Positions 1 through 64,000 of a stretch of 64,000 nucleotides of DNA are shown piece after piece (within the stretch, counting starts at the first letter, position 1; each line of letters begins with the position of its first letter). The stretch spans positions 1,116,001-1,180,000 of the forward strand of contig NZ_CP059399.1 of assembly GCF_013744875.1 (NCBI RefSeq), given 5' to 3'. The DNA comes from Nocardia huaxiensis. Its GTDB lineage: Bacteria > Actinomycetota > Actinomycetes > Mycobacteriales > Mycobacteriaceae. The notes beneath the pieces are model-generated. The model searched no databases, was not told the DNA's origin, and was given only the letters and a program-made list of their open reading frames with translations. A program made the translations under genes and the position numbers.

Positions 1-3000
1 AGCGGACAGCGGTGACGGTGCGATTCGACCTCGAATTCGATATCGCGGACAAGGATTCGGAGACGGTCCTCACGCTGCGCTACGACACCGCGCTGTTCGA
101 CCCGGAGACCGCGCGGATGCTGGTGCGGCGCTACGAGAGTGTGCTCACCCAGCTGAGCGCCGATCCCGGCCTGCTGGTGTGGGCGGTCGACATCGTGGAC
201 CCGGCCGAACGATTGCGGCTGCTGCGCGACTGGAACGACACCGGCGCCATGCCGCCGATCCTTCTGCCCGAGTTGCTCTCTCGTGCGGCGGCGGCAGCTC
301 CGGACGCCGATGCCGTGGTGTTCGACGGTCGCGCACTGACCTATCGGCAGCTGGATGAACAGTCGAATCGACTGGCCCGCTGCCTGATCCGCACGGGTGC
401 CGGACCCGAGCAGGTGGTGGCCGTCGCGCTGCGGCGATCGCTGGAATGGGTCATCGCGCTGTGGGCGGTGGCCAAGGCGGGTGCGGCCTACCTGCCCGTG
501 GATCCGGAGCATCCGCGCGAGCGCATCGCGCACATGCTCGCGGATTCCGCTGCGATGCTGGGTCTTACGATCGAATCCGTCGCCGCCGGACTACCGGCCT
601 TGCCCGAGCCTGCGCGGCCGTGGCTGCTGCTGGACGCTCCGGACCTGCTCGAGGAACTCGCTCGCACCGATCCCGGCGCGGTGACCGACGCGATCCGGGT
701 GCGGCCCCTGCGCTTGCTCGACACCGCTTATCTCATCTACACCTCGGGGTCGACCGGCACCCCGAAGGGCGTCGCGGTGACGCACGCGGGGCTTGCCGAT
801 GTCGCGCACGCCCAGTCGGAACACTGTGCACCGGAGCAGGATTCGCGAGTCCTCCAGCTGGCGTCCCCGAGCTTCGACGCCTCCGTCTGGGAGGTGTTGC
901 TCGCGGTGGGCGCGGCCGCCACGCTGGTCGTCGCGGATCCCGATGTCTTCGGTGGGCTCGAGCTCACGGAAATGCTGCGCCGGGACCGCATTACGCACGC
1001 CTTCGTCACCCCCGCGGTGCTGGCGGGCATGGACGCCGCCGGGCTGTCCGGTCCCGATTCCGCGTTGGCCGTGCTGGTGACCGGCGGCGAGATGGTCGCC
1101 CCGGCCGTGGCCGCGCGGTGGTCGGCGGGCCGCACGCTGCTGATCGCCTACGGCCCCACCGAAACCACGATCATCTCCACCCTGAGCAGCCCGTACACCG
1201 ACGGACCGGTCACGATCGGCGGCCCGGATACGGGCGTCCGCTGCTACGTCCTCGACGACCGGCTGTCCCTGGTCCCGCCCGGCGTCGCGGGGGAGCTCTA
1301 CCTGGCGGGCTCCGGTGTCGCGCGCGGCTATCACGCCCGGCCCGCGCTCACCGCCGCGCGATTCGTCCCGGATCCGTTCACCGGCGGTCGCATGTACCGC
1401 ACCGGGGACATGGTGCGCCACCGCGCGAACGGTGAACTGGAGTTCCTGGGCCGCAACGATTCTCAGGTCAAGCTGCGGGGCGTCCGCATCGAGCTGGGCG
1501 AGATCGAAGCCGCGGTGACCGCTGTGCCCGGCATCGCCCAGGCCGTGGCCACCGTGGCCGGCGATCTCCCCGGAGATCCCAGAATCGTGGCGTACGCGGT
1601 GCCCGATTCCCGGGATGCCGGGGATCGGCCCACCCCCGACAGCGTGCGGGACGCCGTCGCGGAACGCCTGCCCGCCACCATGGTCCCGGCGACCATCGTG
1701 TTCTGCGATCGGCTGCCCCTGACCGGCAACGGCAAGCTCGACCGCGCGGCCCTCCGCGTACCCGCGCCCACCGCCGCACCCGTGCGTGCCCCGCACACCT
1801 CCGTGGCGGCGGCGGTAGCGCAGGTCTTCGCCGAGGTCCTCGAACTGCCGCGGGCGGGTGCGGACACCCATTTCTTCCAGGAGGGCGGCAACTCCCTCAG
1901 CGCGACCCGGGTGGCGGCCCGGCTGGGCGCGACGCTGGGCACACACATCCCGGTGCGCGAAATCTTCGAGGCACCGACGGTCGCCGCCCTGGCCGAGCGC
2001 ATCGAAGCCCCGACGGTCACCGCACCGGCAGATCACATCGAGGCCCCGATGGTCGCGGCCCGTCCGCTTCCGGCAGCCACGTCACGGACCGAAGTCGTCC
2101 CCCTGTCCTACGCCCAGCAGCGCCTGTGGCTGCTGCACCGCCTCGCCCCTGACTCCCCGGCCTACAACATCCCCCTGGTGCTGCGGCTGCGCGGGCGGCT
2201 GGACCTCGACGCTCTGCGGACAGCGGTGCGCTATGTCCTGACCCGGCACGAGAGCCTGCGCACCTACTACCCGGAGCTCGAGGGAACCGTCTGCCAGCGG
2301 TCGATCCCGGTCGAACTGCTCACCGCGCATGCGGAGGACGCCGCCCCACCATCCCCCCGTCATCCCGGCGTGCTTTTAGCCGGGATCCACCGCACCGGAA
2401 TACCCACCGGCACTGTGGATTCCGGCCGAGAGCAGGCCGGAATGACCGGGGCGTTGGCCGAGTTCTGCGCTGCGCCGTTCGACCTCCTGGCCGAGGTGCC
2501 GGTTCGCGCGGCCCTGTTCACCGTGACCGAGTCGGCCGATGCGGGGGAGTGGCTGCTGGCCTTCGTCGTTCACCACGCGAATGCGGATGGCTTCTCGCTC
2601 GGCCCGCTGGCTCGCGATCTGGCGGAAGGGTATTCGGCGGCGCTGGCGGCGAGGGTGCCGGATCGTCCCGCGCTGTCGATGCAGTACGCCGACTACACAC
2701 TGTGGCAGCGCACCGTCCTCGGGTCGGCGGACGATGCCGATTCCGAGCTGCGCCGCCAGATCGACTACTGGACAACAGCTCTCGCGGGTCTTCCGGAGGA
2801 GATCGGGCTTGCGCTGGATCGGCCTCGCCCGGCGTGGGTTTCGCAGCGCGGAGCGACTGTCGCCGTGGAGATCCCGGCGGAGACGGCAGAGCGTCTGCGC
2901 ACCGTGGCCCGCGAGTACGACTGCACGCTGTTCATGACCCTGCATGCCGGGCTCGCGGTATTGCTGTCCGCTTGGTCGGGCAACGGTGACATTGCCATCG

Positions 3001-6000
3001 GCACACCCGTGGCGGGTCGCGGTGCGGCCAAGCTGGACGAGCTCGTCGGCATGTTCGTGAACACGCTGGTGCTGCGCACGGAAGTGGCTGCGGCCGAACT
3101 GTTCTCGCGGTTCATGGCACGCGTCCGCGATATCGACCTGGAGGCGTTCGCGCACGCGGAGGTGCCGTTCGAGCAGGTGGTGGAGGCGCTCGATCCCCCG
3201 CGTTCGCCGTCCCGGCATCCGCTGTTCCAGGTCATGCTTTCCCTGCAGGATCTGGAGCAGGTACGACCGGAACTGCCCGGCCTGCACGCCGATCCGGTCA
3301 TCCTGCCCGCCACCACGTCCCGCTTCGACCTCGAATTCGTGGTGGCACAGTCAGATTCGGGTGTGACGCTGAACGTGCAGTACGCCACCGACCTGTTCGA
3401 TCAGCACACCGTGGCGGCTCTCACACAGCGATACCTACAACTGCTGGAACAGATTTCGATTGATCCGCGGGTTCCCACCGCCCGTCTCGGAATACTGAGC
3501 CGGTCCGAATATCGGCAGATCGTCGAAGACTGGAACCGCACCGAACCCGCGGACCACCCCGTCCTGCTCCCGGACCTGCTCGCCACGGCCGTGCGCCGCG
3601 CACCGCAGACCGACGCCGTACGCTGCGGCGAGGCGGCTCTCACCTATATCGAATTGCGCGGCCTGGCCGCCGATCTCGCGCGCAGCCTGGCGGCCCTCGA
3701 TATCGGCGCGGAAGACGTGGTGGCCCTGGGCATCCCGCGCTCGCTGCCCTGGGTGGTGGCCTTCTGGGGTGTCGCTCGCACGGGCGCGGCCTTCATGCCG
3801 GTGGATCCGGGTTTCCCGGACAGCCGCCGGGCCGCCGTGCTCGCCGACGCTGCGGCCCGCATCGTCATCACGGTCGAAGAACATGCCGAGGCGTTCACGG
3901 CACTGCCCGGCCTGTGCGTGATCGTGCTCGGTGCGGGCGGTGAGATCGCCCGAATCCTCTCGCCCGGCCCGGCCGCCGCCCGCATGGACGCCCTGCCGCC
4001 GATCGTCCCGATCCGTCCCGCCAACGCCGCCTACGTCATTCACACCTCGGGCTCGACCGGTCGCCCCAAGGGCGTGGTGGTCGGTCACGAGGGCCTGGCG
4101 AATATGGTGGCCGCGCAGGCGCATTCCATCGGGGCCGACGAGAAGTCCCGCATACTGTGCGTCGCCTCACCGAGTTTCGACGTCTCGGTCTGGGAGCTGG
4201 TGCTCGCGGTGAGCGCCGCGGCGACCCTGGTGGTCGCGCCACCGGAGGTCTGCGCCGGGGAACCGCTCGCCCGGCTGATGCGCCAGGAACGCGTCACGCA
4301 CGCCTTCGTGACGCCGGCCGTCCTGGCCTGCACCAGCCCGAAGGGCCTGCGGAGCCTGGCCGCGGTGATCACGGGCGGCGAGGCGTGCACCCGGTCCGTG
4401 GTCGAAACATGGGGTAAGGGCAGGCGTTTCGTGAACGCCTACGGCCCCACCGAGGCCACCGTCATCGCCACCATGAGCGGCGCGCTCGCGGCGGATCGAC
4501 CGATCACCATCGGGACTCCGGCGGCGGGTGTGCGCTGCTACGTCCTCGACGGCTGCCTGCGCCCGGTTCCCGCCGGTGCGACCGGCGAGCTGTACCTGGG
4601 CGGTGCGGGATTGGCGCGCGGCTACCTGGTCCGCCCCGGGCTCACCGCTGCCCGGTTCGTCGCGGACCCGTTCGGCGGCGGTGAAAGGCTCTACCGCACC
4701 GGCGATCTCGTGAGCTGGTCGGCCGACGGCGAGCTCAGCTGTCACGGCCGGACCGATGCTCAGGTGAAACTGCGCGGAATCCGGGTGGAGCTGGCGGAGA
4801 TCGAGGCCGCCGTCGCCGCCGCACCTCGGGTCGCGCACGCCGTCGCCCGGCACGTGGACGGTCCGGCCGGTGGATCGCTGGTCGCGTACGTGGTGCCGGA
4901 GCACGGTGCGGCGCTGAAAGCGGACAAGATCGCAGCCATTGCGGCGCAACGACTTCCGGACTATCTGGTGCCCGCCGTCGTGGTCCTCGACAGCCTGCCC
5001 GTGCTGCGGAACGGCAAGGTCGATCGCTCGGCCCTGCCGCCGCCCCCGCCCGTGGCCGGGCGGCAGTACCGGCGACCGTCGACCGCCGCGCAGAAGGCGG
5101 TGGCCGCGGCCTTCACCGAGGTGCTCGCCCTCGACCGCGCCGGCCTGGACGACGACTTCTTCGCCCTGGGCGGCAATTCGCTGGCCGCCGTCCGGGTTCT
5201 GTCGCTCCTGGACGGCAGGGTCGCCCTGCGCGACCTGTTCGAGGCCCCGACCGTGGCCGCTCTGGCGCAGCGGCTGCGGGAGCGTCCGGTCGCCGACGAC
5301 CCGTATGCGATCGTGCATCCACTGCGCCCGGGCACCGCCACACCGCTGTTCTGCATCCACCCCGGTGGCGGATTGTCCTGGCCCTACGCCGGTTTGCTGC
5401 CCCACCTCGATCCGACGGCGGCGCTGTACGGCATTCAGGACCCGTGGGTGGTGCACGCCGAGCCGCCCATGGCCACCGTCGCCGACTACGCCGACCGGTA
5501 CATCCGGGAGATCCGGCGAACGCAACCGACCGGCCCGTACCGCCTGCTCGGCTGGTCCCTCGGCGGCCGCATCGCCCATGAGATCGCGGTCCGCCTCCAG
5601 GCTCGAGGCGAACAGATCGTCCTGCTCGCACTCATGGATTCCACCGCCGAGAACGACTCGACCGCGCCGACCACACAGTCGGAAGTTACGGACGCGGCGT
5701 GGCGCGAGCTCTTGGGCACGGCCTCCAGCGCTCAGGTGGCCGCGACTCTCCCCGCCGACCTGATCGAGCGGGCCACGGCCGCGCTGACCAGATGGGTTCC
5801 CGGTGCCCCCAGCGGCGTATTCACCGGCGACATCCTGCATTTCACCGCCGCCCGGGAGACCGGCCGCACCCGGTGCCCGGCCGAGAGCTGGTCCGCGCAC
5901 CTCACCGGCCGGGTGATCGACATCCCCGTCGATGCCACTCACATCGGCCTGGCTCACCCCGGCCCGCTCGCCCGCATCGGCGCGACTCTGGCCGAGCATT

Positions 6001-6014
6001 GGAACCCGGCGTGA
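1..6014 (+). CDS. Nonribosomal peptide synthetase, C-terminal part (C-A-PCP-C-A-PCP-TE)
   Basis: The reading frame is open from the window edge, so the true start lies upstream. Numbering from the GTG at 12: the end of a condensation domain (to about residue 70); an adenylation domain with [10 protein letters not shown] near 245, AYGPTETT near 380, YRTGDM near 462 and NGKLDR near 574; a carrier domain with GGNSLS (Ser near 628); a condensation domain from about 696 with HHANADG at 854; a second adenylation domain ([10 protein letters not shown] near 1344, [20 protein letters not shown]); a second carrier (GGNSLA, Ser near 1723); and a thioesterase with GWSLGG (Ser near 1849) and a His near 1977-1982. 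The thioesterase makes this the release module. Aligning to the PheA positions by eye gives binding-pocket readings of about DAWFVGAIIK and DVWFIGAVIK, which I cannot assign to amino acids. No epimerisation domain is seen. The second condensation domain carries a repeat-derived insertion. The stop overlaps the next gene. Confidence 0.95.
2359..2445. repeat. 87-bp inverted-repeat element inserted in frame in the NRPS
   Basis: Two 32-nt arms (2359-2390 and 2414-2445) are inverted copies matching at 26 of 32 positions, separated by 23 bp. Each arm is itself a small hairpin (ATCCCGGC / GCCGGGAT around a nine-base loop). The left arm matches 28 of 30 bases of a copy at 63173-63202. The element is exactly 29 codons long, so it keeps the reading frame. 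It adds a Gly/Thr-rich stretch to a variable part of the condensation domain, before its HHxxxDG motif. It resembles REP- or MITE-like palindromes; it carries no transposase. Confidence 0.8.
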
Positions 6015-8491
6015 CCCACCTCCCGGAGGCCATCCGGGTGGTGGGCGCGCGCGTCCACAATCTGCGGGACATCGATGTGGATGTCCCGCTGTGGTCCTGG
6101 GTCGCCATTACCGGGCTGTCCGGTTCGGGGAAGTCCTCGCTGGCCATGGATGTGCTGTACGCCGAGGGCTATCAGCGTTTCCTCGACGGCCTGTCCACCT
6201 ACACCCGCCGCCGCATCAGTCAGGCCGAGCGCCCGGATGTGGACCGCATCGACTATCTGCCCGCCACCCTCGCCCTGAAGCAGCGCCCGCCGGTTCCGGG
6301 CCGCCGCAGCACCGTCGGCACCATGACCGAGGTGTACAACGTGCTGCGGCTCATGTACTCGCGTCTCGGTTCACACCTGTGCCCCAACGGTTTCCGGCTG
6401 CCACCGTCCCTCGATGCGGCCATGCGCGGCTACGCCGACGTCCCGGAGTGCGGCGGCCGGTTCGAGCTGCCGGGTGCGGAATCCTTCGCCTTCGACAGTT
6501 TCGGCGCGTGCCCGCGCTGCGGCGGCCTCGGCACGGTGGACGAGATCGACGACGCGGCACTGATCCCGAATCCGGATCTCACCATCGAAGGGGGAGCGGT
6601 CGCCCCGTGGAAGCTGCCGCTGCGGGATTTCCAGCCGCAGATCGCCGCCCAGCTCGGCGTGCGCATCGACGTGCCGTATCGCGAACTCACGCAGCGGGAG
6701 AAGAACATCGTCCTCGACGGGCCCGCGGTGAAGCGGCATGTCGTGGTGACCACCAAATCCGGCCGGGCCGCCGAACTCAACGGCACCTACGAGAATGCCC
6801 GTGCGGCCGTGCGGCATTCGCTGGCCAATGCGAGCAGCGAGACCACCCGCGAGCGGCTGGGCAAGTTCTTCACCCTGCACACCTGCCCGGATTGCCGCGG
6901 CACCCGGCTGCGGCCCGAGGCGCTCACCACCCTGGTGGACGGCCGCGACATCGCCGTCACCAGCGCGCTCACCCTGGCCGAATTGCAGTCCTGGGCACCG
7001 GGATTGCCGCAGCGGCTGCCCGCCGAGCTGGATGAGCTCGCGAAAAGGCTGACAGCCGAGTTCATCCGGACCATGGAGCCGCTGCTCACCCTGGGCCTCG
7101 GCTACCTGACCCTGGAGCGCGCCGGGGAATCGCTGTCCACCGGTGAGCGGCAACGGATTCAGCTGACCTCCACGCTGCAGGCGCGGTCCACCGGCATGCT
7201 GTACGTGCTCGACGAACCCTCCATCGGCCTGCACCCAGCCAATGTCGAGGGCCTGCGCGAGGTCATCCGCGCCCTCGTCGACAACGGCAATTCGGTGGTC
7301 ATGGTGGATCACGAGGCGGATCTGCTGCGCGGGGCCGATCACCTCATCGAAATGGGGCCGGGCGCGGGCCGGGCAGGCGGCACGGTCGTGGCGCAGGGCA
7401 GCGTGGAAACCGTGGCCGCCGACCCGAATTCGGTGACCGGACCGTATCTTTCCGGGCAGGCGGACATCCACGTCCGCAAACAGCGCCAGGTACAGGCGGG
7501 CGACGAACACCTCGAGCTCACCGTCGGCGACTTCTACACCCTGCACCAGGTGACGGCCCGCATTCCGGTCGAGCGGCTCACGCTCGTGACCGGCGTATCC
7601 GGTTCCGGCAAAACGAGTCTCATCCTCGACAGCCTGGTGCCCGCACTCGCCCGGACCTTCGCCCACGAGCAATTGCCCGGGCACGTGGCGAAACTCGACG
7701 CGGGCGGCATCCGCCGCGTCGTCACCGTGGACTCCACCCCCATCGGCAACAACAGCCGCTCCACCCCCGCCACCTACTCGGGTGCGCTCGACGGCATCCG
7801 CGCCCTCTTCGCCGCCACCCCGCTCGCCCGCGAACGACACTGGGGCGCTGGGCGTTTCTCCTACAACGTGAAGGGCGGCCAGTGCCCGACCTGCGCGGGA
7901 CTCGGCGAAGTGTCGCTGGATGTGCAGTACCTGCCGGACATGACGCTCACCTGCCCGGCCTGCCACGGCGCCCGCTACAACCCGGAAACCCTCGAGGTGC
8001 GGGTGGACGGCCTCACCATCGCCGATGTCCTGGCCCTCACCGTCGCCGACGCCGCCGACCGCTACGCCGGCGCCCCGCGCATCGGCCAGCCGCTGGCGGC
8101 GCTGCGCGAGGTCGGCCTCGGCTACCTCCATCTGGGCGAACCCACGCCCTACCTGTCCGGCGGTGAAGCGCAGCGCATGCGGCTGGCCGGCGGATTGCGG
8201 GCGAGCCAGCGGCACATCCTCTACGTCTTCGACGAACCGACCACCGGCCTGCATCCCCGCGATGTGGCGACCCTGCTCGGCGTGTTCGACCGGCTGCTGC
8301 GTTCGGGCGCGACCATCGTCGCCATCGACCACGACCTCGACATGATCGCCAATGCCGACCATGTCATCGATATGGGCCCCGGCGGCGGACCGGACGGCGG
8401 CCGCATCGTCGCGACCGGGACGCCGCGCGAGATCGCGAAATCGCCGGACAGCCTGACCGGACGCTACCTGCGACGAGCCGAATCCCGGTGA
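6011..8491 (+). CDS. UvrA-like ABC ATPase (excinuclease A paralogue), probable self-resistance
   Basis: An 827-residue tandem ABC ATPase of the UvrA family. First Walker [11 protein letters not shown] near residue 36, signature [11 protein letters not shown], Walker [13 protein letters not shown]; second Walker [11 protein letters not shown] near 530, signature [11 protein letters not shown] and Walker [13 protein letters not shown]. Cysteine pairs of zinc modules are present (CPDC; CPTC and CPAC). It is shorter than housekeeping UvrA (about 940-970 residues), as is usual for UvrA2/DrrC-type paralogues. The GTG start at 6011 overlaps the NRPS stop by 4 nt (GTGA), so the two are translationally coupled; the frame is open further upstream but there only shadows the NRPS. 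DrrC of the daunorubicin producer is a UvrA-like self-resistance protein, so a role protecting DNA from the peptide product is a reasonable inference, not shown here. Confidence 0.9.
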
Positions 8492-8504
8492 TCTCCAGTA
8501 ATTT

Positions 8505-10769
8505 TCACTGCAAGCCCGGCACCGTGACGGTGACGGCGCACGCGCTGTCCTGCCGGAGGTAGGTGTCCTCCGGAGTCGGCGGATACGTCTCCACCCCCGA
8601 ATCCGGCAGCCAGCTGTAGTCGGTCAAGCGCAGCGGCAGCGGTCCCGCCGGGACGATCAACTCCACGTCCACGCCCTCGGCCGGCGGCGCGAAGAATCGG
8701 AATCCCGCAGTCTCCGAAAGGGTTATCTCCCGACCGGCCACTCGCAGCGATTCGACCGGTGCATCTCCCCAGCGCAGATCGATGCGCGTGGCGGCGCGCG
8801 TGGACCGGACCCGCAATGTCACCTTCCGCTTGCCGTTCTCGGTCGTGTCGGACAGGATCTCCGCGACCGGCGCCGAAATCGACTGTGCACCCGTGGGTTC
8901 GCTCGATACCGCCTTGGGCCACAGTTCGGCGAAGACCCCGCCGGGCGCGGTTCCGCTGACGAAGTTCCGGGTCCAGTCGTCCGGCTGCTGCGTCGAAAGC
9001 CACTGTGCTTCACGCCTGTCCGCATCGAGCGCGTAGATCAGTTGCGACAACCGCGGATGCGCGGCATCCACCTTGTACAGCGCCAGCCCGGTGGCCGTCA
9101 GCACGAGGGTGAGCACCAGCCCGGCCACCGGAATCGCCCACCCGCGCCGCTGCGGCCAGGCATGGGTGAGCGTGAGCATGAGCAATCCGCCCAGCAGCAC
9201 GAGCAGCGGCGCGGCCAGGAACGGAGCGCTGGTGAGCCCGGCCTGCACCCCCGACCACAGCGAGCCGCCGAGGAAAAGCGCTGCCGGAAGCAGGAATACG
9301 GTCAGCACCGGCAGCCGCAGCGACTCCGGCGTCACGAAGGTGAGCGCCACCGCCGCCGCGGCGGCGAACGCGGGCACCATCAGCAGCACCGACGCGGCGG
9401 GAGCCACCGCCGCGAACAGCGCACCGACCACCGTCACGCAGGTCAGCAGGCCGACTCCGGCCGCGGTGGGCCCGAACATCCGGCGCGCGAACACCCACCA
9501 GAACGCGAGCACCGCGACCGACAGCACGATGACCGCCGCCTGATAGAACTCCGGATCGTACGGATCGACCGGCGCGGCGGCGAATTCGGGCCGGATGCGG
9601 CCGACCAGCCACCACCATCCGTACACCACCGCCATGGCCAGCGGCACCGCCACGAATGCCGTTGCCGCGGCGAGCAATACCCGGCGGATGCTCGTCTCCC
9701 CGGCCCGGCGCACCTGCCAGACGATCCACGCCACCAGGGCCAGGGCCAGCACCGCGAGCGCGATCATCACCCACGGCGCCACCACGACCAGCACCCCGAA
9801 GGGCAGCGTGAAATATGCCTTGTCCGCCGGATCGTCCAGTGCGCGCAGATCCCGCTCGCCGAAATCCCGTGCCTGCGCGACGGTATTGTCGCCCAGCTGC
9901 TGCAGGGTCGCGAGGTTCACGTGCGCCGGATCGTCCAGCCGATTGTGGTAGTAGACGCTCTCGCCCACGAAAGCCCAGTCCAGCACCCGCAATCCGCCCG
10001 GCTCGAAGGCGGCGAAGTCGGTATTGCTGCTGGTCTGATCCCCGGCCAGCGCGGTGGTGAGCGAATCGGTGTTCGGACGCGGAACCGCTTGCGCCACAGT
10101 GCGAACCAGATCGCCGTCGGGCCGGGTCAGCCGCCACAGCAGCGGCGGTCCGCCCGCGCCGCGGGCCTCGAGATTGACGACCACGCCGCCGTCCCGGTCG
10201 TAATCACCCGCCGCCACAAAGGCATCCGCGCCGAGCAGCCCCGGTTCCTCGGCGTCGGTGAGCAGCAGCACCACATTGTTGCGCAGCCCGGTTTCGCTCT
10301 CGCGCAGCACGCGGGCCGTCTCCAGGATGGCCGCCACACCGGCCCCGTCATCGTTCGCGCCGGGCGCGGACGGCACGGAGTCATAGTGGGCCGCAAGGTA
10401 AACCGTCCCGGTCGGAGCGGTGCCGGGGATCCGCGCGACAATATTGTCGGCGCGCCCGATGCCGACCTCCGCACGTTTCATGCTTTCGGGCCAGCGTCCG
10501 ATGCCACTGCGAATCTCGGTCTCCAGACCCAGTTTTCGCAGCTCGCCCACGAGATGGTCACGCACCCGGTCGTGTTCGGCCGTGCCGACCGCGTGCGGCC
10601 GCTGCGCGATCTCCTCGATGGTCCGGTACGCCCGTGCGGCGCTGAACACGTCGCCGGGCGCGGAGTCGTCCCGATACCCGTGTGGTTGTTGCTCCCAGGC
10701 CGTCGCCAGCACGACGACGAGCAGTAGTGCGAATGCCAGCAATCCCGAAATCTCTCGACCCACCCGCAT
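8505..10769 (-). CDS. M28-family metallopeptidase with C-terminal membrane domain
   Basis: 754 residues. An N-terminal hydrophobic segment (LLAFALLLVVVLATA) acts as signal or anchor. The zinc aminopeptidase domain shows AAHYDSVPSAPGANDDGAG (His and bridging Asp ligands), LLTDAEEPGLLGADAF (catalytic and ligand Glu) and YYHNRLDDP (late His ligand). From about residue 330 several long hydrophobic segments form a polytopic membrane domain, followed by a soluble C-terminal domain. The active site is therefore likely outside the membrane, acting on peptides or protein N-termini; the substrate is unknown. It is convergent with the UvrA-like gene, with 13 nt between the stops. No ribosome binding site is obvious before the ATG, so a leaderless message is possible. 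Confidence 0.9.
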   Translation of the reverse strand: MRVGREISGLLAFALLLVVVLATAWEQQPHGYRDDSAPGDVFSAARAYRTIEEIAQRPHAVGTAEHDRVRDHLVGELRKLGLETEIRSGIGRWPESMKRAEVGIGRADNIVARIPGTAPTGTVYLAAHYDSVPSAPGANDDGAGVAAILETARVLRESETGLRNNVVLLLTDAEEPGLLGADAFVAAGDYDRDGGVVVNLEARGAGGPPLLWRLTRPDGDLVRTVAQAVPRPNTDSLTTALAGDQTSSNTDFAAFEPGGLRVLDWAFVGESVYYHNRLDDPAHVNLATLQQLGDNTVAQARDFGERDLRALDDPADKAYFTLPFGVLVVVAPWVMIALAVLALALVAWIVWQVRRAGETSIRRVLLAAATAFVAVPLAMAVVYGWWWLVGRIRPEFAAAPVDPYDPEFYQAAVIVLSVAVLAFWWVFARRMFGPTAAGVGLLTCVTVVGALFAAVAPAASVLLMVPAFAAAAAVALTFVTPESLRLPVLTVFLLPAALFLGGSLWSGVQAGLTSAPFLAAPLLVLLGGLLMLTLTHAWPQRRGWAIPVAGLVLTLVLTATGLALYKVDAAHPRLSQLIYALDADRREAQWLSTQQPDDWTRNFVSGTAPGGVFAELWPKAVSSEPTGAQSISAPVAEILSDTTENGKRKVTLRVRSTRAATRIDLRWGDAPVESLRVAGREITLSETAGFRFFAPPAEGVDVELIVPAGPLPLRLTDYSWLPDSGVETYPPTPEDTYLRQDSACAVTVTVPGLQ

Positions 10770-10810
10770 GGTCCGATAGTGGCACGGGAATCGCCCGGCG
10801 GCGTCAGCAA

Positions 10811-11845
10811 TTAGGAGGAGACACGGCCCGCGATCTCCACCAGCCGCGCCGCCGTGGCCAGCTGCGATTCGAAATTACCGTCCAGTTTGGCCAGCATGGT
10901 GGAGATGCCGACCTCGCGATACCGGTCCAGCCGGGCGGCGATATCGTCCGGCGTGCCCAGCAGATTCGTCAGCGAACCGAGTTCGAGCGGGACCGCCGCG
11001 CGGGCCTCGTCCCGCTGCCCGGCCTGCCACAGCCGCGCCACCTCCGCCACCTCGTCGGCGAACCCGAGCCGCCCGAAGGCGGCATTGTAGAAATTGTCGT
11101 CCGCCGCCGCGCCCATCGCGCCGATGGTGAAGGCGTAGCCGTCGGCGTGGCGGCGTTGTGCCGCAGCGGTTTCCGCGGCGCCGCCGGTGATCTCGACCGC
11201 GACCGGCGCGACCAGATCCAGGTCGGCGAGCGAGCGCCCGGCGGATTCGGCGCCCTCGCGCAGCGGGCCGAGGAAGACCTCCGCGCTCTCCGGAATGAAG
11301 GCATTGGCCAGCCAGCCGTCGGCCCGCGCACCCGTCAGCCGCAGATTCGCCGGACCCATGGCGGCCACGTAGACCGGAATGTGAGTGGGCATGACCAGCG
11401 GCGTCAGCGCGCGACCCCGGCTGTCCGGCAGGGGCAGCCGATACACCTGCCCGTCGTGCTCCAGCCGTTCACCGCGGCCGACCTTCCGCACGATCTCGAT
11501 GGTCTCCCGGGTCATCTGCACCGGTTTCCGGAATCGCACGCCGTGAAAACCCTCCATCACGCGCGGCCCCGACACCCCGATGCCGAGTTTGAACCGCTGC
11601 CCCGACAGCGCCTGCAGGGATGCGGCCGAGGTGGCCAGCAGCGCCGGGCTGCGCGAGCCCAGCTGAACCACGAAGGTGCCCAGCTCGATTCGTTCCGTGC
11701 GCGCCGCGACATAGGCGAGGCCGGTGAGCGCGTCGTACCCCCACACCTCCGGCACCCACACCGAGGCGACGCCGAGTCGTTCCAATTCCTGGACGAATTC
11801 GACCGCTCCGGGCAGTCGCGGTTCGATCACCACGCCGATCTTCAT
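10811..11845 (-). CDS. LLM-class (luciferase-like) flavin/F420-dependent oxidoreductase
   Basis: 344 residues with the TIM-barrel pattern of luciferase-like monooxygenases: a KIGVVIEPR first strand, LERLGVASVWVPEVWGYDAL, ERIELGTFVVQLGSRSPALLA, GQRFKLGIGVSGP, and RLDRYREVGISTM at the end. Members in these bacteria commonly use F420; flavin is the alternative and the substrate cannot be read. The start at 11845 is chosen because GAGG lies 6 nt upstream; an ATG two codons earlier (11851) sits directly against that GAGG. It is divergent from the SRPBCC gene across a 69-bp AT-richer promoter region. Confidence 0.88.
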   Translation of the reverse strand: MKIGVVIEPRLPGAVEFVQELERLGVASVWVPEVWGYDALTGLAYVAARTERIELGTFVVQLGSRSPALLATSAASLQALSGQRFKLGIGVSGPRVMEGFHGVRFRKPVQMTRETIEIVRKVGRGERLEHDGQVYRLPLPDSRGRALTPLVMPTHIPVYVAAMGPANLRLTGARADGWLANAFIPESAEVFLGPLREGAESAGRSLADLDLVAPVAVEITGGAAETAAAQRRHADGYAFTIGAMGAAADDNFYNAAFGRLGFADEVAEVARLWQAGQRDEARAAVPLELGSLTNLLGTPDDIAARLDRYREVGISTMLAKLDGNFESQLATAARLVEIAGRVSS

Positions 11846-11914
11846 ACGCATCCTCAGTCTCGCGGTGGCAGTGATTATGCACTCTGCCATAGAACTTAGT
11901 GTTAGTCTCCCGGC

Positions 11915-12409
11915 ATGCGTTTGCGAGACTGTCCGACCGTCGAGGCCACCCTGAAGATCCGCACCGATATCGATGCGGCCTGGGCAGTGCTCACCGATAT
12001 CGAACTGCCGGCGCGGTTCTCGCCCGAACTGCAGCGGGTCGAATGGCTGGGGGAACCGCGGGTCGCCGTCGGCAGCCGGTTCCGCGGCCACAACCGCAAT
12101 CAGCATCTGGGCGAATGGACCACCGACTGCGTGATCGCCGAGGTCGAGGACCGGAGCCGCTGGACCTGGAACATCGTCGCCGGCGAAGAGGTCAGCAGCA
12201 CCTGGGGTTTCGAGGTCGAAGCGGCGGGCGACGGGGTGCTCGTGCGCCAGTGGGCGCGCCTGGGCCCCGGCCCGTCCGGACTGTCCATGGCCATTGCGGC
12301 CATGCCGGACAAGGAGGCTCGCATCATCGCGCGCCGCTTGAAAGAGTTCGAGGCCGCCATGACCGCCAACCTCGACGGCTTCCGGCAGCTCCTGGAAGCG
12401 GGCAGCTGA
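11915..12409 (+). CDS. SRPBCC (START-like) family protein
   Basis: 164 residues forming a typical polyketide-cyclase/SRPBCC fold: an N-terminal strand ATLKIRTDIDAAWAVLTDIE, a central GSRFRGHNR / WTTDCVIAEVEDRSRWTWNI sheet, and a long C-terminal helix ending DGFRQLLEAG. The family binds hydrophobic ligands in a cavity; some members are enzymes and others sensors. The stop TGA shares one base with the ATG of the following TetR gene (TGATG), so both are one transcription unit. The specific ligand is not visible. Confidence 0.85.
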   Translation: MRLRDCPTVEATLKIRTDIDAAWAVLTDIELPARFSPELQRVEWLGEPRVAVGSRFRGHNRNQHLGEWTTDCVIAEVEDRSRWTWNIVAGEEVSSTWGFEVEAAGDGVLVRQWARLGPGPSGLSMAIAAMPDKEARIIARRLKEFEAAMTANLDGFRQLLEAGS

Positions 12410-12996
12410 TGGCCCCGCGCACCGGCACCCGCGACAAAATGCTCTACAGCGCAGTCGAATTGCTGCGCGAGCGGGGCGCGGCCGGGGTCACCGTGGATGC
12501 CGTGCTGGCCCGCAGCAGTTCCCCGCGCGGCTCGGTGTACCACCACTTTCCAGGCGGGCGCGCCCAGCTCATGAGCGAATCCCTCACGCTCGCAGGCGAT
12601 GCCATCGCGGCCATTATCGAACACGGCAGCGCCGCGGGCTCGCTCGCCGCCCTCGACCGCTTCGGTGAGTTCTGGTCCGCTATCCTGCGCGAGTCGGATT
12701 TCGCCGCGGGCTGCCCGGTCGTGTCGGTAGCGGTCGGCGGGTCACCCGACGACCGGCATCTGCAACCGGCCGTGGCCGAGATCTTCCAGCGCTGGCACGA
12801 CGCCATCGTGGCCTCGCTCCGCGGTGACGGCGTGGAACCCGCACGCGCACAACGACTTGCGACCACCGCGGTGGCCGCCGTCGAGGGCGCGGTCATCCTG
12901 TGCCGGGTGCAGCGCTCCACCGCTCCGCTCGACGAGGTGGTCGCCGAACTCGGCAGTTTCTTCCGGGCCCTCGGGGGTGCCCCGAACGCCGGGTGA
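12409..12996 (+). CDS. TetR/AcrR-family transcriptional regulator
   Basis: 195 residues. An N-terminal helix-turn-helix (RDKMLYSAVELLRERGAAGV, then SSSPRGSVYHHFPGGR) is followed by an all-helical ligand domain with AAGCPVVSVAVG, typical of the LmrA/YxaF-type TetR group. It is co-transcribed with the SRPBCC gene (1-nt overlap) and directly precedes the ATP-grasp gene, so it probably regulates this run. No clear palindrome was picked out in front of 11915. Confidence 0.9.
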   Translation: MAPRTGTRDKMLYSAVELLRERGAAGVTVDAVLARSSSPRGSVYHHFPGGRAQLMSESLTLAGDAIAAIIEHGSAAGSLAALDRFGEFWSAILRESDFAAGCPVVSVAVGGSPDDRHLQPAVAEIFQRWHDAIVASLRGDGVEPARAQRLATTAVAAVEGAVILCRVQRSTAPLDEVVAELGSFFRALGGAPNAG

Positions 12997-13113
12997 ATGT
13001 CGCACGGTCACAAGGCAACCGGCGGTCCTCCTCGCCGAAACGTGCCCGACACCGAACCGGGCTACGATCCGCCCACCACCGGATCGCTGCCCAGGCTCGC
13101 ACCGCTCGGCCGC

Positions 13114-14217
13114 ATGAAACAGGAGAGGAGCGTTGCCATAACGCTTCGGATTTGGCTGAGCAGCGCAGGGGCGGCAACCGCTCAGATCATGCGGTTGCTG
13201 CGGCAGAACCCCGACGGAGTCGACGTCACCATCTACGCGAGCAATGTGGATCCGGGCGCGGCGGCGCTGTCGGTCTGCGATATCGCGGCCGTGGAGCCCC
13301 GGCATGTGAGCAATGACGACTACGCCCGATTCGCCCTCGACTTCTGCCGCACCCACCGCATCGACGTGCTGATTCCGCCGCGGCGGCTCGGCGCGCTCGC
13401 CGGGCGCATCGCGGAGTTCGCGGCCATCGGCACCCGCGTCATGTGCTCGCCGCCATCTGCGGTGCAGGTGCTCACCAGCAAGGTCCGCACCTACGAAATG
13501 GCCGGTGCCGCAGGACTTCCGGTGCCGCCGTGGCGAGTGGTGTCCGACGCCGACGCCCTTTGTACGGCCGTCGACGAGCTCTCCCGCACCGCGGACACCC
13601 TGTGTGTCAAACCGTGCGGTGAGTACTCGGCCTTCGGATTCCGGATTCTCGACGACCGCCCGCTCAGCCTGGCGAGCCTGCTGGCCCCGCCTCGTCCGGT
13701 GGCCTCGGTCGCCGCCGTGGCGCAGGCCCTGCGCCACGCCGCCGACCAGGGCGAGCGCGTCCCCGAACTGCTCGTCATGCCCTTCCTCGACGGCCCGGAA
13801 ATCAGCATCGACTGCCTGTCCGCGCCGGGCGGCGAACTGCTGATGAGCATTCCCCGCGCCAAGCACGGTCGCTTCCGCACCCTGCTCGACGACCCGCGGC
13901 TGGATTGCCTCGCGCGGCAGTTCGTCGAGCATTTCGAACTGGCGTATCTGACCAATGTGCAACTGCGTCACCTTGCGGGCGAGCCGGTCCTGCTGGAAGC
14001 CAACCCGCGCCCCTCGGCCGGTCTGTTCCAGACGGCCTTCGCCGGCGTGAACCTGCCCTGGGCGGCGGTTCGCCTGCTCCTGCAAGGAGATTCGGGCCTG
14101 GATCACCCGCCCCGGCTGGGCGTCCGCCTGGCGGTGGCCGAGGCGGTCATGGAGGTCGCCCCGCGCCCGGAACTCCCGGACCTGCTCTCCGGCCCGCAAG
14201 CCGCCGTCCCCGTATAG
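13114..14217 (+). CDS. ATP-grasp domain protein; true start uncertain
   Basis: An ATP-grasp ligase-like protein: KVRTYEMAGAAGLPVPPW opens the ATP-binding domain, then VKPCGEYSAFGFR, LLVMPFLDGPEISIDCL and PVLLEANPRPSAG (metal-binding Glu/Asn). It resembles carbamoyl-phosphate-synthase-type or Ter-operon ATP-grasp proteins; the acceptor is unknown. The start is a puzzle. The frame is open from ATG 12997, directly after the TetR stop, but the first ~47 residues there are Pro/Arg-rich filler. The recognisable protein begins ITLRIWLSS at codon 13138, which is ATA. A strong Shine-Dalgarno (AGGAGAGGAG, 13121-13130) sits 7 nt before that ATA. ATG 13114 is the nearest normal start and is used here, though it precedes the Shine-Dalgarno. 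Confidence 0.8.
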   Translation: MKQERSVAITLRIWLSSAGAATAQIMRLLRQNPDGVDVTIYASNVDPGAAALSVCDIAAVEPRHVSNDDYARFALDFCRTHRIDVLIPPRRLGALAGRIAEFAAIGTRVMCSPPSAVQVLTSKVRTYEMAGAAGLPVPPWRVVSDADALCTAVDELSRTADTLCVKPCGEYSAFGFRILDDRPLSLASLLAPPRPVASVAAVAQALRHAADQGERVPELLVMPFLDGPEISIDCLSAPGGELLMSIPRAKHGRFRTLLDDPRLDCLARQFVEHFELAYLTNVQLRHLAGEPVLLEANPRPSAGLFQTAFAGVNLPWAAVRLLLQGDSGLDHPPRLGVRLAVAEAVMEVAPRPELPDLLSGPQAAVPV

Positions 14218-14243
14218 CCCCCGCCGAACTCGGGTGAGGCGAT

Positions 14244-14276
14244 TTCGCGGAAGTATCGCTGGTAATACTCCGCGAA
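14244..14276. promoter_or_regulatory. 33-bp dyad upstream of the HTH-Mop / molybdate operon
   Basis: Arms TTCGCGGAAGTAT (14244-14256) and ATACTCCGCGAA (14265-14276) are inverted copies differing by one extra A, around an 8-bp centre. It lies 22-54 bp before the GTG start, where a repressor would act. Binding by the HTH-Mop protein is inferred from position only. Confidence 0.55.
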
Positions 14277-14277
14277 T

Positions 14278-14295
14278 GAGGGAATAGTATCCCTC
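14278..14295. promoter_or_regulatory. 18-bp palindrome abutting the HTH-Mop start
   Basis: GAGGGA (14278-14283) and TCCCTC (14290-14295) are perfect inverted arms around ATAGTA. The site ends 2 nt before the start codon at 14298, so a bound protein would block initiation. It probably forms a tandem operator with the dyad just upstream. Confidence 0.5.
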
Positions 14296-14297
14296 TC

Positions 14298-14699
14298 GTG
14301 ACGAACTTGCGGATCAGTGAGGCGGCCGCTCTGCTCGGTGTCAGCGATGACACCGTGCGCCGCTGGATCGACCAGGGGCGGCTGAGCGAGGTCCGCCTCG
14401 ACAGCGGCCGCAAAGGCGTGCGCGGTGCCGAGCTGGCCGAGGTCCTGCGCAGCAGTTACGCCGAAACCCCGGAGCCCGGCGTCACCGTCAAGGCATCGGC
14501 GCGCAACCGCATGCGCGGCATCGTCACCCGCATCGTCAAGGACACGGTCATGGCTCAGGTCGAACTGCAGGCCGGGCCGTTCCGGCTGGTATCGCTGGTG
14601 AGCCGGGAGTCGGTGGACGAACTCGGCCTGGAGGTCGGCAGCATTGCCGTCGCCTCGATCAAATCGACCAATGTCGTGGTCGAGATACCAGAAAGTTGA
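14298..14699 (+). CDS. HTH-Mop (TOBE) molybdate-binding regulator
   Basis: 133 residues. An N-terminal MerR/excisionase-type helix-turn-helix (LRISEAAALLGVSDDTVRRW) is followed by a single Mop/TOBE domain from about residue 65 (SARNRMRGIVTRIVKDTVMA to VASIKSTNVVVEIP), a fold that binds molybdate or tungstate oxyanions. It heads the mod operon: its TGA overlaps the modA ATG (TGATG). It is therefore a compact ModE-like sensor, with the DNA-binding half of a different class from E. coli ModE. Two dyads in its own promoter suggest autoregulation. Start GTG 14298. Confidence 0.88.
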   Translation: MTNLRISEAAALLGVSDDTVRRWIDQGRLSEVRLDSGRKGVRGAELAEVLRSSYAETPEPGVTVKASARNRMRGIVTRIVKDTVMAQVELQAGPFRLVSLVSRESVDELGLEVGSIAVASIKSTNVVVEIPES

Positions 14700-15487
14700 T
14701 GAGGATGATGACACTCCGCGGCCTCGGTGCCGTCGCGGCCGTACTCACCGTCACCGCCGGACTGGCCGGATGCGGTTCCGATGACCCGGCCGACAGCGGC
14801 TCGGGCCAGGTCAAGGGCACCGTCACGGTGTTTGCGGCGGCCTCGCTGACCGAAACCTTCACCCAGCTGGGCAAGGACTTCGAAGCCGCGCATCCGGGCG
14901 TGAAGGTGGTGTACAGCTTCGGCGCGAGCTCCGCCCTGGCCGAACAGATCAAACAGGGCGCGCCCGCCGACGTCTTCGCCTCCGCCGCCCCGGCCAATAT
15001 GCAGCAGGTCGTCGACGCCGGCGAGGTCACCGGCCAACCGGCCACCTTCGCCGGCAACCGGCTCGAGATCGCGGTGCCCAGGGGCAACCCCGGACACATC
15101 ACCGGCCTCGCCGACTTCGGCAAGACCGACCCGAAGCTGGCCCTGTGCGCCGAGCAGGTGCCGTGCGGGGCCGCCGCCAAGAGAGTATTCGAGGCCGCCG
15201 GCATCACCCCCCAGCCCGACACCCGCGAGCAGGACGTGAAGGCGGTCCTCACCAAGGTGACCTTGGGCGAGGTCGACGCCGCCCTCGTCTACCGCACCGA
15301 TGTGAAGGCCGCGGGCAGCAAGGTCGAAGGCATCGACTTCCCCGAATCCACCAAGGCGGTCAACACCTATCCGATCGCTGCTCTGGCCAAGGCGCCCAAC
15401 GGATCCGCCGCCGCAGCGTTCGTCGACTTCATCACGTCCGCCCAGGCCAAGCAGGTCTTCACCGACGCGGGATTCGAAACACCGTGA
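14699..15487 (+). CDS. modA: Molybdate ABC transporter substrate-binding lipoprotein
   Basis: 262 residues. A lipoprotein signal with lipobox LAGC (Cys about residue 25) anchors it outside the membrane. The ModA signature follows: VTVFAAASLTETFTQLGKDF, then YSFGASSALAEQIKQGAPADVFASA, and a late AALVYRTDVKAAG. It captures molybdate (or tungstate) for the ModBC transporter encoded next. The first ATG (14699) overlaps the upstream stop; two more in-frame ATGs at 14705 and 14708 are possible. The gap to modB is 43 nt. Confidence 0.95.
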   Translation: MRMMTLRGLGAVAAVLTVTAGLAGCGSDDPADSGSGQVKGTVTVFAAASLTETFTQLGKDFEAAHPGVKVVYSFGASSALAEQIKQGAPADVFASAAPANMQQVVDAGEVTGQPATFAGNRLEIAVPRGNPGHITGLADFGKTDPKLALCAEQVPCGAAAKRVFEAAGITPQPDTREQDVKAVLTKVTLGEVDAALVYRTDVKAAGSKVEGIDFPESTKAVNTYPIAALAKAPNGSAAAAFVDFITSAQAKQVFTDAGFETP

Positions 15488-15530
15488 GGCATCAGGTGAT
15501 TCACGACCGAGGCCGGGCACGCGGCGAGGG

Positions 15531-16352
15531 GTGCCGGTGATCGGCGCCTCGGCGCGACGGCGGGCAGCACGCGGACGACGGCCGGTCATCCTCGTGCTCC
15601 CCGCCCTGTGCGCCCTCGCCTTCCTGACCCTTCCCCTGATCGGGTTGCTGGTGCGCGCACCCTGGCCCACTCTCACCGATCGACTGTTCAGCCCTGAAGT
15701 CGGTGAGGCGCTGCGGCTTTCGCTGTACTGCGCCACCCTCGCCACCGTCATCTGCCTGGTCCTCGGCATTCCGCTGGCCTGGCTGCTGGCCCGGGCCGAC
15801 GTACCGGGGCGCGGCGTGATCCGGGCTCTGGTGACCGTGCCGCTGGTGCTGCCGCCGGTGGTCGGAGGTGTGGCGCTGCTGCTGGTCTTCGGGCGGCGCG
15901 GGCTGTTCGGCCAGTACCTCAACGACTGGTTCGGCGTATCACTGCCGTTCACCACCACCGGCGTGATCATCGCGGAAGCCTTTGTGGCCATGCCGTTTCT
16001 GGTGATCTCGGTGGAAGGTGCGCTGCGCGCCGCCGACACCCGGTTCGAGGAAGCCGCCGCCACCCTCGGTGCCTCCGCCTGGTACACCTTCCGCCGAGTC
16101 ACTTTGCCTTCCGTGCTGCCCGGTGTGATCGCGGGCTCCGTCCTGTGCTGGGCCCGCGCCCTCGGCGAATTCGGCGCGACCATCACCTTCGCCGGCAACT
16201 TCCCCGGCAAGACCACGACCATGCCACTGGCGGTCTACCTGGCCTTGGAAACCGACCCCGACGCCGCCATCGTGCTCAGCCTGGTGCTGCTCACTGTCTC
16301 GGTCGCGGTCCTGGTCGCCTTGCGCGAGCGCTGGATTCGAGGCGCGGTATGA
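15531..16352 (+). CDS. modB: Molybdate ABC transporter permease
   Basis: 273 residues with about five to six membrane segments. The permease coupling loop is clear: FEEAAATLGASAWYTFRRVTLP followed by GVIAGSVLCWARALGEFGAT, the classic EAA motif and the ModB/CysT ending. Early segments include LVLPALCALAFLTLPLIGLL. It forms the membrane channel driven by ModC. Start GTG 15531 (a second GTG at 15537 is in frame). Confidence 0.95.
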   Translation: MPVIGASARRRAARGRRPVILVLPALCALAFLTLPLIGLLVRAPWPTLTDRLFSPEVGEALRLSLYCATLATVICLVLGIPLAWLLARADVPGRGVIRALVTVPLVLPPVVGGVALLLVFGRRGLFGQYLNDWFGVSLPFTTTGVIIAEAFVAMPFLVISVEGALRAADTRFEEAAATLGASAWYTFRRVTLPSVLPGVIAGSVLCWARALGEFGATITFAGNFPGKTTTMPLAVYLALETDPDAAIVLSLVLLTVSVAVLVALRERWIRGAV

Positions 16353-16398
16353 CGACGGCGGCAGTGCGCGGATGGCCTGCCGCGCCGGGAGGAGCGCG

Positions 16399-17448
16399 AT
16401 GACACTGCATGCCGAACTGCGCGTCGAACGCCCTCGATTCGAACTCGACCTCACCGTGACCGCCGAGCCCGGCGAGGTCGTCGCGGTACTCGGTCCGAAT
16501 GGTGCGGGCAAGTCCACCGCCCTGTGCGCACTGGCCGGGCTGCTGCCCCTCACCGGCGGCAGCATCACCGTGGCAGACCAGATCTGGGATGCTCCACCCG
16601 GTGTCTTCGTGCCCGCCGAACACCGCCGCGTCGGCGTCGTCTTCCAGGATTACCTACTCTTCCAGCATCTTTCGGCCCTGGAGAACGTTGCCTTCGGCCT
16701 GCGCGCCCGCGGCGTCCGCCGCGCCGAAGCTCGCACCCGCGCCGCCGAATGGCTCGCCCGCGTGGGCCTGGCCGAGCACGCCCAGAGCACCCCGCGCCGC
16801 CTCTCCGGCGGCCAAGCCCAGCGGGTGGCCCTGGCCCGAGCCCTCGCCACCGACCCCCAATTGCTGCTCCTCGACGAACCTTTGGCCGCCCTCGACGCCA
16901 GCACCCGCCTCCAGGTCCGAGCCGACCTGTCCCACCACCTCCGCGACTACACCGGCCACACCATCCTGGTGACCCACGATCCCCTGGACGCCATGGTCCT
17001 CGCGGATCGTCTGGTGATCCTCGAAAAGGGCGCTGTGATCCAGCAGGGCGCCCCTGCCGACATCGCTCGCCGCCCCCGCTCCGATTACGTGGCAAACCTG
17101 GTCGGCCTCAACCTGTTTCGTGGTGTCGCCACCGGCACCACGGTGGTCGTCGACACCGGTGGGACCCTCACCGCCGCCGACGCGGCCAGCGGCCGGGTCT
17201 TCCTGGCCTTCCCGCCCACCGCGGTCAGTCTGCACACCGAACAACCCTCGGGCAGCCCCCGAAACATGTGGCCCGTCACCGTGACCGGCCTCGAACAGCA
17301 CGCCACGGTGACCCGTGTCCGCCTCGACGGCGCCCCATCCGTCCTCGCCGACATCACCCCCGCCGCCGTCGCCGACCTGCGCCTGCAACCCGGCATGCGA
17401 ATCTGGGCCGCCGTCAAGGCGACCGAGATCCACAGCTACCCCGCCTAG
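16399..17448 (+). CDS. modC: Molybdate ABC transporter ATP-binding protein
   Basis: 349 residues. Walker A GPNGAGKSTALCALAG near residue 35, Q-loop VFQDYLLFQHL, signature LSGGQAQRVALARAL, Walker B LLLLDEPLAALD and H-loop ILVTHDP. A C-terminal TOBE/Mop domain (from about 260) is usual for ModC and senses intracellular molybdate. ATG 16399 is preferred over ATG 16372 because GGGAGGAG lies 4 nt upstream. It completes the HTH-Mop-modABC operon. Confidence 0.95.
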   Translation: MTLHAELRVERPRFELDLTVTAEPGEVVAVLGPNGAGKSTALCALAGLLPLTGGSITVADQIWDAPPGVFVPAEHRRVGVVFQDYLLFQHLSALENVAFGLRARGVRRAEARTRAAEWLARVGLAEHAQSTPRRLSGGQAQRVALARALATDPQLLLLDEPLAALDASTRLQVRADLSHHLRDYTGHTILVTHDPLDAMVLADRLVILEKGAVIQQGAPADIARRPRSDYVANLVGLNLFRGVATGTTVVVDTGGTLTAADAASGRVFLAFPPTAVSLHTEQPSGSPRNMWPVTVTGLEQHATVTRVRLDGAPSVLADITPAAVADLRLQPGMRIWAAVKATEIHSYPA

Positions 17449-17525
17449 CCCGCCGCGACCGGCAGTCCGGCCAGGGCGATACCCGCGATCCCCTCGGCCA
17501 CGGAATATACGAGGTGTCGTCCTCC

Positions 17526-17975
17526 TCATTGACCGACGGCGGCCGAAGAATCACCTCGTGGGTGTACGGGGTGGACTCGGACGAGCGTCGGTGGCGCATA
17601 GTCGAGTCCGAACGTCGTCGGGCCTAGACGTGCATATCGATTGAATCGTTCGTACTCGGCCGGAGTGAGTTCATGAACTGTCGCGGTGCCGGTCACCCAG
17701 CGAAACCACTTCCGCACGCGAACGGTGGGATTGGATTCGATATTGCGTACCCAGGCTGCACGCCTGCCGTGTACCGCGATGAACAACATCGCACCGTTGT
17801 CGATCGGTCCGGTCGCCAGTGGTGTGCGGCGCGGGCAGCCTGTGTTCCGCCCAACTGTTTCCAGCAAGACCCAATACGGGTTGAGCCACGTCAGCTTGCG
17901 CACGACCCAATTGTTGACGCGCCAGAACCTCAGCAGCGCACGAGGTCTGGTGCGAACAGGTGCACGGTCGGACAT
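17526..17975 (-). CDS. DUF385/F420-dependent nitroreductase-family (FDOR/Ddn-like) protein
   Basis: 149 residues. The pattern PYWVLLETVGRNTGCPRRTPL, then FIAVHGRRAAWVRNIESNPTV and VRKWFRWVTGTATVHELT, is that of the split-beta-barrel DUF385 (Ddn-like) group of mycobacteria and nocardiae, many of which use F420H2. The start at 17975 is preferred because GGAGGAGGG precedes it by 4 nt; an in-frame ATG at 18029 has no such site. Its substrate is unknown. It lies downstream of the hydrolase gene on the same strand, separated by 102 bp that contain a short dyad. Confidence 0.8.
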   Translation of the reverse strand: MSDRAPVRTRPRALLRFWRVNNWVVRKLTWLNPYWVLLETVGRNTGCPRRTPLATGPIDNGAMLFIAVHGRRAAWVRNIESNPTVRVRKWFRWVTGTATVHELTPAEYERFNRYARLGPTTFGLDYAPPTLVRVHPVHPRGDSSAAVGQ

Positions 17976-18030
17976 CGACCCTCCTCCAGCGGCCGCCTCG
18001 AATGAAGCGTGCTCGCCTCCGTCCGCCACT

Positions 18031-18045
18031 GTAGTGGTTGACTAC
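18031..18045. promoter_or_regulatory. Inverted repeat GTAGT-n5-ACTAC
   Basis: A perfect 5-bp dyad in the short gap between the hydrolase stop and the DUF385 start, 55-70 bp upstream of the latter. A CTGTAGT motif occurs on both sides of it. It has the size of a TetR-type operator but no partner can be named. Confidence 0.35.
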
Positions 18046-18077
18046 GCCCTGTAGTAGAGGAATCCGGGCGATTCGGG

Positions 18078-18953
18078 TCAGTCGGCGAGGACTGCGCGGA
18101 AGAGTTCGGCTGCGGCGTCGGTGGCGGGGGAGATGAGGTGGGGGTCGTCGTAGAAGTCGATCTGGCCCTGGGATTGCAGCCAGAGTTCGGATTTGGGGGT
18201 GGGGACGGCGGCGAAGAACTTGCGGGCGAACGGCGGGACCAGTGCGTTCTCCGAATGCACCAGGAGGAAGGGCTGGGTGAAGCGGGCGGCTGCTTCCTGG
18301 GCGTCGAATCCGCCTGTGTAGGCGAGGGATTGGACGGCGAAGGCGTTGGTGTAGTTGGGGACCGCGCCGCGGGGGGTGCCGTAGTACTCGTAGGCTTCCT
18401 GCAGGGGCATGGCTACGTCGCCGCCGCCGTCGGCTACGGCGGGAATCTGTTCGGACACACCGGTTTCGCGCCATTTCTGTTCGGCGGCGCGACCTCGATC
18501 GAGGGCTTCCTGGCTGGACGGGTAGGCGGCGGTGTCGGAGTAGTAGCCCGCGACACCGGCGTAGGCCCGGATGCGCGGGTCGTCGGCTACGGCGCGGGCC
18601 ATGTAGCCGGCGCCGGCGCACACGCCCACCGCGAAGACGGGCAGGTTTCGGGTGCGGTCGTGGGCGAGCAGGGCGGTCACCGCGGCTTGGATGTCCTCGG
18701 CCTTGCCGATGGGGTTCTCGAATTGCCGTGGCTCGCCTTCGCTTTCACCGAAGCTGCGGTGGTCGAAGGCGAGGGCGGCGAAGCCGCGTTCGGCGAGCGC
18801 CCGCGCATAGGCCCCGGGAGCCTGTTCCTTGACCGACGTCAGGGGGCCGGTGGTGACCACCGACGCGATCGGCGCGCCCTGCGGCAGATGCAGCACGCCG
18901 ACCAGCTGGTCGCCATTGTTCGTGAATGTGAAGCGTTCGGTACTCGTTGCCAT
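18078..18953 (-). CDS. Alpha/beta hydrolase, dienelactone-hydrolase-like with Cys nucleophile
   Basis: 291 residues. An alpha/beta hydrolase core: VVTTGPLTSVKEQAPGAYAR, ERGFAALAFDHRSFGESEG, the nucleophile elbow VGVCAGAGY and a late LLVHSENALVPP. The nucleophile position holds Cys (residue 112) rather than Ser, as in dienelactone hydrolases. Proteins annotated in this group act on small esters, lactones or acyl groups; the real substrate is not visible. A single gene on the minus strand. Confidence 0.85.
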   Translation of the reverse strand: MATSTERFTFTNNGDQLVGVLHLPQGAPIASVVTTGPLTSVKEQAPGAYARALAERGFAALAFDHRSFGESEGEPRQFENPIGKAEDIQAAVTALLAHDRTRNLPVFAVGVCAGAGYMARAVADDPRIRAYAGVAGYYSDTAAYPSSQEALDRGRAAEQKWRETGVSEQIPAVADGGGDVAMPLQEAYEYYGTPRGAVPNYTNAFAVQSLAYTGGFDAQEAAARFTQPFLLVHSENALVPPFARKFFAAVPTPKSELWLQSQGQIDFYDDPHLISPATDAAAELFRAVLAD

Positions 18954-19086
18954 GGTGCCGGGAACAGTACGGGACGTGGCGGAATTCCGCCGGGCAACCG
19001 ACGGCTCTGTCGTCGGCCCGGCTCACCCGGCCGTGCTGGACCGCAAAACATGGCACTGAACAGGAAAAATATGGCGGGAGGGGGCG

Positions 19087-19115
19087 TGTCAGGTCGGTGT
19101 CAGGTCCATATCAGG
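19087..19115 (+). promoter_or_regulatory. Triple heptamer (SARP-type box) before the ABC exporter
   Basis: TGTCAGG at 19087 and 19098 and TATCAGG at 19109: three direct heptamers at an exact 11-bp pitch (7 bp plus 4-bp spacers). The third begins 29 nt before the ATG at 19138. SARP regulators recognise direct heptamers with this spacing near the -35 region. The same array, at the same distance from the start codon, occurs at two other promoters nearby. Confidence 0.8.
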
Positions 19116-19137
19116 CGCGGTCGCGAAAGTACTCCAC

Positions 19138-20082
19138 ATGAACAACGCGGCAATCGCAGCGACCGGGCTGCGGAAGGCATACGGGGACAAGACGATCCTC
19201 GACGGTATCGATTTGAATATCGGTGCGGGCACGATCTTTTCGCTGCTCGGGCCGAACGGGGCGGGTAAGACGACCACGGTCAACGTGCTCACCACGCTGC
19301 AGAAGGCCGACGGTGGATCGGCGCGCATCGGCGGGCACGACCTGGCGACCCAGCCCGAGAAGGTGCGCGAGATCATCGGCGTGACCGGGCAGTTCGCGGC
19401 GGTGGACGACCTGTTGACGGGTGTGGAGAACCTGCAGCTGATGGCGGACCTGCATCGCATGAAGGGCGCCGAGGGCAAGCGGGTGGTCGACAACCTGCTG
19501 GAGCGCTTCGATCTGACCGGGTCGGCGGGCAAGCTCGCCTCCACCTACTCCGGCGGCATGCGCCGGAAGCTGGACCTGGCCATGACGCTGGTGACCAAGC
19601 CGGAGATCGTCTTCCTCGACGAGCCGACCACCGGCCTGGACCCGCGCAGCCGGCGCACCATGTGGGAGATCGTCCGCGAGCTCACCGACGAGGGCGTCAC
19701 CATCTTCCTCACCACCCAGTACCTGGAGGAGGCCGATCAGCTGGCCGACCGCATCGCGGTGCTGGACCAGGGCCACATCGTCGCGGAAGGCACTGCGGCG
19801 GAACTCAAGCGACGCGTGCCCGGCAGCCACATCCGCCTGCGCTTCGGCACCGCAATGGAATTGACGGAGGCGGCGCGCATCCTGCCCGGCTCCACCCCCG
19901 ACGACGAGTCCCTGGCCCTGCGGGTGCCGGGCGACAGCGGCACGAAATCGCTTCGCGCCCTGCTGGATCGACTCGCCGCCCACTCGATCGAGGCCGAGGA
20001 CGTCTCGATCCACACCCCTGATCTCGATGACGTTTTCTTCGCCCTGACCGGGCACGCCACCACGGAGGCTGTCGCATCATGA
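19138..20082 (+). CDS. Daunorubicin-resistance-type (DrrA-like) ABC transporter ATPase
   Basis: 314 residues. Walker A GPNGAGKTTTVNVLTTL near residue 38, Q-loop GVTGQFAAVDDLLTG, signature YSGGMRRKLDLAM, Walker B VFLDEPTTGLDPRS and H-loop FLTTQYLEEAD. The C-terminal ~80-residue extension matches the DrrA group of drug and lipid exporters. Together with the following permease (ATGA overlap) it forms a complete exporter. It starts right after a SARP-type box with no clear Shine-Dalgarno, so the transcript may be leaderless. The cargo is unknown. Confidence 0.93.
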   Translation: MNNAAIAATGLRKAYGDKTILDGIDLNIGAGTIFSLLGPNGAGKTTTVNVLTTLQKADGGSARIGGHDLATQPEKVREIIGVTGQFAAVDDLLTGVENLQLMADLHRMKGAEGKRVVDNLLERFDLTGSAGKLASTYSGGMRRKLDLAMTLVTKPEIVFLDEPTTGLDPRSRRTMWEIVRELTDEGVTIFLTTQYLEEADQLADRIAVLDQGHIVAEGTAAELKRRVPGSHIRLRFGTAMELTEAARILPGSTPDDESLALRVPGDSGTKSLRALLDRLAAHSIEAEDVSIHTPDLDDVFFALTGHATTEAVAS

Positions 20083-20840
20083 CCACCATCACCGCTTCGC
20101 TGGCCGACTCCTCGACCATGCTGCGCCGCAACTTCAAGCACATCGGCCGCAGCCCGGTCACCATCTTCAACGCCGCGCTCATGCCGGTCGTCATGATGCT
20201 GATCTTCGTGTATGTCTTCGGCAGCGCGTTCAATGTCGGCGAGGACTACATCAACTACTCGACCCCCGGCATGATCCTGCTGGCCATCAGCTACGGCCTC
20301 TCCGGCACCGCGGTGTCGGTGAGCTCCGACATGGCCAAGGGCATCATCAACCGCTTCAAGGTGATGTCGGTGTCCCGCAACGCGATTCTGATCGGCCATG
20401 TCGTGGCCACCATGCTCACCAACCTGATCGCCATCACCGCCGTCATCGGCGTGGCCTTCCTGCTGGGCTTCCGCTCGCCGGCGACCCTGGCCGACTGGCT
20501 CGGCGCCATCGGCGTCATGATCGCCACCTCGTTCGCGGCCTCCTGGCTGACGGTCGCGCTCGGCATGGCCGCCAAGACCCCGGAATCCGCCGGCATGAGC
20601 GTGGTCCCGCTGATCATGCTGCCCTTTCTGAGCAGCGCCATCGTCCCCGCCGACCAGATGGGCCAGGGTGTCCGCCAGTTCGCTCAGTACCAGCCCTTCA
20701 CGCCGATCATCGAATCCCTGCGCGGCTTCCTCACCGGCCACCCGTCCGGCGGCTACACCGCCGCGGCCCTGGCCTGGTGCGCCGGCTTTGCCATCGTCGG
20801 ATTCTTCTGGAGCCGTGCGACTTTCAACAAGCGAGTGTAG
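20079..20840 (+). CDS. ABC-2 type (DrrB-like) transporter permease
   Basis: 253 residues with about six membrane segments. N-terminal SSTMLRRNFKHIGRSPVTIF, then PVVMMLIFVYVFGSAF and the ABC-2 tail with RQFAQYQPFTPIIESLRGF. It overlaps the ATPase gene by 4 nt (ATGA) and its 3' end overlaps the convergent regulator gene by 17 bp. It forms the membrane channel of the exporter. Confidence 0.93.
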   Translation: MTTITASLADSSTMLRRNFKHIGRSPVTIFNAALMPVVMMLIFVYVFGSAFNVGEDYINYSTPGMILLAISYGLSGTAVSVSSDMAKGIINRFKVMSVSRNAILIGHVVATMLTNLIAITAVIGVAFLLGFRSPATLADWLGAIGVMIATSFAASWLTVALGMAAKTPESAGMSVVPLIMLPFLSSAIVPADQMGQGVRQFAQYQPFTPIIESLRGFLTGHPSGGYTAAALAWCAGFAIVGFFWSRATFNKRV

Positions 20841-23800
20841 TAGCGACCAGTTCCTGCCAATCCGATTCCGCCCCCATCGCCTCGGTGAACCCAGTGTCAC
20901 CGAGGCGATTTCGTGCTTCCCGCTCGATGCGGGCCGCATCCGGTAGCGAACGATCCGGCAGGCCACGGATTTTCGTGCTCGCCGCGAGCAGTTGCACGGC
21001 ATGCTCGGTCTGACCGTCCCGCAGGGCCAGGTCGGCGACGCCGAGCAGAACCAGGGAGATCAGGGGGGCGTGGCCGGCCTCGGAGGCCGAACGGAAGGCC
21101 ACCGCGTGGTGGGTGCGGGCCTGGTCGAGATCCGTTGCCAGATAACCGCGCAGATTGTTGATCATCGCGCTGTTGTGCGGGTACTTCGCCTCGTCGCCCA
21201 GCATGGTGGTGGCGAGGTCGAGCCGGCGGGACGCCTCCGCGGTGTCGCCGTCCCAGCGGGCCACTTCCGCTCTGGCCGCAGCCAATTCGGCGAGCGCGCT
21301 CGGCCACGCGGCCTGATCGGCGCAGCGCTGCGCGTCGGCGAAGGCGGCGGCGCTGGCCTGCGGATCGTCCAGCAGCCAGTACAGCTGCGCCTGCCGCGAT
21401 CGCATGCGGGCCACGTCCTCCAGGGCGCGGACCTCGGTGACCGCCACCACGGCCTCGTCGAAAAGCATACAGGCGGAGGCGAATTCGCCGTGCATGGCCT
21501 GGCGATCGGCGAGTTCGGTGAGCGCGAACGACATGCCCCAGCGTTCACCGAGCGCCCGGAACTCGGCGAGCGCCGTTTCCAGATACTCGTCCGCGTCCTC
21601 GTGCTGACCGAGCAGGGTGCGCATCTTGCCCAGCTGCAAACGCGCCAGCGCCCGCACCCACGGATCATCGTCGGCGAGCAGGGATTCGAAGGCGGGCAGG
21701 TACTGATCCGGGCCGTGCAGCAGCCGCTCCAGCGCGCCTACGAAACTCAGTGCAGGGTGATGCCCCCGGCTGTCCCCGGCGAGCTGATGCGCCTTGCGGA
21801 TCCATTCCGCCAGCTGCTGTTCGTCATTGCGGCCCGCACTCAGGAAGTGCACGACCAGGCCGTACACCGTGGCCCGGGTGTGATCGTCCACCTCGCCCGT
21901 GGAATTGGCTGCCGCGGTGACGAATTCGAGGCCCTCGGCCTTGTGCCCGGCCAGCCACCAGTACCAGCCGGCGGACTCCGCGAGCCGCAGCGCTCCCGCG
22001 CCGTCACCGGCGGCGAGCGCGCCCCGCATGGCCGCGGCGATATTGTCGTGCTCGGCGCCGAGCACAGCCAGCCAGTGCAGCTGCTCGGCGCGGCGCAGTT
22101 GCGGCTCCGCGGTCGCGGCCAAGCCGGTGAAGTACGAAAGATGCGCTCGGCGTGCGGCATCCGCGTCACCGGACTCGTGCAGCCGGTCCAGGGCGTAGCG
22201 CCGGATGGTGTCGAGCATGCGATAGCGCGGGCCGTCGACCTCGGTGACGAGCAACAGCGACTTCTCGGTCAGCGCGGTCAGCAGATCGAGCACCTCCCAC
22301 TGCTCGACGCCCGCGTTCCCGGATGCCTCGGTCCCCGCCGTCCTGTCGGAGCCGTATTCCGTACTCGCGCAAACCTGTTCGGCCGCTTCGAGACTCGCGC
22401 CGCCCGCGAAGACGGCCAGCCTGCGCAGCACCGATCGTTCGGCGTCGGAGAGCAGCTCCCAGCTCCAGTCCACCACCGCGCGCAGGGTTCGATGCTGCGG
22501 GATGGCGGTGCGACTGCCACCGGTCAGCAGGCGGAAACGATCGTCGAGCCGCGTCGCGAGCTGATCGAGGGACATGGTGCGCAGGCGAGCCGCCGCCAAT
22601 TCGATGGCGAGCGGAATGCCGTCGAGCGCCCGGCACACGCGCGCCATGGTCTCGAGTGTCGCGGCATCGGCGGCGAGATCCTGACGCACGGCGCCGGCCC
22701 GATCCCGCAGCAGTTGCACGGCCGGGGAGGATTCGATCTTCGCGGGATCCGCGTCGTCGGGCGGCAGCGCCAGCGGCACCACCTGCCAGATCGCCTCGCC
22801 GGTAATGCCCAGCGGCTCCCGGCTCGTCGCCAGGATCCGCAACCCCTGGCACTCCCCGAGCACCCGATGCGCGAAGGCCGCCGCGGCCTCGATCACATGC
22901 TCGCAGTTGTCGAGCACCAGCAGCGCCTCGCGTTCGCGCAGCGCCGCGATGAGCCGGTCGATCGGATCCGCGTTCGCCCCGCCGCCCAGCAGCGCGTCAC
23001 GCAAACCGAGTGCGGCCAAAGCGGATTGCGCCACATCGCCGTTCGCGCCGAGGGCCGCCAGCTCCACCAGCCACGCCCCGTCCGGCAGATCCTCGAGCAG
23101 GGTGCGTGCGGTTTCCAGTGCGAGACGGGTCTTTCCGGAGCCGCCCGGACCGGTCAGCGTCGTGAGCCGGTGTCCCGCAAGGAGTTCACGCACCACGGCG
23201 ATATCGGGGGTCTTGCCGACGTAGCTGGTCAGTTCCGCGCGCAGGTTCGTCTTGCGGTCCTCCTCGCGCGGGCCGACCTCACCGCGCAGCAAGGCCACAT
23301 GCAGTTCGGAGAGCTCCGGGGAGGGGTCCACGCCGAGCTCGTCGGCGAGCGTCTCGCGCGTCTTCTGATAGACGGTCAAAGCGTCCGAACCCCGGCCCGC
23401 CGCGGCGAGCGCCCGCATCAAGGCGGCGGCGAGCCGCTCCCGCAGCGGATTGCGGCCCACCTCTTCGGTCAGCTCGGCGATCAGTTCCGGACCCCGGCCG
23501 AGGCGGACCTCGGCTTCGTACCGGTCCTCGAGGGCCGCCAGGTGCAGGCCCTCGAAGCGGGCGACCACGGCATCGACGGCCCCGCTCTCCCGCACGTCGA
23601 CATCTCGCATGGGCGCGCCGCGCCACAGTTCGAGCGCCTCGCGCAGCAGCGGAGCGCGCTGCACATCCGTACCGCCGCGAGCGGTTTCGAGCAGCTGCTC
23701 GAATCGCACGGCGTCGACCGCCTGCGGGTCCACGACCAGCCGGTAGCCACCCGCCTGCACATCCAGCGACCCGTCCGGCAGCGCCCGGCGCAGGCGGGAC

Positions 23801-24009
23801 ACCAACGCCTGCAAGGCATTCGCCGCGTCCGCCGGCGGCTGCTCGCCCCAAATCCAGTCGACCAGCTGTGTTTTGGGAACGGCCCGGCCGGGTTCCAGCG
23901 CGAGCGCGATCAACAGGGCTCGCAGCCGCGAACCCGATACCTCGATCAATCCGCCGTCATCCGTTCGGATCACGAGTGGTCCCAGCACGCCGATCTGCAC
24001 CCGGACCAT
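20824..24009 (-). CDS. Large SARP/AfsR-type regulator (winged helix-BTAD-NB-ARC-TPR)
   Basis: 1061 residues. An OmpR-like winged helix (about 1-95: RLRALLIALALEPGRAVPKT, ANALQALVSRLRRAL), a bacterial transcriptional activation domain (about 98-245), then an NTPase with P-loop GPGGSGKTRLALE near 285, LLVLDNCEHV and GIPLAIELAAARLRTMS, and a C-terminal helical repeat region. This is the AfsR/large-SARP architecture, usually activating pathway genes through direct heptamers. Three such heptamer arrays lie at 19087, 24089 and 26452 around this gene, so it is the obvious candidate to bind them (inference). The start ATG 24009 lies 80 bp from the middle array, which could serve both directions. Confidence 0.93.
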   Translation of the reverse strand: MVRVQIGVLGPLVIRTDDGGLIEVSGSRLRALLIALALEPGRAVPKTQLVDWIWGEQPPADAANALQALVSRLRRALPDGSLDVQAGGYRLVVDPQAVDAVRFEQLLETARGGTDVQRAPLLREALELWRGAPMRDVDVRESGAVDAVVARFEGLHLAALEDRYEAEVRLGRGPELIAELTEEVGRNPLRERLAAALMRALAAAGRGSDALTVYQKTRETLADELGVDPSPELSELHVALLRGEVGPREEDRKTNLRAELTSYVGKTPDIAVVRELLAGHRLTTLTGPGGSGKTRLALETARTLLEDLPDGAWLVELAALGANGDVAQSALAALGLRDALLGGGANADPIDRLIAALREREALLVLDNCEHVIEAAAAFAHRVLGECQGLRILATSREPLGITGEAIWQVVPLALPPDDADPAKIESSPAVQLLRDRAGAVRQDLAADAATLETMARVCRALDGIPLAIELAAARLRTMSLDQLATRLDDRFRLLTGGSRTAIPQHRTLRAVVDWSWELLSDAERSVLRRLAVFAGGASLEAAEQVCASTEYGSDRTAGTEASGNAGVEQWEVLDLLTALTEKSLLLVTEVDGPRYRMLDTIRRYALDRLHESGDADAARRAHLSYFTGLAATAEPQLRRAEQLHWLAVLGAEHDNIAAAMRGALAAGDGAGALRLAESAGWYWWLAGHKAEGLEFVTAAANSTGEVDDHTRATVYGLVVHFLSAGRNDEQQLAEWIRKAHQLAGDSRGHHPALSFVGALERLLHGPDQYLPAFESLLADDDPWVRALARLQLGKMRTLLGQHEDADEYLETALAEFRALGERWGMSFALTELADRQAMHGEFASACMLFDEAVVAVTEVRALEDVARMRSRQAQLYWLLDDPQASAAAFADAQRCADQAAWPSALAELAAARAEVARWDGDTAEASRRLDLATTMLGDEAKYPHNSAMINNLRGYLATDLDQARTHHAVAFRSASEAGHAPLISLVLLGVADLALRDGQTEHAVQLLAASTKIRGLPDRSLPDAARIEREARNRLGDTGFTEAMGAESDWQELVATTLAC

Positions 24010-24088
24010 TCTGCCGTGACCCTCTGGCAGCTCGCTGGTCGACCGTTCACAACCCCTCTGACCTGGGATAACGCCAGGCTGTCAGCCG

Positions 24089-24117
24089 TGTCAGGGCGGT
24101 GTCAGGCCCGTATCAGC
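24089..24117 (+). promoter_or_regulatory. Triple heptamer (SARP-type box) before the DUF4097-ferredoxin-P450 operon
   Basis: TGTCAGG at 24089, TGTCAGG at 24100 and TATCAGC at 24111, at 11-bp pitch; the third starts exactly 29 nt before GTG 24140. An extra TGTCAGC lies at 24080, out of phase. Shared downstream bases (GGCGACAGTAG..CTCGTG) closely match the array at 26452. Confidence 0.8.
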
Positions 24118-24139
24118 GGGTCTGGCGACAGTAGTCCTC

Positions 24140-24856
24140 GTGAACAGCACAGCGAGTGCGGCTTCCGGACCACCGCAGGCCATCCGGTTCACACGGACTC
24201 AGCCCGAGGAGCACGCCATGACCACCTTCCAGACCCCCGCCCCGATCTCCCTCACCGTGGACGTGCTCTCCGGCAATGTCACCGTCATCGCCTCCGACCG
24301 CACCGACACCGTCGTCGAGGTCCGCCCGGCCGACGCCGCCAAGAAGGCCGATGTGCGGGCCGCCGCCAACACCACGGTCGATTTCGCCGACGGCGTACTG
24401 ACCGTGCGGGCGGCCAAGGACTGGCGCACCCACACCCCGTTCGGCGGCAACCCGACCATCGAGGTCACCATCCAGGTGCCGACCGGCTCGCGACTGCAGG
24501 CCACCGCCGGGGTCGGCCGCGTGCTGAGCAGCGGCGAACTCGGCGACAGCACGGTGGAGGTCTCCGCCGGCGACGTCGTGCTGGATCGCACCCGCGGCGC
24601 GGTGACCGCCAAGGTCTCGAAGGGCGACATCCGCATCGCCGAGGCCACGCGCGGCGTACTGCGCGTCGAAACCTCCATGGGCGACCTGGAGATCGGCATC
24701 CACCCGGGCAGCACCGCACGACTGGAAACCAATGCCCAGACCGGCATCGTGCAGAACCTGACACTGCCCGCCGCATCGAACGGCGAGGACATCGTGCAGG
24801 TGTACGCACGGAACTCCTACGGCAATGTCGTCATCCGCCACGCCGACGCCGCCTGA
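24140..24856 (+). CDS. DUF4097-family beta-repeat protein
   Basis: 238 residues from GTG 24140, or 212 from ATG 24218. The body is a right-handed beta-solenoid-like DUF4097 sequence: LTVDVLSGNVTVIASDRTD, IEVTIQVPTGSRLQAT, VEVSAGDVVLDRTRGAVTAK, LRVETSMGDLEIGI. The family is of unknown function, often beside transporters or sensors. Two starts compete. GTG 24140 sits exactly where the other two box-controlled genes start (the peptides begin MNST, against MNNA and MTST), suggesting a leaderless start. ATG 24218 has a good GAGGAG 6 nt upstream. It is first in an operon with the ferredoxin (4-nt gap) and P450. Confidence 0.8.
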   Translation: MNSTASAASGPPQAIRFTRTQPEEHAMTTFQTPAPISLTVDVLSGNVTVIASDRTDTVVEVRPADAAKKADVRAAANTTVDFADGVLTVRAAKDWRTHTPFGGNPTIEVTIQVPTGSRLQATAGVGRVLSSGELGDSTVEVSAGDVVLDRTRGAVTAKVSKGDIRIAEATRGVLRVETSMGDLEIGIHPGSTARLETNAQTGIVQNLTLPAASNGEDIVQVYARNSYGNVVIRHADAA

Positions 24857-24860
24857 CGCC

Positions 24861-25058
24861 ATGGAACTCAGAGTTGATCGGGAGCGCTGCATCAGCGCCG
24901 GCATGTGCGCTCTGACCGCCCCCGACGTCTTCGATCAGGACGACGCGGACGGCCGGGTGCTGGTGCTGGACGCCACGCCCGGCCCCGGACAGCAGGCCGC
25001 CGTGCGCGAGGCCGTGCAACTGTGCCCCTCCCGCGCACTCGCCCTCGCCGCCGACTGA
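24861..25058 (+). CDS. 3Fe-4S-type ferredoxin for the adjacent P450
   Basis: 65 residues starting MELRVDRERC. Cysteines in CISAGMC and later CPSRAL give the three-cysteine pattern of actinobacterial 3Fe-4S ferredoxins, with GMCALTAPDVF typical of partners of P450s. It sits between the DUF4097 gene (4 nt) and the P450 (41 nt), so it most likely delivers electrons to that enzyme. Confidence 0.9.
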   Translation: MELRVDRERCISAGMCALTAPDVFDQDDADGRVLVLDATPGPGQQAAVREAVQLCPSRALALAAD

Positions 25059-25099
25059 CCCACCTGCGACACAACATCTTTCACGGAAGGACAGCTCCC

Positions 25100-26326
25100 A
25101 TGACCCGCACCGTACCCGTCCCCCAGGGCCTGCCCATGGACCGCGACGCCGGCCCCTTCGACCCGCCCAGCGCCATCACCCGGCTGCGCGCGGCCCACCC
25201 CGTCAGCCCGATGGTCTTCCCGGACGGGCACGAGGGCTGGCTCGTCACCGGACACGAATTCGTGCGAAAAGTCATGGTGGACACCCGATTCAGCTCCCGC
25301 CAGGATCTCGGCGTGGTGCACGTGCCCTACGAAACCCCCGGCATGCCCGTCGCCACCGAACCGTCCCCGCAGATCCCGGGCCTGTTCGTGGCCATGGACC
25401 CGCCGGACCACACCCGGCTGCGGCGAAAGCTGACCGGCGCCTTCACTGTTCGCCGCATGAAGGAGCTGCAACAGCACATCGCCGACATCACCGAACGGCA
25501 GCTGGACGCCCTGGCACAGCTGACCCCGCCGGTCGATCTGGTCAAGGAATTCGCGCTGCCGGTGCCGTCGCTGGTCATCTGCGAAATGCTGGGCGTGCCG
25601 TACGCGGACCGGGAAACCTTCCAGGTCAACTCCGCTCAGTTCCTGGTCAAGGACCAGACGCTGGAGGAGAAGATGGCCGCGTTCGGGGCCATGACCAGCT
25701 ACCTGGCCGGACTGGTCGTCGCCAAGCGCGCCGAACCCGGCGAGGACATCCTGTCCGACCTCGCCCGCGACGACGATCTCGGCATCGAGGAACTCGTCGG
25801 CATCGCCTTCCTGCTGCTGCTCGCCGGACACGAGACCACCGCGAACATGTTGGCGCTGGGCACCTTCGCGCTCCTCGAGCACCCCGACCAGCTGGCCGCG
25901 CTGCGCGAGAACCCGGAGTTGATGCCCGACGCCGTCGAGGAACTACTGCGCTACCTGTCCGTCGCCGACATCTTCTACCGGTACGCCACCGAGGACATCG
26001 AACTCGGCGGCGAGACCATCACCAAGGGGTCGACCGTCGTCCTCTCCCTGCTCGCCGCCAATCGCGATCCGGAACGCTTCGAGAACCCGGACACCCTGGA
26101 CGTCCATCGCAAGGCGCGCGGCCAGGTCGCCTTCGGTCACGGCCCACACCAGTGCCTCGGTCAGCAGCTGGCCCGCATCGAAATGCGCGCCGGATTCGCG
26201 GGGCTGCTGCGCCGGTTCCCGACCCTTCGGCTCGCCATCCCGGCGGACGAGGTGAAACTGCGCACCGACATGAATATCTACGGCGTCCATGAACTTCCGG
26301 TCACCTGGACGGAGACGCCGCGCTGA
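25100..26326 (+). CDS. Cytochrome P450
   Basis: 408 residues. I-helix AGHETTANMLALG, ExxR in the helix carrying EELLRYL, and the haem loop FGHGPHQCLGQQLAR with the thiolate Cys near 352. It has a CYP105/CYP107-like soluble bacterial length, with no membrane anchor. Start ATG 25100 has GGAAGG upstream. Co-transcription with the ferredoxin and the SARP-type box upstream suggest a regulated oxidation step in a secondary or lipid pathway; the substrate is unknown. A strong terminator follows. Confidence 0.95.
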   Translation: MTRTVPVPQGLPMDRDAGPFDPPSAITRLRAAHPVSPMVFPDGHEGWLVTGHEFVRKVMVDTRFSSRQDLGVVHVPYETPGMPVATEPSPQIPGLFVAMDPPDHTRLRRKLTGAFTVRRMKELQQHIADITERQLDALAQLTPPVDLVKEFALPVPSLVICEMLGVPYADRETFQVNSAQFLVKDQTLEEKMAAFGAMTSYLAGLVVAKRAEPGEDILSDLARDDDLGIEELVGIAFLLLLAGHETTANMLALGTFALLEHPDQLAALRENPELMPDAVEELLRYLSVADIFYRYATEDIELGGETITKGSTVVLSLLAANRDPERFENPDTLDVHRKARGQVAFGHGPHQCLGQQLARIEMRAGFAGLLRRFPTLRLAIPADEVKLRTDMNIYGVHELPVTWTETPR

Positions 26327-26348
26327 TACCCGAACCCGCGAACGCCAC

Positions 26349-26377
26349 AGGGCGGAGATCCCACGGATCTCCGCCCT
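26349..26377 (+). terminator. Intrinsic hairpin terminator after the P450 operon
   Basis: A perfect 12-bp stem (AGGGCGGAGATC with its complement) and a 5-nt loop, 23 nt past the P450 stop. The following T-run is weak, as often in high-GC actinobacteria. Confidence 0.8.
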
Positions 26378-26451
26378 CGCGGCGTTTCCGCGCGTCCGAC
26401 GACAGCTGGATTCCGGCCTTCGACCGGCGCGAACAGTGCTGTCAGTAGCGG

Positions 26452-26480
26452 TGTCAGCGCCATGACAGCCCCATGTCAGT
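26452..26480 (+). promoter_or_regulatory. Triple heptamer (SARP-type box) before the GtrA gene
   Basis: TGTCAGC at 26452, TGACAGC at 26463 and TGTCAGT at 26474, at 11-bp pitch; the third starts 29 nt before GTG 26503. A further TGTCAGT at 26440 is 12 bp upstream. The spacing is identical to the arrays at 19087 and 24089. Confidence 0.8.
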
Positions 26481-26502
26481 GCCGCTGGCGAAAGTAGTTC
26501 TC

Positions 26503-26970
26503 GTGACCAGCACCGCCATCGCCACCCAGCCGCTCATCCCCGCCGAATGGTTCGACCGCCCCGCCCGCCTCGCCGGGTTCCTGCGCGGCGACCACGCCTT
26601 CGCCCAGCTCATCCGCTTCGCCCTGGTGGGCGGTTCCAGCAATATCGCCTACGTGCTGCTGTTCACGGCCCTCACCGGTGCCGGCCCGTTGATCGCCAAT
26701 ATCGCCGGCTCCATTGTCAGCACGATCATCGCCAATGAACTGCACCGCCGCCTCACCTTCCGCGCCGCCGCCCGCGTCGGCTGGTTCAAGGCCCAGTGGG
26801 AGGGCGGCGGCCTGGCGCTGATCGGGCTGGCAATCAGCACCGCCGCCCTGGCCGCCCTCGAATCCTTCGCCCCCGGACTCGGCGAGGTCGCTCAGGCCGG
26901 TGCCGTCATGGCCCTCATGGCCGCCGTCGGTGGCGCTCGCTTCCTGGCGCTGCGCGGCTTCGTCTTCTGA
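26503..26970 (+). CDS. GtrA-family small membrane protein
   Basis: 155 residues with four hydrophobic segments: LIRFALVGGSSNIAYVLLF, LIANIAGSIVSTIIANELH, GGLALIGLAISTAALAAL and a last one ending ARFLALRGFVF. The GtrA signature (RF..VGG.., N..HR..TF) is clear. The family is thought to flip polyprenyl-linked sugars or assist cell-wall glycosylation. GTG 26503 is preferred since it is placed like the other box-controlled starts; ATG 26473 would overlap the last heptamer. Confidence 0.85.
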   Translation: MTSTAIATQPLIPAEWFDRPARLAGFLRGDHAFAQLIRFALVGGSSNIAYVLLFTALTGAGPLIANIAGSIVSTIIANELHRRLTFRAAARVGWFKAQWEGGGLALIGLAISTAALAALESFAPGLGEVAQAGAVMALMAAVGGARFLALRGFVF

Positions 26971-27093
26971 GTGCACGCGGCCGTGGACGAAAGCTGGTCG
27001 CCACGGCCGTGCCGCGCAGCGGTAGCCGAAACCTCCCGCCCGGCAGCGACGTTGGATGTCGTAGCGGGCGGGCCGGGTGGAAGGGAGAACGAG

Positions 27094-27741
27094 GTGGAAG
27101 TTCGCGGGTTCGCGGAGGCGGATCGGAAAGGGTTGTGGGAGCTGTACAAACGGGCGGGGGCCGGTTCGCCGGTGGCGTCACTGTGGGGAGATCCGGAGTC
27201 GGAGGCGGCCATCTACCTGAATCCCTACCTCGACCTCGAACCCGAATCGGTGTTCGTGGCCGTCGTGGACGGGGAGTTGGCCGGCTATCTGGCGGGGTGC
27301 CTGGATGGTGCGGCGCTTCCCGGCGAGAACGAGCGGATCGAACAGGCCATTCGGGCGCACAGACTGTTCCTGCGCCGCAAGCCCGCCGCGTTCTTCGGCC
27401 GCGCCATGCTCGACAGTGCGGTGGCGGCCGTGCGGCGGCAGCCGACCTCCGGTGAGTTCATCGACCCGCGCTGGCCCGCGCATCTGCATATCGCGGTGGC
27501 GCGGGAAGCGCGCGGAACCGGGGCGGCGGAAGCACTGATGCGGCGCTGGTTCGAGCGGTTGGACGGAAATGGTTCGCCCGGTTGTCATTTGCAGACACAG
27601 GTCGAGAATGTGCGGGCTGTAAGGTTTTTCACGCGAATGGGGTTCTCGGCGATCGGGGAGCGTCCGGTTATCCCCGGAATGCGATTCCAGGGCAAGCGAG
27701 TTCACCAGCAGACCATGGTGCGGCCGGAGTCGGTCGGGTAG
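27094..27741 (+). CDS. GNAT-family N-acetyltransferase
   Basis: 215 residues. The acetyl-CoA site is LHIAVAREARGTGAAEALMRRW, followed by LQTQVENVRAVRFFTRMGFS, the canonical GNAT core. The GTG at 27094 has AGGGAG upstream; the longer open frame to 26971 reads as non-coding. The substrate is unknown. It is convergent with the LuxR-type regulator, 3 nt between the stops. Confidence 0.85.
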   Translation: MEVRGFAEADRKGLWELYKRAGAGSPVASLWGDPESEAAIYLNPYLDLEPESVFVAVVDGELAGYLAGCLDGAALPGENERIEQAIRAHRLFLRRKPAAFFGRAMLDSAVAAVRRQPTSGEFIDPRWPAHLHIAVAREARGTGAAEALMRRWFERLDGNGSPGCHLQTQVENVRAVRFFTRMGFSAIGERPVIPGMRFQGKRVHQQTMVRPESVG

Positions 27742-27744
27742 GGC

Positions 27745-30570
27745 TCAGGGTTCGGGAGCGTCCATGGCCGCCAGGCGGTGTGCGATGCCCGCGCGGCTGG
27801 TGAGGCCGAGTTTGCGGAGGATTCGGGCGAGGTGATCTTCCACGGTGCGCGGGCTGAGGTAGAGCTGGGCGGCGATGTCCTTGTTGGTGAGGCCCTGGGC
27901 CGCCAGGTGCGCCACCTCTCGTTCCCGGGCGGTCAAAGTGGTTGCGCCGGTGACGGTTCGATGACCCGCCAGGCGGCGCTGGGCGGTGGTGGCGGTGTCG
28001 ATCAGGGTGTGTGCGCCGGCGGTGGCGAACGCCGATCGGGCGGCCGATATGTGTGCGGTCGCCGCGGTGAAATCGCCGCGCTGCCCCGCGATCCGGGCGG
28101 CCACCAGCAGGGTTCGCGCGCGGAAGACAGGCATGCCCGCCTGGGCGTAATCGTCCATCGCGGCATCAGCGGCGTGCTGTGCTCCGTCGAGATCGCCGCT
28201 TGCGCAGAGATATTCGGCGCGGGCGCGCGCGACCGCGGCGCGCTGGCCGGGGAGGCCGAGCTGTTCGGCGACGGTTGCCGCCTGTGCCAGGAGTGCGGCG
28301 GCGGGATCCAGGTCACCCCGCGCCGTCGCGGCCAGCGCGGCCATGGACAGCTCCGCGGCGCGCATCGGATGCACTCGTGGGGCGGACCCGGCAGGGGTTC
28401 CGTTCGCAGATAGCGGATTCGGTTCCGGACGCGGGGGATCGAGGCCGAGGCGGGCGGCTATCTCCAGGAGGGCGGCGTCGACCACGCCACGCCACCACCG
28501 CATGGCGGGGCGGGGCAGGGCATCGAGGGTGTGCCACCAGGCGAGCACCTCTTCGCGAGATGCCGTGTCCTCCAGGACCCGAAGCTTCGCCGCACCCGCC
28601 AGCGGAGCAACACCCGGATACCCGTACAGGCCGGCGGTTTCGGCGGCATCTTCGGCCGCCGCCAGCGCCTCCTCGTAGCGCCCCAGCTTGGCCAGCGAAT
28701 AGGCGTGCACCGCATACAGTTCCGGCAGGATAAAACTGCGTCCGCGGCTGCGCCCCACCCGGAGGGCGCGTTCGATATGGATCAGGCCGGTGCGCTGATC
28801 GTCGAGGAAATACGCCATCCAGCCCAGCGCCGCGACGGCCGGCAGGCCATCGACCAGCTGAGCATCGGTGAGCCGGGCGAATTCACGTTCTGCCACACGG
28901 TAATCCGCGGCGGCCGCCTTCAGATCCAGCCCATTGAGATGCCCCATGCTCCGCAGCGTCAGTGCGGCCGCACCGATAGCCGGATCACGGACCGCCCCCG
29001 ACTCGAACAACGAACGAATCCGCCCCGCCGCCTCGGCATCACGATTGTCCTGAAGTTCGAGCATGGCCAACTCCAGCCGAATCGGCCCGCTCGCCGTGCC
29101 ACCCAGCCGGGAGACGGCTTGTTCCAAAAGCTTCCGAGCACTGTCCACCCGACCGAGAATCCGCTCACAGCGCGCGAACCACAGCACCGCCTCGGTCCCT
29201 TCGGTATTCGCCGGTGCATCGACGAGAGGTGCTGCGGGGAGCAGTGGTTCGAGCGAATCCCGTGCTCGCTCCGCTGATCCCGACAGCAGCAGGGCCTGCC
29301 CCAACCGCAGCCGGGCTGAGAATCCGGCCGGGCCGCGGTACTGCGGCGCGGTGCGCAGGGCCGCTTCGATCCAGCGCGCGCTGACCGCTGGTGCGGTGCC
29401 GAGCGCCAGCTCCGCGGCCCGCACGAGTTCGGCGGCTGCCAGTTCGTCGCAGCCACCCAGGGCGTGTTCCAGATGACGGGCGCGCGTGAGCAGCGGTGCG
29501 TCGGCGGCCCGCAGCACCTGCGCGGCGCGTGTGTGCGCATCGGCTCGCCAGCCTTCCCCGGCGAGCCGGTAGGCGGCGGTGCGGATGAGCGGATGCCGGA
29601 AAGCCAGCGTCCCGCGCGTGACGGTGATCCACCCGCGCCGCGCCAGCTCATCAACCGCCCCGCTCAACTCCTCGCGCGTGACTTCGGCTGTGGCACAGAG
29701 CAACTCCATGTCCGAGGTCGCGCCGCAGACGGCAGCGGCCTGCGCGACCAGACGTTCCCGCTCCGGCAGCTGCGCGAGTTCGGCCCGTATGGTCCGGTCC
29801 AGTGCCGCATGACCTACCCGGTCCGGTTGCGCATGACTCTCCTGATCCGGCACGGCGTGATCCGTGCGATCCGCCGTCGCATGCTCGGCTCGACTCGCAG
29901 CCGGATCATCGGCCCGGACGACGGCGTCGAACTCCGCTGGGGTGAGGTCCGCCAGTAGTTGCAGATAGAGCGGATTCCCATGCGCCGCATCGACCAGCAC
30001 CTCCCGTCGGCCCGGGGGAATCCCGGGGAGCAGGGCGCTTGCCTCGGTGGGTGACAGCGGGGGAACGGCTATGTGCGCCACCGTCACTCCGGTCGCGCGC
30101 AGAGGGGAGCCGAGTGCGTCGGGGAACTGGCCCTCGCGATATGCCACCGCCACTCGCACCGACTCGGGCAACTGCCGCAGCAGTACTGCCAGTACCCGCA
30201 GCGATGCCGTGTCCGCCCAGTGCGCATCATCGATGATCAGGACGGTCGGTACGGCCTCTAGCCGCTGCCGCAGCCAGCGGGCCGATTCCCGGATGCCGGA
30301 GCCGGCCGAGACCGCCTCGGAGTTTTCCGCGTCGAGCCGGTCGGCAATGTCCATGAGCAGGAAGTGCGGACTGGACTGCTCGAATTCGGTGGCGGCCACC
30401 ACGACTGTGCGCAGGCCGCGAGCCTGGGCCCGGCTCGCGAATTCGCGCAGCAGCCGGGACTTTCCGATTCCAGCCGGGCCCTCCACCAGGTACACGCCCG
30501 GACCGCCGGCGGCCCGGGCCGCCGCGTCGAGGGTGGCGAGTTCGCGCCTGCGGCCGACGAACGGGTCGAT
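27745..30570 (-). CDS. Large ATP-binding LuxR-family (LAL/MalT-like) regulator; apparently no standard start codon
   Basis: About 941 residues. N-terminal DPFVGRRRELATLDAAA, P-loop VEGPAGIGKSRLL, VLIIDDAHWADTASL, a long helical-repeat middle and a C-terminal LuxR helix-turn-helix (LTAREREVAHLAAQGLTNKD, LSPRTVEDHLARIL). LAL proteins are signal- and ATP-dependent activators. The first GTG in frame (30495) would cut off the conserved FVGR lead-in, just before the P-loop. Reading further up the same frame reaches a TAG with no ATG/GTG/TTG between. A strong Shine-Dalgarno (GGAGAGGAG, complement of 30577-30585) sits 6 nt before an ATC at 30570. Either ATC is used, or the sequence differs from the true ATG by one base, or the gene is damaged. 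Confidence 0.8.
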   Translation of the reverse strand: MDPFVGRRRELATLDAAARAAGGPGVYLVEGPAGIGKSRLLREFASRAQARGLRTVVVAATEFEQSSPHFLLMDIADRLDAENSEAVSAGSGIRESARWLRQRLEAVPTVLIIDDAHWADTASLRVLAVLLRQLPESVRVAVAYREGQFPDALGSPLRATGVTVAHIAVPPLSPTEASALLPGIPPGRREVLVDAAHGNPLYLQLLADLTPAEFDAVVRADDPAASRAEHATADRTDHAVPDQESHAQPDRVGHAALDRTIRAELAQLPERERLVAQAAAVCGATSDMELLCATAEVTREELSGAVDELARRGWITVTRGTLAFRHPLIRTAAYRLAGEGWRADAHTRAAQVLRAADAPLLTRARHLEHALGGCDELAAAELVRAAELALGTAPAVSARWIEAALRTAPQYRGPAGFSARLRLGQALLLSGSAERARDSLEPLLPAAPLVDAPANTEGTEAVLWFARCERILGRVDSARKLLEQAVSRLGGTASGPIRLELAMLELQDNRDAEAAGRIRSLFESGAVRDPAIGAAALTLRSMGHLNGLDLKAAAADYRVAEREFARLTDAQLVDGLPAVAALGWMAYFLDDQRTGLIHIERALRVGRSRGRSFILPELYAVHAYSLAKLGRYEEALAAAEDAAETAGLYGYPGVAPLAGAAKLRVLEDTASREEVLAWWHTLDALPRPAMRWWRGVVDAALLEIAARLGLDPPRPEPNPLSANGTPAGSAPRVHPMRAAELSMAALAATARGDLDPAAALLAQAATVAEQLGLPGQRAAVARARAEYLCASGDLDGAQHAADAAMDDYAQAGMPVFRARTLLVAARIAGQRGDFTAATAHISAARSAFATAGAHTLIDTATTAQRRLAGHRTVTGATTLTAREREVAHLAAQGLTNKDIAAQLYLSPRTVEDHLARILRKLGLTSRAGIAHRLAAMDAPEP

Positions 30571-30729
30571 CGCGCACTCCTCTCCGGTGAACTGCCCCTC
30601 TGGCGGAGCCTAGCCCGCTGCCGGATTCATCCGGGTTCCGGCCCGATCCCGTGTTTCCACGGATGCTCCCCGCGACCCCGACCGGGTTGGGTGGTCCGCG
30701 TTCGATCAGACGGTGAATGGGAGAGGTAC

Positions 30730-31281
30730 GTGTCCTTGGTACGGATGGATTCGACGGCTACACGGCGATCGCGGCGGCTGCTGCCGGTCGCGGCGGTGCT
30801 GGCCGCGCTGGCGCTGACCGGTTGTTCGGCCCTGCAGAAGGGCGCCGACGCCGTCCAGGACGTCGGCAAGTCCGACACCGCCCGCTCGAAGGTCGGTGAC
30901 TGCATCAATGTGCTCAAGGGCTCGATGTTCGACTCCGAGACCGAGCCGGTCGACTGCGCCTCCCCGAAGGCCGTCTACAAGGTGGCGCAGGTGCACAACA
31001 CCAAGACCGAATGCGCCTCCGACTACACCTCCTACGAGGAAACCCTGAACGGCGCGACCCGCTCCTTCCTCTGCCTGGCCCCGAACTTCCAGGAGGGCGC
31101 CTGCTACCACGAGAGCATGCTCACCGGCTACCAGTTCGCCGAATGCGCCTCCACCGAAGCGAGTTTCCAGGTGCTGTCCCGCATCGACGGCCAGTCGGAC
31201 GAAAACCTGTGCGGCGCGGACACCGACAGCGTCATCATCCTGTCCGATCCGCGGGTCACGTTCTGCCTCCAGAACGTCTGA
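30730..31281 (+). CDS. Secreted lipoprotein, Cys-rich, unknown function
   Basis: 183 residues. A basic start then LLPVAAVLAALALTGC is a lipoprotein signal with lipobox LTGC. The mature part holds many cysteines (GDCINVL, PVDCASP, TECAS, FLCLAP, GACYHE, AECAS, NLCGA, FCLQNV), suggesting several disulphides in an exported domain. GTG 30730 is taken as the start because GGGAGAGG precedes it; ATG 30745 is the alternative. I do not recognise the family beyond resembling mycobacterial LppU-like lipoproteins. Confidence 0.75.
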   Translation: MSLVRMDSTATRRSRRLLPVAAVLAALALTGCSALQKGADAVQDVGKSDTARSKVGDCINVLKGSMFDSETEPVDCASPKAVYKVAQVHNTKTECASDYTSYEETLNGATRSFLCLAPNFQEGACYHESMLTGYQFAECASTEASFQVLSRIDGQSDENLCGADTDSVIILSDPRVTFCLQNV

Positions 31282-31301
31282 ACGCCTTGATGTCACACCC
31301 G

Positions 31302-31334
31302 GGCGGGCTACGTCGTCACCTCGACGAAGCCGCC
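31302..31334 (+). terminator. Probable hairpin terminator after the lipoprotein
   Basis: GGCGGGCTACGTCG (31302-31315) pairs with CGACGAAGCCGCC (31322-31334) with one bulge and one mismatch and a 6-nt loop, 20 nt past the stop. Confidence 0.5.
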
Positions 31335-31425
31335 TGAGACGAGCAACGCCCCAGATTCCGGCTCCAGGCCAGACGTCCACGGACGACTGGTATCGCATTC
31401 TCCCGCAAAGAAATTGGAGTCAGTC

Positions 31426-31773
31426 ATGTCGATCGCCCATGTCATCGTCACCGTCCTCGCTGCCGCCTGGGTCGGTTTCTCGGCCGTCTCGCTCTACCGC
31501 CGCGCCGCTTTCGTCGTGGACCCGCTGAAGCAGTACTCGGTCCCCGAGTCGTGGTGGACCCCGCTGGCCCTGGCCAAAGGCGCGGGCGCGCTCGGGCTGA
31601 TCGCCGGCCTGTTCATCCCCTACATGGGTGTGGCCGCCGCCATCGGTCTCATCCTCTACTTCGCCGGCGCGCTGATCACGGTCCTGCGCGCCCGCGTCTA
31701 CGCCAGCCTGCCCTTCCCCCTGCTCTACCTGATCCCGGTGGCGGCGGCCATGGGTCTCGGCTTCGCCGCCTGA
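31426..31773 (+). CDS. DoxX-like integral membrane protein
   Basis: 115 residues and four hydrophobic segments (VIVTVLAAAWVGFSAVSLY, LALAKGAGALGLIAGLF, MGVAAAIGLILYFAGALI, PLLYLIPVAAAMGLGF). The K-GAGALGLIAGLF segment is the DoxX/DoxX-2 hallmark. These proteins are poorly understood; some associate with redox stress. ATG 31426 has TTGGAG 7 nt upstream. It is convergent with the TetR gene across 12 bp. Confidence 0.8.
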   Translation: MSIAHVIVTVLAAAWVGFSAVSLYRRAAFVVDPLKQYSVPESWWTPLALAKGAGALGLIAGLFIPYMGVAAAIGLILYFAGALITVLRARVYASLPFPLLYLIPVAAAMGLGFAA

Positions 31774-31785
31774 CCCGGTAGCCGG

Positions 31786-32457
31786 TCACCGCGGGTCGAG
31801 TGCGGTCGCCAGGGACTCGAGTTCATCGTCGTAGAGGGCCGCCGGGTCGGCGATCTGGGGGCCCAGGACGCCGTCGATCTCGAGGGTCACCAGGCCGTGC
31901 ATGCGGCCCCAGATGCGCAGTCCCAGAGCGAGAGTCGCAGGGGTGAGCCCGGGAAAACGATCCCGGGCGATCGCTACGAAGGACTCGTTCATGTCGGCCC
32001 AGGTGTAGTCGCGGACAGGCCCGGACTGCGCGCTCTGGGCAGCCAATCCGACTATGCCCAAACATAATTCGTAATCGGCCTGGTCGGTGGTGTGCTGGCC
32101 GGCGCGGCTGAAGACGAGCCGGAACTCGTGGGGGTGTTTCAGCGCCCATTCGCGATACGCCCGGCCATGGGAAATGACCTGTCCGGCAGGGGTGTTCGCG
32201 GCGGCGCGGGCCTGCTCCAGGGTGCGCGCCAGCTCCCCGCGGATATCGACGGCCAGCGCCGCCAGCAGCGCTTCCCGGGTCGCGAAGTAGCTGTAGGCGT
32301 TTCCCGAAGCCATGCCCAGCTCGCGGGCGATGGCCCGCAATGACACCGCTTCGACGCCCTCCTCGGCCAGGGTCGCGCGGGCGATGGATTTCATCTCCGC
32401 GATGGTCTCGGCACGGCGGAGTTCGCGGCGGGTGGCGGGCGGCATGTGCTCGAGCAT
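31786..32457 (-). CDS. TetR/AcrR-family regulator
   Basis: 223 residues. Helix-turn-helix in IAEMKSIARATLAEEGVEAV / SLRAIARELGMASGNAYSYF, with a C-terminal WHG-type ligand domain (AYREWALKHPHEFRLVFSR). ATG 32457 is preferred (AGGG about 7 nt upstream); ATG 32445 is also possible. It is divergent from the gene at 32543 with a clear 15-bp palindrome between them, so it likely represses that gene and itself. Confidence 0.88.
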   Translation of the reverse strand: MLEHMPPATRRELRRAETIAEMKSIARATLAEEGVEAVSLRAIARELGMASGNAYSYFATREALLAALAVDIRGELARTLEQARAAANTPAGQVISHGRAYREWALKHPHEFRLVFSRAGQHTTDQADYELCLGIVGLAAQSAQSGPVRDYTWADMNESFVAIARDRFPGLTPATLALGLRIWGRMHGLVTLEIDGVLGPQIADPAALYDDELESLATALDPR

Positions 32458-32489
32458 ACAGCGCCCTGTTATTGATCGCTGTTTGAAAG

Positions 32490-32504
32490 TTGAGCGGTGC
32501 TCAA
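32490..32504. promoter_or_regulatory. TetR-type operator TTGAGC-GGT-GCTCAA
   Basis: A perfect 6-bp dyad with a 3-bp centre midway between the divergent TetR gene (start 32457) and the gene at 32543. TGAGC/GCTCA half-sites are common for actinobacterial TetR proteins. Confidence 0.7.
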
Positions 32505-32542
32505 TTACTGTTCGGGTGTCACTCGAATTGAAGGAGCTCACC

Positions 32543-33343
32543 GTGGACATTCGCGGATACGAAGTCGGTCCCATTGCCGCCGAAGCGGCTTTCACCTCGG
32601 ATTTCGCTGTCGCGGCGGAGGTATCGATGCCCGATCTGGTGAACTATCAGGAGGTCGAGCGCCGCGTCATGGATGAGCGTCCGGGCATGCTCATGAAGTA
32701 CATGCCCGCGGGCTACAGCCCCGTCACCGGCGAGGTGCTGACCGGCGGGCGCTACCTCTTCGACACCTGGGACAGCGTGCGGGAGTACCGCCGCTTCACC
32801 ACCGAGGAGCTGGAGTTCGAACCCGGCGTGAAGTTCTGGGACCGGCCCTTCTTCCTGGGCGTCGACCGGCACATCTGGCGCGTCGCCGGAGCCCACAACT
32901 TCACCCCGCTGACCGAGCACGCGGTCGACCGCTTCGAGCGCTACACCTACACCGGCGGCGACCCCCGCCCCGAGCTCGAGCGTGCCTGGCCCGCCATGCG
33001 TGACGCCGCCGAAGAATCCGGCCTGGGCGGCGCATGGCTGCTCTACCAGCCCGAAGAGAACCAGATCGCCATCCACACCATTGCCGGGCGCGTCACCTCC
33101 GGCGAGCCCGAGACCGCCGCCGAAGCCTCCCTGGCCGCCATCGCCGGCAAGCCTCCCCTCGGCGCGCACCTACCGGCCGCCCTGCGTGCCGAGAAGATCT
33201 TCGACCGCAGCGAAATGATTGTGTCCCTGTGGCTTCCGCGATCCCGCCGGGCCGGCGGCCGCCCCACCGCCAACCCCATGACCCCACCCCTCCCGGCCTG
33301 GACCGTTGCCCCGCAACAGGTCTCGGAGACCGCCTCGGTCTGA
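32543..33343 (+). CDS. Protein of unknown function controlled by the divergent TetR
   Basis: 266 residues from GTG 32543 (AAGGAG 6 nt upstream). It is not confidently recognised. Visible features: MPDLVNYQEVERRVMDERPG, GRYLFDTWDSVREYRRFT, LGVDRHIWRVAGAHNFTPL, and a Pro-rich C-terminal tail. The alternating strands with a DTWDS-Y-RF pattern recall dimeric alpha-beta barrel (monooxygenase/EthD-like) domains, possibly two in tandem, but this is only a resemblance. No signal peptide or membrane segment. Its position opposite the TetR gene suggests an inducible detoxifying or catabolic role. Confidence 0.7.
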   Translation: MDIRGYEVGPIAAEAAFTSDFAVAAEVSMPDLVNYQEVERRVMDERPGMLMKYMPAGYSPVTGEVLTGGRYLFDTWDSVREYRRFTTEELEFEPGVKFWDRPFFLGVDRHIWRVAGAHNFTPLTEHAVDRFERYTYTGGDPRPELERAWPAMRDAAEESGLGGAWLLYQPEENQIAIHTIAGRVTSGEPETAAEASLAAIAGKPPLGAHLPAALRAEKIFDRSEMIVSLWLPRSRRAGGRPTANPMTPPLPAWTVAPQQVSETASV

Positions 33344-33462
33344 ACGGCGCGATTCCTTACCGAACTGTGAACTGATCGCCCCGCCCGCCGTGTCGGTTCG
33401 CCCGCGCACCTCCTCGCGCACAATCGTGGATCTCGTTCGAGAATCGATGCGAGGAGACACGT

Positions 33463-34527
33463 ATGGGTGGGGAGAGCATTCCGCTGCGACCGAACCGGCG
33501 CACCGTGCTGGGCGCGGCGCTGGCCGCCGGGGCGGGAGCGATGAGCGTCGGGGGATTCCTGTTCGCCGCGAACGCGATCGGGCCCGCGCGGCTGACCGCC
33601 CGCCGCATTGTCGACGGCCTGCAGGCGGCCAATGGATTCGTGCCCGGCTACCGGCGCAACCACGCCAAGGGTCTTGCGGTGGCGGGGCGCTTCGACAGCA
33701 CCGGCGCGGGCGCGGAACTGTCGTCCGCCACGGTGTTCCGGCCGGGAAGCCATCCGTTCAGCGGTCGATTCTCCCTCGCCGGAGGCAAGCCGTTCGCGCC
33801 CGACACTCCCGCGGCCCGGCGCGGATTCGGTCTGCGCATCGACTCGGCGGGCGAGGAGTGGCGTCTGGCGCTGCTGAATATCCCGGTCTTCACCGATGCC
33901 TCCGCCCGGGACTTCCACGATCGCACCGCCGCCTACGCCCCCGACCCGTCGACCGGCAAACCGGACCCGGCCCGGGTGCGCGACTACCTGGCCGCACACC
34001 CGAAAACCGCTGCGGCCCTGTGGATCATCGAACAGAACCCACCCACCGCGAGCTTCGCCACCTCGACCTTCCACGGCCTCAACGCCTTCGAATGCGTGGA
34101 CGCACATGGCCGCAGAACGCCGGTGCGCTGGCGGCTGGAACCCGAAACCACCGAAGCGACAGTCACTTCCGGCGACGATCAACTCTTCACGAGCCTGGCC
34201 CGCGACATCCGCCGCGCACCGGTGCGCTGGAAACTGCTTGCCGTGGTGGGCATCCGGGGCGTCGACCCGACCGACGACCCGACCATCGCCTGGCCCGCCG
34301 AGCGCCGCCGCATAGACCTGGGCACCCTCGTGGTAACCGATGTCGCCACCGAAACCGCCGCCAACGTACGGGACGTGAACTTCGACCCGCTGGTCCTGCC
34401 GACCGGCCTGGCCGCCTCCGATGACCCGGTGCTGCAAGCCCGTTCGGCCGCCTACGCCGAATCCTTCCGCCGCCGCGCCGGCGAGACGGCCGCCCGCCAG
34501 CCCCTGCGCGTGGAGGAATCGGCATGA
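33463..34527 (+). CDS. Catalase-family peroxidase (SrpA-like) with twin-Arg-like signal
   Basis: 354 residues. NRRTVLGAALAAGAGAM at 11-27 looks like a Tat-type signal or anchor, so the enzyme would be exported. The catalase core is short: distal His in RNHAKGLAVAGRF (His 67), LLNIPVFTDASARDFHD, and the proximal haem Tyr in RSAAYAESF (Tyr 331). At this length it belongs to the catalase-related peroxidases rather than the ~480-residue catalases. The stop overlaps the cytochrome b561 gene by 4 nt, so it probably receives electrons from or works with that membrane haem protein. Confidence 0.88.
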   Translation: MGGESIPLRPNRRTVLGAALAAGAGAMSVGGFLFAANAIGPARLTARRIVDGLQAANGFVPGYRRNHAKGLAVAGRFDSTGAGAELSSATVFRPGSHPFSGRFSLAGGKPFAPDTPAARRGFGLRIDSAGEEWRLALLNIPVFTDASARDFHDRTAAYAPDPSTGKPDPARVRDYLAAHPKTAAALWIIEQNPPTASFATSTFHGLNAFECVDAHGRRTPVRWRLEPETTEATVTSGDDQLFTSLARDIRRAPVRWKLLAVVGIRGVDPTDDPTIAWPAERRRIDLGTLVVTDVATETAANVRDVNFDPLVLPTGLAASDDPVLQARSAAYAESFRRRAGETAARQPLRVEESA

Positions 34528-35144
34528 GCGAGTACATCGACGAATCCACCTACCCCGAACCGCTTCTCACCGAAGCGCCCCCGGGACAACCGGTACCCCA
34601 GGATGATCCGCCGGATCCGACCTACAACCTCGTGGCCCGAGTACTGCACTGGCTGATGGCAGTCCTGATCGTCGCCATGCTGTTCCTGGGCGCCGCCCTG
34701 ATCGGCACGATCGGCAATTACGGTGTCCTGCTGAGCATCCACCGCACCGTCGGCCTCACCATCCTGGTTCTGGCCCTGATCCGCATCGCCAACCGACTAC
34801 TCCGCCGCGCTCCCGCCCCACCCGCCGCCCTGCCCCGCCTCGAACGCATGGCCGCCACAGCCTCGGAACTCACGCTCTACGTGCTGTTCATCCTCCAGCC
34901 CCTGCTCGGCTGGGCACTGGTCTCCGCCTCGGGCATCCCGGTCCGAATCCTCAACGGCCTGCAACTCCCCGCCATCGCCCCCGAAAACGCCCGCCTCTAC
35001 GCCGGATTACACCTGGCCCACACGTGGCTGGCCTACCTGCTACTGGCCCTCTTCACCGCCCACATGTGCGCCGTGCTCTGGCACGCCACAGCCCTGCGCG
35101 ACGGACTGCTACGCCGAATGCTGTGGCCCCGCCGGCCCCGCTGA
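34524..35144 (+). CDS. Cytochrome b561-type membrane protein
   Basis: 206 residues. Four hydrophobic helices with haem-ligand histidines in VARVLHWLMAVLIVAML, LLSIHRTVGLTILVLALIR, AGLHLAHTWLAYLLLALF and TAHMCAVLWH. It is a bacterial CybB-like b561 and is coupled (ATGA) to the catalase-like peroxidase. Together they resemble the peroxidase/b561 pairs found in other bacteria. Confidence 0.9.
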   Translation: MSEYIDESTYPEPLLTEAPPGQPVPQDDPPDPTYNLVARVLHWLMAVLIVAMLFLGAALIGTIGNYGVLLSIHRTVGLTILVLALIRIANRLLRRAPAPPAALPRLERMAATASELTLYVLFILQPLLGWALVSASGIPVRILNGLQLPAIAPENARLYAGLHLAHTWLAYLLLALFTAHMCAVLWHATALRDGLLRRMLWPRRPR

Positions 35145-35372
35145 CGGATCGGACCATCCGGCGTGCGGCTCCCAGAACCGAGGTCTTTCTCCAGGTCATG
35201 GTGTCAGGCGTGCTCGGCCTCCTGAGTGCCTTCCATTCGGACGGTTTGACGTCTGCGGTCCGCATCGCGGCGGATTCTGTCCGCTGGTCACCGGCCTGTT
35301 CGGCCGTAGGTTTCAAGCAGCGGCGCGAGGACTCGGAAAAATTCTTCGCGATCCGGGAATGCCTGCGCGCTG

Positions 35373-35404
35373 TCTAACCTTCTATGTATCGATGATCGGT
35401 TAGA
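35373..35404. promoter_or_regulatory. Inverted repeat TCTAACC ... GGTTAGA
   Basis: Seven-base perfect arms separated by 18 bp, 45 bp upstream of the AhpD-like start. The surrounding 300 bp (35145-35448) show no gene. Probably an operator, but no regulator is adjacent. Confidence 0.4.
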
Positions 35405-35448
35405 ACGACCGACCGTGGAACACGCTCTACCAGAACAGGATCCGACTC

Positions 35449-35994
35449 ATGTCTCGTCTGCCCCTGATCCAGCCCGACACCGCCACCGGCAAGGCCGCCG
35501 ACCTGCTCGCCGGTGTACAGAAGGCGCTCGGTGTCACCCCGAACATGACCAAGGCCATGGTCAACAGCCCCGCCGTGCTCGAGGCGTACCTGGGCTTCTC
35601 CGGCGCGCTCGGCGGCGGCGCGCTCTCGGCGCCGATCCGGGAGCGGATCGCGCTGCTGGTCGCCGAGGAAAACGGTTGTGACTACTGCCTGTCCGCGCAC
35701 TCCTATATCGGCGCCAACATCGCCAAGCTGAGCGCCGACGAGATCCAGGCCGGCCGCCACGGCGAATCCGCCGACGCCAAGGCCGCCGCGGTACTGACCT
35801 TCGCGACGGCGGTCGTCCGCACTCGCGGTGGCGTCGAGGAATCCGACATCAAGACCGCCCAGGCGGCGGGCCTGACCGACGGCGAGATCACCGAAGTCAT
35901 CGCCAACGTCGCCCTGAACGTGTTCACCAACTACCTGAACAAGGCCGTAGACACCGACATCGACTGGCCGCTCGTGCGCCACCACGAGCACTGA
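35449..35994 (+). CDS. Carboxymuconolactone decarboxylase / AhpD-like peroxidase-family protein
   Basis: 181 residues. IRERIALLVAEENGCDYCLSAH contains the CxxC (Cys 77, Cys 80) and following His of the AhpD-like active site, which reduces peroxides or partner thiols. FTNYLNKAVDTDIDWP is the usual ending of this subgroup. Start ATG 35449. Alone on the plus strand, followed by a strong terminator. It lies near the catalase-like pair, consistent with an oxidative-stress neighbourhood. Confidence 0.88.
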   Translation: MSRLPLIQPDTATGKAADLLAGVQKALGVTPNMTKAMVNSPAVLEAYLGFSGALGGGALSAPIRERIALLVAEENGCDYCLSAHSYIGANIAKLSADEIQAGRHGESADAKAAAVLTFATAVVRTRGGVEESDIKTAQAAGLTDGEITEVIANVALNVFTNYLNKAVDTDIDWPLVRHHEH

Positions 35995-36012
35995 CCATGC
36001 GCCCCGCGAACG

Positions 36013-36050
36013 GCCCGGCCCTCACCTCTCGGGGTGGGGGCCGGGCCGCG
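36013..36050 (+). terminator. Intrinsic terminator after the AhpD-like gene
   Basis: An 11-bp GC-only stem (CGGCCCGGCCC with GGGCCGGGCCG) around a 16-nt loop that pairs further, 18 nt past the stop. Confidence 0.75.
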
Positions 36051-36143
36051 TCGCGCGACAGCGAGGAGCCATCGCGGGCTTCCTCACGAATTTCTTTGTG
36101 CCCGTAGCGATCACACCACCCGGCAAGTACTCGGAAACATTGC

Positions 36144-36262
36144 CTGACCTGGGCGAATGACTCCCCTGAAGTGCCCTCGGCAGGGCCCGATAAGAATGGG
36201 AACAGTACCGACCAGCATCTTCTTTTGGGGCAACTGGTCATCGAAGCCGATTTCGCCCTGAG
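36144..36262. repeat. Dispersed repeat, copy C
   Basis: About 119 bp closely matching 41077-41196 (shared stretches such as CTGACCTGGGCGAATGA, ACCGACCAGCATCTTCTT and GGTCATCGAAGCCGATTTCG). Its start also matches 54251-54292 next to tRNA-Arg. The 490-bp region 35995-36485 around it has no convincing gene. Confidence 0.75.
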
Positions 36263-36485
36263 TAGCGGCGGGCATTAGATCTCGAACTCCGCGTCCGGAT
36301 GCCCGTGTAGACGGCTTTCGCGAGTATCTCGGACTTGGGTCCGCATCACCTTGTATCGGTGCGAGCCCCGCGCCGACGCCGATGCCCTGTTCGCGCAAGT
36401 GGGGCCGTGTTGCTGACCCGGACCCTCTTATCGACATCCTGTAGCTGATATTTGGCGATTGCAGGGTGCCCGTCCGCGCCGTCGT

Positions 36486-36896
36486 TCAGCGTCCGTGCCA
36501 GGGTTCAGGGGTTTCTCGGGTGTCGAATTGGTTTTGGGCGGTGATGATTTGGGCGACATTCTGCTCGGCCCAGGATTTGAAGGCATCGGTTGGGGTCCGC
36601 AGGCTTTCGCCGAGTGGGGTGAGGGTGTATTCGACCTGGGGTGGGATGGTGGGGTGCTGGGTGCGGGTCAGCAGGCCGCTGCGTTCAAGGCTGCGCAGGG
36701 TCTGACTGAGCATTTTCGGGGAGATTCCTTGGAGGCGGCGTCGGAGTTCGCCGTAGCGCAGGGTGCCACCCCCCAGGGCCGCGATCACCAGCAGGGCCCA
36801 CTTGTCCGCAATGAGGTTCAAGACCATGCGGGCGGGGCAGTCGCGGAGATAGGCATCAGCTCCGCCATAGTCGCGCAGGTCCAGGGTGGTATCCAT
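36486..36896 (-). CDS. HxlR-family transcriptional regulator
   Basis: 136 residues. The HxlR winged helix is clear: CPARMVLNLIADKWALLVIA, LRYGELRRRLQGISPKMLSQ, TLRSLERSGLLTR, VEYTLTPLGESL. The first residue is followed by a Cys (DCPARMV), as in redox- or aldehyde-sensing members. ATG 36896 is chosen over an in-frame TTG at 36914. It is divergent from the quinone oxidoreductase across about 57 bp that contain two TTAGGT direct repeats (probable operator), so it likely regulates that gene. Confidence 0.92.
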   Translation of the reverse strand: MDTTLDLRDYGGADAYLRDCPARMVLNLIADKWALLVIAALGGGTLRYGELRRRLQGISPKMLSQTLRSLERSGLLTRTQHPTIPPQVEYTLTPLGESLRTPTDAFKSWAEQNVAQIITAQNQFDTRETPEPWHGR

Positions 36897-36953
36897 TAGG
36901 TACGTATATATCAATTAGGTGCCTTCTTCACAACGGATAGTAGTGCGCCGAAC

Positions 36954-37940
36954 ATGGTGGGCATGCGAATCACGATTCAGGAAGACTTCGGTGGCACAGA
37001 GGTTCTCGAGGTCAGAGAGGTGTCTCGGCCGGAGCCGGGACCGGGGCAGGTGCTGATCGCGCTCGGTGCGAGTGGTGTCAATCCGTTGGATGCCGTGGTG
37101 CGGGCGGGGAGTTACCAGCCGCGGGACGGTGCCGGGGGCGAGGCGGTCGACTTGCGCGAATCCGGCTTCGCTGCACAGCCGTTCACGCTCGGCTGGGATG
37201 TCGCGGGGACGGTGATAGACGTCGGACCAGGCGTGTCAGTGTTCCAGCCGAGTGACGAGGTGTTCGGACTGCTCGCGTTTCCCGAGCTCGCCTCCGCGCA
37301 CGCGGACTACGTCTTGGCCTCTCCCAATGAACTGGTGCATATACCGGACTCGCTGACAATGCAGCAGGCGGGTGCGCTCCCGCTGGTCGGGCTCACGGCC
37401 TGGCAGGCGCTCGTTGGCATCGCGAATATCACTGCCGGGCAGCGAGTTCTGGTGCATGCGGCCGCCGGTGGGGTTGGGCATATCGCGGTGCAGATAGCGA
37501 AGGCTCGTGGGGCCTATGTCATCGGAACCGCGAGCGCCGCCAATCGTGAGTTCGTGCTCGAACTGGGCGCGGACGAGGTGATCGACTATCGGGCAACAGA
37601 ATTCGAGAAGGTTGTCGATCCGGTGGATGTGGTCTTCGACCTGGTCGGTGGTGCGTATGCAGAACGCTCGCTGGCGATTCTGAAGCCCGATGGGCACCTG
37701 ATTGCCGCAGTGGGTGTCTACCTCGGCATCACGCCGGAGCGTGCGACCCAGGCCGGGGTGCGGTTCGGCTATGTGGATGTCCGTCCGTCGGCCGCCGATC
37801 TGACCGAGCTGGTGCGGCTGGCTGAGGCCGGCGCGCTGACCGTGCGAGTCGCGCACGCCATTCCCTTGGCCGATATCGCCAAGGCTCACGAGTTGGTCGA
37901 AGGTGCGCATGTGGCCGGAAAAGTGGTCGTGGTTCCCTGA
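36954..37940 (+). CDS. NADP-dependent zinc-type alcohol dehydrogenase-like quinone oxidoreductase
   Basis: 328 residues. A medium-chain reductase without zinc ligands: VLIALGASGVNPLDAVVR, LGWDVAGTVIDVGPGV, and the nucleotide site VLVHAAAGGVGHIAVQIAK. It reduces quinones or enones with NADPH and pairs with the divergent HxlR gene, a common arrangement for electrophile stress. ATG 36954; ATG 36963 is also in frame. Confidence 0.92.
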   Translation: MVGMRITIQEDFGGTEVLEVREVSRPEPGPGQVLIALGASGVNPLDAVVRAGSYQPRDGAGGEAVDLRESGFAAQPFTLGWDVAGTVIDVGPGVSVFQPSDEVFGLLAFPELASAHADYVLASPNELVHIPDSLTMQQAGALPLVGLTAWQALVGIANITAGQRVLVHAAAGGVGHIAVQIAKARGAYVIGTASAANREFVLELGADEVIDYRATEFEKVVDPVDVVFDLVGGAYAERSLAILKPDGHLIAAVGVYLGITPERATQAGVRFGYVDVRPSAADLTELVRLAEAGALTVRVAHAIPLADIAKAHELVEGAHVAGKVVVVP

Positions 37941-38071
37941 GTGACCACGGCGCCAGGACCGGCGGCTGCGGCCGAGTTCACATTGTGAGCCAGCCCATTT
38001 CCAGCCCACGATCTCCAGCTCGCTCACTAGCGTTGCTGCGCAGAGGGTTTCTGTTCGGCAAGGGGGTCGGG

Positions 38072-39187
38072 ATGAGTGCACACGTCGTAATTCTCGGAGC
38101 GGGATACGCGGGCCTGGCTGCGGCGAAGCGGCTGGGGCGGGCGAACGTCGTTGTGACAGTGGTCAATCCACGCGCAGAGTTCGTGGAGCGAATCCGGCTG
38201 CATCAGCATGTGGCGGGCACCTACGACGCCACGCGGCCTCTCGAGGAGCTATTGCCCGCCGGTGCGGAATTGCGGCTCGGGTCGGCTGAGCGGATCGATG
38301 CCGAGCGCCGGATTGTGCATCTCGGGGACGGGGGACAGCTCGAGTACGACTACTTGATCTATGCCGTCGGCAGTGGCAATCGCAGGACGTCGATTCCGGG
38401 TGCGGGGCGATACGCGGTGGGTCTGGATTCCTGGGAAGATGCGGTCGAGGCGCGAAAGCGATTGCTGGGACTGGCTCCAGGGGCCGTGGTGAGTATCGTC
38501 GGCGGCGGCCTTTCCGGTATCGAGACCGCCGCCGAGCTGTCCGCACTCAGGTGCTTCACTGTTCGGCTGGTCACCGCAGGACAGCTCGGAGCGAGTCTGA
38601 GCGGACCCGGCCGCGCCAAGGTTCGCGCGTTCCTCGCCGGGGCGAATGTCGAGATTCTGGAACATGCGGAGGTCGCCGAGATCACAGACGGCAAGCTCGT
38701 TCTCGGTGGCGGGCAGACCCTGCCGAGTGACCTCACGATTGCCGTGGCCTCGGTCAGCGTCCCGGATCTCGCTGCGCGCAGCGGCTTACACACCGATACG
38801 GACGGAGCACTCTCGGTCGACCAACGATTGGTCAGTACCAGCAGTTCGAACATTGTCGGGGCCGGTGATTCGGTGCGGCTCCCGCGGCCATTACGTATGA
38901 GTTGTCAGGCCGCTGTTCCTTCCGGCGTGCGCGCGGCGCATACCGTATTGGCGCTCAGACGGGGGCGGACTCCGAAACCGGTGCGCCGCAAATTCGTTGG
39001 CCAGGCAGTGAGCCTGGGCCGGGATGACGCCCTGATACAGCTGAGCACCCTCGACGACACCCCGATTCGATTTCTTGTCACCGGCAGATCGGGAGCGTTG
39101 ACCAAAGAGTTAGTTTGCCGGAGCACGCTGACCCTCGGACAGGTCGGCCCGCTGCGGTCCGGGTGGAGTTGGTGGCCGGGCAAGTGA
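38072..39187 (+). CDS. FAD-dependent pyridine-nucleotide-disulphide-type oxidoreductase (NDH-2-like)
   Basis: 371 residues. FAD motif HVVILGAGYAGLAAAKRLGR, NAD motif VVSIVGGGLSGIETAAELSA, and ..NIVGAGDSVRLP near the end. The YDYLIYAVGSGNR linker is typical of NDH-2/FSP1-like enzymes. The electron acceptor is probably a quinone. ATG 38072 is taken because the open frame back to 37985 lacks similarity. It precedes another FAD enzyme by 217 bp. Confidence 0.88.
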   Translation: MSAHVVILGAGYAGLAAAKRLGRANVVVTVVNPRAEFVERIRLHQHVAGTYDATRPLEELLPAGAELRLGSAERIDAERRIVHLGDGGQLEYDYLIYAVGSGNRRTSIPGAGRYAVGLDSWEDAVEARKRLLGLAPGAVVSIVGGGLSGIETAAELSALRCFTVRLVTAGQLGASLSGPGRAKVRAFLAGANVEILEHAEVAEITDGKLVLGGGQTLPSDLTIAVASVSVPDLAARSGLHTDTDGALSVDQRLVSTSSSNIVGAGDSVRLPRPLRMSCQAAVPSGVRAAHTVLALRRGRTPKPVRRKFVGQAVSLGRDDALIQLSTLDDTPIRFLVTGRSGALTKELVCRSTLTLGQVGPLRSGWSWWPGK

Positions 39188-39298
39188 GCGCTGTGCGCCA
39201 TCCTTTTGACGCTGAAGGTGCTCGCGGCATGACCGCGCCAGCCGAACATTACATGCCGTCAAGGCTGAAAGGCCATGTACCACAACGCCGTTAATATT

Positions 39299-39317
39299 CT
39301 ACTATCGCATGTAGTAG
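39299..39317. promoter_or_regulatory. Inverted repeat CTACTA-n7-TAGTAG
   Basis: A six-base dyad, 87 bp upstream of the FAD protein gene at 39404, inside an AT-rich stretch likely to hold its promoter. Confidence 0.4.
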
Positions 39318-39403
39318 TCAAGGATGTTTCGTCGCTGCTGGGGCCGGAGGCTGTATTCGAGTCGGCGGTTCCAGGATCGAAGGAACATGGGAGGGATCGA
39401 GAA

Positions 39404-40579
39404 ATGACGACCGGACACATCACCGTCATCGGGGGCGGGCTCGCAGGACTCACTGCCGCGATCGCGTGCGCCGAATCGGGCGTGCGGGTGAAGCTGTATG
39501 AGGCGCACGCAACCCTCGGGGGCCGTGCACGCGCTACCGCGGCACCCCACATCGCTCATGATGGCGCCCACGTCTTCTATGCCGACGGCCCCCATTACAC
39601 CTGGCTGCGCAAGCGTGGCTTCGTAGCTGGGCTGGGTTGGCCCTCGATCCGCGATGCGGGCGGGCTCGGGTTCCGGGTCGACGGACGACTCCGTCGTCTA
39701 CCACCTGTGCGCATGTTGCGAGCGCAGGCGCGTTTCGATCTGACCGCACCCGTCGACGTCGAGTTTCGAACCTGGGCCTCGAACCGCTGGGGCGAAACCA
39801 CCGCCGGACAGCTGGCGAACGCAATCAGCGTTGTGACATACGACGCCGACACCGGACGCCTCTCGGCGGCCTTCGTCTGGGATCTCGTTCAGCGGGCACT
39901 CGGTCCGCGTGTACCCGCCATCCGCTGGGTACGTGGCGGATGGCAAATGGTGGTCGACAGGATGGCGGCACGAGCTGTCGAACTGGGCGTCGTCATCGAG
40001 ACCGGAAGCCGCGTCACCGAATTGTCCACTGCCGCAGGACCGGTCATCGTCGCCACCGAACTGGCATCGGCGCGTGGGTTGCTCCACGACGACACTCTGA
40101 TCGGCACCAGCGGACATGCCGCGCTGCTCGACTTCGCGGTTCATTCCCGTCCCGGTGACCGCACCGCCGTCTTCGATCTCGATGAGGGCGGATACCACGA
40201 GAGCTACACCATGCAGGACGACACCATAGCCCCGCCGGGACAATCACTGTTCCAGTTGCAGATGCCGGTACGCCACAAAGAATCCCATGCGGACGCGCAT
40301 CGACGACTCGCGATCTTCGCCGACGCCGTCGTCCCCGGCAGGTGCGACCGGATGACCTTTTCCCGCACCGCCATTGCGAAAGGCCGCACCGGCGCACTCG
40401 ATCTTCCGGGCCGAACCTGGCGCGACCGGCCGGCTGTCGAACGCGGTGACGGCCTCTTCCTGGCCGGGGACATGGTCGCGGCTCCCGGCATGCGCGGCGA
40501 AATCTCGATCAACAGCGCCCTGCACGCTGCGGCATCCGCGGTGAAAGACCTCGAGAGCCGAAGAATCAGGGCTTGGTAA
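39404..40579 (+). CDS. FAD-dependent amine-oxidase/phytoene-desaturase-like oxidoreductase
   Basis: 391 residues. HITVIGGGLAGLTAAIACAE then KLYEAHATLGGRARAT is the dinucleotide-binding start of the flavin amine oxidase/desaturase superfamily; GDGLFLAGDMVAAPG and a final SINSALHAAASAV close the FAD site. The substrate is not evident; a carotenoid- or protoporphyrinogen-like dehydrogenation is possible. ATG 39404 has GAGGGA 8 nt upstream; the open frame to 39275 is not protein-like. Confidence 0.85.
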   Translation: MTTGHITVIGGGLAGLTAAIACAESGVRVKLYEAHATLGGRARATAAPHIAHDGAHVFYADGPHYTWLRKRGFVAGLGWPSIRDAGGLGFRVDGRLRRLPPVRMLRAQARFDLTAPVDVEFRTWASNRWGETTAGQLANAISVVTYDADTGRLSAAFVWDLVQRALGPRVPAIRWVRGGWQMVVDRMAARAVELGVVIETGSRVTELSTAAGPVIVATELASARGLLHDDTLIGTSGHAALLDFAVHSRPGDRTAVFDLDEGGYHESYTMQDDTIAPPGQSLFQLQMPVRHKESHADAHRRLAIFADAVVPGRCDRMTFSRTAIAKGRTGALDLPGRTWRDRPAVERGDGLFLAGDMVAAPGMRGEISINSALHAAASAVKDLESRRIRAW

Positions 40580-40967
40580 CCGCCGATTGCAACGTCGACA
40601 CCTGCCGCATATCGCGTTACTCGGATAGGCCAGCCGTGGCTACACTGGTCAATCCTGACGGCGCCGATCGCAAGTCGCTTCGAGCGCAAGTTCTACGGCT
40701 CCAAGGACGATCAGTTCTTTCTCGATCTACAGCGGGTTGAACGAAACTCCGTCATGGAGCCACGATGTCGAGCTGATCCTGTTCCACGAGTGCGGTGGGA
40801 TTACCAAGGTGCTGGTCACGCGGGACCGGATGTGTATGGCCGAACCCACTGGCCGAACCCACGGGCTGGTCCGAAGTCGACGAGATCGAACATTGGTTCT
40901 GCGGCTGCTCATTCGACACTTGAATCGAGCCCGAGCTCCGATCAGCTGGCTATGGAGCGCTATAGGT
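40580..40967. other. Intergenic stretch with possible gene remnant
   Basis: No intact gene. One frame reads SRFERKFYGSKDDQFFLDLQ from about 40670 and another then reads MEPRC.. or HDVELILFHECGGITKVLV, as if a small gene had been frameshifted. I cannot name the ancestor. A TACACT -10-like hexamer occurs near 40637. Confidence 0.35.
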
Positions 40968-41196
40968 GCTCTGAACGGGGGTGCTAGCTGACAGCAACCC
41001 CGGATGATGCGAACCTGCGACACGCGACCTGCGGTTTCTTGGTCGCGTAGATCTGCCCGCGAATCGGAACCATCATCTGACCTGGGCGAATGATGGCCCG
41101 AGAAGCGCCCTCGGCGGGGCACTATATGGATGGGAACAGGACCGACCAGCATCTTCTTACTGGTCGACTGGTCATCGAAGCCGATTTCGACCTGAG
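40968..41196. repeat. Dispersed repeat, copy B (tRNA-Arg flank-like)
   Basis: Bases 40968-41116 align with 54141-54292, the tract next to tRNA-Arg(CCT), including a degenerate T-arm (GATGCGAACCTGCGACAC) and the tRNA 3' end (GCGCCCTCGGC). Bases 41077-41196 align with copy C at 36144. It thus joins the two halves of the repeat family. Confidence 0.75.
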
Positions 41197-41457
41197 CACC
41201 CTCAAAGCGCCAGGAGGCCAGCGGGGCTGAGACCAGCCGGTGACGACGGTTGGTCCGACCAGTTCGGGCGTGCTGTTGCTGCCGTGACGCCTGCCATTGG
41301 TAGAACGCTCCGACGCCACAGTTGGCGCAAACCTCCGAAGTTGCCCGCCCGATCCGGCTCGATACTAGCCAGACCGGTCGGAAATTCGCTTGCCTCAATG
41401 TTTTTCGGATCACGGCATAGCCATGCGAGTACACTTGGCGCGACGGCGGACGATCGC

Positions 41458-41994
41458 ATGTCATTCGATATCGAAGCGCACGACCATCGTTCGAGCGCCG
41501 CTCCAGACCCCGGCGGATCGACCAGCGATCCGGACAGGGGCAGCATGAATTTCAATAATCACAACATCGGCCCTGACCACGGTCCGCAGCCGCGAACCCC
41601 ACCTCCTGCCGGCGTTCAGCAATGGTCTGTCAAGGCGGTCACGCGAGGCCCGGAACACTTCGAGCGCATATTGCCGGACATCGTCATCGCGGCCGACGTG
41701 AACCTGGCCGCTGAGGCCCTGTGCGACCGGCTCGCCGCACCCGAGTCCCCGGCCGAACGCCGCTATCTGATCGCCACGGTCACCCCCGAGTTCGACGCTG
41801 CCGCCACCCGGGACCGCCTGGCGTGGTCGAATCTGCTGACATGGTGCGCAGACGGATGGGCCATGAGCCAATGGCTGCCGGATACATGGCGGCGATCGTG
41901 TTCGCCGCCACCGCTTCCCGATCAGGGTCTACCCCTCCTCGGTGACGACGCCCGGGCAGGCCGCATGCCCCGGCTCGGTCGGCCAGGGGACTAG
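41458..41994 (+). CDS. Hypothetical protein
   Basis: 178 residues from ATG 41458 (149 from ATG 41545). A polar, disordered-looking N-terminus with several His/Pro/Asn is followed by a folded-looking part from about 60: WSVKAVTRGPEHFERILPD, LAAEALCDRLAAPESPAERR, DRLAWSNLLTWCADGWAMSQ. No family recognised. A TACACT -10-like hexamer at 41430 supports a nearby start. It is the first gene after repeat B, and its end is 116 nt from the GAF-ANTAR gene. Confidence 0.5.
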   Translation: MSFDIEAHDHRSSAAPDPGGSTSDPDRGSMNFNNHNIGPDHGPQPRTPPPAGVQQWSVKAVTRGPEHFERILPDIVIAADVNLAAEALCDRLAAPESPAERRYLIATVTPEFDAAATRDRLAWSNLLTWCADGWAMSQWLPDTWRRSCSPPPLPDQGLPLLGDDARAGRMPRLGRPGD

Positions 41995-42110
41995 TCTGAT
42001 GGTTCAGACCGCTTACCGACATCTCGCGGTCAAGCCGTGGCGACAGCCGACCACGCCGGACGGGAGCGAGCGATGACCACCGAGCCAGGGGACGACCCCG
42101 GCGGGATGTC

Positions 42111-42902
42111 GTGAACGCCGCACGCTCGGCGTCGGCGCGCTTTCTGTCCGCTCTGCACGATCTGGCCGGTAACGGCCACGACACGCCACTGCGAGGCGGC
42201 CGCCTGTGCGAGATCTGCGTGCAGGTGCTCCCGATCTCCGGGGCCACCATCGCCGCTGCGATGCCCGACGGCGGCTGGGATGTCCTCGGCTCGGTCGGCC
42301 CCGCCGCCGGATGGCTCGCCGACGCCGAAATCGCCACCGGCGAGGGCCCGGGACCCGACTGCCACCGCGACGGTGCTCCCGTGCGCGTCACGAATCCGGC
42401 TGCCACGCTCGCGAGCGGCCGCTGGCCTCTGCTCGCCCAGTGGGATCGGATGCCCACCCTCGGCGCGGTGTGCTCGATCCCGTTGCAGCTGGGAGCGATT
42501 CGCGTCGGCTTCCTGGATCTGCTCGACGCCGAGCAGGTACTGCGCAACCCCGCGACATACGCAGACGCGCTGAAGATCGCCGACGTCATCACCACCGCGC
42601 TGCTCTCGGCGCTCACTCCGCCTGCCCCACCCGTCGACGACGCGGCGGTGGGACCCTGGTGGGAGCCGACGGTTTCGACCCGAGAGATCCATCAGGCCAC
42701 CGGCATGGTCGCGGTGCAGCTGGACACGAGCGCGGCGGTCGCCTACGCGCGGTTGATCGGACACGCCTTCACCACCGGCCGTCGACTCGACGAGATCGCA
42801 GGCGAGGTGGTGGCGCGGCGCTTGCGGTTCCGGCCCGAGCCCGACGGACGGGACCGCGACCCGGAACCCGGACCGGCACCGCAGCCAAAGCCGGAGCGTT
42901 GA
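42111..42902 (+). CDS. GAF-ANTAR regulator 1
   Basis: 263 residues. GAF domain: SGATIAAAMPDGGWDVLGSV, GEGPGPDCHRDGAPV, GAVCSIPLQLGAIRVGFLDL. ANTAR-like domain from about 180: TREIHQATGMVAVQLDTSAA, LDEIAGEVVARRLRF. ANTAR proteins bind RNA hairpins to stop transcription termination when the sensor is triggered. The GTG start overlaps the stop of a 13-codon upstream reading frame (ATG 42073, ending TGA 42114), which may couple its translation. A second GAF-ANTAR gene follows 50 nt later. Confidence 0.85.
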   Translation: MNAARSASARFLSALHDLAGNGHDTPLRGGRLCEICVQVLPISGATIAAAMPDGGWDVLGSVGPAAGWLADAEIATGEGPGPDCHRDGAPVRVTNPAATLASGRWPLLAQWDRMPTLGAVCSIPLQLGAIRVGFLDLLDAEQVLRNPATYADALKIADVITTALLSALTPPAPPVDDAAVGPWWEPTVSTREIHQATGMVAVQLDTSAAVAYARLIGHAFTTGRRLDEIAGEVVARRLRFRPEPDGRDRDPEPGPAPQPKPER

Positions 42903-42952
42903 GGCGGCCAGTGCGACTCAATAGAATTACCTACAGAAAAGGCGGTCCGAGG

Positions 42953-43693
42953 ATGGCGCAGAACGATGGTGCACTGACAACGGCGCTCATGCGATTGGTG
43001 GACACCTTGGTCGTCGACTACGACCCGGTTGAGCTGACACAAGAGCTCGTGGACACGTGTGTCGATCTACTTCCCGCCGACGCCGCCGGACTGCTGCTGG
43101 CCGACACCCATGGCACTCTGCAGGTGCTCGCCTCCACCTCCGAGCAACTCCGGCTGCTGGAGTTGCTGCAGATCCAATCCGAGGCCGGGCCGTGTCTACA
43201 GGCCTATCGCACCGGCGAGCAGGTCTTGATCGGCGACCTGGCCACTGTCGCAGCCGACTGGCCGTTGTTCTCCGAAAGCGCCGTTGCCAACGGCTTCCAC
43301 GGGGTCTGCGCGCTACCGCTGCGACTGCGCGAGGAACGCATCGGAGCACTCAATCTCTTCACCCGCACCGCCGATGTCCTCCGCGCCGAAGACCTGCGTG
43401 TCGGGCAGGCACTGGCCGACTTCGCCACCGTCGGCATCCTGCACGCCCGCATCCTCGCCGATACGCTGACCGTCAACGAACAGCTCAATACCGCCCTCAA
43501 CAGCCGCGTCATCATCGAACAAGCCAAAGGCATGCTCGCCGAACGCGCCGACCTCGACATGGACACCGCGTTCCAGATCCTGCGTCGCCACGCCCGCAAC
43601 CATAACCGCCACCTGTCCGACCTCGCCCGCGCCGTCGTCGACCGCACCATCGCCCTCGACACCCTGCTTACCGACCCGAAGCGCTACCGGTAG
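42953..43693 (+). CDS. GAF-ANTAR regulator 2
   Basis: 246 residues. GAF: VDLLPADAAGLLLADTHG, SEAGPCLQAYRTGEQVLIGD, FHGVCALPLRLREERIGALN. ANTAR: NSRVIIEQAKGMLAERADLD, AFQILRRHARNHNRHLSDLA, the standard RNA-binding three-helix domain. ATG 42953 follows a weak CCGAGG. In tandem with GAF-ANTAR 1, so both may sense related signals. Target hairpins were not located. Confidence 0.93.
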   Translation: MAQNDGALTTALMRLVDTLVVDYDPVELTQELVDTCVDLLPADAAGLLLADTHGTLQVLASTSEQLRLLELLQIQSEAGPCLQAYRTGEQVLIGDLATVAADWPLFSESAVANGFHGVCALPLRLREERIGALNLFTRTADVLRAEDLRVGQALADFATVGILHARILADTLTVNEQLNTALNSRVIIEQAKGMLAERADLDMDTAFQILRRHARNHNRHLSDLARAVVDRTIALDTLLTDPKRYR

Positions 43694-43772
43694 ACCCCCG
43701 GCGCGCGATCGGAATGCGCCATGCCGATCGGCAGCCGCCTTCGTGGCGGATTACTCGTCACGGCAACCGGAT

Positions 43773-44264
43773 TCAGCCGAGGAAGACGAACTCGACCGCG
43801 GATGCGAGCACCGTGTCGGGGCAGAGTCGTCGACGGGTGGATCGGGAGGTGAGCGGATGTTCCGCGAGCAAGCGCCACCAGTCCAGGCGATCGGCGAGTT
43901 CGTCGAAGTAGAGTTTGGCCGCCACCAACACCGGCGCGCCCGGGCAGTAGGTCGTCGGCTCACCCGTCTCGGCAGCGGCCGCACACCCCAGATCGATGCT
44001 GAACGAGTGTGCACGCCCGTCGGAATCGATCTGCTGGACCTCGCCGCCCGCGACCCCCTCGCGAATCGCGGACCGAGCATAGTGTATTCCGTTGGCGGAC
44101 AACGGGATACCTGCAACGAACAGACGTGCGGGAAGGCCCGGCGGGCAACGATACGTACCCGTCAACCGCATCAGATACGGGGTGATCAGGCTCGCCCGCG
44201 AGTCGACACGGACTCGCGCCGGGCGCACGACGACGATGCCGGAAAGGAGAACATCTTCGCGCAT
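43773..44264 (-). CDS. Hypothetical protein
   Basis: 163 residues, plausible but unrecognised: MREDVLLSGIVVVRPARVRV, LSANGIHYARSAIREGV, VLVAAKLYFDELADRLDWWR, LLAEHPLTS. No signal or clear motif. It is convergent with GAF-ANTAR 2. Codon usage does not look as strongly biased as in neighbours, so it could be spurious or fast-evolving. Confidence 0.45.
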   Translation of the reverse strand: MREDVLLSGIVVVRPARVRVDSRASLITPYLMRLTGTYRCPPGLPARLFVAGIPLSANGIHYARSAIREGVAGGEVQQIDSDGRAHSFSIDLGCAAAAETGEPTTYCPGAPVLVAAKLYFDELADRLDWWRLLAEHPLTSRSTRRRLCPDTVLASAVEFVFLG

Positions 44265-44742
44265 CGGATCTCTCCGAATCAGTCGAGTTGTTGTGCGGCA
44301 GACACTTTCAGTTCACCACGAACCACCGGCCCGCGCACGCGACCCGCACCGCTCGAGCGGGTGCGCCGCCGATTCGATCAGGAGTATCGTTGCACTATCG
44401 GTGGCCTCTCGAATCCGGTCGCAACCAGACCGCTTCGTCACACGATTCTCGAGCAACCCGGCCGGTCTCGGCCGAGACAGGAGCGTCACCAATGACGCCG
44501 CAGCTCACTCGCGCCCGTCACCCGTCGCGCGCCGGCGTCGATCCTGGACTCCGCCACGGTGAACCCACGCCACGGGTCCTGTTGAAACCCCCGGCGTCCG
44601 CGGCCACCACGAACAACACCTCTACCGCCGTAGATCTCCTGCAGACCGGTATCCGCAGGCGTCGAGAGCGGAGGCGGCGAACCACCACGACCCGCCGGTG
44701 GGCCGGGCACCCGACATCACCCAACTGACCTGGCCGGCAACG
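44265..44742. other. Intergenic region, no convincing gene
   Basis: A 478-bp divergent gap before the transglutaminase-like gene. Open frames here read as Arg/Pro/Thr-rich shadow sequence. No repeat or hairpin stands out. Confidence 0.4.
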
Positions 44743-45564
44743 ATGGATCGCTTCGACTTCGTGAAGAGAGATGTTTCCGCGACTCTCGACATCACGGTCC
44801 ACGCCGACACGGTGCTCGAATTCCAGATCGCGGTCGCCCACCAGCCCGGAATCGACCTGACCGAGTCGATGGACTTCATTCTCGACAGCCGCGGTCTCCA
44901 GCCACGCGAAGTCCTCGGAGCGCATGGCACTCGTATTCACCAGGTGAGCTCCCCCGCGGGCAGCCTTCGAGTGTGCTATCGCGCCACGGCCCTGGGATCG
45001 GCGACGGCCGAACCGGTCTCGGGCCATGACCTTTCGATGTACCTGCGGCCCAGCCGATTCGCCGAGTCCGACAAACTGCTCGGGTTCGCCGCAACCGAAT
45101 TCGGTTGCGGAATAGGCGATCTCGGTATGCCCGCGCGGATCTCCGCCTGGGTCGGCAGCAGGATCTGCTACCTCGCGGGCAGTAGCGACCCCATCGACGG
45201 GGCCGTGGAGACGCTGCTGTCCGGCGCTGGGGTGTGCCGCGACTTCACCCACCTCGTCGTCGCGCTGTCGCGGGCCGTCGGAGTGCCCGCGCGGGTCGCG
45301 GCCGTCTACGCCCCGGGCTGCATGCCGATGGATTTCCATTCCGTCGCCGAGGCTTTCGTGGACGGCGCGTGGCGAGCATTCGACCCGACCTGCCTCGCCC
45401 CGCGGGCCGCCCTCCTGCGGATCGCCACCGGCCGCGACGCCTCCGATATCGCCTTCCTCGCCAACCATGGTGGCGACATCAGCATGAACGGCCTGTCCGT
45501 GCACGCCACCATCGACGGCCCGCTGCCCATGGACGACATCGGTCGATCCATCGCGATCCGCTGA
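44743..45564 (+). CDS. Transglutaminase-like cysteine protease-fold protein
   Basis: 273 residues. The catalytic triad pattern is visible: GAGVCRDFTHL (Cys 165), MDFHSVAEAFV (His 199) and WRAFDPT (Asp 214). An N-terminal strand-rich domain (DVSATLDITVHADTVLEFQI) precedes it, as in the bacterial transglutaminase-like (SMc04153-type) family, and no signal peptide is seen. ATG 44743; a GTG at 44698 in the same frame is possible. The partner substrate is unknown. Confidence 0.85.
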   Translation: MDRFDFVKRDVSATLDITVHADTVLEFQIAVAHQPGIDLTESMDFILDSRGLQPREVLGAHGTRIHQVSSPAGSLRVCYRATALGSATAEPVSGHDLSMYLRPSRFAESDKLLGFAATEFGCGIGDLGMPARISAWVGSRICYLAGSSDPIDGAVETLLSGAGVCRDFTHLVVALSRAVGVPARVAAVYAPGCMPMDFHSVAEAFVDGAWRAFDPTCLAPRAALLRIATGRDASDIAFLANHGGDISMNGLSVHATIDGPLPMDDIGRSIAIR

Positions 45565-45745
45565 GCGCGAGCCCCGTATCCGGCGGGGGTGTAGTGTCAT
45601 CGGCACGGTGATTGCTCACGCGCCGCCGACCCGGCAGCGCCATCGCCGAGAATCAGACCGCACACGGTCAGACGGGAGCGTCCACCATGGCGCTGCTCCA
45701 TCACGGTTCACCTGATCACCCCGGCCCGCGCCAAGGTTGAGCGCT

Positions 45746-46081
45746 GTGACCATCCACTCCGCGCGCTTTGCCGCGACGCCCGCTGGTGTGACCGATGACG
45801 ACGACGGCGTGAGCGCTTTCCTGGTACTCGGCGACGATCTGGTGCGCACCCTGACCGACGCGCTGCAGCGGCTGGACCTGCTTCGCGGCATCCTCGATGA
45901 CACCGAATCGACACTGCCGCAACAATATTCGGCAAGAGAAGAGGTTCGCGAGCTGTTCGCGGCCGTCGAACTCGACGTCAGATCCGCCAAGAACGCCATG
46001 CTCTCGATCGCCGGCGCGTGGCCGATGTCGGCGGCGGGGCGCTCCGGCGCGCTGGTCATCCGCTCCACGCCCATCCCTTGA
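45746..46081 (+). CDS. Hypothetical helical protein
   Basis: 111 residues from GTG 45746. Mostly helical: FLVLGDDLVRTLTDALQRLD, LLRGILDDTESTL, REEVRELFAAVELDVRSAKN. No motif or family recognised. Placed between the transglutaminase-like gene and the first WWPR-motif gene. Confidence 0.55.
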   Translation: MTIHSARFAATPAGVTDDDDGVSAFLVLGDDLVRTLTDALQRLDLLRGILDDTESTLPQQYSAREEVRELFAAVELDVRSAKNAMLSIAGAWPMSAAGRSGALVIRSTPIP

Positions 46082-46236
46082 CCGGCGCATCAATGGCACA
46101 CGGGTGCAAGATTATTCACGGTCAGCCCGTTCGATCAGGCCATGTTGTCGCGCCACCGCGACGGCGGCCGGTCGAATCACCGAGAGCCGTCAGCCCATGC
46201 CGAAGCCTGCCGCGTCAGGCACAGGAGAGCCAGTTC

Positions 46237-46713
46237 ATGACACTTCCCTGGACGACCGTGTACGGACCGCGGCGCACCGGCCCACGCCCGCTCCGCCTCT
46301 CCCTGCGGGACCCGGCCGCCCCTAAGGGGCCCGTCGATGGCGCCTGGTGGCCGAGGTCCAAGCAGCCCGCCGCCGAACTGCACGAGTTGGTCGCGGCCGT
46401 CGCTACCCGGCTCGGTTCCATGGTTCGCGTTGGATTCGATTGGCGAACAAATGATCCCGATAGTTTCACGCGCCGTGGCACCGCAGCCGTCGCCACGACG
46501 AGCAGGGCCGGCATCATGTACCTGTTCGGAAGCAACGGCGCACGCCTCGACGTGCTGGTCATCCCCGCGGACACCCACCCGAACGCGGCCGCCGCCCAAA
46601 TGCGCTGGGCCTCCGGCAAACCGCAGCCCAGTCCGACAGCCCGGCCGCGGGCGCCGGAGAAACACCGTGAAGTGACGAAATCCCGCCCTCGGGTACCGGG
46701 GATCGGCGCATGA
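46237..46713 (+). CDS. WWPR-motif protein 1 (DUF5994-like)
   Basis: 158 residues. Diagnostic core RPLRLSLRD, then [27 protein letters not shown], and a final [22 protein letters not shown]. This domain recurs in three other genes (49048, 50315, 50751). I take it to be DUF5994-like; function unknown. The C-terminal tail here is extended and basic. ATG 46237 follows AGGAGAGCC. The stop overlaps the truncated response regulator by 4 nt. Confidence 0.75.
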
Positions 46714-46979
46714 TCAAGGTCTTCCCAGCCGATGACCGCGAGTTGGTACGCCGCGGGCTGTTCGGCCTGCTCGCCGCCGATCCCGAAATGACGGTGGTCG
46801 GCGAGGCCGGCACCGTCTCGCACGCGCTGGCTCGAATCCCGGTGCCGCGGACCGATGTGGCCGTGGTGGATGTGAGTCTGCCCGACGGCAACGGCATCGA
46901 ATTGTGCCGGGAACTGCTGTCGCGCTCGGACGAACCGCGGTGCCTGGTCCTGACTGCCCACACACAGGGCTTCACCGCC
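46710..46979 (+). pseudogene. Truncated response-regulator receiver domain
   Basis: The first ~85 residues are a NarL/DevR-type receiver: [20 protein letters not shown], then [10 protein letters not shown] (phospho-acceptor Asp) and CLVLTAHT. The protein then departs from the family ([14 protein letters not shown]) before the alpha4-beta5 part and lacks the LuxR helix-turn-helix. The frame stays open to 47195 but that part is antisense to the 3' end of the desaturase gene, so it is probably not meaningful. Either a 3' deletion or a rearrangement brought the desaturase here. Confidence 0.65.
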
Positions 46980-47004
46980 GGTGGCGACCGCCCCTGCGGT
47001 CACG

Positions 47005-48219
47005 TCAATGGCCCGAATGTCGGCGATCCCGTTCCGCGAGTGCGGTGCGCAGACCGTGACGGCCCGACGGTGAATCGACCGCGGTCCGCGGGTGCGGGCC
47101 GAACTTGTCTTCCGACGATGTCTCGGGGGCATCGTCGGAAGTCGCGATCAGCAAATCGTCGGGGAGCGCGAGTTTGCCGATCGTGCGCAGGGTGAGCAAG
47201 TATTGCCGGGGCAGCGGGCCGGTGTTGTAGGGCAGGTCGTATTTGTCGCAGAGGGCGCGGACGCGCTCGGCGATCTCCGGGTAGCGGTTGCTGGGCAGAT
47301 CGGGGAACAGGTGGTGTTCGATCTGGTTGGACAGGTGACCGCTGAGGAAGGCCAGCACCGGGCCGGCATCGAAGTTCGCGGTGCCGAGCATCTGCCGCAG
47401 ATACCACTCCGGTTTGGACTCGTGCTCGATCGCGGCGGGCGTGAATTTCTCCGCGCCGTCGGGGAAATGGCCGCAGAAGATCACCACGTAGGCCCACAGG
47501 TTGCGCAGCGCGTTGGCGGCCGCGTTCGCGGCGAGGGTGCGGCGCCAGCGGCGGCCGCTCAGGGCCGGGAGGAGTAGATAGTCCTTGCCGGTCTGGCGGG
47601 CGATCTTGCGCAGCAATGCCCTGGTGTGCGTAGACTTCTCGGCGGCGGTCGCGGCGCGCTCCTGTTCGGAGTACAGGCCGTGCAGCGCGATCCCCCACTC
47701 GAAAGTCACTGCCAGGAACAGGTTTTGCAGCGGTTGCAGCAGCAGTCGCGGCCGCCACGGCTGATCACGTGTCACCCGCATGACACCGAAGCCGATGTCG
47801 TCGTCGATGCCCAGCACATTGGTGAACACGTGATGGCGGTAGTTGTGCGAGTAACGCCACTGCGATGACACCCCGGCCATATCCCATTCCCAAGTGTTGG
47901 AATGGATTTCCGGATCGTTCATCCAGTCCCATTGGCCGTGGCAGACATTGTGGCCGATCTCCATGTTCTCGATGCTCTTCGCGCCCGCCAGCGCCACCGC
48001 GCCCAGCGCGACACCGAGTTTCGTTCCGCTGCAGGCGATGACCAGGCGTGAGGTCAGGTCGAGAATGCGCTGGAAGGCGATCGTCCGGCGAATGTAGGCC
48101 GCATCCCGGGCGCCGAGCCGCTGGTCGATGTCACGACGTATCGCGTCGAGTTCACATCCCAGCGCCTCGACGTCCTCCGCGCTCAAATGCGCGTAGACCG
48201 CGATCTGCGTAATCGCCAT
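47005..48219 (-). CDS. Fatty-acid desaturase 1 (DesA3-like, membrane di-iron)
   Basis: 404 residues. The three His boxes are intact: [11 protein letters not shown] (His 90, 94), HNYRHH (125-130) and [14 protein letters not shown]. This is the mycobacterial DesA3-type acyl-lipid/acyl-CoA delta-9 desaturase pattern, needing an oxidoreductase partner. The last ~60 residues are hydrophilic and diverge from desaturase 2. It is divergent from the TetR gene at 48311 across an operator-rich gap. Confidence 0.92.
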
Positions 48220-48239
48220 TCTCCCAGCTTAAGCCATTA

Positions 48240-48276
48240 CTACATTTTATGTCTACGGCGTAGACTTACGTTGTAG
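48240..48276. promoter_or_regulatory. TetR-type operator O1 between desaturase 1 and TetR-1
   Basis: The core GTCTAC-GGC-GTAGAC (48251-48265) is a perfect palindrome; with its flanks it forms a 37-bp dyad whose 17-base halves (48240-48256 and 48260-48276) match at 13 positions. The right half matches O3 (52013) at 14 of 17 and O2 (51776 onward) at 13 of 17. Confidence 0.75.
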
Positions 48277-48310
48277 ATGAAGATTCGCCATCGAGAAAGC
48301 GTCGACCATC

Positions 48311-49051
48311 ATGAACCGGATCCGAGCCGGGCCCGCCGGTACCCCGAACCCCGCCGCGAATCGGCCGCGCAACGCGCCCTTGACCCGGGCTACGATGCTG
48401 ACCGCAGCACTCGAGATCATCGATCGTGACAGCGTGGACCAGCTCTCGATGCGCCGCCTCGGCCGTGCGCTCGGCCGCGATCCGATGACCCTCTACCGGC
48501 ACGCAGCGAACAAGGCGGCGCTGCTCGACGGGGTCGCCGAACTCGTGCTCGCGCAACTGACCGTCGATCCCGCCGACGCCGATTGGCGTCACCAATTATG
48601 CAGTGTCGCACGCGATTACCGCAGTCTCGCCGTCGCCCACCCGCACACGGTGCCGCTGCTGGTCACCCTGCCCCTGGCCACCCCGCTGGCACTGCGCCCG
48701 CTGGGGACCCTGCGGCCGCTGGAACGCATCCTCGACCTGCTCACCCGAGCGGATTTCAGCAGCCCAGACGCGTTGCACATCTATCGTGCGCTGTTCGGCT
48801 TCCTGCATGGTCACATCCTCACCGAACTCCAGGAACTCGTCGAACGCCCCGAGGAGACCGACGACGTCCTGCGCCTGGGCTTGTACCGTCTCCCGCTCGG
48901 CGAGTTCCCGCTGCTGCGTGGCCTCGCCTCGGACCTGGCCGCCTACGACGGCGCGATCGAACTGGAGCGCGGCCTCGACATTCTGCTCGGCGGCCTCTCT
49001 CTCACCGTTCCCGCGATCGCGACAAAACCCCGAAAGAAGCATCGATCATGA
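48311..49051 (+). CDS. TetR-family regulator 1 (TetR_C, tetracycline-repressor-like)
   Basis: 246 residues. LTRATMLTAALEIIDRDSVD, QLSMRRLGRALGRDPMTLYR, HAANKAALLDG is the TetR class helix-turn-helix; the C-terminal half (LLVTLPLATPLALRPLG, VERPEETDDVLRLGLYRLPL) is of the TetR_C_1 type. It closely resembles TetR-2 (49451) along its whole length. It is coupled (ATGA) to WWPR-motif protein 2. Probably represses desaturase 1 through O1. Confidence 0.92.
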   Translation: MNRIRAGPAGTPNPAANRPRNAPLTRATMLTAALEIIDRDSVDQLSMRRLGRALGRDPMTLYRHAANKAALLDGVAELVLAQLTVDPADADWRHQLCSVARDYRSLAVAHPHTVPLLVTLPLATPLALRPLGTLRPLERILDLLTRADFSSPDALHIYRALFGFLHGHILTELQELVERPEETDDVLRLGLYRLPLGEFPLLRGLASDLAAYDGAIELERGLDILLGGLSLTVPAIATKPRKKHRS

Positions 49052-49482
49052 CATCGCCACGGCACAGCACCACCGCGAACCAGATGTCCCCGCCACACCG
49101 GCTTCGACTCGAGCTGAACGCCGCCGCCACCGGACCCGTCGATGGATTCTGGTGGCCGCGCGGCCGTGACCTCGCCGCGGAGCTTCCGGCACTGCTCGCG
49201 ATGCTCGCACCGGTGCTGGGCTCGATCCAGCGGGTGGTCTACCACCTCGACGAATGGAGCCCCACACCGAGGAAACTCGATGTCGGCGGACGGCAGGTGC
49301 GGCTCGACGGCTACCGGCATATGCCCGCCCGCATCCTCGAGGTCCACGGCGTCGAGGTCGGCGCCCGGCTCACCCTCCGCCTCATCACTCCGATCGACGA
49401 CACCGATATGGTTGCCGCGCAACAGCGTTGGGACTCCGAGGGCGGAGCGGTCAGTGCCCGGGAGCGGGCAGCGTCGCGGTGA
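49048..49482 (+). CDS. WWPR-motif protein 2 (DUF5994-like)
   Basis: 144 residues. RLRLELNAAATGPVDGFWWP followed by RGRDLAAELPALLAMLAP, RVVYHLDEWSPTPRKLDVGG, and a LTLRLITPIDDTD end. ATG 49048 overlaps the TetR-1 stop (ATGA). Its 3' end overlaps the convergent TetR-2 gene by 32 bp. Confidence 0.75.
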   Translation: MTSPRHSTTANQMSPPHRLRLELNAAATGPVDGFWWPRGRDLAAELPALLAMLAPVLGSIQRVVYHLDEWSPTPRKLDVGGRQVRLDGYRHMPARILEVHGVEVGARLTLRLITPIDDTDMVAAQQRWDSEGGAVSARERAASR

Positions 49483-50170
49483 GACCGGTCAGCAGGATAT
49501 CGAGACCGCGTTCGAGTTCGGCCGCGCCGTCGTAGGCGGCCAGAATCGGCGCGAGCTCACGCACCAGCGGAAACTCGTCGAGCGGGAGCCGGTACAGCCC
49601 CAGGCGCAGCACCTCGTCGGTCTCCTCGGGGCGCTCCACGATCTCCTGCAACTCGTTGAGCACATGTCCGTAGAGGAATCCGAACAGGGCGCGGTAGACG
49701 TGCAACGCGTCCGCACCGGAAAACCCCGCGCGGGTGAGCAATTCGAGGATGCCCTCCAGCGGCCGCACCACCGACGGCGGGCGCAGGCCCAGGGGCGTCG
49801 ACAGCGGGCGGGTCACCAGCAGCGGCACCACCCGCGGGTGCGCCAGCGCCAACCGGCGGAAATCCCTTGCGACGGACCGCAACTGGCCGACCCAATCGCT
49901 GTCGGTGGCATCCACGGACAGCTGCGCGAACACGATCTCGGCGATACCGTCGAGGACCGCGGCCTTGTTCGCCACATGCCGGTAGATCACCATCGGATCG
50001 CGGCCGACGGCCTCGGCCAGGCGCCGCATCGACAACCCGTCCACGCCCTCGCGATCCACCAGCTCGAGCGCGGCGGTCAGCACGGCCGCCCTGGTAACCG
50101 GGCCATTGCCGGTATCGGCCCGCCGATTCGCGGATCGCGCGTTCCTGCCACCCGTGCCACGTTCGACCAT
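49451..50170 (-). CDS. TetR-family regulator 2, paralogue of TetR-1
   Basis: 239 residues. VTRAAVLTAALELVDREGVD, GLSMRRLAEAVGRDPMVIYR, HVANKAAVLDGIAEIVFAQL, then LFGFLYGHVLNELQEIVERP EETDEVLRLGLYRLPL. Roughly two thirds of residues match TetR-1 by eye, so the two arose by duplication. It is last in the minus-strand run that includes WWPR proteins 3 and 4. ATG 50170. Confidence 0.92.
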   Translation of the reverse strand: MVERGTGGRNARSANRRADTGNGPVTRAAVLTAALELVDREGVDGLSMRRLAEAVGRDPMVIYRHVANKAAVLDGIAEIVFAQLSVDATDSDWVGQLRSVARDFRRLALAHPRVVPLLVTRPLSTPLGLRPPSVVRPLEGILELLTRAGFSGADALHVYRALFGFLYGHVLNELQEIVERPEETDEVLRLGLYRLPLDEFPLVRELAPILAAYDGAAELERGLDILLTGLTATLPAPGH

Positions 50171-50314
50171 GCGGAGGATCCTCCGTTTCCCTTCGGACCA
50201 TCCGAATCACGTCGATCGTAGGCAGACGGCGTTGACAGTGCGGCGCGACTCGCGCCATTCGCCGCGGGTGCGCGCGCCGGCCCAGGGTCGGCGGCATTGC
50301 GCTCACCAGCGCGG

Positions 50315-50749
50315 CTATCTCCGGGGATGCGCCGCTCGCCGCATCTGGTCATCGGCGAGTCTGGGCGGGGTGTCGAACGGGACGACGAGCAGGACCAGCA
50401 GTCCGCCGTCGGTTCCGATCAGCCGCATGACGGCGGGTGGCTGGTCGAGGCCGGGTCCGAACAACTCGACGCCGTCGGCGTGATCGATGCGGCGTTGAGA
50501 CAGGCTCTTGGCATTCCAATCGAATCCGATGCGGGCTATCGGCCCGGTGCGCGGCGTGATGGCGGTGATCAGATCGTGCAGTTCGGCGGTGAGGTTGGCG
50601 GTCCGCGGCCACCACGCGCCGTCGACATCACCGGCCCTGGACCGGCGCTCCCGCAGCAGCAGCCGTGGCGTGCGGGTCGGCGCAGGGAAGGGCTGGGTTC
50701 GGTCGGAAGCCGGACCCATGTAGGGCATCCCTATACGGAAGGCGAACAC
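50315..50749 (-). CDS. WWPR-motif protein 3 (DUF5994-like)
   Basis: 144 residues. PRLLLRERRSRAGDVDGAWW followed by PRTANLTAELHDLITAITPR, IARIGFDWNAKSLSQRRID, and a GLLVLLVVPFDTPP end. GTG 50749 starts 4 nt after the stop of WWPR-4 (TGAGGTG); ATG 50728 or 50719 are alternatives. Shares the FDWN-type second motif with WWPR-1. Confidence 0.7.
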   Translation of the reverse strand: MFAFRIGMPYMGPASDRTQPFPAPTRTPRLLLRERRSRAGDVDGAWWPRTANLTAELHDLITAITPRTGPIARIGFDWNAKSLSQRRIDHADGVELFGPGLDQPPAVMRLIGTDGGLLVLLVVPFDTPPRLADDQMRRAAHPRR

Positions 50750-50750
50750 C

Positions 50751-51173
50751 TCAGGCCTCCGAGCCCGACAGGATCGCGCGGGCGGTGCCCTGATCGGTGG
50801 TCGAGCCGATGACGCGCAAGACGATCATGCCGCCGCCCCGGCCGAAGACGTAGAGGATGTTGCCCAGTTCGAACGAGTAGGCGTCGAGCTGTATCGTTCG
50901 CTCCCCGAGGACCAGCCGACCACGGGCCCGTGACCAGCTGGTGCGGTCGTAGACCACTCGTCGCGCCGGTCCCAGCCGACGTGCCAGCACCATCAGCAAA
51001 TTCGGCAATTCCGCCGCGAGATCATCGGATCGGGGCCACCAGACGCCATCGATATAGCCGACGTCCTCGCCCCGCGGCGCCAACCGCAAGCGGGGCTCGA
51101 GGCCGGGCGGGCCCAGGCGTCCGACGGATTGGTCGTGCCACCACTTGCGAAGGACATCTTCGAAGATGATCAT
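50751..51173 (-). CDS. WWPR-motif protein 4 (DUF5994-like)
   Basis: 140 residues. PRLRLAPRGEDVGYIDGVWW then PRSDDLAAELPNLLMVLARR, ARRVVYDRTSWSRARGRLVL and a GMIVLRVIGSTTDQGTARAI end. More like WWPR-2 (VVY, D, SW pattern). ATG 51173 overlaps the end of the SPFH pseudogene by a few bases. Confidence 0.72.
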   Translation of the reverse strand: MIIFEDVLRKWWHDQSVGRLGPPGLEPRLRLAPRGEDVGYIDGVWWPRSDDLAAELPNLLMVLARRLGPARRVVYDRTSWSRARGRLVLGERTIQLDAYSFELGNILYVFGRGGGMIVLRVIGSTTDQGTARAILSGSEA

Positions 51174-51708
51174 GAGCGACTGCCTGCTTTCGACATGTTG
51201 ACGGCATGCGGTGCCGCAGCGGCGGTTTCGCGAGCCAGGAAGGCGCTGATCTCGCCGATCGCACTCATCAGCGGCGCCGGGAAGACCACGGTGGTGTTCT
51301 TGTCCAGTCGGTATCGGCCAGCGCCTGATCGAGCGTGTGCTGCCCGACCACCTTGCGCAGCGTGGTCTGGGCGATCTGATCGATTGCCGCATAAACGTTC
51401 TCGATCGCGACGACCGACTTCTCGGCATCGACGACCCGGAAGTAGGCGACGGCGGAGATGTCTACGCTGACATTGTCTCGGGTGATGATGCCCTGCGACT
51501 GGATCGGCATGGTGACGATGCGCATCGACACTCGCCGCAGGCGATCGACGACCGGGATGATGAAATTCAACCCGGGCTCCCGGACCGCGATCACGCGTCC
51601 GAGCCGGAACAGCACACCCCTCTCGTACTGTGTCACCACCCGAATCGACAGCGCCGACAGAACCACGGCCACCACCGCGACGGCGATCGCGACACCGATT
51701 ACATTCAT
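51170..51708 (-). pseudogene. Stomatin/SPFH (slipin) gene with internal deletion and frameshift
   Basis: The N-terminal membrane anchor and band-7 domain are fine from ATG 51708 (GAGGAG upstream): [80 protein letters not shown]. After LADTD the frame ends in [12 protein letters not shown] and stops at 51268. A neighbouring frame then gives [20 protein letters not shown], the usual C-terminus of slipins, to 51170. About 120 codons of the middle are missing at the joint near 51305. A truncated protein may still be made. Confidence 0.8.
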
Positions 51709-51766
51709 GACTCCTCCTCACGAAAGTGAGAGTCACACGCCAGCGTAGGCCGTTTCCGCCGTTGGT

Positions 51767-51781
51767 GTCTACATCGTAGAA
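51767..51781. promoter_or_regulatory. TetR-type operator O2 upstream of the SPFH gene
   Basis: GTCTAC-ATC-GTAGAA, one base from a perfect palindrome and the same core as O1. It sits about 60 bp upstream of the SPFH start. Bases 51776 onward match the O1 right half at 13 of 17. Confidence 0.6.
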
Positions 51782-51811
51782 TAACGTGGTTGACACACTC
51801 GGGTCGTCCAG

Positions 51812-51964
51812 TCAGCGGATCTGCTCGGGAATCGTGTCGAGCGCCTGTAGCACCCGCACCGCCAGTTCGGTCGCCGCGCCGTCGTCGAGCTCGGAATGCT
51901 CCTGTACGACGTCTCGGACCCGGGCCACTCGCCGCTCGTATCGCGTTGTGATCGTCACTCTCAT
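51812..51964 (-). CDS. Small protein of 50 residues (DUF6307-like)
   Basis: MRVTITTRYERRVARVRDVV then QEHSELDDGAATELAVRVLQ and ALDTIPEQIR. A compact helical protein with ERRVARVRDVVQEHSELDD and a final ALDTIPE-IR, as in DUF6307-type small proteins of nocardiae. GTG 51958 has AGGGAG 7 nt upstream and may be the real start; ATG 51964 is directly against it. Head of the minus-strand run toward the SPFH and WWPR genes. Function unknown. Confidence 0.65.
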   Translation of the reverse strand: MRVTITTRYERRVARVRDVVQEHSELDDGAATELAVRVLQALDTIPEQIR

Positions 51965-52012
51965 ACTCCCTGGTAAGCCGCTCGCCCAACCGGCATGTCA
52001 CCCGATTAAGCC

Positions 52013-52029
52013 GTAGACTCCCATTGTAG
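52013..52029. promoter_or_regulatory. TetR-type half-operator O3 in the divergent promoter
   Basis: GTAGACTCCCATTGTAG matches the O1 right half at 14 of 17. A TGTAG-CT-CTACA dyad overlaps its end, and a TTGACA follows at 52040 in the direction of the gene at 52093. It lies between the divergent 51964 and 52093 starts. Confidence 0.6.
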
Positions 52030-52092
52030 CTCTACATTGTTGACATCACGCCTCGCTGGGCGTGTGCTGAACAGGCAACGTGGAGGATCGCC

Positions 52093-52482
52093 ATGATCGT
52101 CATCGTCGGACTCGTCATCCTGGTCGCCTCCGTGCTCATCGGGCTGGCCGGCGTCCTGGCCAACGGCGGCAACGCCCACGCGCTGACCGACAACTTCGCC
52201 GTCTTCGGATATCACGTCACAGGATCGACCGGGTTGCTGTTCCTGTACGGCATCGTCGTCGGCGCCGCAGGGCTGGCCGGACTGGCCATCCTGCTGGGCG
52301 GCGCTCGCCGCACCGCCCGCCGGGGCGCGGCCACCCGGGCCGAGCTCGTAGCGTCGCGCCGTGAACTCGCGGCTTCCGGCTCGGGGGCGCCGGACACACC
52401 CACCCGCTACGCGCACACCGGCACCGCCGATGCCACGGTCCCCGGAACCCCGACCGGGAATCCCAACCAGGAGCCTCGATGA
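52093..52482 (+). CDS. Small two-helix membrane protein
   Basis: 129 residues. Two membrane segments (MIVIVGLVILVASVLIGLAG and GLLFLYGIVVGAAGLAGLAI), a short loop between with FAVFGYHVTGSTG, and a long polar, Thr/Pro-rich tail. Unrecognised family, common in actinobacteria as stress-induced membrane proteins. ATG 52093 follows GGAGG. Overlaps the next gene by 4 nt. Confidence 0.75.
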   Translation: MIVIVGLVILVASVLIGLAGVLANGGNAHALTDNFAVFGYHVTGSTGLLFLYGIVVGAAGLAGLAILLGGARRTARRGAATRAELVASRRELAASGSGAPDTPTRYAHTGTADATVPGTPTGNPNQEPR

Positions 52483-52691
52483 TCATTTTCCTCGACTTCG
52501 CGGCGGGAATCCTCGTCGGCGCGATCGCCGTGATGGCGCTCAACCGCCGCGGACCCCACCTCCCACCCGGTCTGCGCGGCCAGCGACCCGAAGACACCGC
52601 GATGAGCCGCGACATCGACGAAAACGCTGGCGGCGCGAGGCATATCCGCACCTACCCGAGCTGGCGCGACCGATTCGAACGACGATCCTGA
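52479..52691 (+). CDS. Small single-helix membrane protein
   Basis: 70 residues. One N-terminal helix (MIIFLDFAAGILVGAIAVMA) then a basic, polar tail with GLRGQRPED and YPSWRDRFERRS. ATG 52479 overlaps the previous stop (ATGA), so both are co-translated. Function unknown. Confidence 0.65.
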   Translation: MIIFLDFAAGILVGAIAVMALNRRGPHLPPGLRGQRPEDTAMSRDIDENAGGARHIRTYPSWRDRFERRS

Positions 52692-52836
52692 CCCGCCCCC
52701 GCACGGTCACGATTCGTCACGAAACAGATTGAACACCAAGGGAATACGGGAATATAATAGAGTCCTCCCACCCCTCCCGATTGAGCGCTTCGGGTCCGCC
52801 GGCCCCACGTGCCGAGGCGTTCCACACGCATCCGAT

Positions 52837-52882
52837 CTGCCGATTCAGCTGTGCATCAACGCCGCGGCCGGCGATGTCGACA
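52837..52882. repeat. 46-bp direct repeat, upstream copy
   Basis: Starts CTGCCGATTCAGCTGTGC and matches 54091-54136 with three mismatches; weaker similarity extends upstream. It sits just before desaturase 2, so the pair brackets that gene. Confidence 0.7.
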
Positions 52883-52908
52883 TCGAAACCCGACACAGGG
52901 GAGTCGCC

Positions 52909-54033
52909 ATGTCCACACTCACCGCACCCGAATCAGGCCCGATGGTACTGAGTCCGCAGGAGGTCGAGGAGATCGGCCGCCGGCTCGACGCACTGCGTGC
53001 CCGGATCACCGCCGATCTGGGCCGGCGCGACCGCGAGTACATCTATTCGATCATCAAGGCGCAACGCAGTCTCGAGGTGGCCGGCCGCGGCCTGATGTAT
53101 CTGGGCTTGCTGCCGCCGTTCTGGCTGGCGGGTGTGACCGCCCTGAGCCTGTCCAAGATTCTGGACAACATGGAGATCGGCCACAACGTCATGCACGGCC
53201 AGTGGGACTGGATGCACGAGCCGACCCTGAATTCGCAAGTGTTCGAATGGGATCTGGTCTGCCCGGCCGACCAGTGGAAGCACTCGCACAACTACATCCA
53301 TCACACCTACACCAATATCCGCGGGCGCGACCGCGACCTGGGCTACGGCTTCCTGCGCATCGACGAAAGCCAGCGGTGGTATCCCTATTACCTGGGCAAC
53401 CCGGTGTACGCGGCCGCTCTGATGCTGTTGGTGGAGTGGGGCGTGATGCTGCACGATCTCGAGGTGGAGAACATTGTGCGGGGCAAGCGCAACTGGTCCG
53501 ACCTCCGGCGGCTGATCTCGGCCCAATGGCGCAAGGCCGGCCGGCAGGTGCTCAAGGACTACGTGACCTTCCCGCTGCTGACCGGTCCGCTGTTCGTGCC
53601 CACCCTGGCCGGCAATGCCACCGCCAATATCGTCCGCAACATCTGGGCCTACACGATCATCTTCTGCGGCCACTTCCCCGCCGGGGTACAGACGTTCACC
53701 GAGGAGCAGACCGCCGACGAGACCCCGGGCGAATGGTACGTGCGGCAAATGCTCGGATCCTCGAACATCACCGGCAGCAAGCTTTTCCACATCCTCTCGG
53801 GCAACCTCTCGCATCAAATCGAGCATCACCTGTTCCCCGATCTACCGGCCAACCGATACCAGGAGATCGCCCCCGAGGTGCGTGACCTGTGCGAGAACTA
53901 CGGCCTGCCGTACAACACCGGTCCGCTGAGCGCGCAAATCGGATCGGTGTGGAAGAAGATCTTCCGACTGGCCCTGCCACCCATCATCACCGGCAACGCC
54001 TCTCGGCCCGCCGGTGTCATCATGACGCGATAG
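52909..54033 (+). CDS. Fatty-acid desaturase 2 (DesA3-like, membrane di-iron)
   Basis: 374 residues. His boxes GHNVMHGQWDW (His 92, 96), HNYIHH (127-132) and [14 protein letters not shown]. The same family as desaturase 1, with the same spacing of boxes and IFCGHFP...EWYVRQMLG region, but a shorter C-terminus. ATG 52909 has AGGGGAG 6 nt upstream; an ATG-like frame to 52729 runs through the direct repeat. Follows the two small membrane proteins by 217 bp. Confidence 0.92.
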   Translation: MSTLTAPESGPMVLSPQEVEEIGRRLDALRARITADLGRRDREYIYSIIKAQRSLEVAGRGLMYLGLLPPFWLAGVTALSLSKILDNMEIGHNVMHGQWDWMHEPTLNSQVFEWDLVCPADQWKHSHNYIHHTYTNIRGRDRDLGYGFLRIDESQRWYPYYLGNPVYAAALMLLVEWGVMLHDLEVENIVRGKRNWSDLRRLISAQWRKAGRQVLKDYVTFPLLTGPLFVPTLAGNATANIVRNIWAYTIIFCGHFPAGVQTFTEEQTADETPGEWYVRQMLGSSNITGSKLFHILSGNLSHQIEHHLFPDLPANRYQEIAPEVRDLCENYGLPYNTGPLSAQIGSVWKKIFRLALPPIITGNASRPAGVIMTR

Positions 54034-54090
54034 CAGCACCGCCGCACCCGACGGTCGCCGCCCCACCGAGTCCGGACGCACCCGGTCCGA

Positions 54091-54136
54091 CTGCCGATTC
54101 AGCTGTGCGTCAACGCCGTGGCCGACGATGTCGACA
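54091..54136. repeat. 46-bp direct repeat, downstream copy
   Basis: Partner of 52837-52882; three mismatches. Together they enclose desaturase 2. Confidence 0.7.
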
Positions 54137-54140
54137 GAGT

Positions 54141-54292
54141 GCTCTGAGCTGGGGTGTTAGCCGACAGCAGCCCGCGCAGGATGCGAACCTGCGACACGCG
54201 ACCGGGGGTTTCTCGGCTGCGTATATTGGCTCGCGAATAGGAACCACTGCCTGACCTGGGCGAACGGCGGTCCCAGGAGCGCCCTCGGCAGG
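54141..54292. repeat. Dispersed repeat, copy A, tRNA-adjacent
   Basis: Aligns with 40968-41116 throughout. It contains a degenerate T-arm (54176-54197) that matches the real T-arm of tRNA-Arg (54288-54309) at 21 of 22 bases, and it runs into the 3' end of that tRNA. Confidence 0.75.
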
Positions 54293-54352
54293 ATTCGAAC
54301 CTGCGACACCCGCTTTAGGAGAGCGGTGCTCTATCCCCTGAGCTACGAGGGC
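54280..54352 (-). tRNA. tRNA-Arg(CCT)
   Basis: A 73-nt cloverleaf on the minus strand. Acceptor GCCCTCG/CGAGGGC with discriminator G, D-arm GCTC..GAGC, anticodon stem CCGCT/AGCGG with loop CTCCTAA (anticodon CCT), T-arm GCAGG-TTCGAAT-CCTGC. CCA is not encoded. Its 3' end is shared with the dispersed repeats, marking a possible integration hotspot. Confidence 0.95.
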
Positions 54353-54441
54353 TGAACTGGTGGCGCGGGGTGCGCGGCCGACCGGGACGACGGGGAGTCT
54401 ACCTGGTCGGCGGGCGCGGGGTCGCATGCATATCGGTGGGG

Positions 54442-55362
54442 TTATTTTTTGGTGCCCACGGCGATGATGTAGTCGGCCCAGGGGCCCCAGAGCAGGAGGC
54501 CGGGGCGGGAGAAGGTGGCGCGCAGGACGGGGTTGACGCGGCGCATGTCGGGGGCGCGCAGGCGCTTGCCGAGGTGGCGGGCGAGGGGGCGGTAGACGTC
54601 GCGGCGGATGGAGTAGGTGGTGACGTCGGTGAAACCGGCCTGCTGCAAGGCTTTTCGGTAGCGGGGGAGGTCGAGGACGTCGCGTTCGTGGAGGGTGCCG
54701 GGGAGGCGGCGGAGGGCGGGGGTGTCGCCTACGCGGATGGCGAAGTCGGTGAAAGGGTTGGCGCGGGGGACGATGTCGGCGGCCACCAGTTTGCCGCCGG
54801 GCTGGAGGATGCGATGTGCCTCGGCGAAAAACTGTGTGTGCGAAGGGAAGTGGAAGGCCGACTCCAGAGCGGTGACCTTGGTGCAGGATTCGGATTCGCG
54901 GGGGAGCGCGACGGCCGAGCCGTAGGTGAAGCGGATGCGGTCGGCCAGGCCGAGTTCGGCGGCGCGGCGATTGGCGATCTCGATCTGTTCGACGGCGATG
55001 TTCATGCCGGTGATCTCCAGCGGGCCGAACTCCTCGGCCCAGAGGAAGTCCTGGTCGCCGTAGCCGCAGCCGACATCGACCTGGACATCGCCGGGACCGA
55101 GTTCGGCTTCGCGGGCCACCAGGCGGGCCAGGTCGCGGCTGGCCTCGTCGAGGGTGGCGGGACGGTCGCGCCAGTAGCCGAGATTGATGAAGAGGGAGTC
55201 TTCGCCGAAAAGGTTCTGCGGGCCGACGATGTCGTAGATGCGGCCGGCCCGCTCACCGGGTGGGAGGAGAGGAACCTTGGCCCATTCGTAGCATTCCCGC
55301 GCCCAGCGCCGGGTGCGCTCGGGCAGGGTTTCGACGGGCAGATCTGCGGTGGTCAGCGTCAT
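54442..55362 (-). CDS. SAM-dependent methyltransferase (gamma-tocopherol/erythromycin-type)
   Basis: 306 residues. SAM motif VQVDVGCGYGDQDFLW, then ITGMNIAVEQIEIANRRAAE, ALESAFHFPSHTQFFAEAHR ILQPGG. FINLGYWRD near residue 60 is the lead-in of the EryG/UbiE-like O-methyltransferases of actinomycete products. Substrate unknown. Runs in the same direction as, and 59 bp downstream of, the BVMO-like gene, so they may be co-transcribed. Confidence 0.9.
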   Translation of the reverse strand: MTLTTADLPVETLPERTRRWARECYEWAKVPLLPPGERAGRIYDIVGPQNLFGEDSLFINLGYWRDRPATLDEASRDLARLVAREAELGPGDVQVDVGCGYGDQDFLWAEEFGPLEITGMNIAVEQIEIANRRAAELGLADRIRFTYGSAVALPRESESCTKVTALESAFHFPSHTQFFAEAHRILQPGGKLVAADIVPRANPFTDFAIRVGDTPALRRLPGTLHERDVLDLPRYRKALQQAGFTDVTTYSIRRDVYRPLARHLGKRLRAPDMRRVNPVLRATFSRPGLLLWGPWADYIIAVGTKK

Positions 55363-55421
55363 TGGGACCCTCCGGTGGGTGTGGTGCCTGCACCCACGCT
55401 ACCGCAACTGTCTGAGACAAT

Positions 55422-56900
55422 CTAGCGAGCGTTGCCCTCGTCGTAATCGGCCGGATCGAATTCCCTTGTCTTCCACCGGAACAGCGACGTCATACCGGGC
55501 CAGTTGTTGGTGATGCGCCCCGACGCATTGCGATACCAGCTGGAGCAGAAGTTCCACGGGGTGTCCCGCAGGCGGCGCTGCAGCCAGTCGTCCCAGGACT
55601 GCTCCACCTCCGGGCGCGCCGACACGAACCGGCCCGGGTGCTCGGCCAGATACCGCACCGCCTGCCGGATGTAGCGGGCCTGCGACTCCAGCATGTAGAT
55701 GATCGACCCCGAACCGACATTGGTGTTCGGGCCGTACATGACGAACATGTTCGGAAAGTGCGGCACCGCCATGCCGAGATACGCGCGCGCACCCTCCGGC
55801 GACCAATGATCGGACAGCTTGCGCCCGTCCGCACCCGAAATATTCATGGGCGCAAGGAATTCGGTGCCCTTGAACCCGGTGCCGTAGATGATCACATCGA
55901 CTTCGTGCTCGACCCCGTCGGCGGTGCGGATGCCCGTCGGCGTGACCGCCTCGATGGCCGTGGTCTCCACCCGCACATTGTCCTGGGTGAGTGCGGGGAA
56001 GTACTCGTTGGAGAACAGTCCGCGCTTGCAGCCGGCCGCGTAATCCGGAGTCAGCTTGGCACGCAAGGCTTCATCGGGCACCTGCCGTTCGCGATGCCGA
56101 TCGGCCAGCGCGACCACCGGCGTCTTGATGGCGGGAATATCGGTGAGCGCCAAGGCCAGTACCTCGAAGAACCCCCAGATGGCGAACCGCTCTGCCAGCC
56201 GCGTCACCGGCACATGCTTGAACAGCGCGTGATGCAGTGCGCTGTACTCGGTGTCGAATTTCGGCAGCACCCAGGCCGCCGACCGCTGGAACAGCGTCAA
56301 CCGCGCCACCTGTGGCTGAATCGCCGGAATGTATTGAATGGCACTGGCTCCCGTGCCGATGCAGGCCACCCGCTTGCCGGTGAGGTCCACCGAGTGATCC
56401 CATTCCGCCGAATGGAAGGCCGCCCCGGTGAATTCGTCGATCCCCGGCAGGTTCGGCAGCGCGGGCCGCGACAGCTGACCCACCGCGGGCACGAGAACGT
56501 CTGCGGTGCGGGTGTTTCCGTCGGCGGTGCGCACCCGCCACACCCCGGCCTGCTCGTCGAACTCGGCATCGGTGACCTCGACGCCGAATTCGATCGAGGC
56601 GGGCAGGTCGTACTTTTCGGCGACCCCGCGCATGTACTCGTGAATGTCGCGCTGATGCGAGAACCGCCGCGGCCAATCGGATTTCGGCTCGAACGACCAC
56701 GAGTACAACGGTGACGGCACATCGCAGGCCGCCCCCGGATAGGTGTTCTCCCGCCACACCCCGCCCAGATCCGCGGCCTTCTCCAGAATGGTGAAGTTGG
56801 TGATCCCATGACGCTTCAACTCCAGCGCCAGGCCCAGTCCGGCAAATCCCGCGCCGATGATGAGGATGGACGGCGCTCGCGTGCCTCGATGATCCCGCAT
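55422..56900 (-). CDS. FAD-dependent Baeyer-Villiger-type monooxygenase
   Basis: 492 residues. FAD site ILIIGAGFAGLGLALELKRH, the Baeyer-Villiger fingerprint FTGAAFHSAEW (FxGxxxHxxxW), NADP site GKRVACIGTGASAIQYIPAI, and VIIYGTGFKGTEF. It would insert oxygen next to a ketone or hydroxylate a substrate. ATG 56900 is taken because the open frame to 57026 has no family similarity. Head of a probable unit with the methyltransferase. Confidence 0.92.
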   Translation of the reverse strand: MRDHRGTRAPSILIIGAGFAGLGLALELKRHGITNFTILEKAADLGGVWRENTYPGAACDVPSPLYSWSFEPKSDWPRRFSHQRDIHEYMRGVAEKYDLPASIEFGVEVTDAEFDEQAGVWRVRTADGNTRTADVLVPAVGQLSRPALPNLPGIDEFTGAAFHSAEWDHSVDLTGKRVACIGTGASAIQYIPAIQPQVARLTLFQRSAAWVLPKFDTEYSALHHALFKHVPVTRLAERFAIWGFFEVLALALTDIPAIKTPVVALADRHRERQVPDEALRAKLTPDYAAGCKRGLFSNEYFPALTQDNVRVETTAIEAVTPTGIRTADGVEHEVDVIIYGTGFKGTEFLAPMNISGADGRKLSDHWSPEGARAYLGMAVPHFPNMFVMYGPNTNVGSGSIIYMLESQARYIRQAVRYLAEHPGRFVSARPEVEQSWDDWLQRRLRDTPWNFCSSWYRNASGRITNNWPGMTSLFRWKTREFDPADYDEGNAR

Positions 56901-57401
56901 GTCTCGACAGTAGGACCGGCCCCGCGGGTTGCGAAGACATACCCGGTCAGTGAATCGGTATTTTCGGCCACGCCGTGAACTGGGTATTCCCGCAACCCTG
57001 TCAACAGCGGATGAAAGACACCTCACAGCCCGCTGAGTGGGACGGTGAGTGGCGTCTGACCTGCGACGCCGTCCTCGACTGGACAGCCCCGTGCCCGACT
57101 CCCTATATTCACGGAAGACATTGCTCCAATTTGCTTGTCCTGGTTAGTGATTGGCTATTCTGCGGCGCCGCAGGGGGTGTCGTTGCGCGCTGATCGATCA
57201 CCAGGACTTCGGAGTCGGCTGGTTGTCGCATACGCGATGGCGGGTCGGCTACAGGCCGCGGGCGGCGAGGGTGGGGTTCGCCGCCCGCGGTCTTTTGATT
57301 TCGGGATCACCCCAGCTCCGGCCGTGTCCGAATTCGGCTATTCTGCCCGGAAGTGACTTGGTTCACTCTCCAGTAGGGATAGGCAAGGAGCGGTTGGGAA
57401 C
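56901..57401. other. Divergent intergenic region with repeated promoter-like element
   Basis: A 501-bp gap between the BVMO-like gene and the acyl-CoA ligase. No gene seen. GGCTATTCTGC occurs twice (57153-57163 and 57336-57346), each containing a TATTCT -10-like hexamer; either could drive the ligase. Confidence 0.5.
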
Positions 57402-59039
57402 ATGTACAGCACCATGCAGGACGAGCAGCTGTCGCTGGCGACACTGCTGAAGTACGCGTCCACCTTCCAGGGCGACAGCACCGTGTCGACCTGGACCGGC
57501 GATGGGGTCCGCACGCAAACCTTCCGCGAAATCGGCGCGGACGCGGCGCGGCTGGCGAACGCCCTGCGCGGCTTCGGCATCGGTGAGGGTGACCGGGTCG
57601 GCACCTTCATGTGGAACAACAATGAGCACATGGTCGCGTATGTGGCCGTGCCCGCCATGGGTGCGGTGCTGCACGCGCTCAATATCCGCTTGTTCCCCGA
57701 GCAGCTGGTGTATGTGGCCAATCATGCCGAGGATCAGGTCGTGATCGTGGACGGCACGCTGCTTCCGATGTTCGCGCAGTACCTGCCCAACCTGAAGACG
57801 GTGCGCCACGTGATCGTCGCCAACGGCGATGCGAGCGCCCTGACCGCGCCCGAGGGCGTCACCGTGCACGCCTACACCGAATTGCTTGCCGCGCAACCGG
57901 ATACCTTCGACTTCCCGGTCATCGACGAGCGGTCGGCGGCGGGCATGTGCTACACCTCCGGCACCACCGGTGACCCCAAGGGCGTCGTCTACTCCCACCG
58001 CTCCAACTGGCTGCACGCCGCCCAGGTGATCTCGCCCAGCGGCATGGGCTTCACCTCCGACGACACCGTGCTGGCCATCGTGCCGCTGTTCCACGCGAAT
58101 GCCTGGGGCATCCCGTACGCCGCCCTCATGTCCGGCACGAACCTGCTCATGCCCGATCGCTTCCTGCAGCCGCAGCCGCTGCTGGAGATGATGGCCGCCA
58201 CCAAGCCGACCTTCGCCGCCGCCGTGCCCACCATCTGGGGCGGCGTGCTGGCGGCCCTGGCCGCACAGCCGCAGGACATTTCGCATCTGCGCACCTGCGT
58301 GGTCGGTGGCGCTGCCGTGCCGCCGTCCATGATGCGCGCCTTCGACGAGAAATTCGGCGTGAAGCTGCTGCACGCGTGGGGCATGACCGAGACCTCCCCG
58401 CTGGGCTCGGTCTCGCACCCGCCCACCGGCTCCGAGGGCGAGGAGCGCTGGGCCTACCGCTACACCCAGGGCCGTTTCCCGGCCGGCGTGCAGGCGCGGC
58501 TCATCGACGACGAGGGCAATGTGGTGCCCAACGACGGGTCGTCGCTGGGTGAGCTGGAAGTCAAGGGGCCGTGGATCACCGGCTCCTATTACTCGCCCTC
58601 CGGAGCCGAGGTGGACCCCGACAAGTTCCACGACGGCTGGCTGCGCACGGGCGATGTCGGCAAGATCAGCCCCAACGGCTATCTGACCCTGGTGGACCGC
58701 TCCAAGGATGTCATCAAGTCCGGTGGCGAATGGATCTCCTCGGTGGACCTGGAGAACGCGGTCGTCGGTCATCCGGCTGTGGCCGAGGCCGCCGTCATCG
58801 GCATCCCGGACGAGAAGTGGGACGAACGCCCGCTGGTCGCCGTGGTCCTGGCCCAGGGCGTCGAGGCGAAGCCCGAAGAGCTGCGCGAATTCCTGGCAGA
58901 CAAGTTCGCCAAGTGGCAGCTGCCCGAGTACTGGACCTTCATCGAGGAGGTCCCCAAGACCTCCGTCGGCAAGTACGACAAGAAGCGCCTGCGCGGACAG
59001 TATGCGGATGGGGCGCTCACTGTGACCAAGTTGAGCTGA
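57402..59039 (+). CDS. Long/medium-chain acyl-CoA synthetase (FadD-type)
   Basis: 545 residues. AMP motif YTSGTTGDPKGVVYSHRSNW, LLHAWGMTETSPLG, WLRTGDVGKISPNGYLTLVD, and the C-terminal Lys motif KTSVGKYDKKRLR. It activates a fatty or aromatic acid with ATP and CoA. ATG 57402 has AAGGAG about 10 nt upstream. Closely resembles the medium-chain (FadD/alkK-like) group. A strong terminator follows. Confidence 0.93.
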   Translation: MYSTMQDEQLSLATLLKYASTFQGDSTVSTWTGDGVRTQTFREIGADAARLANALRGFGIGEGDRVGTFMWNNNEHMVAYVAVPAMGAVLHALNIRLFPEQLVYVANHAEDQVVIVDGTLLPMFAQYLPNLKTVRHVIVANGDASALTAPEGVTVHAYTELLAAQPDTFDFPVIDERSAAGMCYTSGTTGDPKGVVYSHRSNWLHAAQVISPSGMGFTSDDTVLAIVPLFHANAWGIPYAALMSGTNLLMPDRFLQPQPLLEMMAATKPTFAAAVPTIWGGVLAALAAQPQDISHLRTCVVGGAAVPPSMMRAFDEKFGVKLLHAWGMTETSPLGSVSHPPTGSEGEERWAYRYTQGRFPAGVQARLIDDEGNVVPNDGSSLGELEVKGPWITGSYYSPSGAEVDPDKFHDGWLRTGDVGKISPNGYLTLVDRSKDVIKSGGEWISSVDLENAVVGHPAVAEAAVIGIPDEKWDERPLVAVVLAQGVEAKPEELREFLADKFAKWQLPEYWTFIEEVPKTSVGKYDKKRLRGQYADGALTVTKLS

Positions 59040-59059
59040 GGGACCTCACACCCCGAGTC

Positions 59060-59095
59060 CCCGCCCCACAACCCGAATCCGGGCTGTGGGGTGGG
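59060..59095 (+). terminator. Intrinsic terminator after the first acyl-CoA ligase
   Basis: A 16-bp stem with one mismatch and one G-T pair (CCCGCCCCACAACCCG with CGGGCTGTGGGGTGGG) around AATC, 21 nt past the stop. Confidence 0.8.
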
Positions 59096-59200
59096 CAATC
59101 GGGGCACGGAGTGGTTCCACTCGCGGAGACCGGGCCGTACCGTTAGTTTGAGGGCAGTTGCCCGCACACGGGTGGGGTGGACGAGGAGGTCCCTGGCGGC

Positions 59201-60820
59201 ATGACCATCGGAGTGATTCGCGCGGCCGGAACGCGGCTGTGGAACGAGGCGGAGTCGGCTCGGCTGGTGTTGCGCAGCGGGGTGGTGGGGATCGAGACGC
59301 CGCACACCATGCTGACCGCGGCCACCGCCATGCTGCGGTACGGGACCATCGCTGCCGGACTGGCTTTGGCGGCGGCGCGGCATCCCGAGCGGACCGCGCT
59401 CATCGATGAGCTCGGGGAGCTCACCTTCGCGGAGTTGGAGGAGCGGTCGAATCGGCTCGCGAATGCGTGGCGGGCGCGCGGGCTGCACGGGGGTGAGGGC
59501 GTCGCGATTCTGGCGCGCAACCACCGCGGTCTGCTGGACGCGGTTTTCGCCGCGGCCAAGTGCGGGGCGCGAATCATCTTGCTGAACACCGACTTCGCGG
59601 GACCGCAGATCCGGGACGTGGCCACGCGTGAGGGCACCGATCTGCTCGTCTACGACGACGAGTACGCCGGCATGCTGGAGGGGGTGACGCCGCGCCGCGG
59701 CAGCTACCGGGCGTGGACCGATGAGCCGCGTGCGGACAGTCTGGAAGCCCTTATCGCGGAAGGGGATCCGTCGTCGCCGCCCGCGCCGGGCGCGGTGCCG
59801 AAGCTGATCCTGCTGACCAGTGGCACCACCGGAACGCCCAAGGGCGCGCCGCGGGCGGAGCCGAAATCGCTTCTCGCCCTTGGGGCTCTGCTGTCGAAGG
59901 TGCCGTTCCGGGCGGGCGAGGTCACCGAATGCTGTGCGCCGATCTTCCATACGCTCGGCTTCGCCATGGCCATGCTGAGCATCGGATTCGGTTCCACGCT
60001 GGTGATCCGGCGGCGCTTCGACCCGCAGACCGCCATCGATTCCGCGGCCGAGCACAAGGCCACCACCATGATCGTGGTGCCGGTCATGTTGCAGCGCATG
60101 GTGGATCTGGGTCCGAAGGCGCTGACCGCGCATGATCTGACCGCGCTGCGCATCATCTTCGTCGCCGGGTCGCAGTTGGGCGCACAGTTGTGCCGGGATG
60201 TGATGGGGACCTTCGGGCCGGTCGTCTACAACCTGTACGGGTCCACCGAGGTCGCCTACGCGACCGTCGCCACGCCGGAAGACCTTGTGGTGGAACCGGG
60301 TTGCGTCGGCAAGCCGGTGCTGGGCGCGCACGTGGAGATCGTCGACGAGCGTGGCCGCCGCGTTCCGGCGGGCGTCACCGGTCGCATCTTCGTGGGCAAT
60401 GGCGTGCAGTTCGAGGGCTACACCGGTGGTGGGCACAAGGAGCAGTTGCGCGGACTCATGTCGTCCGGGGACGTGGGCCACTTCGATTCCGAGGGCAGGC
60501 TTTTCATCGACGGGCGGGATGACGACATGATCGTCTCCGGCGGCGAGAACGTCTTCCCGGGCGAGGTCGAGGAACTGCTGCACACCCACCCCGCCGTCAT
60601 GGAGGCAGCCGTAATCGGTGTGGAGGACGAGAAATTCGGCTCCCGGCTGAAGGCGTTCGTCGTCGTCCACGCCGGGCACGAGCTGACCGAGGACGACACC
60701 AAGTCCTTCGTGAAGTCGAACCTGGCGCGCTACAAGGTCCCTCGCGAGGTCGTGTTCATCGACGAGCTGCCCCGCAACCCCACGGGCAAGGTGCTCAAGA
60801 AGAACCTCCGCGCCCTCTAG
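59201..60820 (+). CDS. AMP-dependent acyl-CoA ligase (FadD12-like)
   Basis: 539 residues. LLTSGTTGTPKGAPRAEPKS, YNLYGSTEVAYATVATPEDL, DGRDDDMIVSGGENVFPGEV and PRNPTGKVLKKNLR are the adenylate-forming motifs. The ~60-residue N-terminal extension before the core fits FadD12/FadD-type ligases of mycolata. ATG 59201 (GAGGAGG about 10 nt upstream); a GTG at 59177 is also in frame. Convergent with the PucR-type gene, 4 bp apart. Confidence 0.9.
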   Translation: MTIGVIRAAGTRLWNEAESARLVLRSGVVGIETPHTMLTAATAMLRYGTIAAGLALAAARHPERTALIDELGELTFAELEERSNRLANAWRARGLHGGEGVAILARNHRGLLDAVFAAAKCGARIILLNTDFAGPQIRDVATREGTDLLVYDDEYAGMLEGVTPRRGSYRAWTDEPRADSLEALIAEGDPSSPPAPGAVPKLILLTSGTTGTPKGAPRAEPKSLLALGALLSKVPFRAGEVTECCAPIFHTLGFAMAMLSIGFGSTLVIRRRFDPQTAIDSAAEHKATTMIVVPVMLQRMVDLGPKALTAHDLTALRIIFVAGSQLGAQLCRDVMGTFGPVVYNLYGSTEVAYATVATPEDLVVEPGCVGKPVLGAHVEIVDERGRRVPAGVTGRIFVGNGVQFEGYTGGGHKEQLRGLMSSGDVGHFDSEGRLFIDGRDDDMIVSGGENVFPGEVEELLHTHPAVMEAAVIGVEDEKFGSRLKAFVVVHAGHELTEDDTKSFVKSNLARYKVPREVVFIDELPRNPTGKVLKKNLRAL

Positions 60821-60824
60821 CGCT

Positions 60825-62150
60825 TCAGCCTGCTCGGCGCTGGGATTCCGCGGGGGAGTCGGCCTGCGGGTCCTGGAGGTCGATCGCGACCAGCAATTCC
60901 ACGAGATCCTTGACACGGCGCGGGTTTCGGCCGGTCAGCTCCTGGATGCGGCCGAGGCGGTACTTGGCCGTGTTGTGGTGGACGCAGAGGGCGTCGGCGG
61001 CCTCGCGGAGGTTCAGGTCGGCGTCGGCGAAGGCGCGGATGGTGTCGGCCAGCGCGCCGCCGCGGGTGCGGTCCTCGGCGAGCAGCGCTTCGATGCGCGG
61101 GTCGATGAGGTGGCGGGCGGTTTCGTCGGCGCGCAGCAGCAGATAGCGGAACGGGGTGAGTTCCGGCAGGGCGAGCACGCCGCCGCCGGTGGGCAGCAGA
61201 TCCAGGGCGGCCCGGGATTCCTGGTAGGCGCGCGGCAGATCGGCGATGCGGGTGACGACCGGGCTGATCCCGACGGCGAGCGGAATTCCGGTGGCCCGCA
61301 ACTTCTCCTGCATGCGGCGCAGGCGTTCGCACAGGGTGGCGGTGTCGCCGGACCGGCCCAGCGGCAGGATGGCGATCACCTCCGAGCGGCGGGCCACGGC
61401 GAGCGTGCGCAGACCGTTGACGCCCACGCGGGCCAGGGCGGCCGACGCGAAATGCCGTGCGTCCGAGTCGGATCCGCCGCGCTGTCCCGGACCCGACGCC
61501 GTCGAATCCAGAACGACGGCGGTGACGACGACCAGCGGCATGGCCGGATCCGCGCCGATTCCGTGCGCGTGTGCGAGCGAGAGTTGCGGCCCGCGTTCGG
61601 GCAGCGCTCCGTCGAGCAGGCTGTCCAGCAGCGCCCGGCTCTCATCGGTCTCGGCCGAAAGATACTGCTGGAACTCCAGATACGCGTTTGCTGCCTGGGT
61701 GCTGGCCAGATCGCAGAACCGGGTCAGCGGCACCACCAGCGACAGCGCCGCCTCGCGTCCCAGCTCCGAATCGTCGGAGGTGCTGAGCAACAGCTTCCAC
61801 AGCGCCTGCTGCCCGAGCCGGAACGCGCTGATGTAGTCGACCAGGGTGAGCCCCGCCCGCGCGCGCCGGGCCGCGGCTCGCCGGGCGTACGCGATATCGG
61901 CCGCGGTGACCTTGCGATGCTCCAGCAGCGCGCTCAATCCGGTGTGGCACAGGTGCGCGAGCTGGTCGCGGACATCGGCGAGGAAGGCTTCGTCGCGGTC
62001 GGCGTACGCGGGGATCTGGGTGACGATGGCCGCGACCCCGGACTCCGCCATATCGGGAACCCGGTCCATGAGCCGCTCGACGATGCGGAAGCGCTCGGCC
62101 ACCAGCTCGTCCGGATAAGCGACGTCGGACTGCTGTGATCGAGCTGACAT
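60825..62150 (-). CDS. PucR/CdaR-family transcriptional regulator
   Basis: 441 residues. A long N-terminal sensor domain, a GGDEF-like middle (VAILPLGRSGDT..; AYQESRAALDLLP) and the C-terminal PucR helix-turn-helix: RAFADADLNLREAADALCVH HNTAKYRLGRIQELTGRNP. The family controls purine, amino-acid or aromatic catabolism genes. It is divergent from livG across 243 bp, so it likely regulates the transporter. ATG 62150 is chosen; the frame further up is not conserved-looking. Confidence 0.9.
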   Translation of the reverse strand: MSARSQQSDVAYPDELVAERFRIVERLMDRVPDMAESGVAAIVTQIPAYADRDEAFLADVRDQLAHLCHTGLSALLEHRKVTAADIAYARRAAARRARAGLTLVDYISAFRLGQQALWKLLLSTSDDSELGREAALSLVVPLTRFCDLASTQAANAYLEFQQYLSAETDESRALLDSLLDGALPERGPQLSLAHAHGIGADPAMPLVVVTAVVLDSTASGPGQRGGSDSDARHFASAALARVGVNGLRTLAVARRSEVIAILPLGRSGDTATLCERLRRMQEKLRATGIPLAVGISPVVTRIADLPRAYQESRAALDLLPTGGGVLALPELTPFRYLLLRADETARHLIDPRIEALLAEDRTRGGALADTIRAFADADLNLREAADALCVHHNTAKYRLGRIQELTGRNPRRVKDLVELLVAIDLQDPQADSPAESQRRAG

Positions 62151-62393
62151 GACCGGGATTAATCCATGAGTTGCTGGACGTGTCAACGCCGCTTGGTCCC
62201 GCGCGCACTGTTCGCCGCGAACAAACGCACTGTCCCCGGCGGACAAACCTGGCCCGCCAAGTTGGTCCTCCACGCCCAATGTGCGGTCTGAACTGCCCTT
62301 TTACTGTTTGCGAGCACTGATTCACCGGCAGGGGCAAGTGTGACGCCCCGCACGGAAACTCAGCCCGCGCGGTAGTCGCGGGCCGGAGGACAC

Positions 62394-63152
62394 ATGCTCG
62401 AGATTTCCCAACTCACCGTCCGCTTCGGCGGGATCACCGCACTCCAGGAGGTCGGCTTTCAGGTCGCGTCAGGCGAGATGGTCGGGCTCATCGGGCCCAA
62501 TGGGGCGGGGAAGACCACACTGTTCAACTGCATGACCCGGCGGTACACGCCGACCACGGGCACCATCCGCTACGACGGGCGCGATCTGCTGGCCGCGCCC
62601 CCGCACGCGCTGGCCGGGCTGGGCATCGCGCGGACCTTCCAGAATCTGGGACTGTTCCCGCGACTCTCGGTGCGCGACAACGTGCTCGTCGGCGCGCATC
62701 ACCGGGCCGAGGCCGGATTCATCGGCGCCGCACTGCGGCTGCCCGGGGTCCGCCGCGAGGAGGCCCGGTTGCGCGCCGAGGTGGACGAGGTGCTCGAGCG
62801 CCTCGACCTCATGGAGGTCGCCGATCATCTCGCCGCCGGACTGCCCTTCGGCACGCTCAAGCGCATCGAGCTGGCGCGGGCGCTGGCCGTGCGGCCGAAA
62901 CTGCTGCTGCTGGACGAGCCGGTGAACGGGCTCAGCCACGGCGAGGTGGACGAGTTCGCGGAGCGGCTCACCGGGCTGCGGAACGAGCTGGGCCTGACGG
63001 TCGTGGTGGTCGAACACCACATGGGCTTCGTCATGGGCACCTGCGAGCGGGTGGTGTGCCTGGAGTTCGGCGTCGTCATCGCCGAGGGCAAACCCGAAGA
63101 GGTGCAACAGCATCCGGCGGTCATCGCCGCCTATCTGGGCACTGCCGCGTGA
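62394..63152 (+). CDS. livG: Branched-chain amino-acid-type ABC transporter ATPase (LivG-like)
   Basis: 252 residues. Walker A IGPNGAGKTTLFNCMTRRYT, ARTFQNLGLFPRLSVRDNVL, signature region LPFGTLKRIELARALAVRP (LivG-type, no strict LSGGQ), Walker B LLLLDEPVNGL, H-loop VVVEHHM. Pairs with LivF downstream. Actual cargo may be another amino acid, amide or urea. Symbol given by family; the substrate is not proven. Confidence 0.88.
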   Translation: MLEISQLTVRFGGITALQEVGFQVASGEMVGLIGPNGAGKTTLFNCMTRRYTPTTGTIRYDGRDLLAAPPHALAGLGIARTFQNLGLFPRLSVRDNVLVGAHHRAEAGFIGAALRLPGVRREEARLRAEVDEVLERLDLMEVADHLAAGLPFGTLKRIELARALAVRPKLLLLDEPVNGLSHGEVDEFAERLTGLRNELGLTVVVVEHHMGFVMGTCERVVCLEFGVVIAEGKPEEVQQHPAVIAAYLGTAA

Positions 63153-63172
63153 GCTCGGGTTCGGCACCTGCT

Positions 63173-63202
63173 GGATCCCGGCCAAAAGCATGCCGGGATG
63201 AC
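63173..63202. repeat. Palindromic dispersed repeat, single arm
   Basis: The reverse complement of this 30-mer matches 28 of 30 bases of the left arm at 2359-2388 in the NRPS. It contains an 8-bp stem (ATCCCGGC/GCCGGGAT). It fills much of the 64-bp gap between livG and livF. Confidence 0.75.
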
Positions 63203-63216
63203 GAAAGGGAGTGCCT

Positions 63217-63939
63217 GTGACTGAACCATTTCTGACCGTGCGGGACCTGCACGCCGGTTACGGCGGCGCGAAAGTCGTGCACGGAGTGAGCTTTTCGATC
63301 GCGCGCGGCGAAGTCTGCGCGCTGCTCGGACCGAACGGGGCGGGCAAGACCACCTTGCTGCGCGCCCTGTGCGGCATGGTCCGCGCCCGCGGCACGATCC
63401 GGCTGGACGGCGAGGAAATCACCGGCCGCGCACCGGAAGCCGTCGCCCGCCGCGGCGTGGCCCATGTTCCGGAGGGCCGCGGCACCTTCGGCGCGCTGAC
63501 CGTGGGGGAGAACCTGCGGCTCGGCGCGTACACCCGACGGGATCGGAAGGGGGTCGAGGCCGAGCTGGCGCGGGTCTTCGACTTCTTTCCGATCCTGAAG
63601 GAGAAGGTGCGCGAACCGGCCGGCGGGCTGTCCGGTGGCCAGCAGCAGATGCTGGCCATCGGGCGGGCCCTCATGCTGCGCCCCCGCCTGCTGCTGCTCG
63701 ACGAACCGTCGCTGGGGCTTTCCCCGCTGATCACGCAGGAACTCTTCGGGATCGTGCACACCATCAACAGGGAGGAGCGCACCACCGTGCTCGTGGTGGA
63801 ACAGAACGCGCATCTGGCGCTGGGCGTCGCCCATCAGGCGCATGTGCTGGAGACCGGGCGAATCGTCTTGTCCGGCACCGCGGATCAGATTCGCGACAAC
63901 GAACAGGTCGCGCGGTCCTATCTCGGATACCGGGTGTGA
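63217..63939 (+). CDS. livF: Branched-chain amino-acid-type ABC transporter ATPase (LivF-like)
   Basis: 240 residues. LHAGYGGAKVVHGVSFSIAR, Walker A GPNGAGKTTLLRALCG, VPEGRGTFGALTVGENLRLG, signature LSGGQQQMLAIGRALMLRP, Walker B LLLLDEPSLGLSP, H-loop VVEQNAH. GTG 63217 with AAAGGGA 6 nt upstream is preferred over GTG 63211. Its stop overlaps the next gene by 4 nt. Confidence 0.9.
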   Translation: MTEPFLTVRDLHAGYGGAKVVHGVSFSIARGEVCALLGPNGAGKTTLLRALCGMVRARGTIRLDGEEITGRAPEAVARRGVAHVPEGRGTFGALTVGENLRLGAYTRRDRKGVEAELARVFDFFPILKEKVREPAGGLSGGQQQMLAIGRALMLRPRLLLLDEPSLGLSPLITQELFGIVHTINREERTTVLVVEQNAHLALGVAHQAHVLETGRIVLSGTADQIRDNEQVARSYLGYRV

Positions 63940-64000
63940 TCGTGGCCGGATTCCTACAGCAGATGCTCGAAGGGCTCAGTGCCGGTGCGATTTACGCCGG
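63936..64000 (+). CDS. LivH-like ABC transporter permease, 5' end only
   Basis: GTG 63936 overlaps the livF stop (GTGA). The visible peptide is VIVAGFLQQMLEGLSAGAIY, the typical N-terminus of LivH-type permeases, and the frame runs off the window. GTG 63942 is also possible. Confidence 0.75.
   Translation, partial: MIVAGFLQQMLEGLSAGAIYA

Follow-up and report, generated by a model that had tools for sequence, protein, structure and literature searches.

A large SARP-type regulator of Nocardia huaxiensis and three promoters that are probably copies of one cassette

Most of what is known about SARPs concerns activators of antibiotic clusters. In Nocardia huaxiensis, a gene for a large SARP-type regulator lies among genes for an ABC exporter, a cytochrome P450 with a ferredoxin, and a GtrA-family membrane protein, and three promoters of one and the same geometry stand ahead of these genes. 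Why should promoters of unrelated genes agree exactly in spacing, and also share bases beyond the start codon? We addressed this question in a window of 64,000 bases (the whole stretch analysed, positions 1,116,001 to 1,180,000 of contig NZ_CP059399.1) and in related genomes. An earlier note on this DNA had proposed that the SARP directly controls all three units; what is new here is the proposal that the common geometry of the promoters stems from copying.

Three promoters of one geometry

The features of the region are as follows.

19087..19130, forward: promoter P1, triple heptamer (19087-19114) plus -10-like GAAAGT (19125-19130), heading the exporter operon
19138..20082, forward: ABC exporter ATPase, DrrA type (TIGR01188 drrA, 320.6 bits, cut-off 312.45), predicted start
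20079..20840, forward: ABC-2 exporter membrane protein (PF01061, 78.8 bits, cut-off 26.9)
20824..24009, reverse: large SARP-type regulator, 1061 aa, with OmpR-type wHTH, BTAD, AAA_22 ATPase and TPR-like C-terminus
24080..24085, forward: extra TGTCAG upstream of the P2 triplet, at an irregular pitch of 9 bp
24089..24132, forward: promoter P2, triple heptamer (24089-24116) plus -10-like GACAGT (24127-24132)
24140..24217, forward: putative relic leader from the 5' end of the ABC ATPase gene (GTGAACAGCACAGCGAGTGCGGCTTCCGG...), by base matching, ahead of DUF4097
24218..24856, forward: DUF4097 (toastrack) protein (PF13349, 32.0 bits, cut-off 22.9, in the frame read from 24140)
24861..25058, forward: single-cluster ferredoxin, 65 aa (PF13370, 49.1 bits, cut-off 24.5)
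25100..26326, forward: cytochrome P450, CYP105-like, 408 aa (nearest solved structure CYP105AS1, 4oqs, E = 2.5e-123)
26440..26445, forward: extra TGTCAG upstream of the P3 triplet, at an irregular pitch of 12 bp
26452..26495, forward: promoter P3, triple heptamer (26452-26479) plus -10-like GAAAGT (26490-26495)
26503..26970, forward: GtrA-family membrane protein (PF04138, 38.7 bits, cut-off 26.1)

Searching both strands of the window for TRWCAG-N5-TRWCAG-N5-TRWCAG, we found three exact matches, all on the forward strand, at the places reported in the earlier note (starts 19087, 24089 and 26452, 11-bp pitch), compared to none in 100 dinucleotide shuffles; with 3 mismatches allowed, there were 6 matches vs. 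0.32 expected. Measured from the start of the last heptamer (19109, 24111 and 26474), the distance to ATG 19138, GTG 24140 and GTG 26503 is in each case exactly 29 nt, as the note had also observed, and the downstream bases that it described as common to the three promoters comprise GA(A/C)AGT exactly 10 nt past the last TRWCAG of P1, P2 and P3. A 44-bp promoter matrix, trained on 151 promoters of other loci with the window excluded, gave 55.7 bits for P1, 60.3 for P2 and 44.0 for P3, and at most 8 bits for the rest of the window. Given the shuffles, the reversed sequence and the window-free matrix, a chance or artefactual origin of the boxes was rejected. Neither mismatch-tolerant nor matrix scans of the window revealed a box on the regulator gene's own strand that would point to autoregulation.

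Transcription from P1 and P3 would begin no more than about 2 nt away from the start codon, so that both mRNAs, that of the exporter ATPase included, would be leaderless. The situation at P2 is different: contrary to the earlier note, GTG 24140 is probably not the start of the DUF4097 gene but a relic start, and ATG 24218 is the preferred true start, because it is preceded by the Shine-Dalgarno-like GAGGAG and because of the pattern in relatives, where 15 of the 23 promoters assigned to DUF4097 lack a start codon at the position equivalent to 24140. Some of the promoter-linked starts that do occur in relatives run into a stop codon (locus L004) or are out of frame (locus L018).

An AfsR-like regulator

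The regulator opens with an OmpR-type winged helix (PF00486, 35.2 bits, cut-off 26.2), followed by a BTAD that matches the full model (PF03704, 118.5 bits); its C-terminus matches TPR_12 at 21.1 bits vs. a cut-off of 30.1. The nucleotide-binding part, which the earlier note had taken for NB-ARC, does not match the Pfam NB-ARC model but matches AAA_22 (PF13401, 29.2 bits, cut-off 27). Winged helix, BTAD and candidate promoters with 11-bp heptamers near -35 together mark the protein as a putative SARP. Its nearest solved structures are AfsR and EmbR; as an AfsR equivalog it was rejected (NF053617, 169.8 bits, cut-off 1430).

The AfsR of Streptomyces coelicolor has been solved on the afsS promoter (structures 8hvr, 8k60 and 8jke; PMC10936776) and, as described there, resembles the window's system in its wHTH-BTAD-ATPase-TPR layout, in direct repeats of 11 bp around -40 and -29, and in the weakness of the promoter. 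By residue numbers counted off the AfsR-regulator alignment, most of the compared DNA contacts of AfsR are conserved (W74, P79, S91, R92 and R94 are kept, and K95 is replaced by R), which agrees with DNA binding of the AfsR type by the recognition helix. The window differs from the published description of AfsR in having three repeats rather than two and the heptamer TGTCAGG rather than CGTTYATCG; the replacement of the base-contacting T88 by A in the regulator agrees with this difference in heptamer. The apparent target set is also compact and cluster-centred, unlike that of AfsR. Triple heptamers upstream of target genes are, according to PMC10972967, likewise recognized by DnrI, ActII-ORF4, VlmI and FdmR1, which, unlike the window's regulator, are activators of antibiotic biosynthesis clusters, and of which ActII-ORF4, classed there as a small SARP, lacks the ATPase/TPR part.

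By analogy with AfsR, SARP protomers would occupy adjacent 11-bp repeats, three instead of two, with the two downstream repeats in the place bound by AfsR, and would keep RNA polymerase on a promoter that has a weak -35 and a GAnnGT -10. The regulator would thereby co-induce the DrrAB-type exporter from P1, DUF4097, ferredoxin and CYP105 from P2, and GtrA from P3.

Boxes and regulator across relatives

In 80 loci for which presence of the regulator was the sole selection criterion, we counted exact boxes and boxes with at most 2 mismatches. The 63 exact boxes (shuffled 0, reversed 0) all lie within 450 bp ahead of a target gene, namely the exporter (26), the P450 (17), the ferredoxin (11), DUF4097 (8) or GtrA (1), in a gene order that varies among loci. 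The orthologous promoters of related genomes, which the earlier note had named as the place where absence of the heptamers would speak against its regulon, thus carry them. With at most 2 mismatches, 133 boxes were found in 79 of the 80 loci, vs. 1 in reversed sequence; 65 of the 70 inexact boxes precede a target gene, 2 precede the regulator and 3 neither. Inexact boxes only are present in 30 of the 80 loci, and a single locus, L032, has no box with up to 2 mismatches. GANNGT occurs at exactly +10 in 61 of 66 promoters (chance 0.4% per place), and 53 ABC promoters, the window's included, combine this layout with a start codon in place. In a survey of 200 promoters, 46 at first had no gene assignment; these proved to be 26 P450-first, 7 DUF4097-like, 3 GtrA-like, 2 of a kind encoding a 134-aa protein and 8 unknown. 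A large SARP appears to head a conserved P450/exporter unit in several actinobacterial genera, and the box code seems clean enough for listing targets by sequence alone.

Among 150 Nocardia-group genomes, an exact box is present in 108 of the 125 with the regulator (17 lack it) and in none of the 25 without (Fisher p = 1.3e-17, a value that, like all p-values for this link, ignores kinship); five of the 25 (G124, G125, G142, G143 and G149) were counted as regulator-free by their absence from the list of 125 positives, and the presence lists, here and at class level, were cross-matched by eye. Across the class, the association is weaker: 15 of 31 genomes that carry the regulator and 8 of 265 that lack it have a box, and perfect or near-perfect tandem repeats account for the box in 5 of the 8 regulator-free and 2 of the 15 regulator-bearing genomes. 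In-cluster boxes vanish together with the cluster, and the genome-level link owes much to this.

Among the 150 matches listed, from 73 of the 108 genomes, at least 63 boxes in at least 41 genomes are located on a different contig from the regulator or at a distance of over 15 kb from it. One such outside target, the 134-aa protein (searched with a 110-residue query), is found in 92 of the 125 genomes with the regulator and 1 of the 25 without. Because the other 24 regulator-free genomes lack the gene, decay of its box can be viewed in one genome only, and there (locus L174) the box is degenerate.

Direct heptamers near -35 are, according to PMC10972967, sites of SARPs in general, and the same source tabulates many SARPs per Streptomyces genome; the boxes might hence be genuine SARP sites used mainly by another SARP of the genome, e.g., an AfsR orthologue. 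We consider this improbable, given the presence of the box in nearly all loci picked by the regulator alone, its absence in exact form from all 25 Nocardia-group genomes that lack the regulator, and its dissimilarity to the AfsR repeat CGTT(T/C)ATCGNN (PMC10972967). The conserved boxes and the genome counts strongly support, at the level of sequence, the earlier note's regulon of exporter, DUF4097-ferredoxin-P450 and GtrA, and the regulator is very probably the cluster's own AfsR-like activator of these units, acting through copied promoters.

Promoters copied with their first codons

If the promoters are copies, their identical geometry follows. We compared the bases after boxed start codons to ABC gene starts, using as controls 1575 starts of mechanically called ORFs of at least 200 aa (alternative starts included, not curated genes), from which 26 ABC ORFs and starts already counted as cassettes had been left out. 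Over 27 bases, 31 of 31 GtrA leaders, 15 of 16 ferredoxin leaders and 4 of 8 DUF4097 leaders exceeded all 1575 controls; the signal was not seen in the other 4 DUF4097 leaders with a start, in the 15 DUF4097 promoters without one, or in any of 7 hydrolase leaders. Four more boxed GtrA starts matched at 18-21 of 27 bases, vs. 17 for the best control. Of the 31 GtrA leaders, 22 also exceeded all controls when 93 bases were compared, and the leader of L148 shared 83 of 93 bases with the ABC gene, vs. 47 for the best control. In the window, the leader at 24140 matches a Nocardia ABC start at 24 of the 27 bases that follow its start codon (best control 17), and the GtrA leader matches an ABC start at 19 of 27 (control maximum 17), without exceeding controls over 60 or 93 bases; its first nine codons, VTSTAIATQ, appear to be a shortened leader derived from the ABC ATPase.

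GtrA orthologues retain up to about 32 leader codons, and all 31 leaders, of 15 different lengths, are in frame with GtrA. Differences are evenly spread over the three codon positions of the leaders (202/158/190), vs. 1167/958/3514 in the ABC gene. With the frame kept and the codon constraint lost, the GtrA leader reads as a translated fossil.

Leaderless initiation may come with a preference for particular early codons, and the likeness of P3 in the window is short; the common bases after the start codon might accordingly reflect convergent selection for leaderless initiation, with no copying. For GtrA, we rejected convergence on a leaderless start consensus based on the base-match counts vs. 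controls, above all that of L148, and the lost codon constraint also argues against it; overall, it is very improbable as an explanation of the common bases. For the short hydrolase leaders, such convergence may apply. Copying of one promoter cassette is the likely source of the bases shared downstream of the box, both before and beyond the start codon. This cassette, for which P1 would be the source type, in all likelihood is a self-contained ABC promoter (SARP box, -10, leaderless start and first codons) that was repeatedly copied onto unrelated genes.

According to this copying scenario, the ABC promoter was duplicated ahead of GtrA, together with the start codon and as many as some 32 codons, and this took place in an ancestor within the Nocardia group, to which the search for GtrA was confined; similar cassettes were placed ahead of ferredoxin-P450 and, in the window's lineage, DUF4097. 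Where the gene had its own ribosome-binding site, the copy would have served as a plain promoter; GtrA would have been fused in frame and would still carry the fossilised N-terminus of the ATPase at its beginning. The large-SARP regulon thus probably grew through promoter duplication, keeping an in-frame N-terminal fossil where a gene lacked a ribosome-binding site of its own. A tree of boxed and unboxed GtrA with 55 rows, using the box label alone, needs 2 changes, but a single origin of boxed GtrA may still be compatible with it; its unboxed rows were hand-picked from 20 stretches (second copies and regulator-free genomes), of which 3 proved to be boxed.

Similar promoters ahead of unrelated genes are a familiar concept under the name of putative mobile promoters; the cassette differs in that the copy carries a start codon and donor codons, is bound up with a single regulator and has a translated fossil as its trace. 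The GtrA fossils would show regulon growth caught in the act; their retained frame and lost codon constraint also offer an unusual way of testing leaderless initiation. If the cassette reading is true, the in-frame fossil makes the starts of both transcription and translation readable from evolution alone.

Possible function and related clusters

As a guess, the regulon serves ligand-induced detoxification: a putative ligand sensed by the ATPase/TPR part would trigger oxidation (CYP105 and ferredoxin) and export (DrrAB), accompanied by envelope changes via DUF4097 and GtrA. Should the ligand be a drug or foreign compound, this would be an inducible P450-plus-pump response of actinobacteria.

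DrrAB relatives are able to export lipids. It is possible, if the less expected outcome, that the regulon acts not in detoxification but in the modification and export of an envelope lipid or a secondary metabolite made by the cell itself; equally tentatively, CYP105 would tailor this product and DrrAB export it, with GtrA and DUF4097 at the membrane. This alternative concerns only the functional part of our explanation. DUF4097, P450, ferredoxin, GtrA, DrrAB and a SARP also occur together in the lunaemycin cluster (Lun2-Lun5 and Lun25-Lun29; PMC9866976, Table 1), which differs from the window in its small SARP of 285 aa (PMC9866976) and a P450 that is 56.2% identical, and a P450 of Streptomyces sp. 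CL7, 82.5% identical, lies amid NRPS/PKS genes. Against an endogenous product, 20 window proteins scanned with Pfam contain no NRPS/PKS domain, and the examined lunaemycin and CL7 plasmid stretches lack the box. We rejected a shared box for the two lunaemycin stretches (no site above 0 bits in L224, best site -20 bits in L226), where no triple 6-mer of any kind at 11-bp pitch was found (shuffled means 1.5 and 0.4). The 19 kb read with the CL7 P450 contain no box, which also counts against our main explanation.

Full-text searches, with subscription papers mostly outside their coverage, returned no paper describing this P450/exporter/GtrA regulon. In the atratumycin cluster, Atr32 with Atr29/Atr30 resembles the window in placing a SARP with NB-ARC beside an ABC exporter (PMC6835768); unlike the window's regulator, Atr32 has 667 aa and acts negatively on a biosynthetic cluster, and the available text of PMC6835768 describes no box. 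The proposal that CYP105AS1 is the unit's P450 in Amycolatopsis orientalis was not supported, as the P450 of locus L059 scores 390.7 bits against CYP105AS1, below the 415.2 bits of the window's P450. By sequence, the latter is related to CYP105, with CYP105AS1 as the best match and P450-SU1 and CYP105Q4 also scoring high.

Heptamer boxes in the window and at related loci

The earlier note had placed triple TRWCAG heptamers with an 11-bp pitch (hereafter boxes) ahead of three transcription units. All three were confirmed as exact and on the + strand, each with its last heptamer 29 nt ahead of an ATG or GTG. The features are:

19087 (+), box of promoter P1, upstream of a DrrA-type ATPase and an ABC-2 permease (the exporter)
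20824..24009 (-), large SARP-type regulator, 1061 aa, with OmpR-type wHTH, BTAD and AAA_22 domains and a weak TPR match
24089 (+), box of P2, upstream of DUF4097, single-cluster ferredoxin and CYP105-like P450 genes
26452 (+), box of P3, upstream of GtrA
27745-30495 (-), LuxR-type large ATP-binding regulator, 916 aa (AAA_16, GerE), without a box in the window scan; its gene ends adjoining a GNAT gene, itself downstream of GtrA

PDB matches to the SARP-type regulator were AfsR and EmbR chains only; it shares at most 75% identity with regulators from Nocardia loci of like gene content and at most 78% with those across Nocardia genomes, which points to a Nocardia as the source of the window.

The box pattern has 3 matches in the 64-kb window vs. 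0 in 100 shuffles. With a 44-bp matrix built from 151 promoters of other loci (window excluded from training), the window boxes scored 60.3 bits (24089), 55.7 (19087) and 44.0 (26452), and no further position in the 64-kb window exceeded 8 bits. Among the regulator's relatives, found by a scan with the regulator, we searched the best 80 of at least 582 loci (Nocardia, Micromonospora, Kribbella, Amycolatopsis, Streptomyces and others) and identified 63 exact boxes, compared to 0 in the shuffled and 0 in the reversed sequence of these loci. Target-gene order differs among the 80 loci, yet each of the 63 exact boxes has a target gene no more than 450 bp downstream (exporter ATPase 26, P450 17, ferredoxin 11, DUF4097 8, GtrA 1). 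Allowing up to 2 mismatches gave 133 boxes in 79 of the 80 loci (reversed sequence, 1); of the 70 inexact ones, 65 precede a target gene, 2 precede the regulator and 3 have nothing assigned. By locus, 49 carry an exact box, 30 only inexact ones and one (L032) none. A -10-like GANNGT lies exactly 10 nt past the third TRWCAG in 61 of 66 promoters (80 loci and window), the chance of this motif at one fixed place being 0.4%. Triple boxes at beta-lactamase-fold serine hydrolase genes (loci L084 and L090/L108/L116) have a different downstream layout, and the L090 box is readable on both strands.

Co-occurrence of regulator and box

Counting matches with E up to 1e-200, the regulator is present in 125 of 150 Nocardia-group genomes and absent from 25; exact boxes occur in 108/125 and 0/25, respectively (Fisher p = 1.3e-17, kinship ignored), and a backward-read control pattern matched in 3/150. 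Among 150 boxes listed from 73 of the 108 box-bearing genomes, 87 lie no more than 15 kb from the regulator; the other 63, spread over 41 genomes, are elsewhere, and broken contigs may account for some of these. At the class level the link is weaker but present: 15/31 genomes with the regulator have a box vs. 8/265 without (backward control, 2/296). The proposal that the regulator controls the three units is, judging by sequence evolution, well supported. A similar box, TGTCAGGCATGTGTCAGACGGATGTCAG, recurs with variants in seven genomes (G217, G233, G270, G301, G311, G331, G392) that hold a 52-55%-identical regulator paralogue; such boxes possibly represent a second regulon of a sister subfamily.

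Probable copying of the promoter with its start codon

The three window genes share bases past the start codon despite encoding unrelated proteins. Their first codons read:

MNNAAIAAT, ABC ATPase, where they form part of the protein
VNSTASAAS, at 24140
VTSTAIATQ, GtrA

Elsewhere in Nocardia, GtrA genes with a box open with long stretches of ABC ATPase, such as the leader (copied codons) at locus L148, VNSTAIAASGLRKAHGNKTILDGIDLTIGAGPYPMLRTEW..., vs. MNSTAIAASGLRKAYGDKTILDGIDLHIGAGT of an ABC gene. We compared each leader with 24 Nocardia ABC starts and counted identities, using 1575 control starts for reference. In the first 27 bases past the start codon the control maximum was 17, which was exceeded by 31/31 boxed GtrA, 15/16 ferredoxin, 4/8 DUF4097 and 0/7 hydrolase leaders; the window leaders reached 24 (DUF4097) and 19 (GtrA), and four additional boxed GtrA starts 18, 19, 18 and 21. 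Over 93 bases, 22/31 GtrA leaders exceeded the control maximum of 47 (best, 83). The window GtrA leader reached only 42, as would be expected had it lost 24 codons, its start-to-core distance being 108 bases vs. 180 in the longer form. The three window promoters thus appear to be copies, and growth of the regulon seems to have come about through duplication of a single leaderless SARP promoter, the start of its gene included.

All 31 GtrA leaders are in frame with GtrA, in 15 different lengths and without a stop. Counting pairwise differences by codon position gave 202, 158 and 190 for the 8 full-length ones vs. 1167, 958 and 3514 at the ABC 5' end, suggesting that the GtrA leader is translated but without constraint. 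Ahead of ferredoxin and DUF4097 genes, which have their own start, some leaders are not in frame or contain a stop; therefore DUF4097 likely starts at ATG 24218 and not at GTG 24140. In a 55-row GtrA tree, a paralogous clade of 18 rows (support 98/99) lacks the box, as does L164, placed outside it; the 36 boxed rows need 2 changes, and 1 may suffice. At two loci (L023, L129), an apparent P450 C-terminus remnant (LRTNVLIYGV; LRTDALAYGV) separates the copied ABC start from ferredoxin; the change from P450-ferredoxin to ferredoxin-P450 order may there have involved deletion of a leading P450 copy.

Comparison with AfsR

AfsR occupies two 11-bp repeats from -40 to -19 of afsS, with contacts R92-T-38 and T88-G-36 (PMC10936776), and three-heptamer SARP sites are already on record (PMC10972967), so that the triplet in itself is not new. 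At P1-P3, heptamers 2 and 3 begin at -40 and -29 from the start codon. Equating their first T with T-38/T-27 of AfsR would place the transcription start 2 nt upstream of the start codon, and usual -10 spacing would place it 0-1 nt away; with either prediction, P1 and P3 mRNAs would be leaderless. In alignment with AfsR the regulator keeps W74, P79, S91, R92 and R94 but differs at K95 (R), T88 (A), Q48 (R) and R87 (Q), consistent with an AfsR-like pose on DNA with an altered base contact, as a different heptamer would need.

Possible function, and predicted targets outside the cluster

CYP105 enzymes, often inducible, broadly oxidize foreign compounds, and the substrates exported by DrrA-type pumps are drugs or lipids. 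The presence of a STAND-type regulator over genes of this sort hints at a detoxification response induced by a ligand. A serious alternative is that the regulon handles a compound made by the organism itself, since the same gene kinds occur within the lunaemycin cluster, as listed in Table 1 of PMC9866976, and a P450 of 82.5% identity is encoded amid NRPS/PKS genes of Streptomyces sp. CL7; no box was found in two stretches of the lunaemycin cluster or in 19 kb near the CL7 P450.

Among the predicted targets outside the cluster are an alpha/beta hydrolase, a 134-aa protein without a name, further DUF4097 and P450 genes, and GtrA. A GtrA homologue is present in 148/150 Nocardia-group genomes, and GtrA itself is therefore not tied to the regulator; all 6 GtrA genes read from regulator-free genomes are of the unboxed kind. 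The 134-aa protein had no Pfam match over its first 110 residues. It begins MSxTITLTDQDKSTLRTAAYGAVSLMAAAGAPHKG... (seen in L082, L091, L102, L111, L113, L115 and L174-L203), and its gene, often with its own box, tracks the regulator across Nocardia genomes, occurring in 92/125 Nocardia-group genomes with the regulator vs. 1/25 without.
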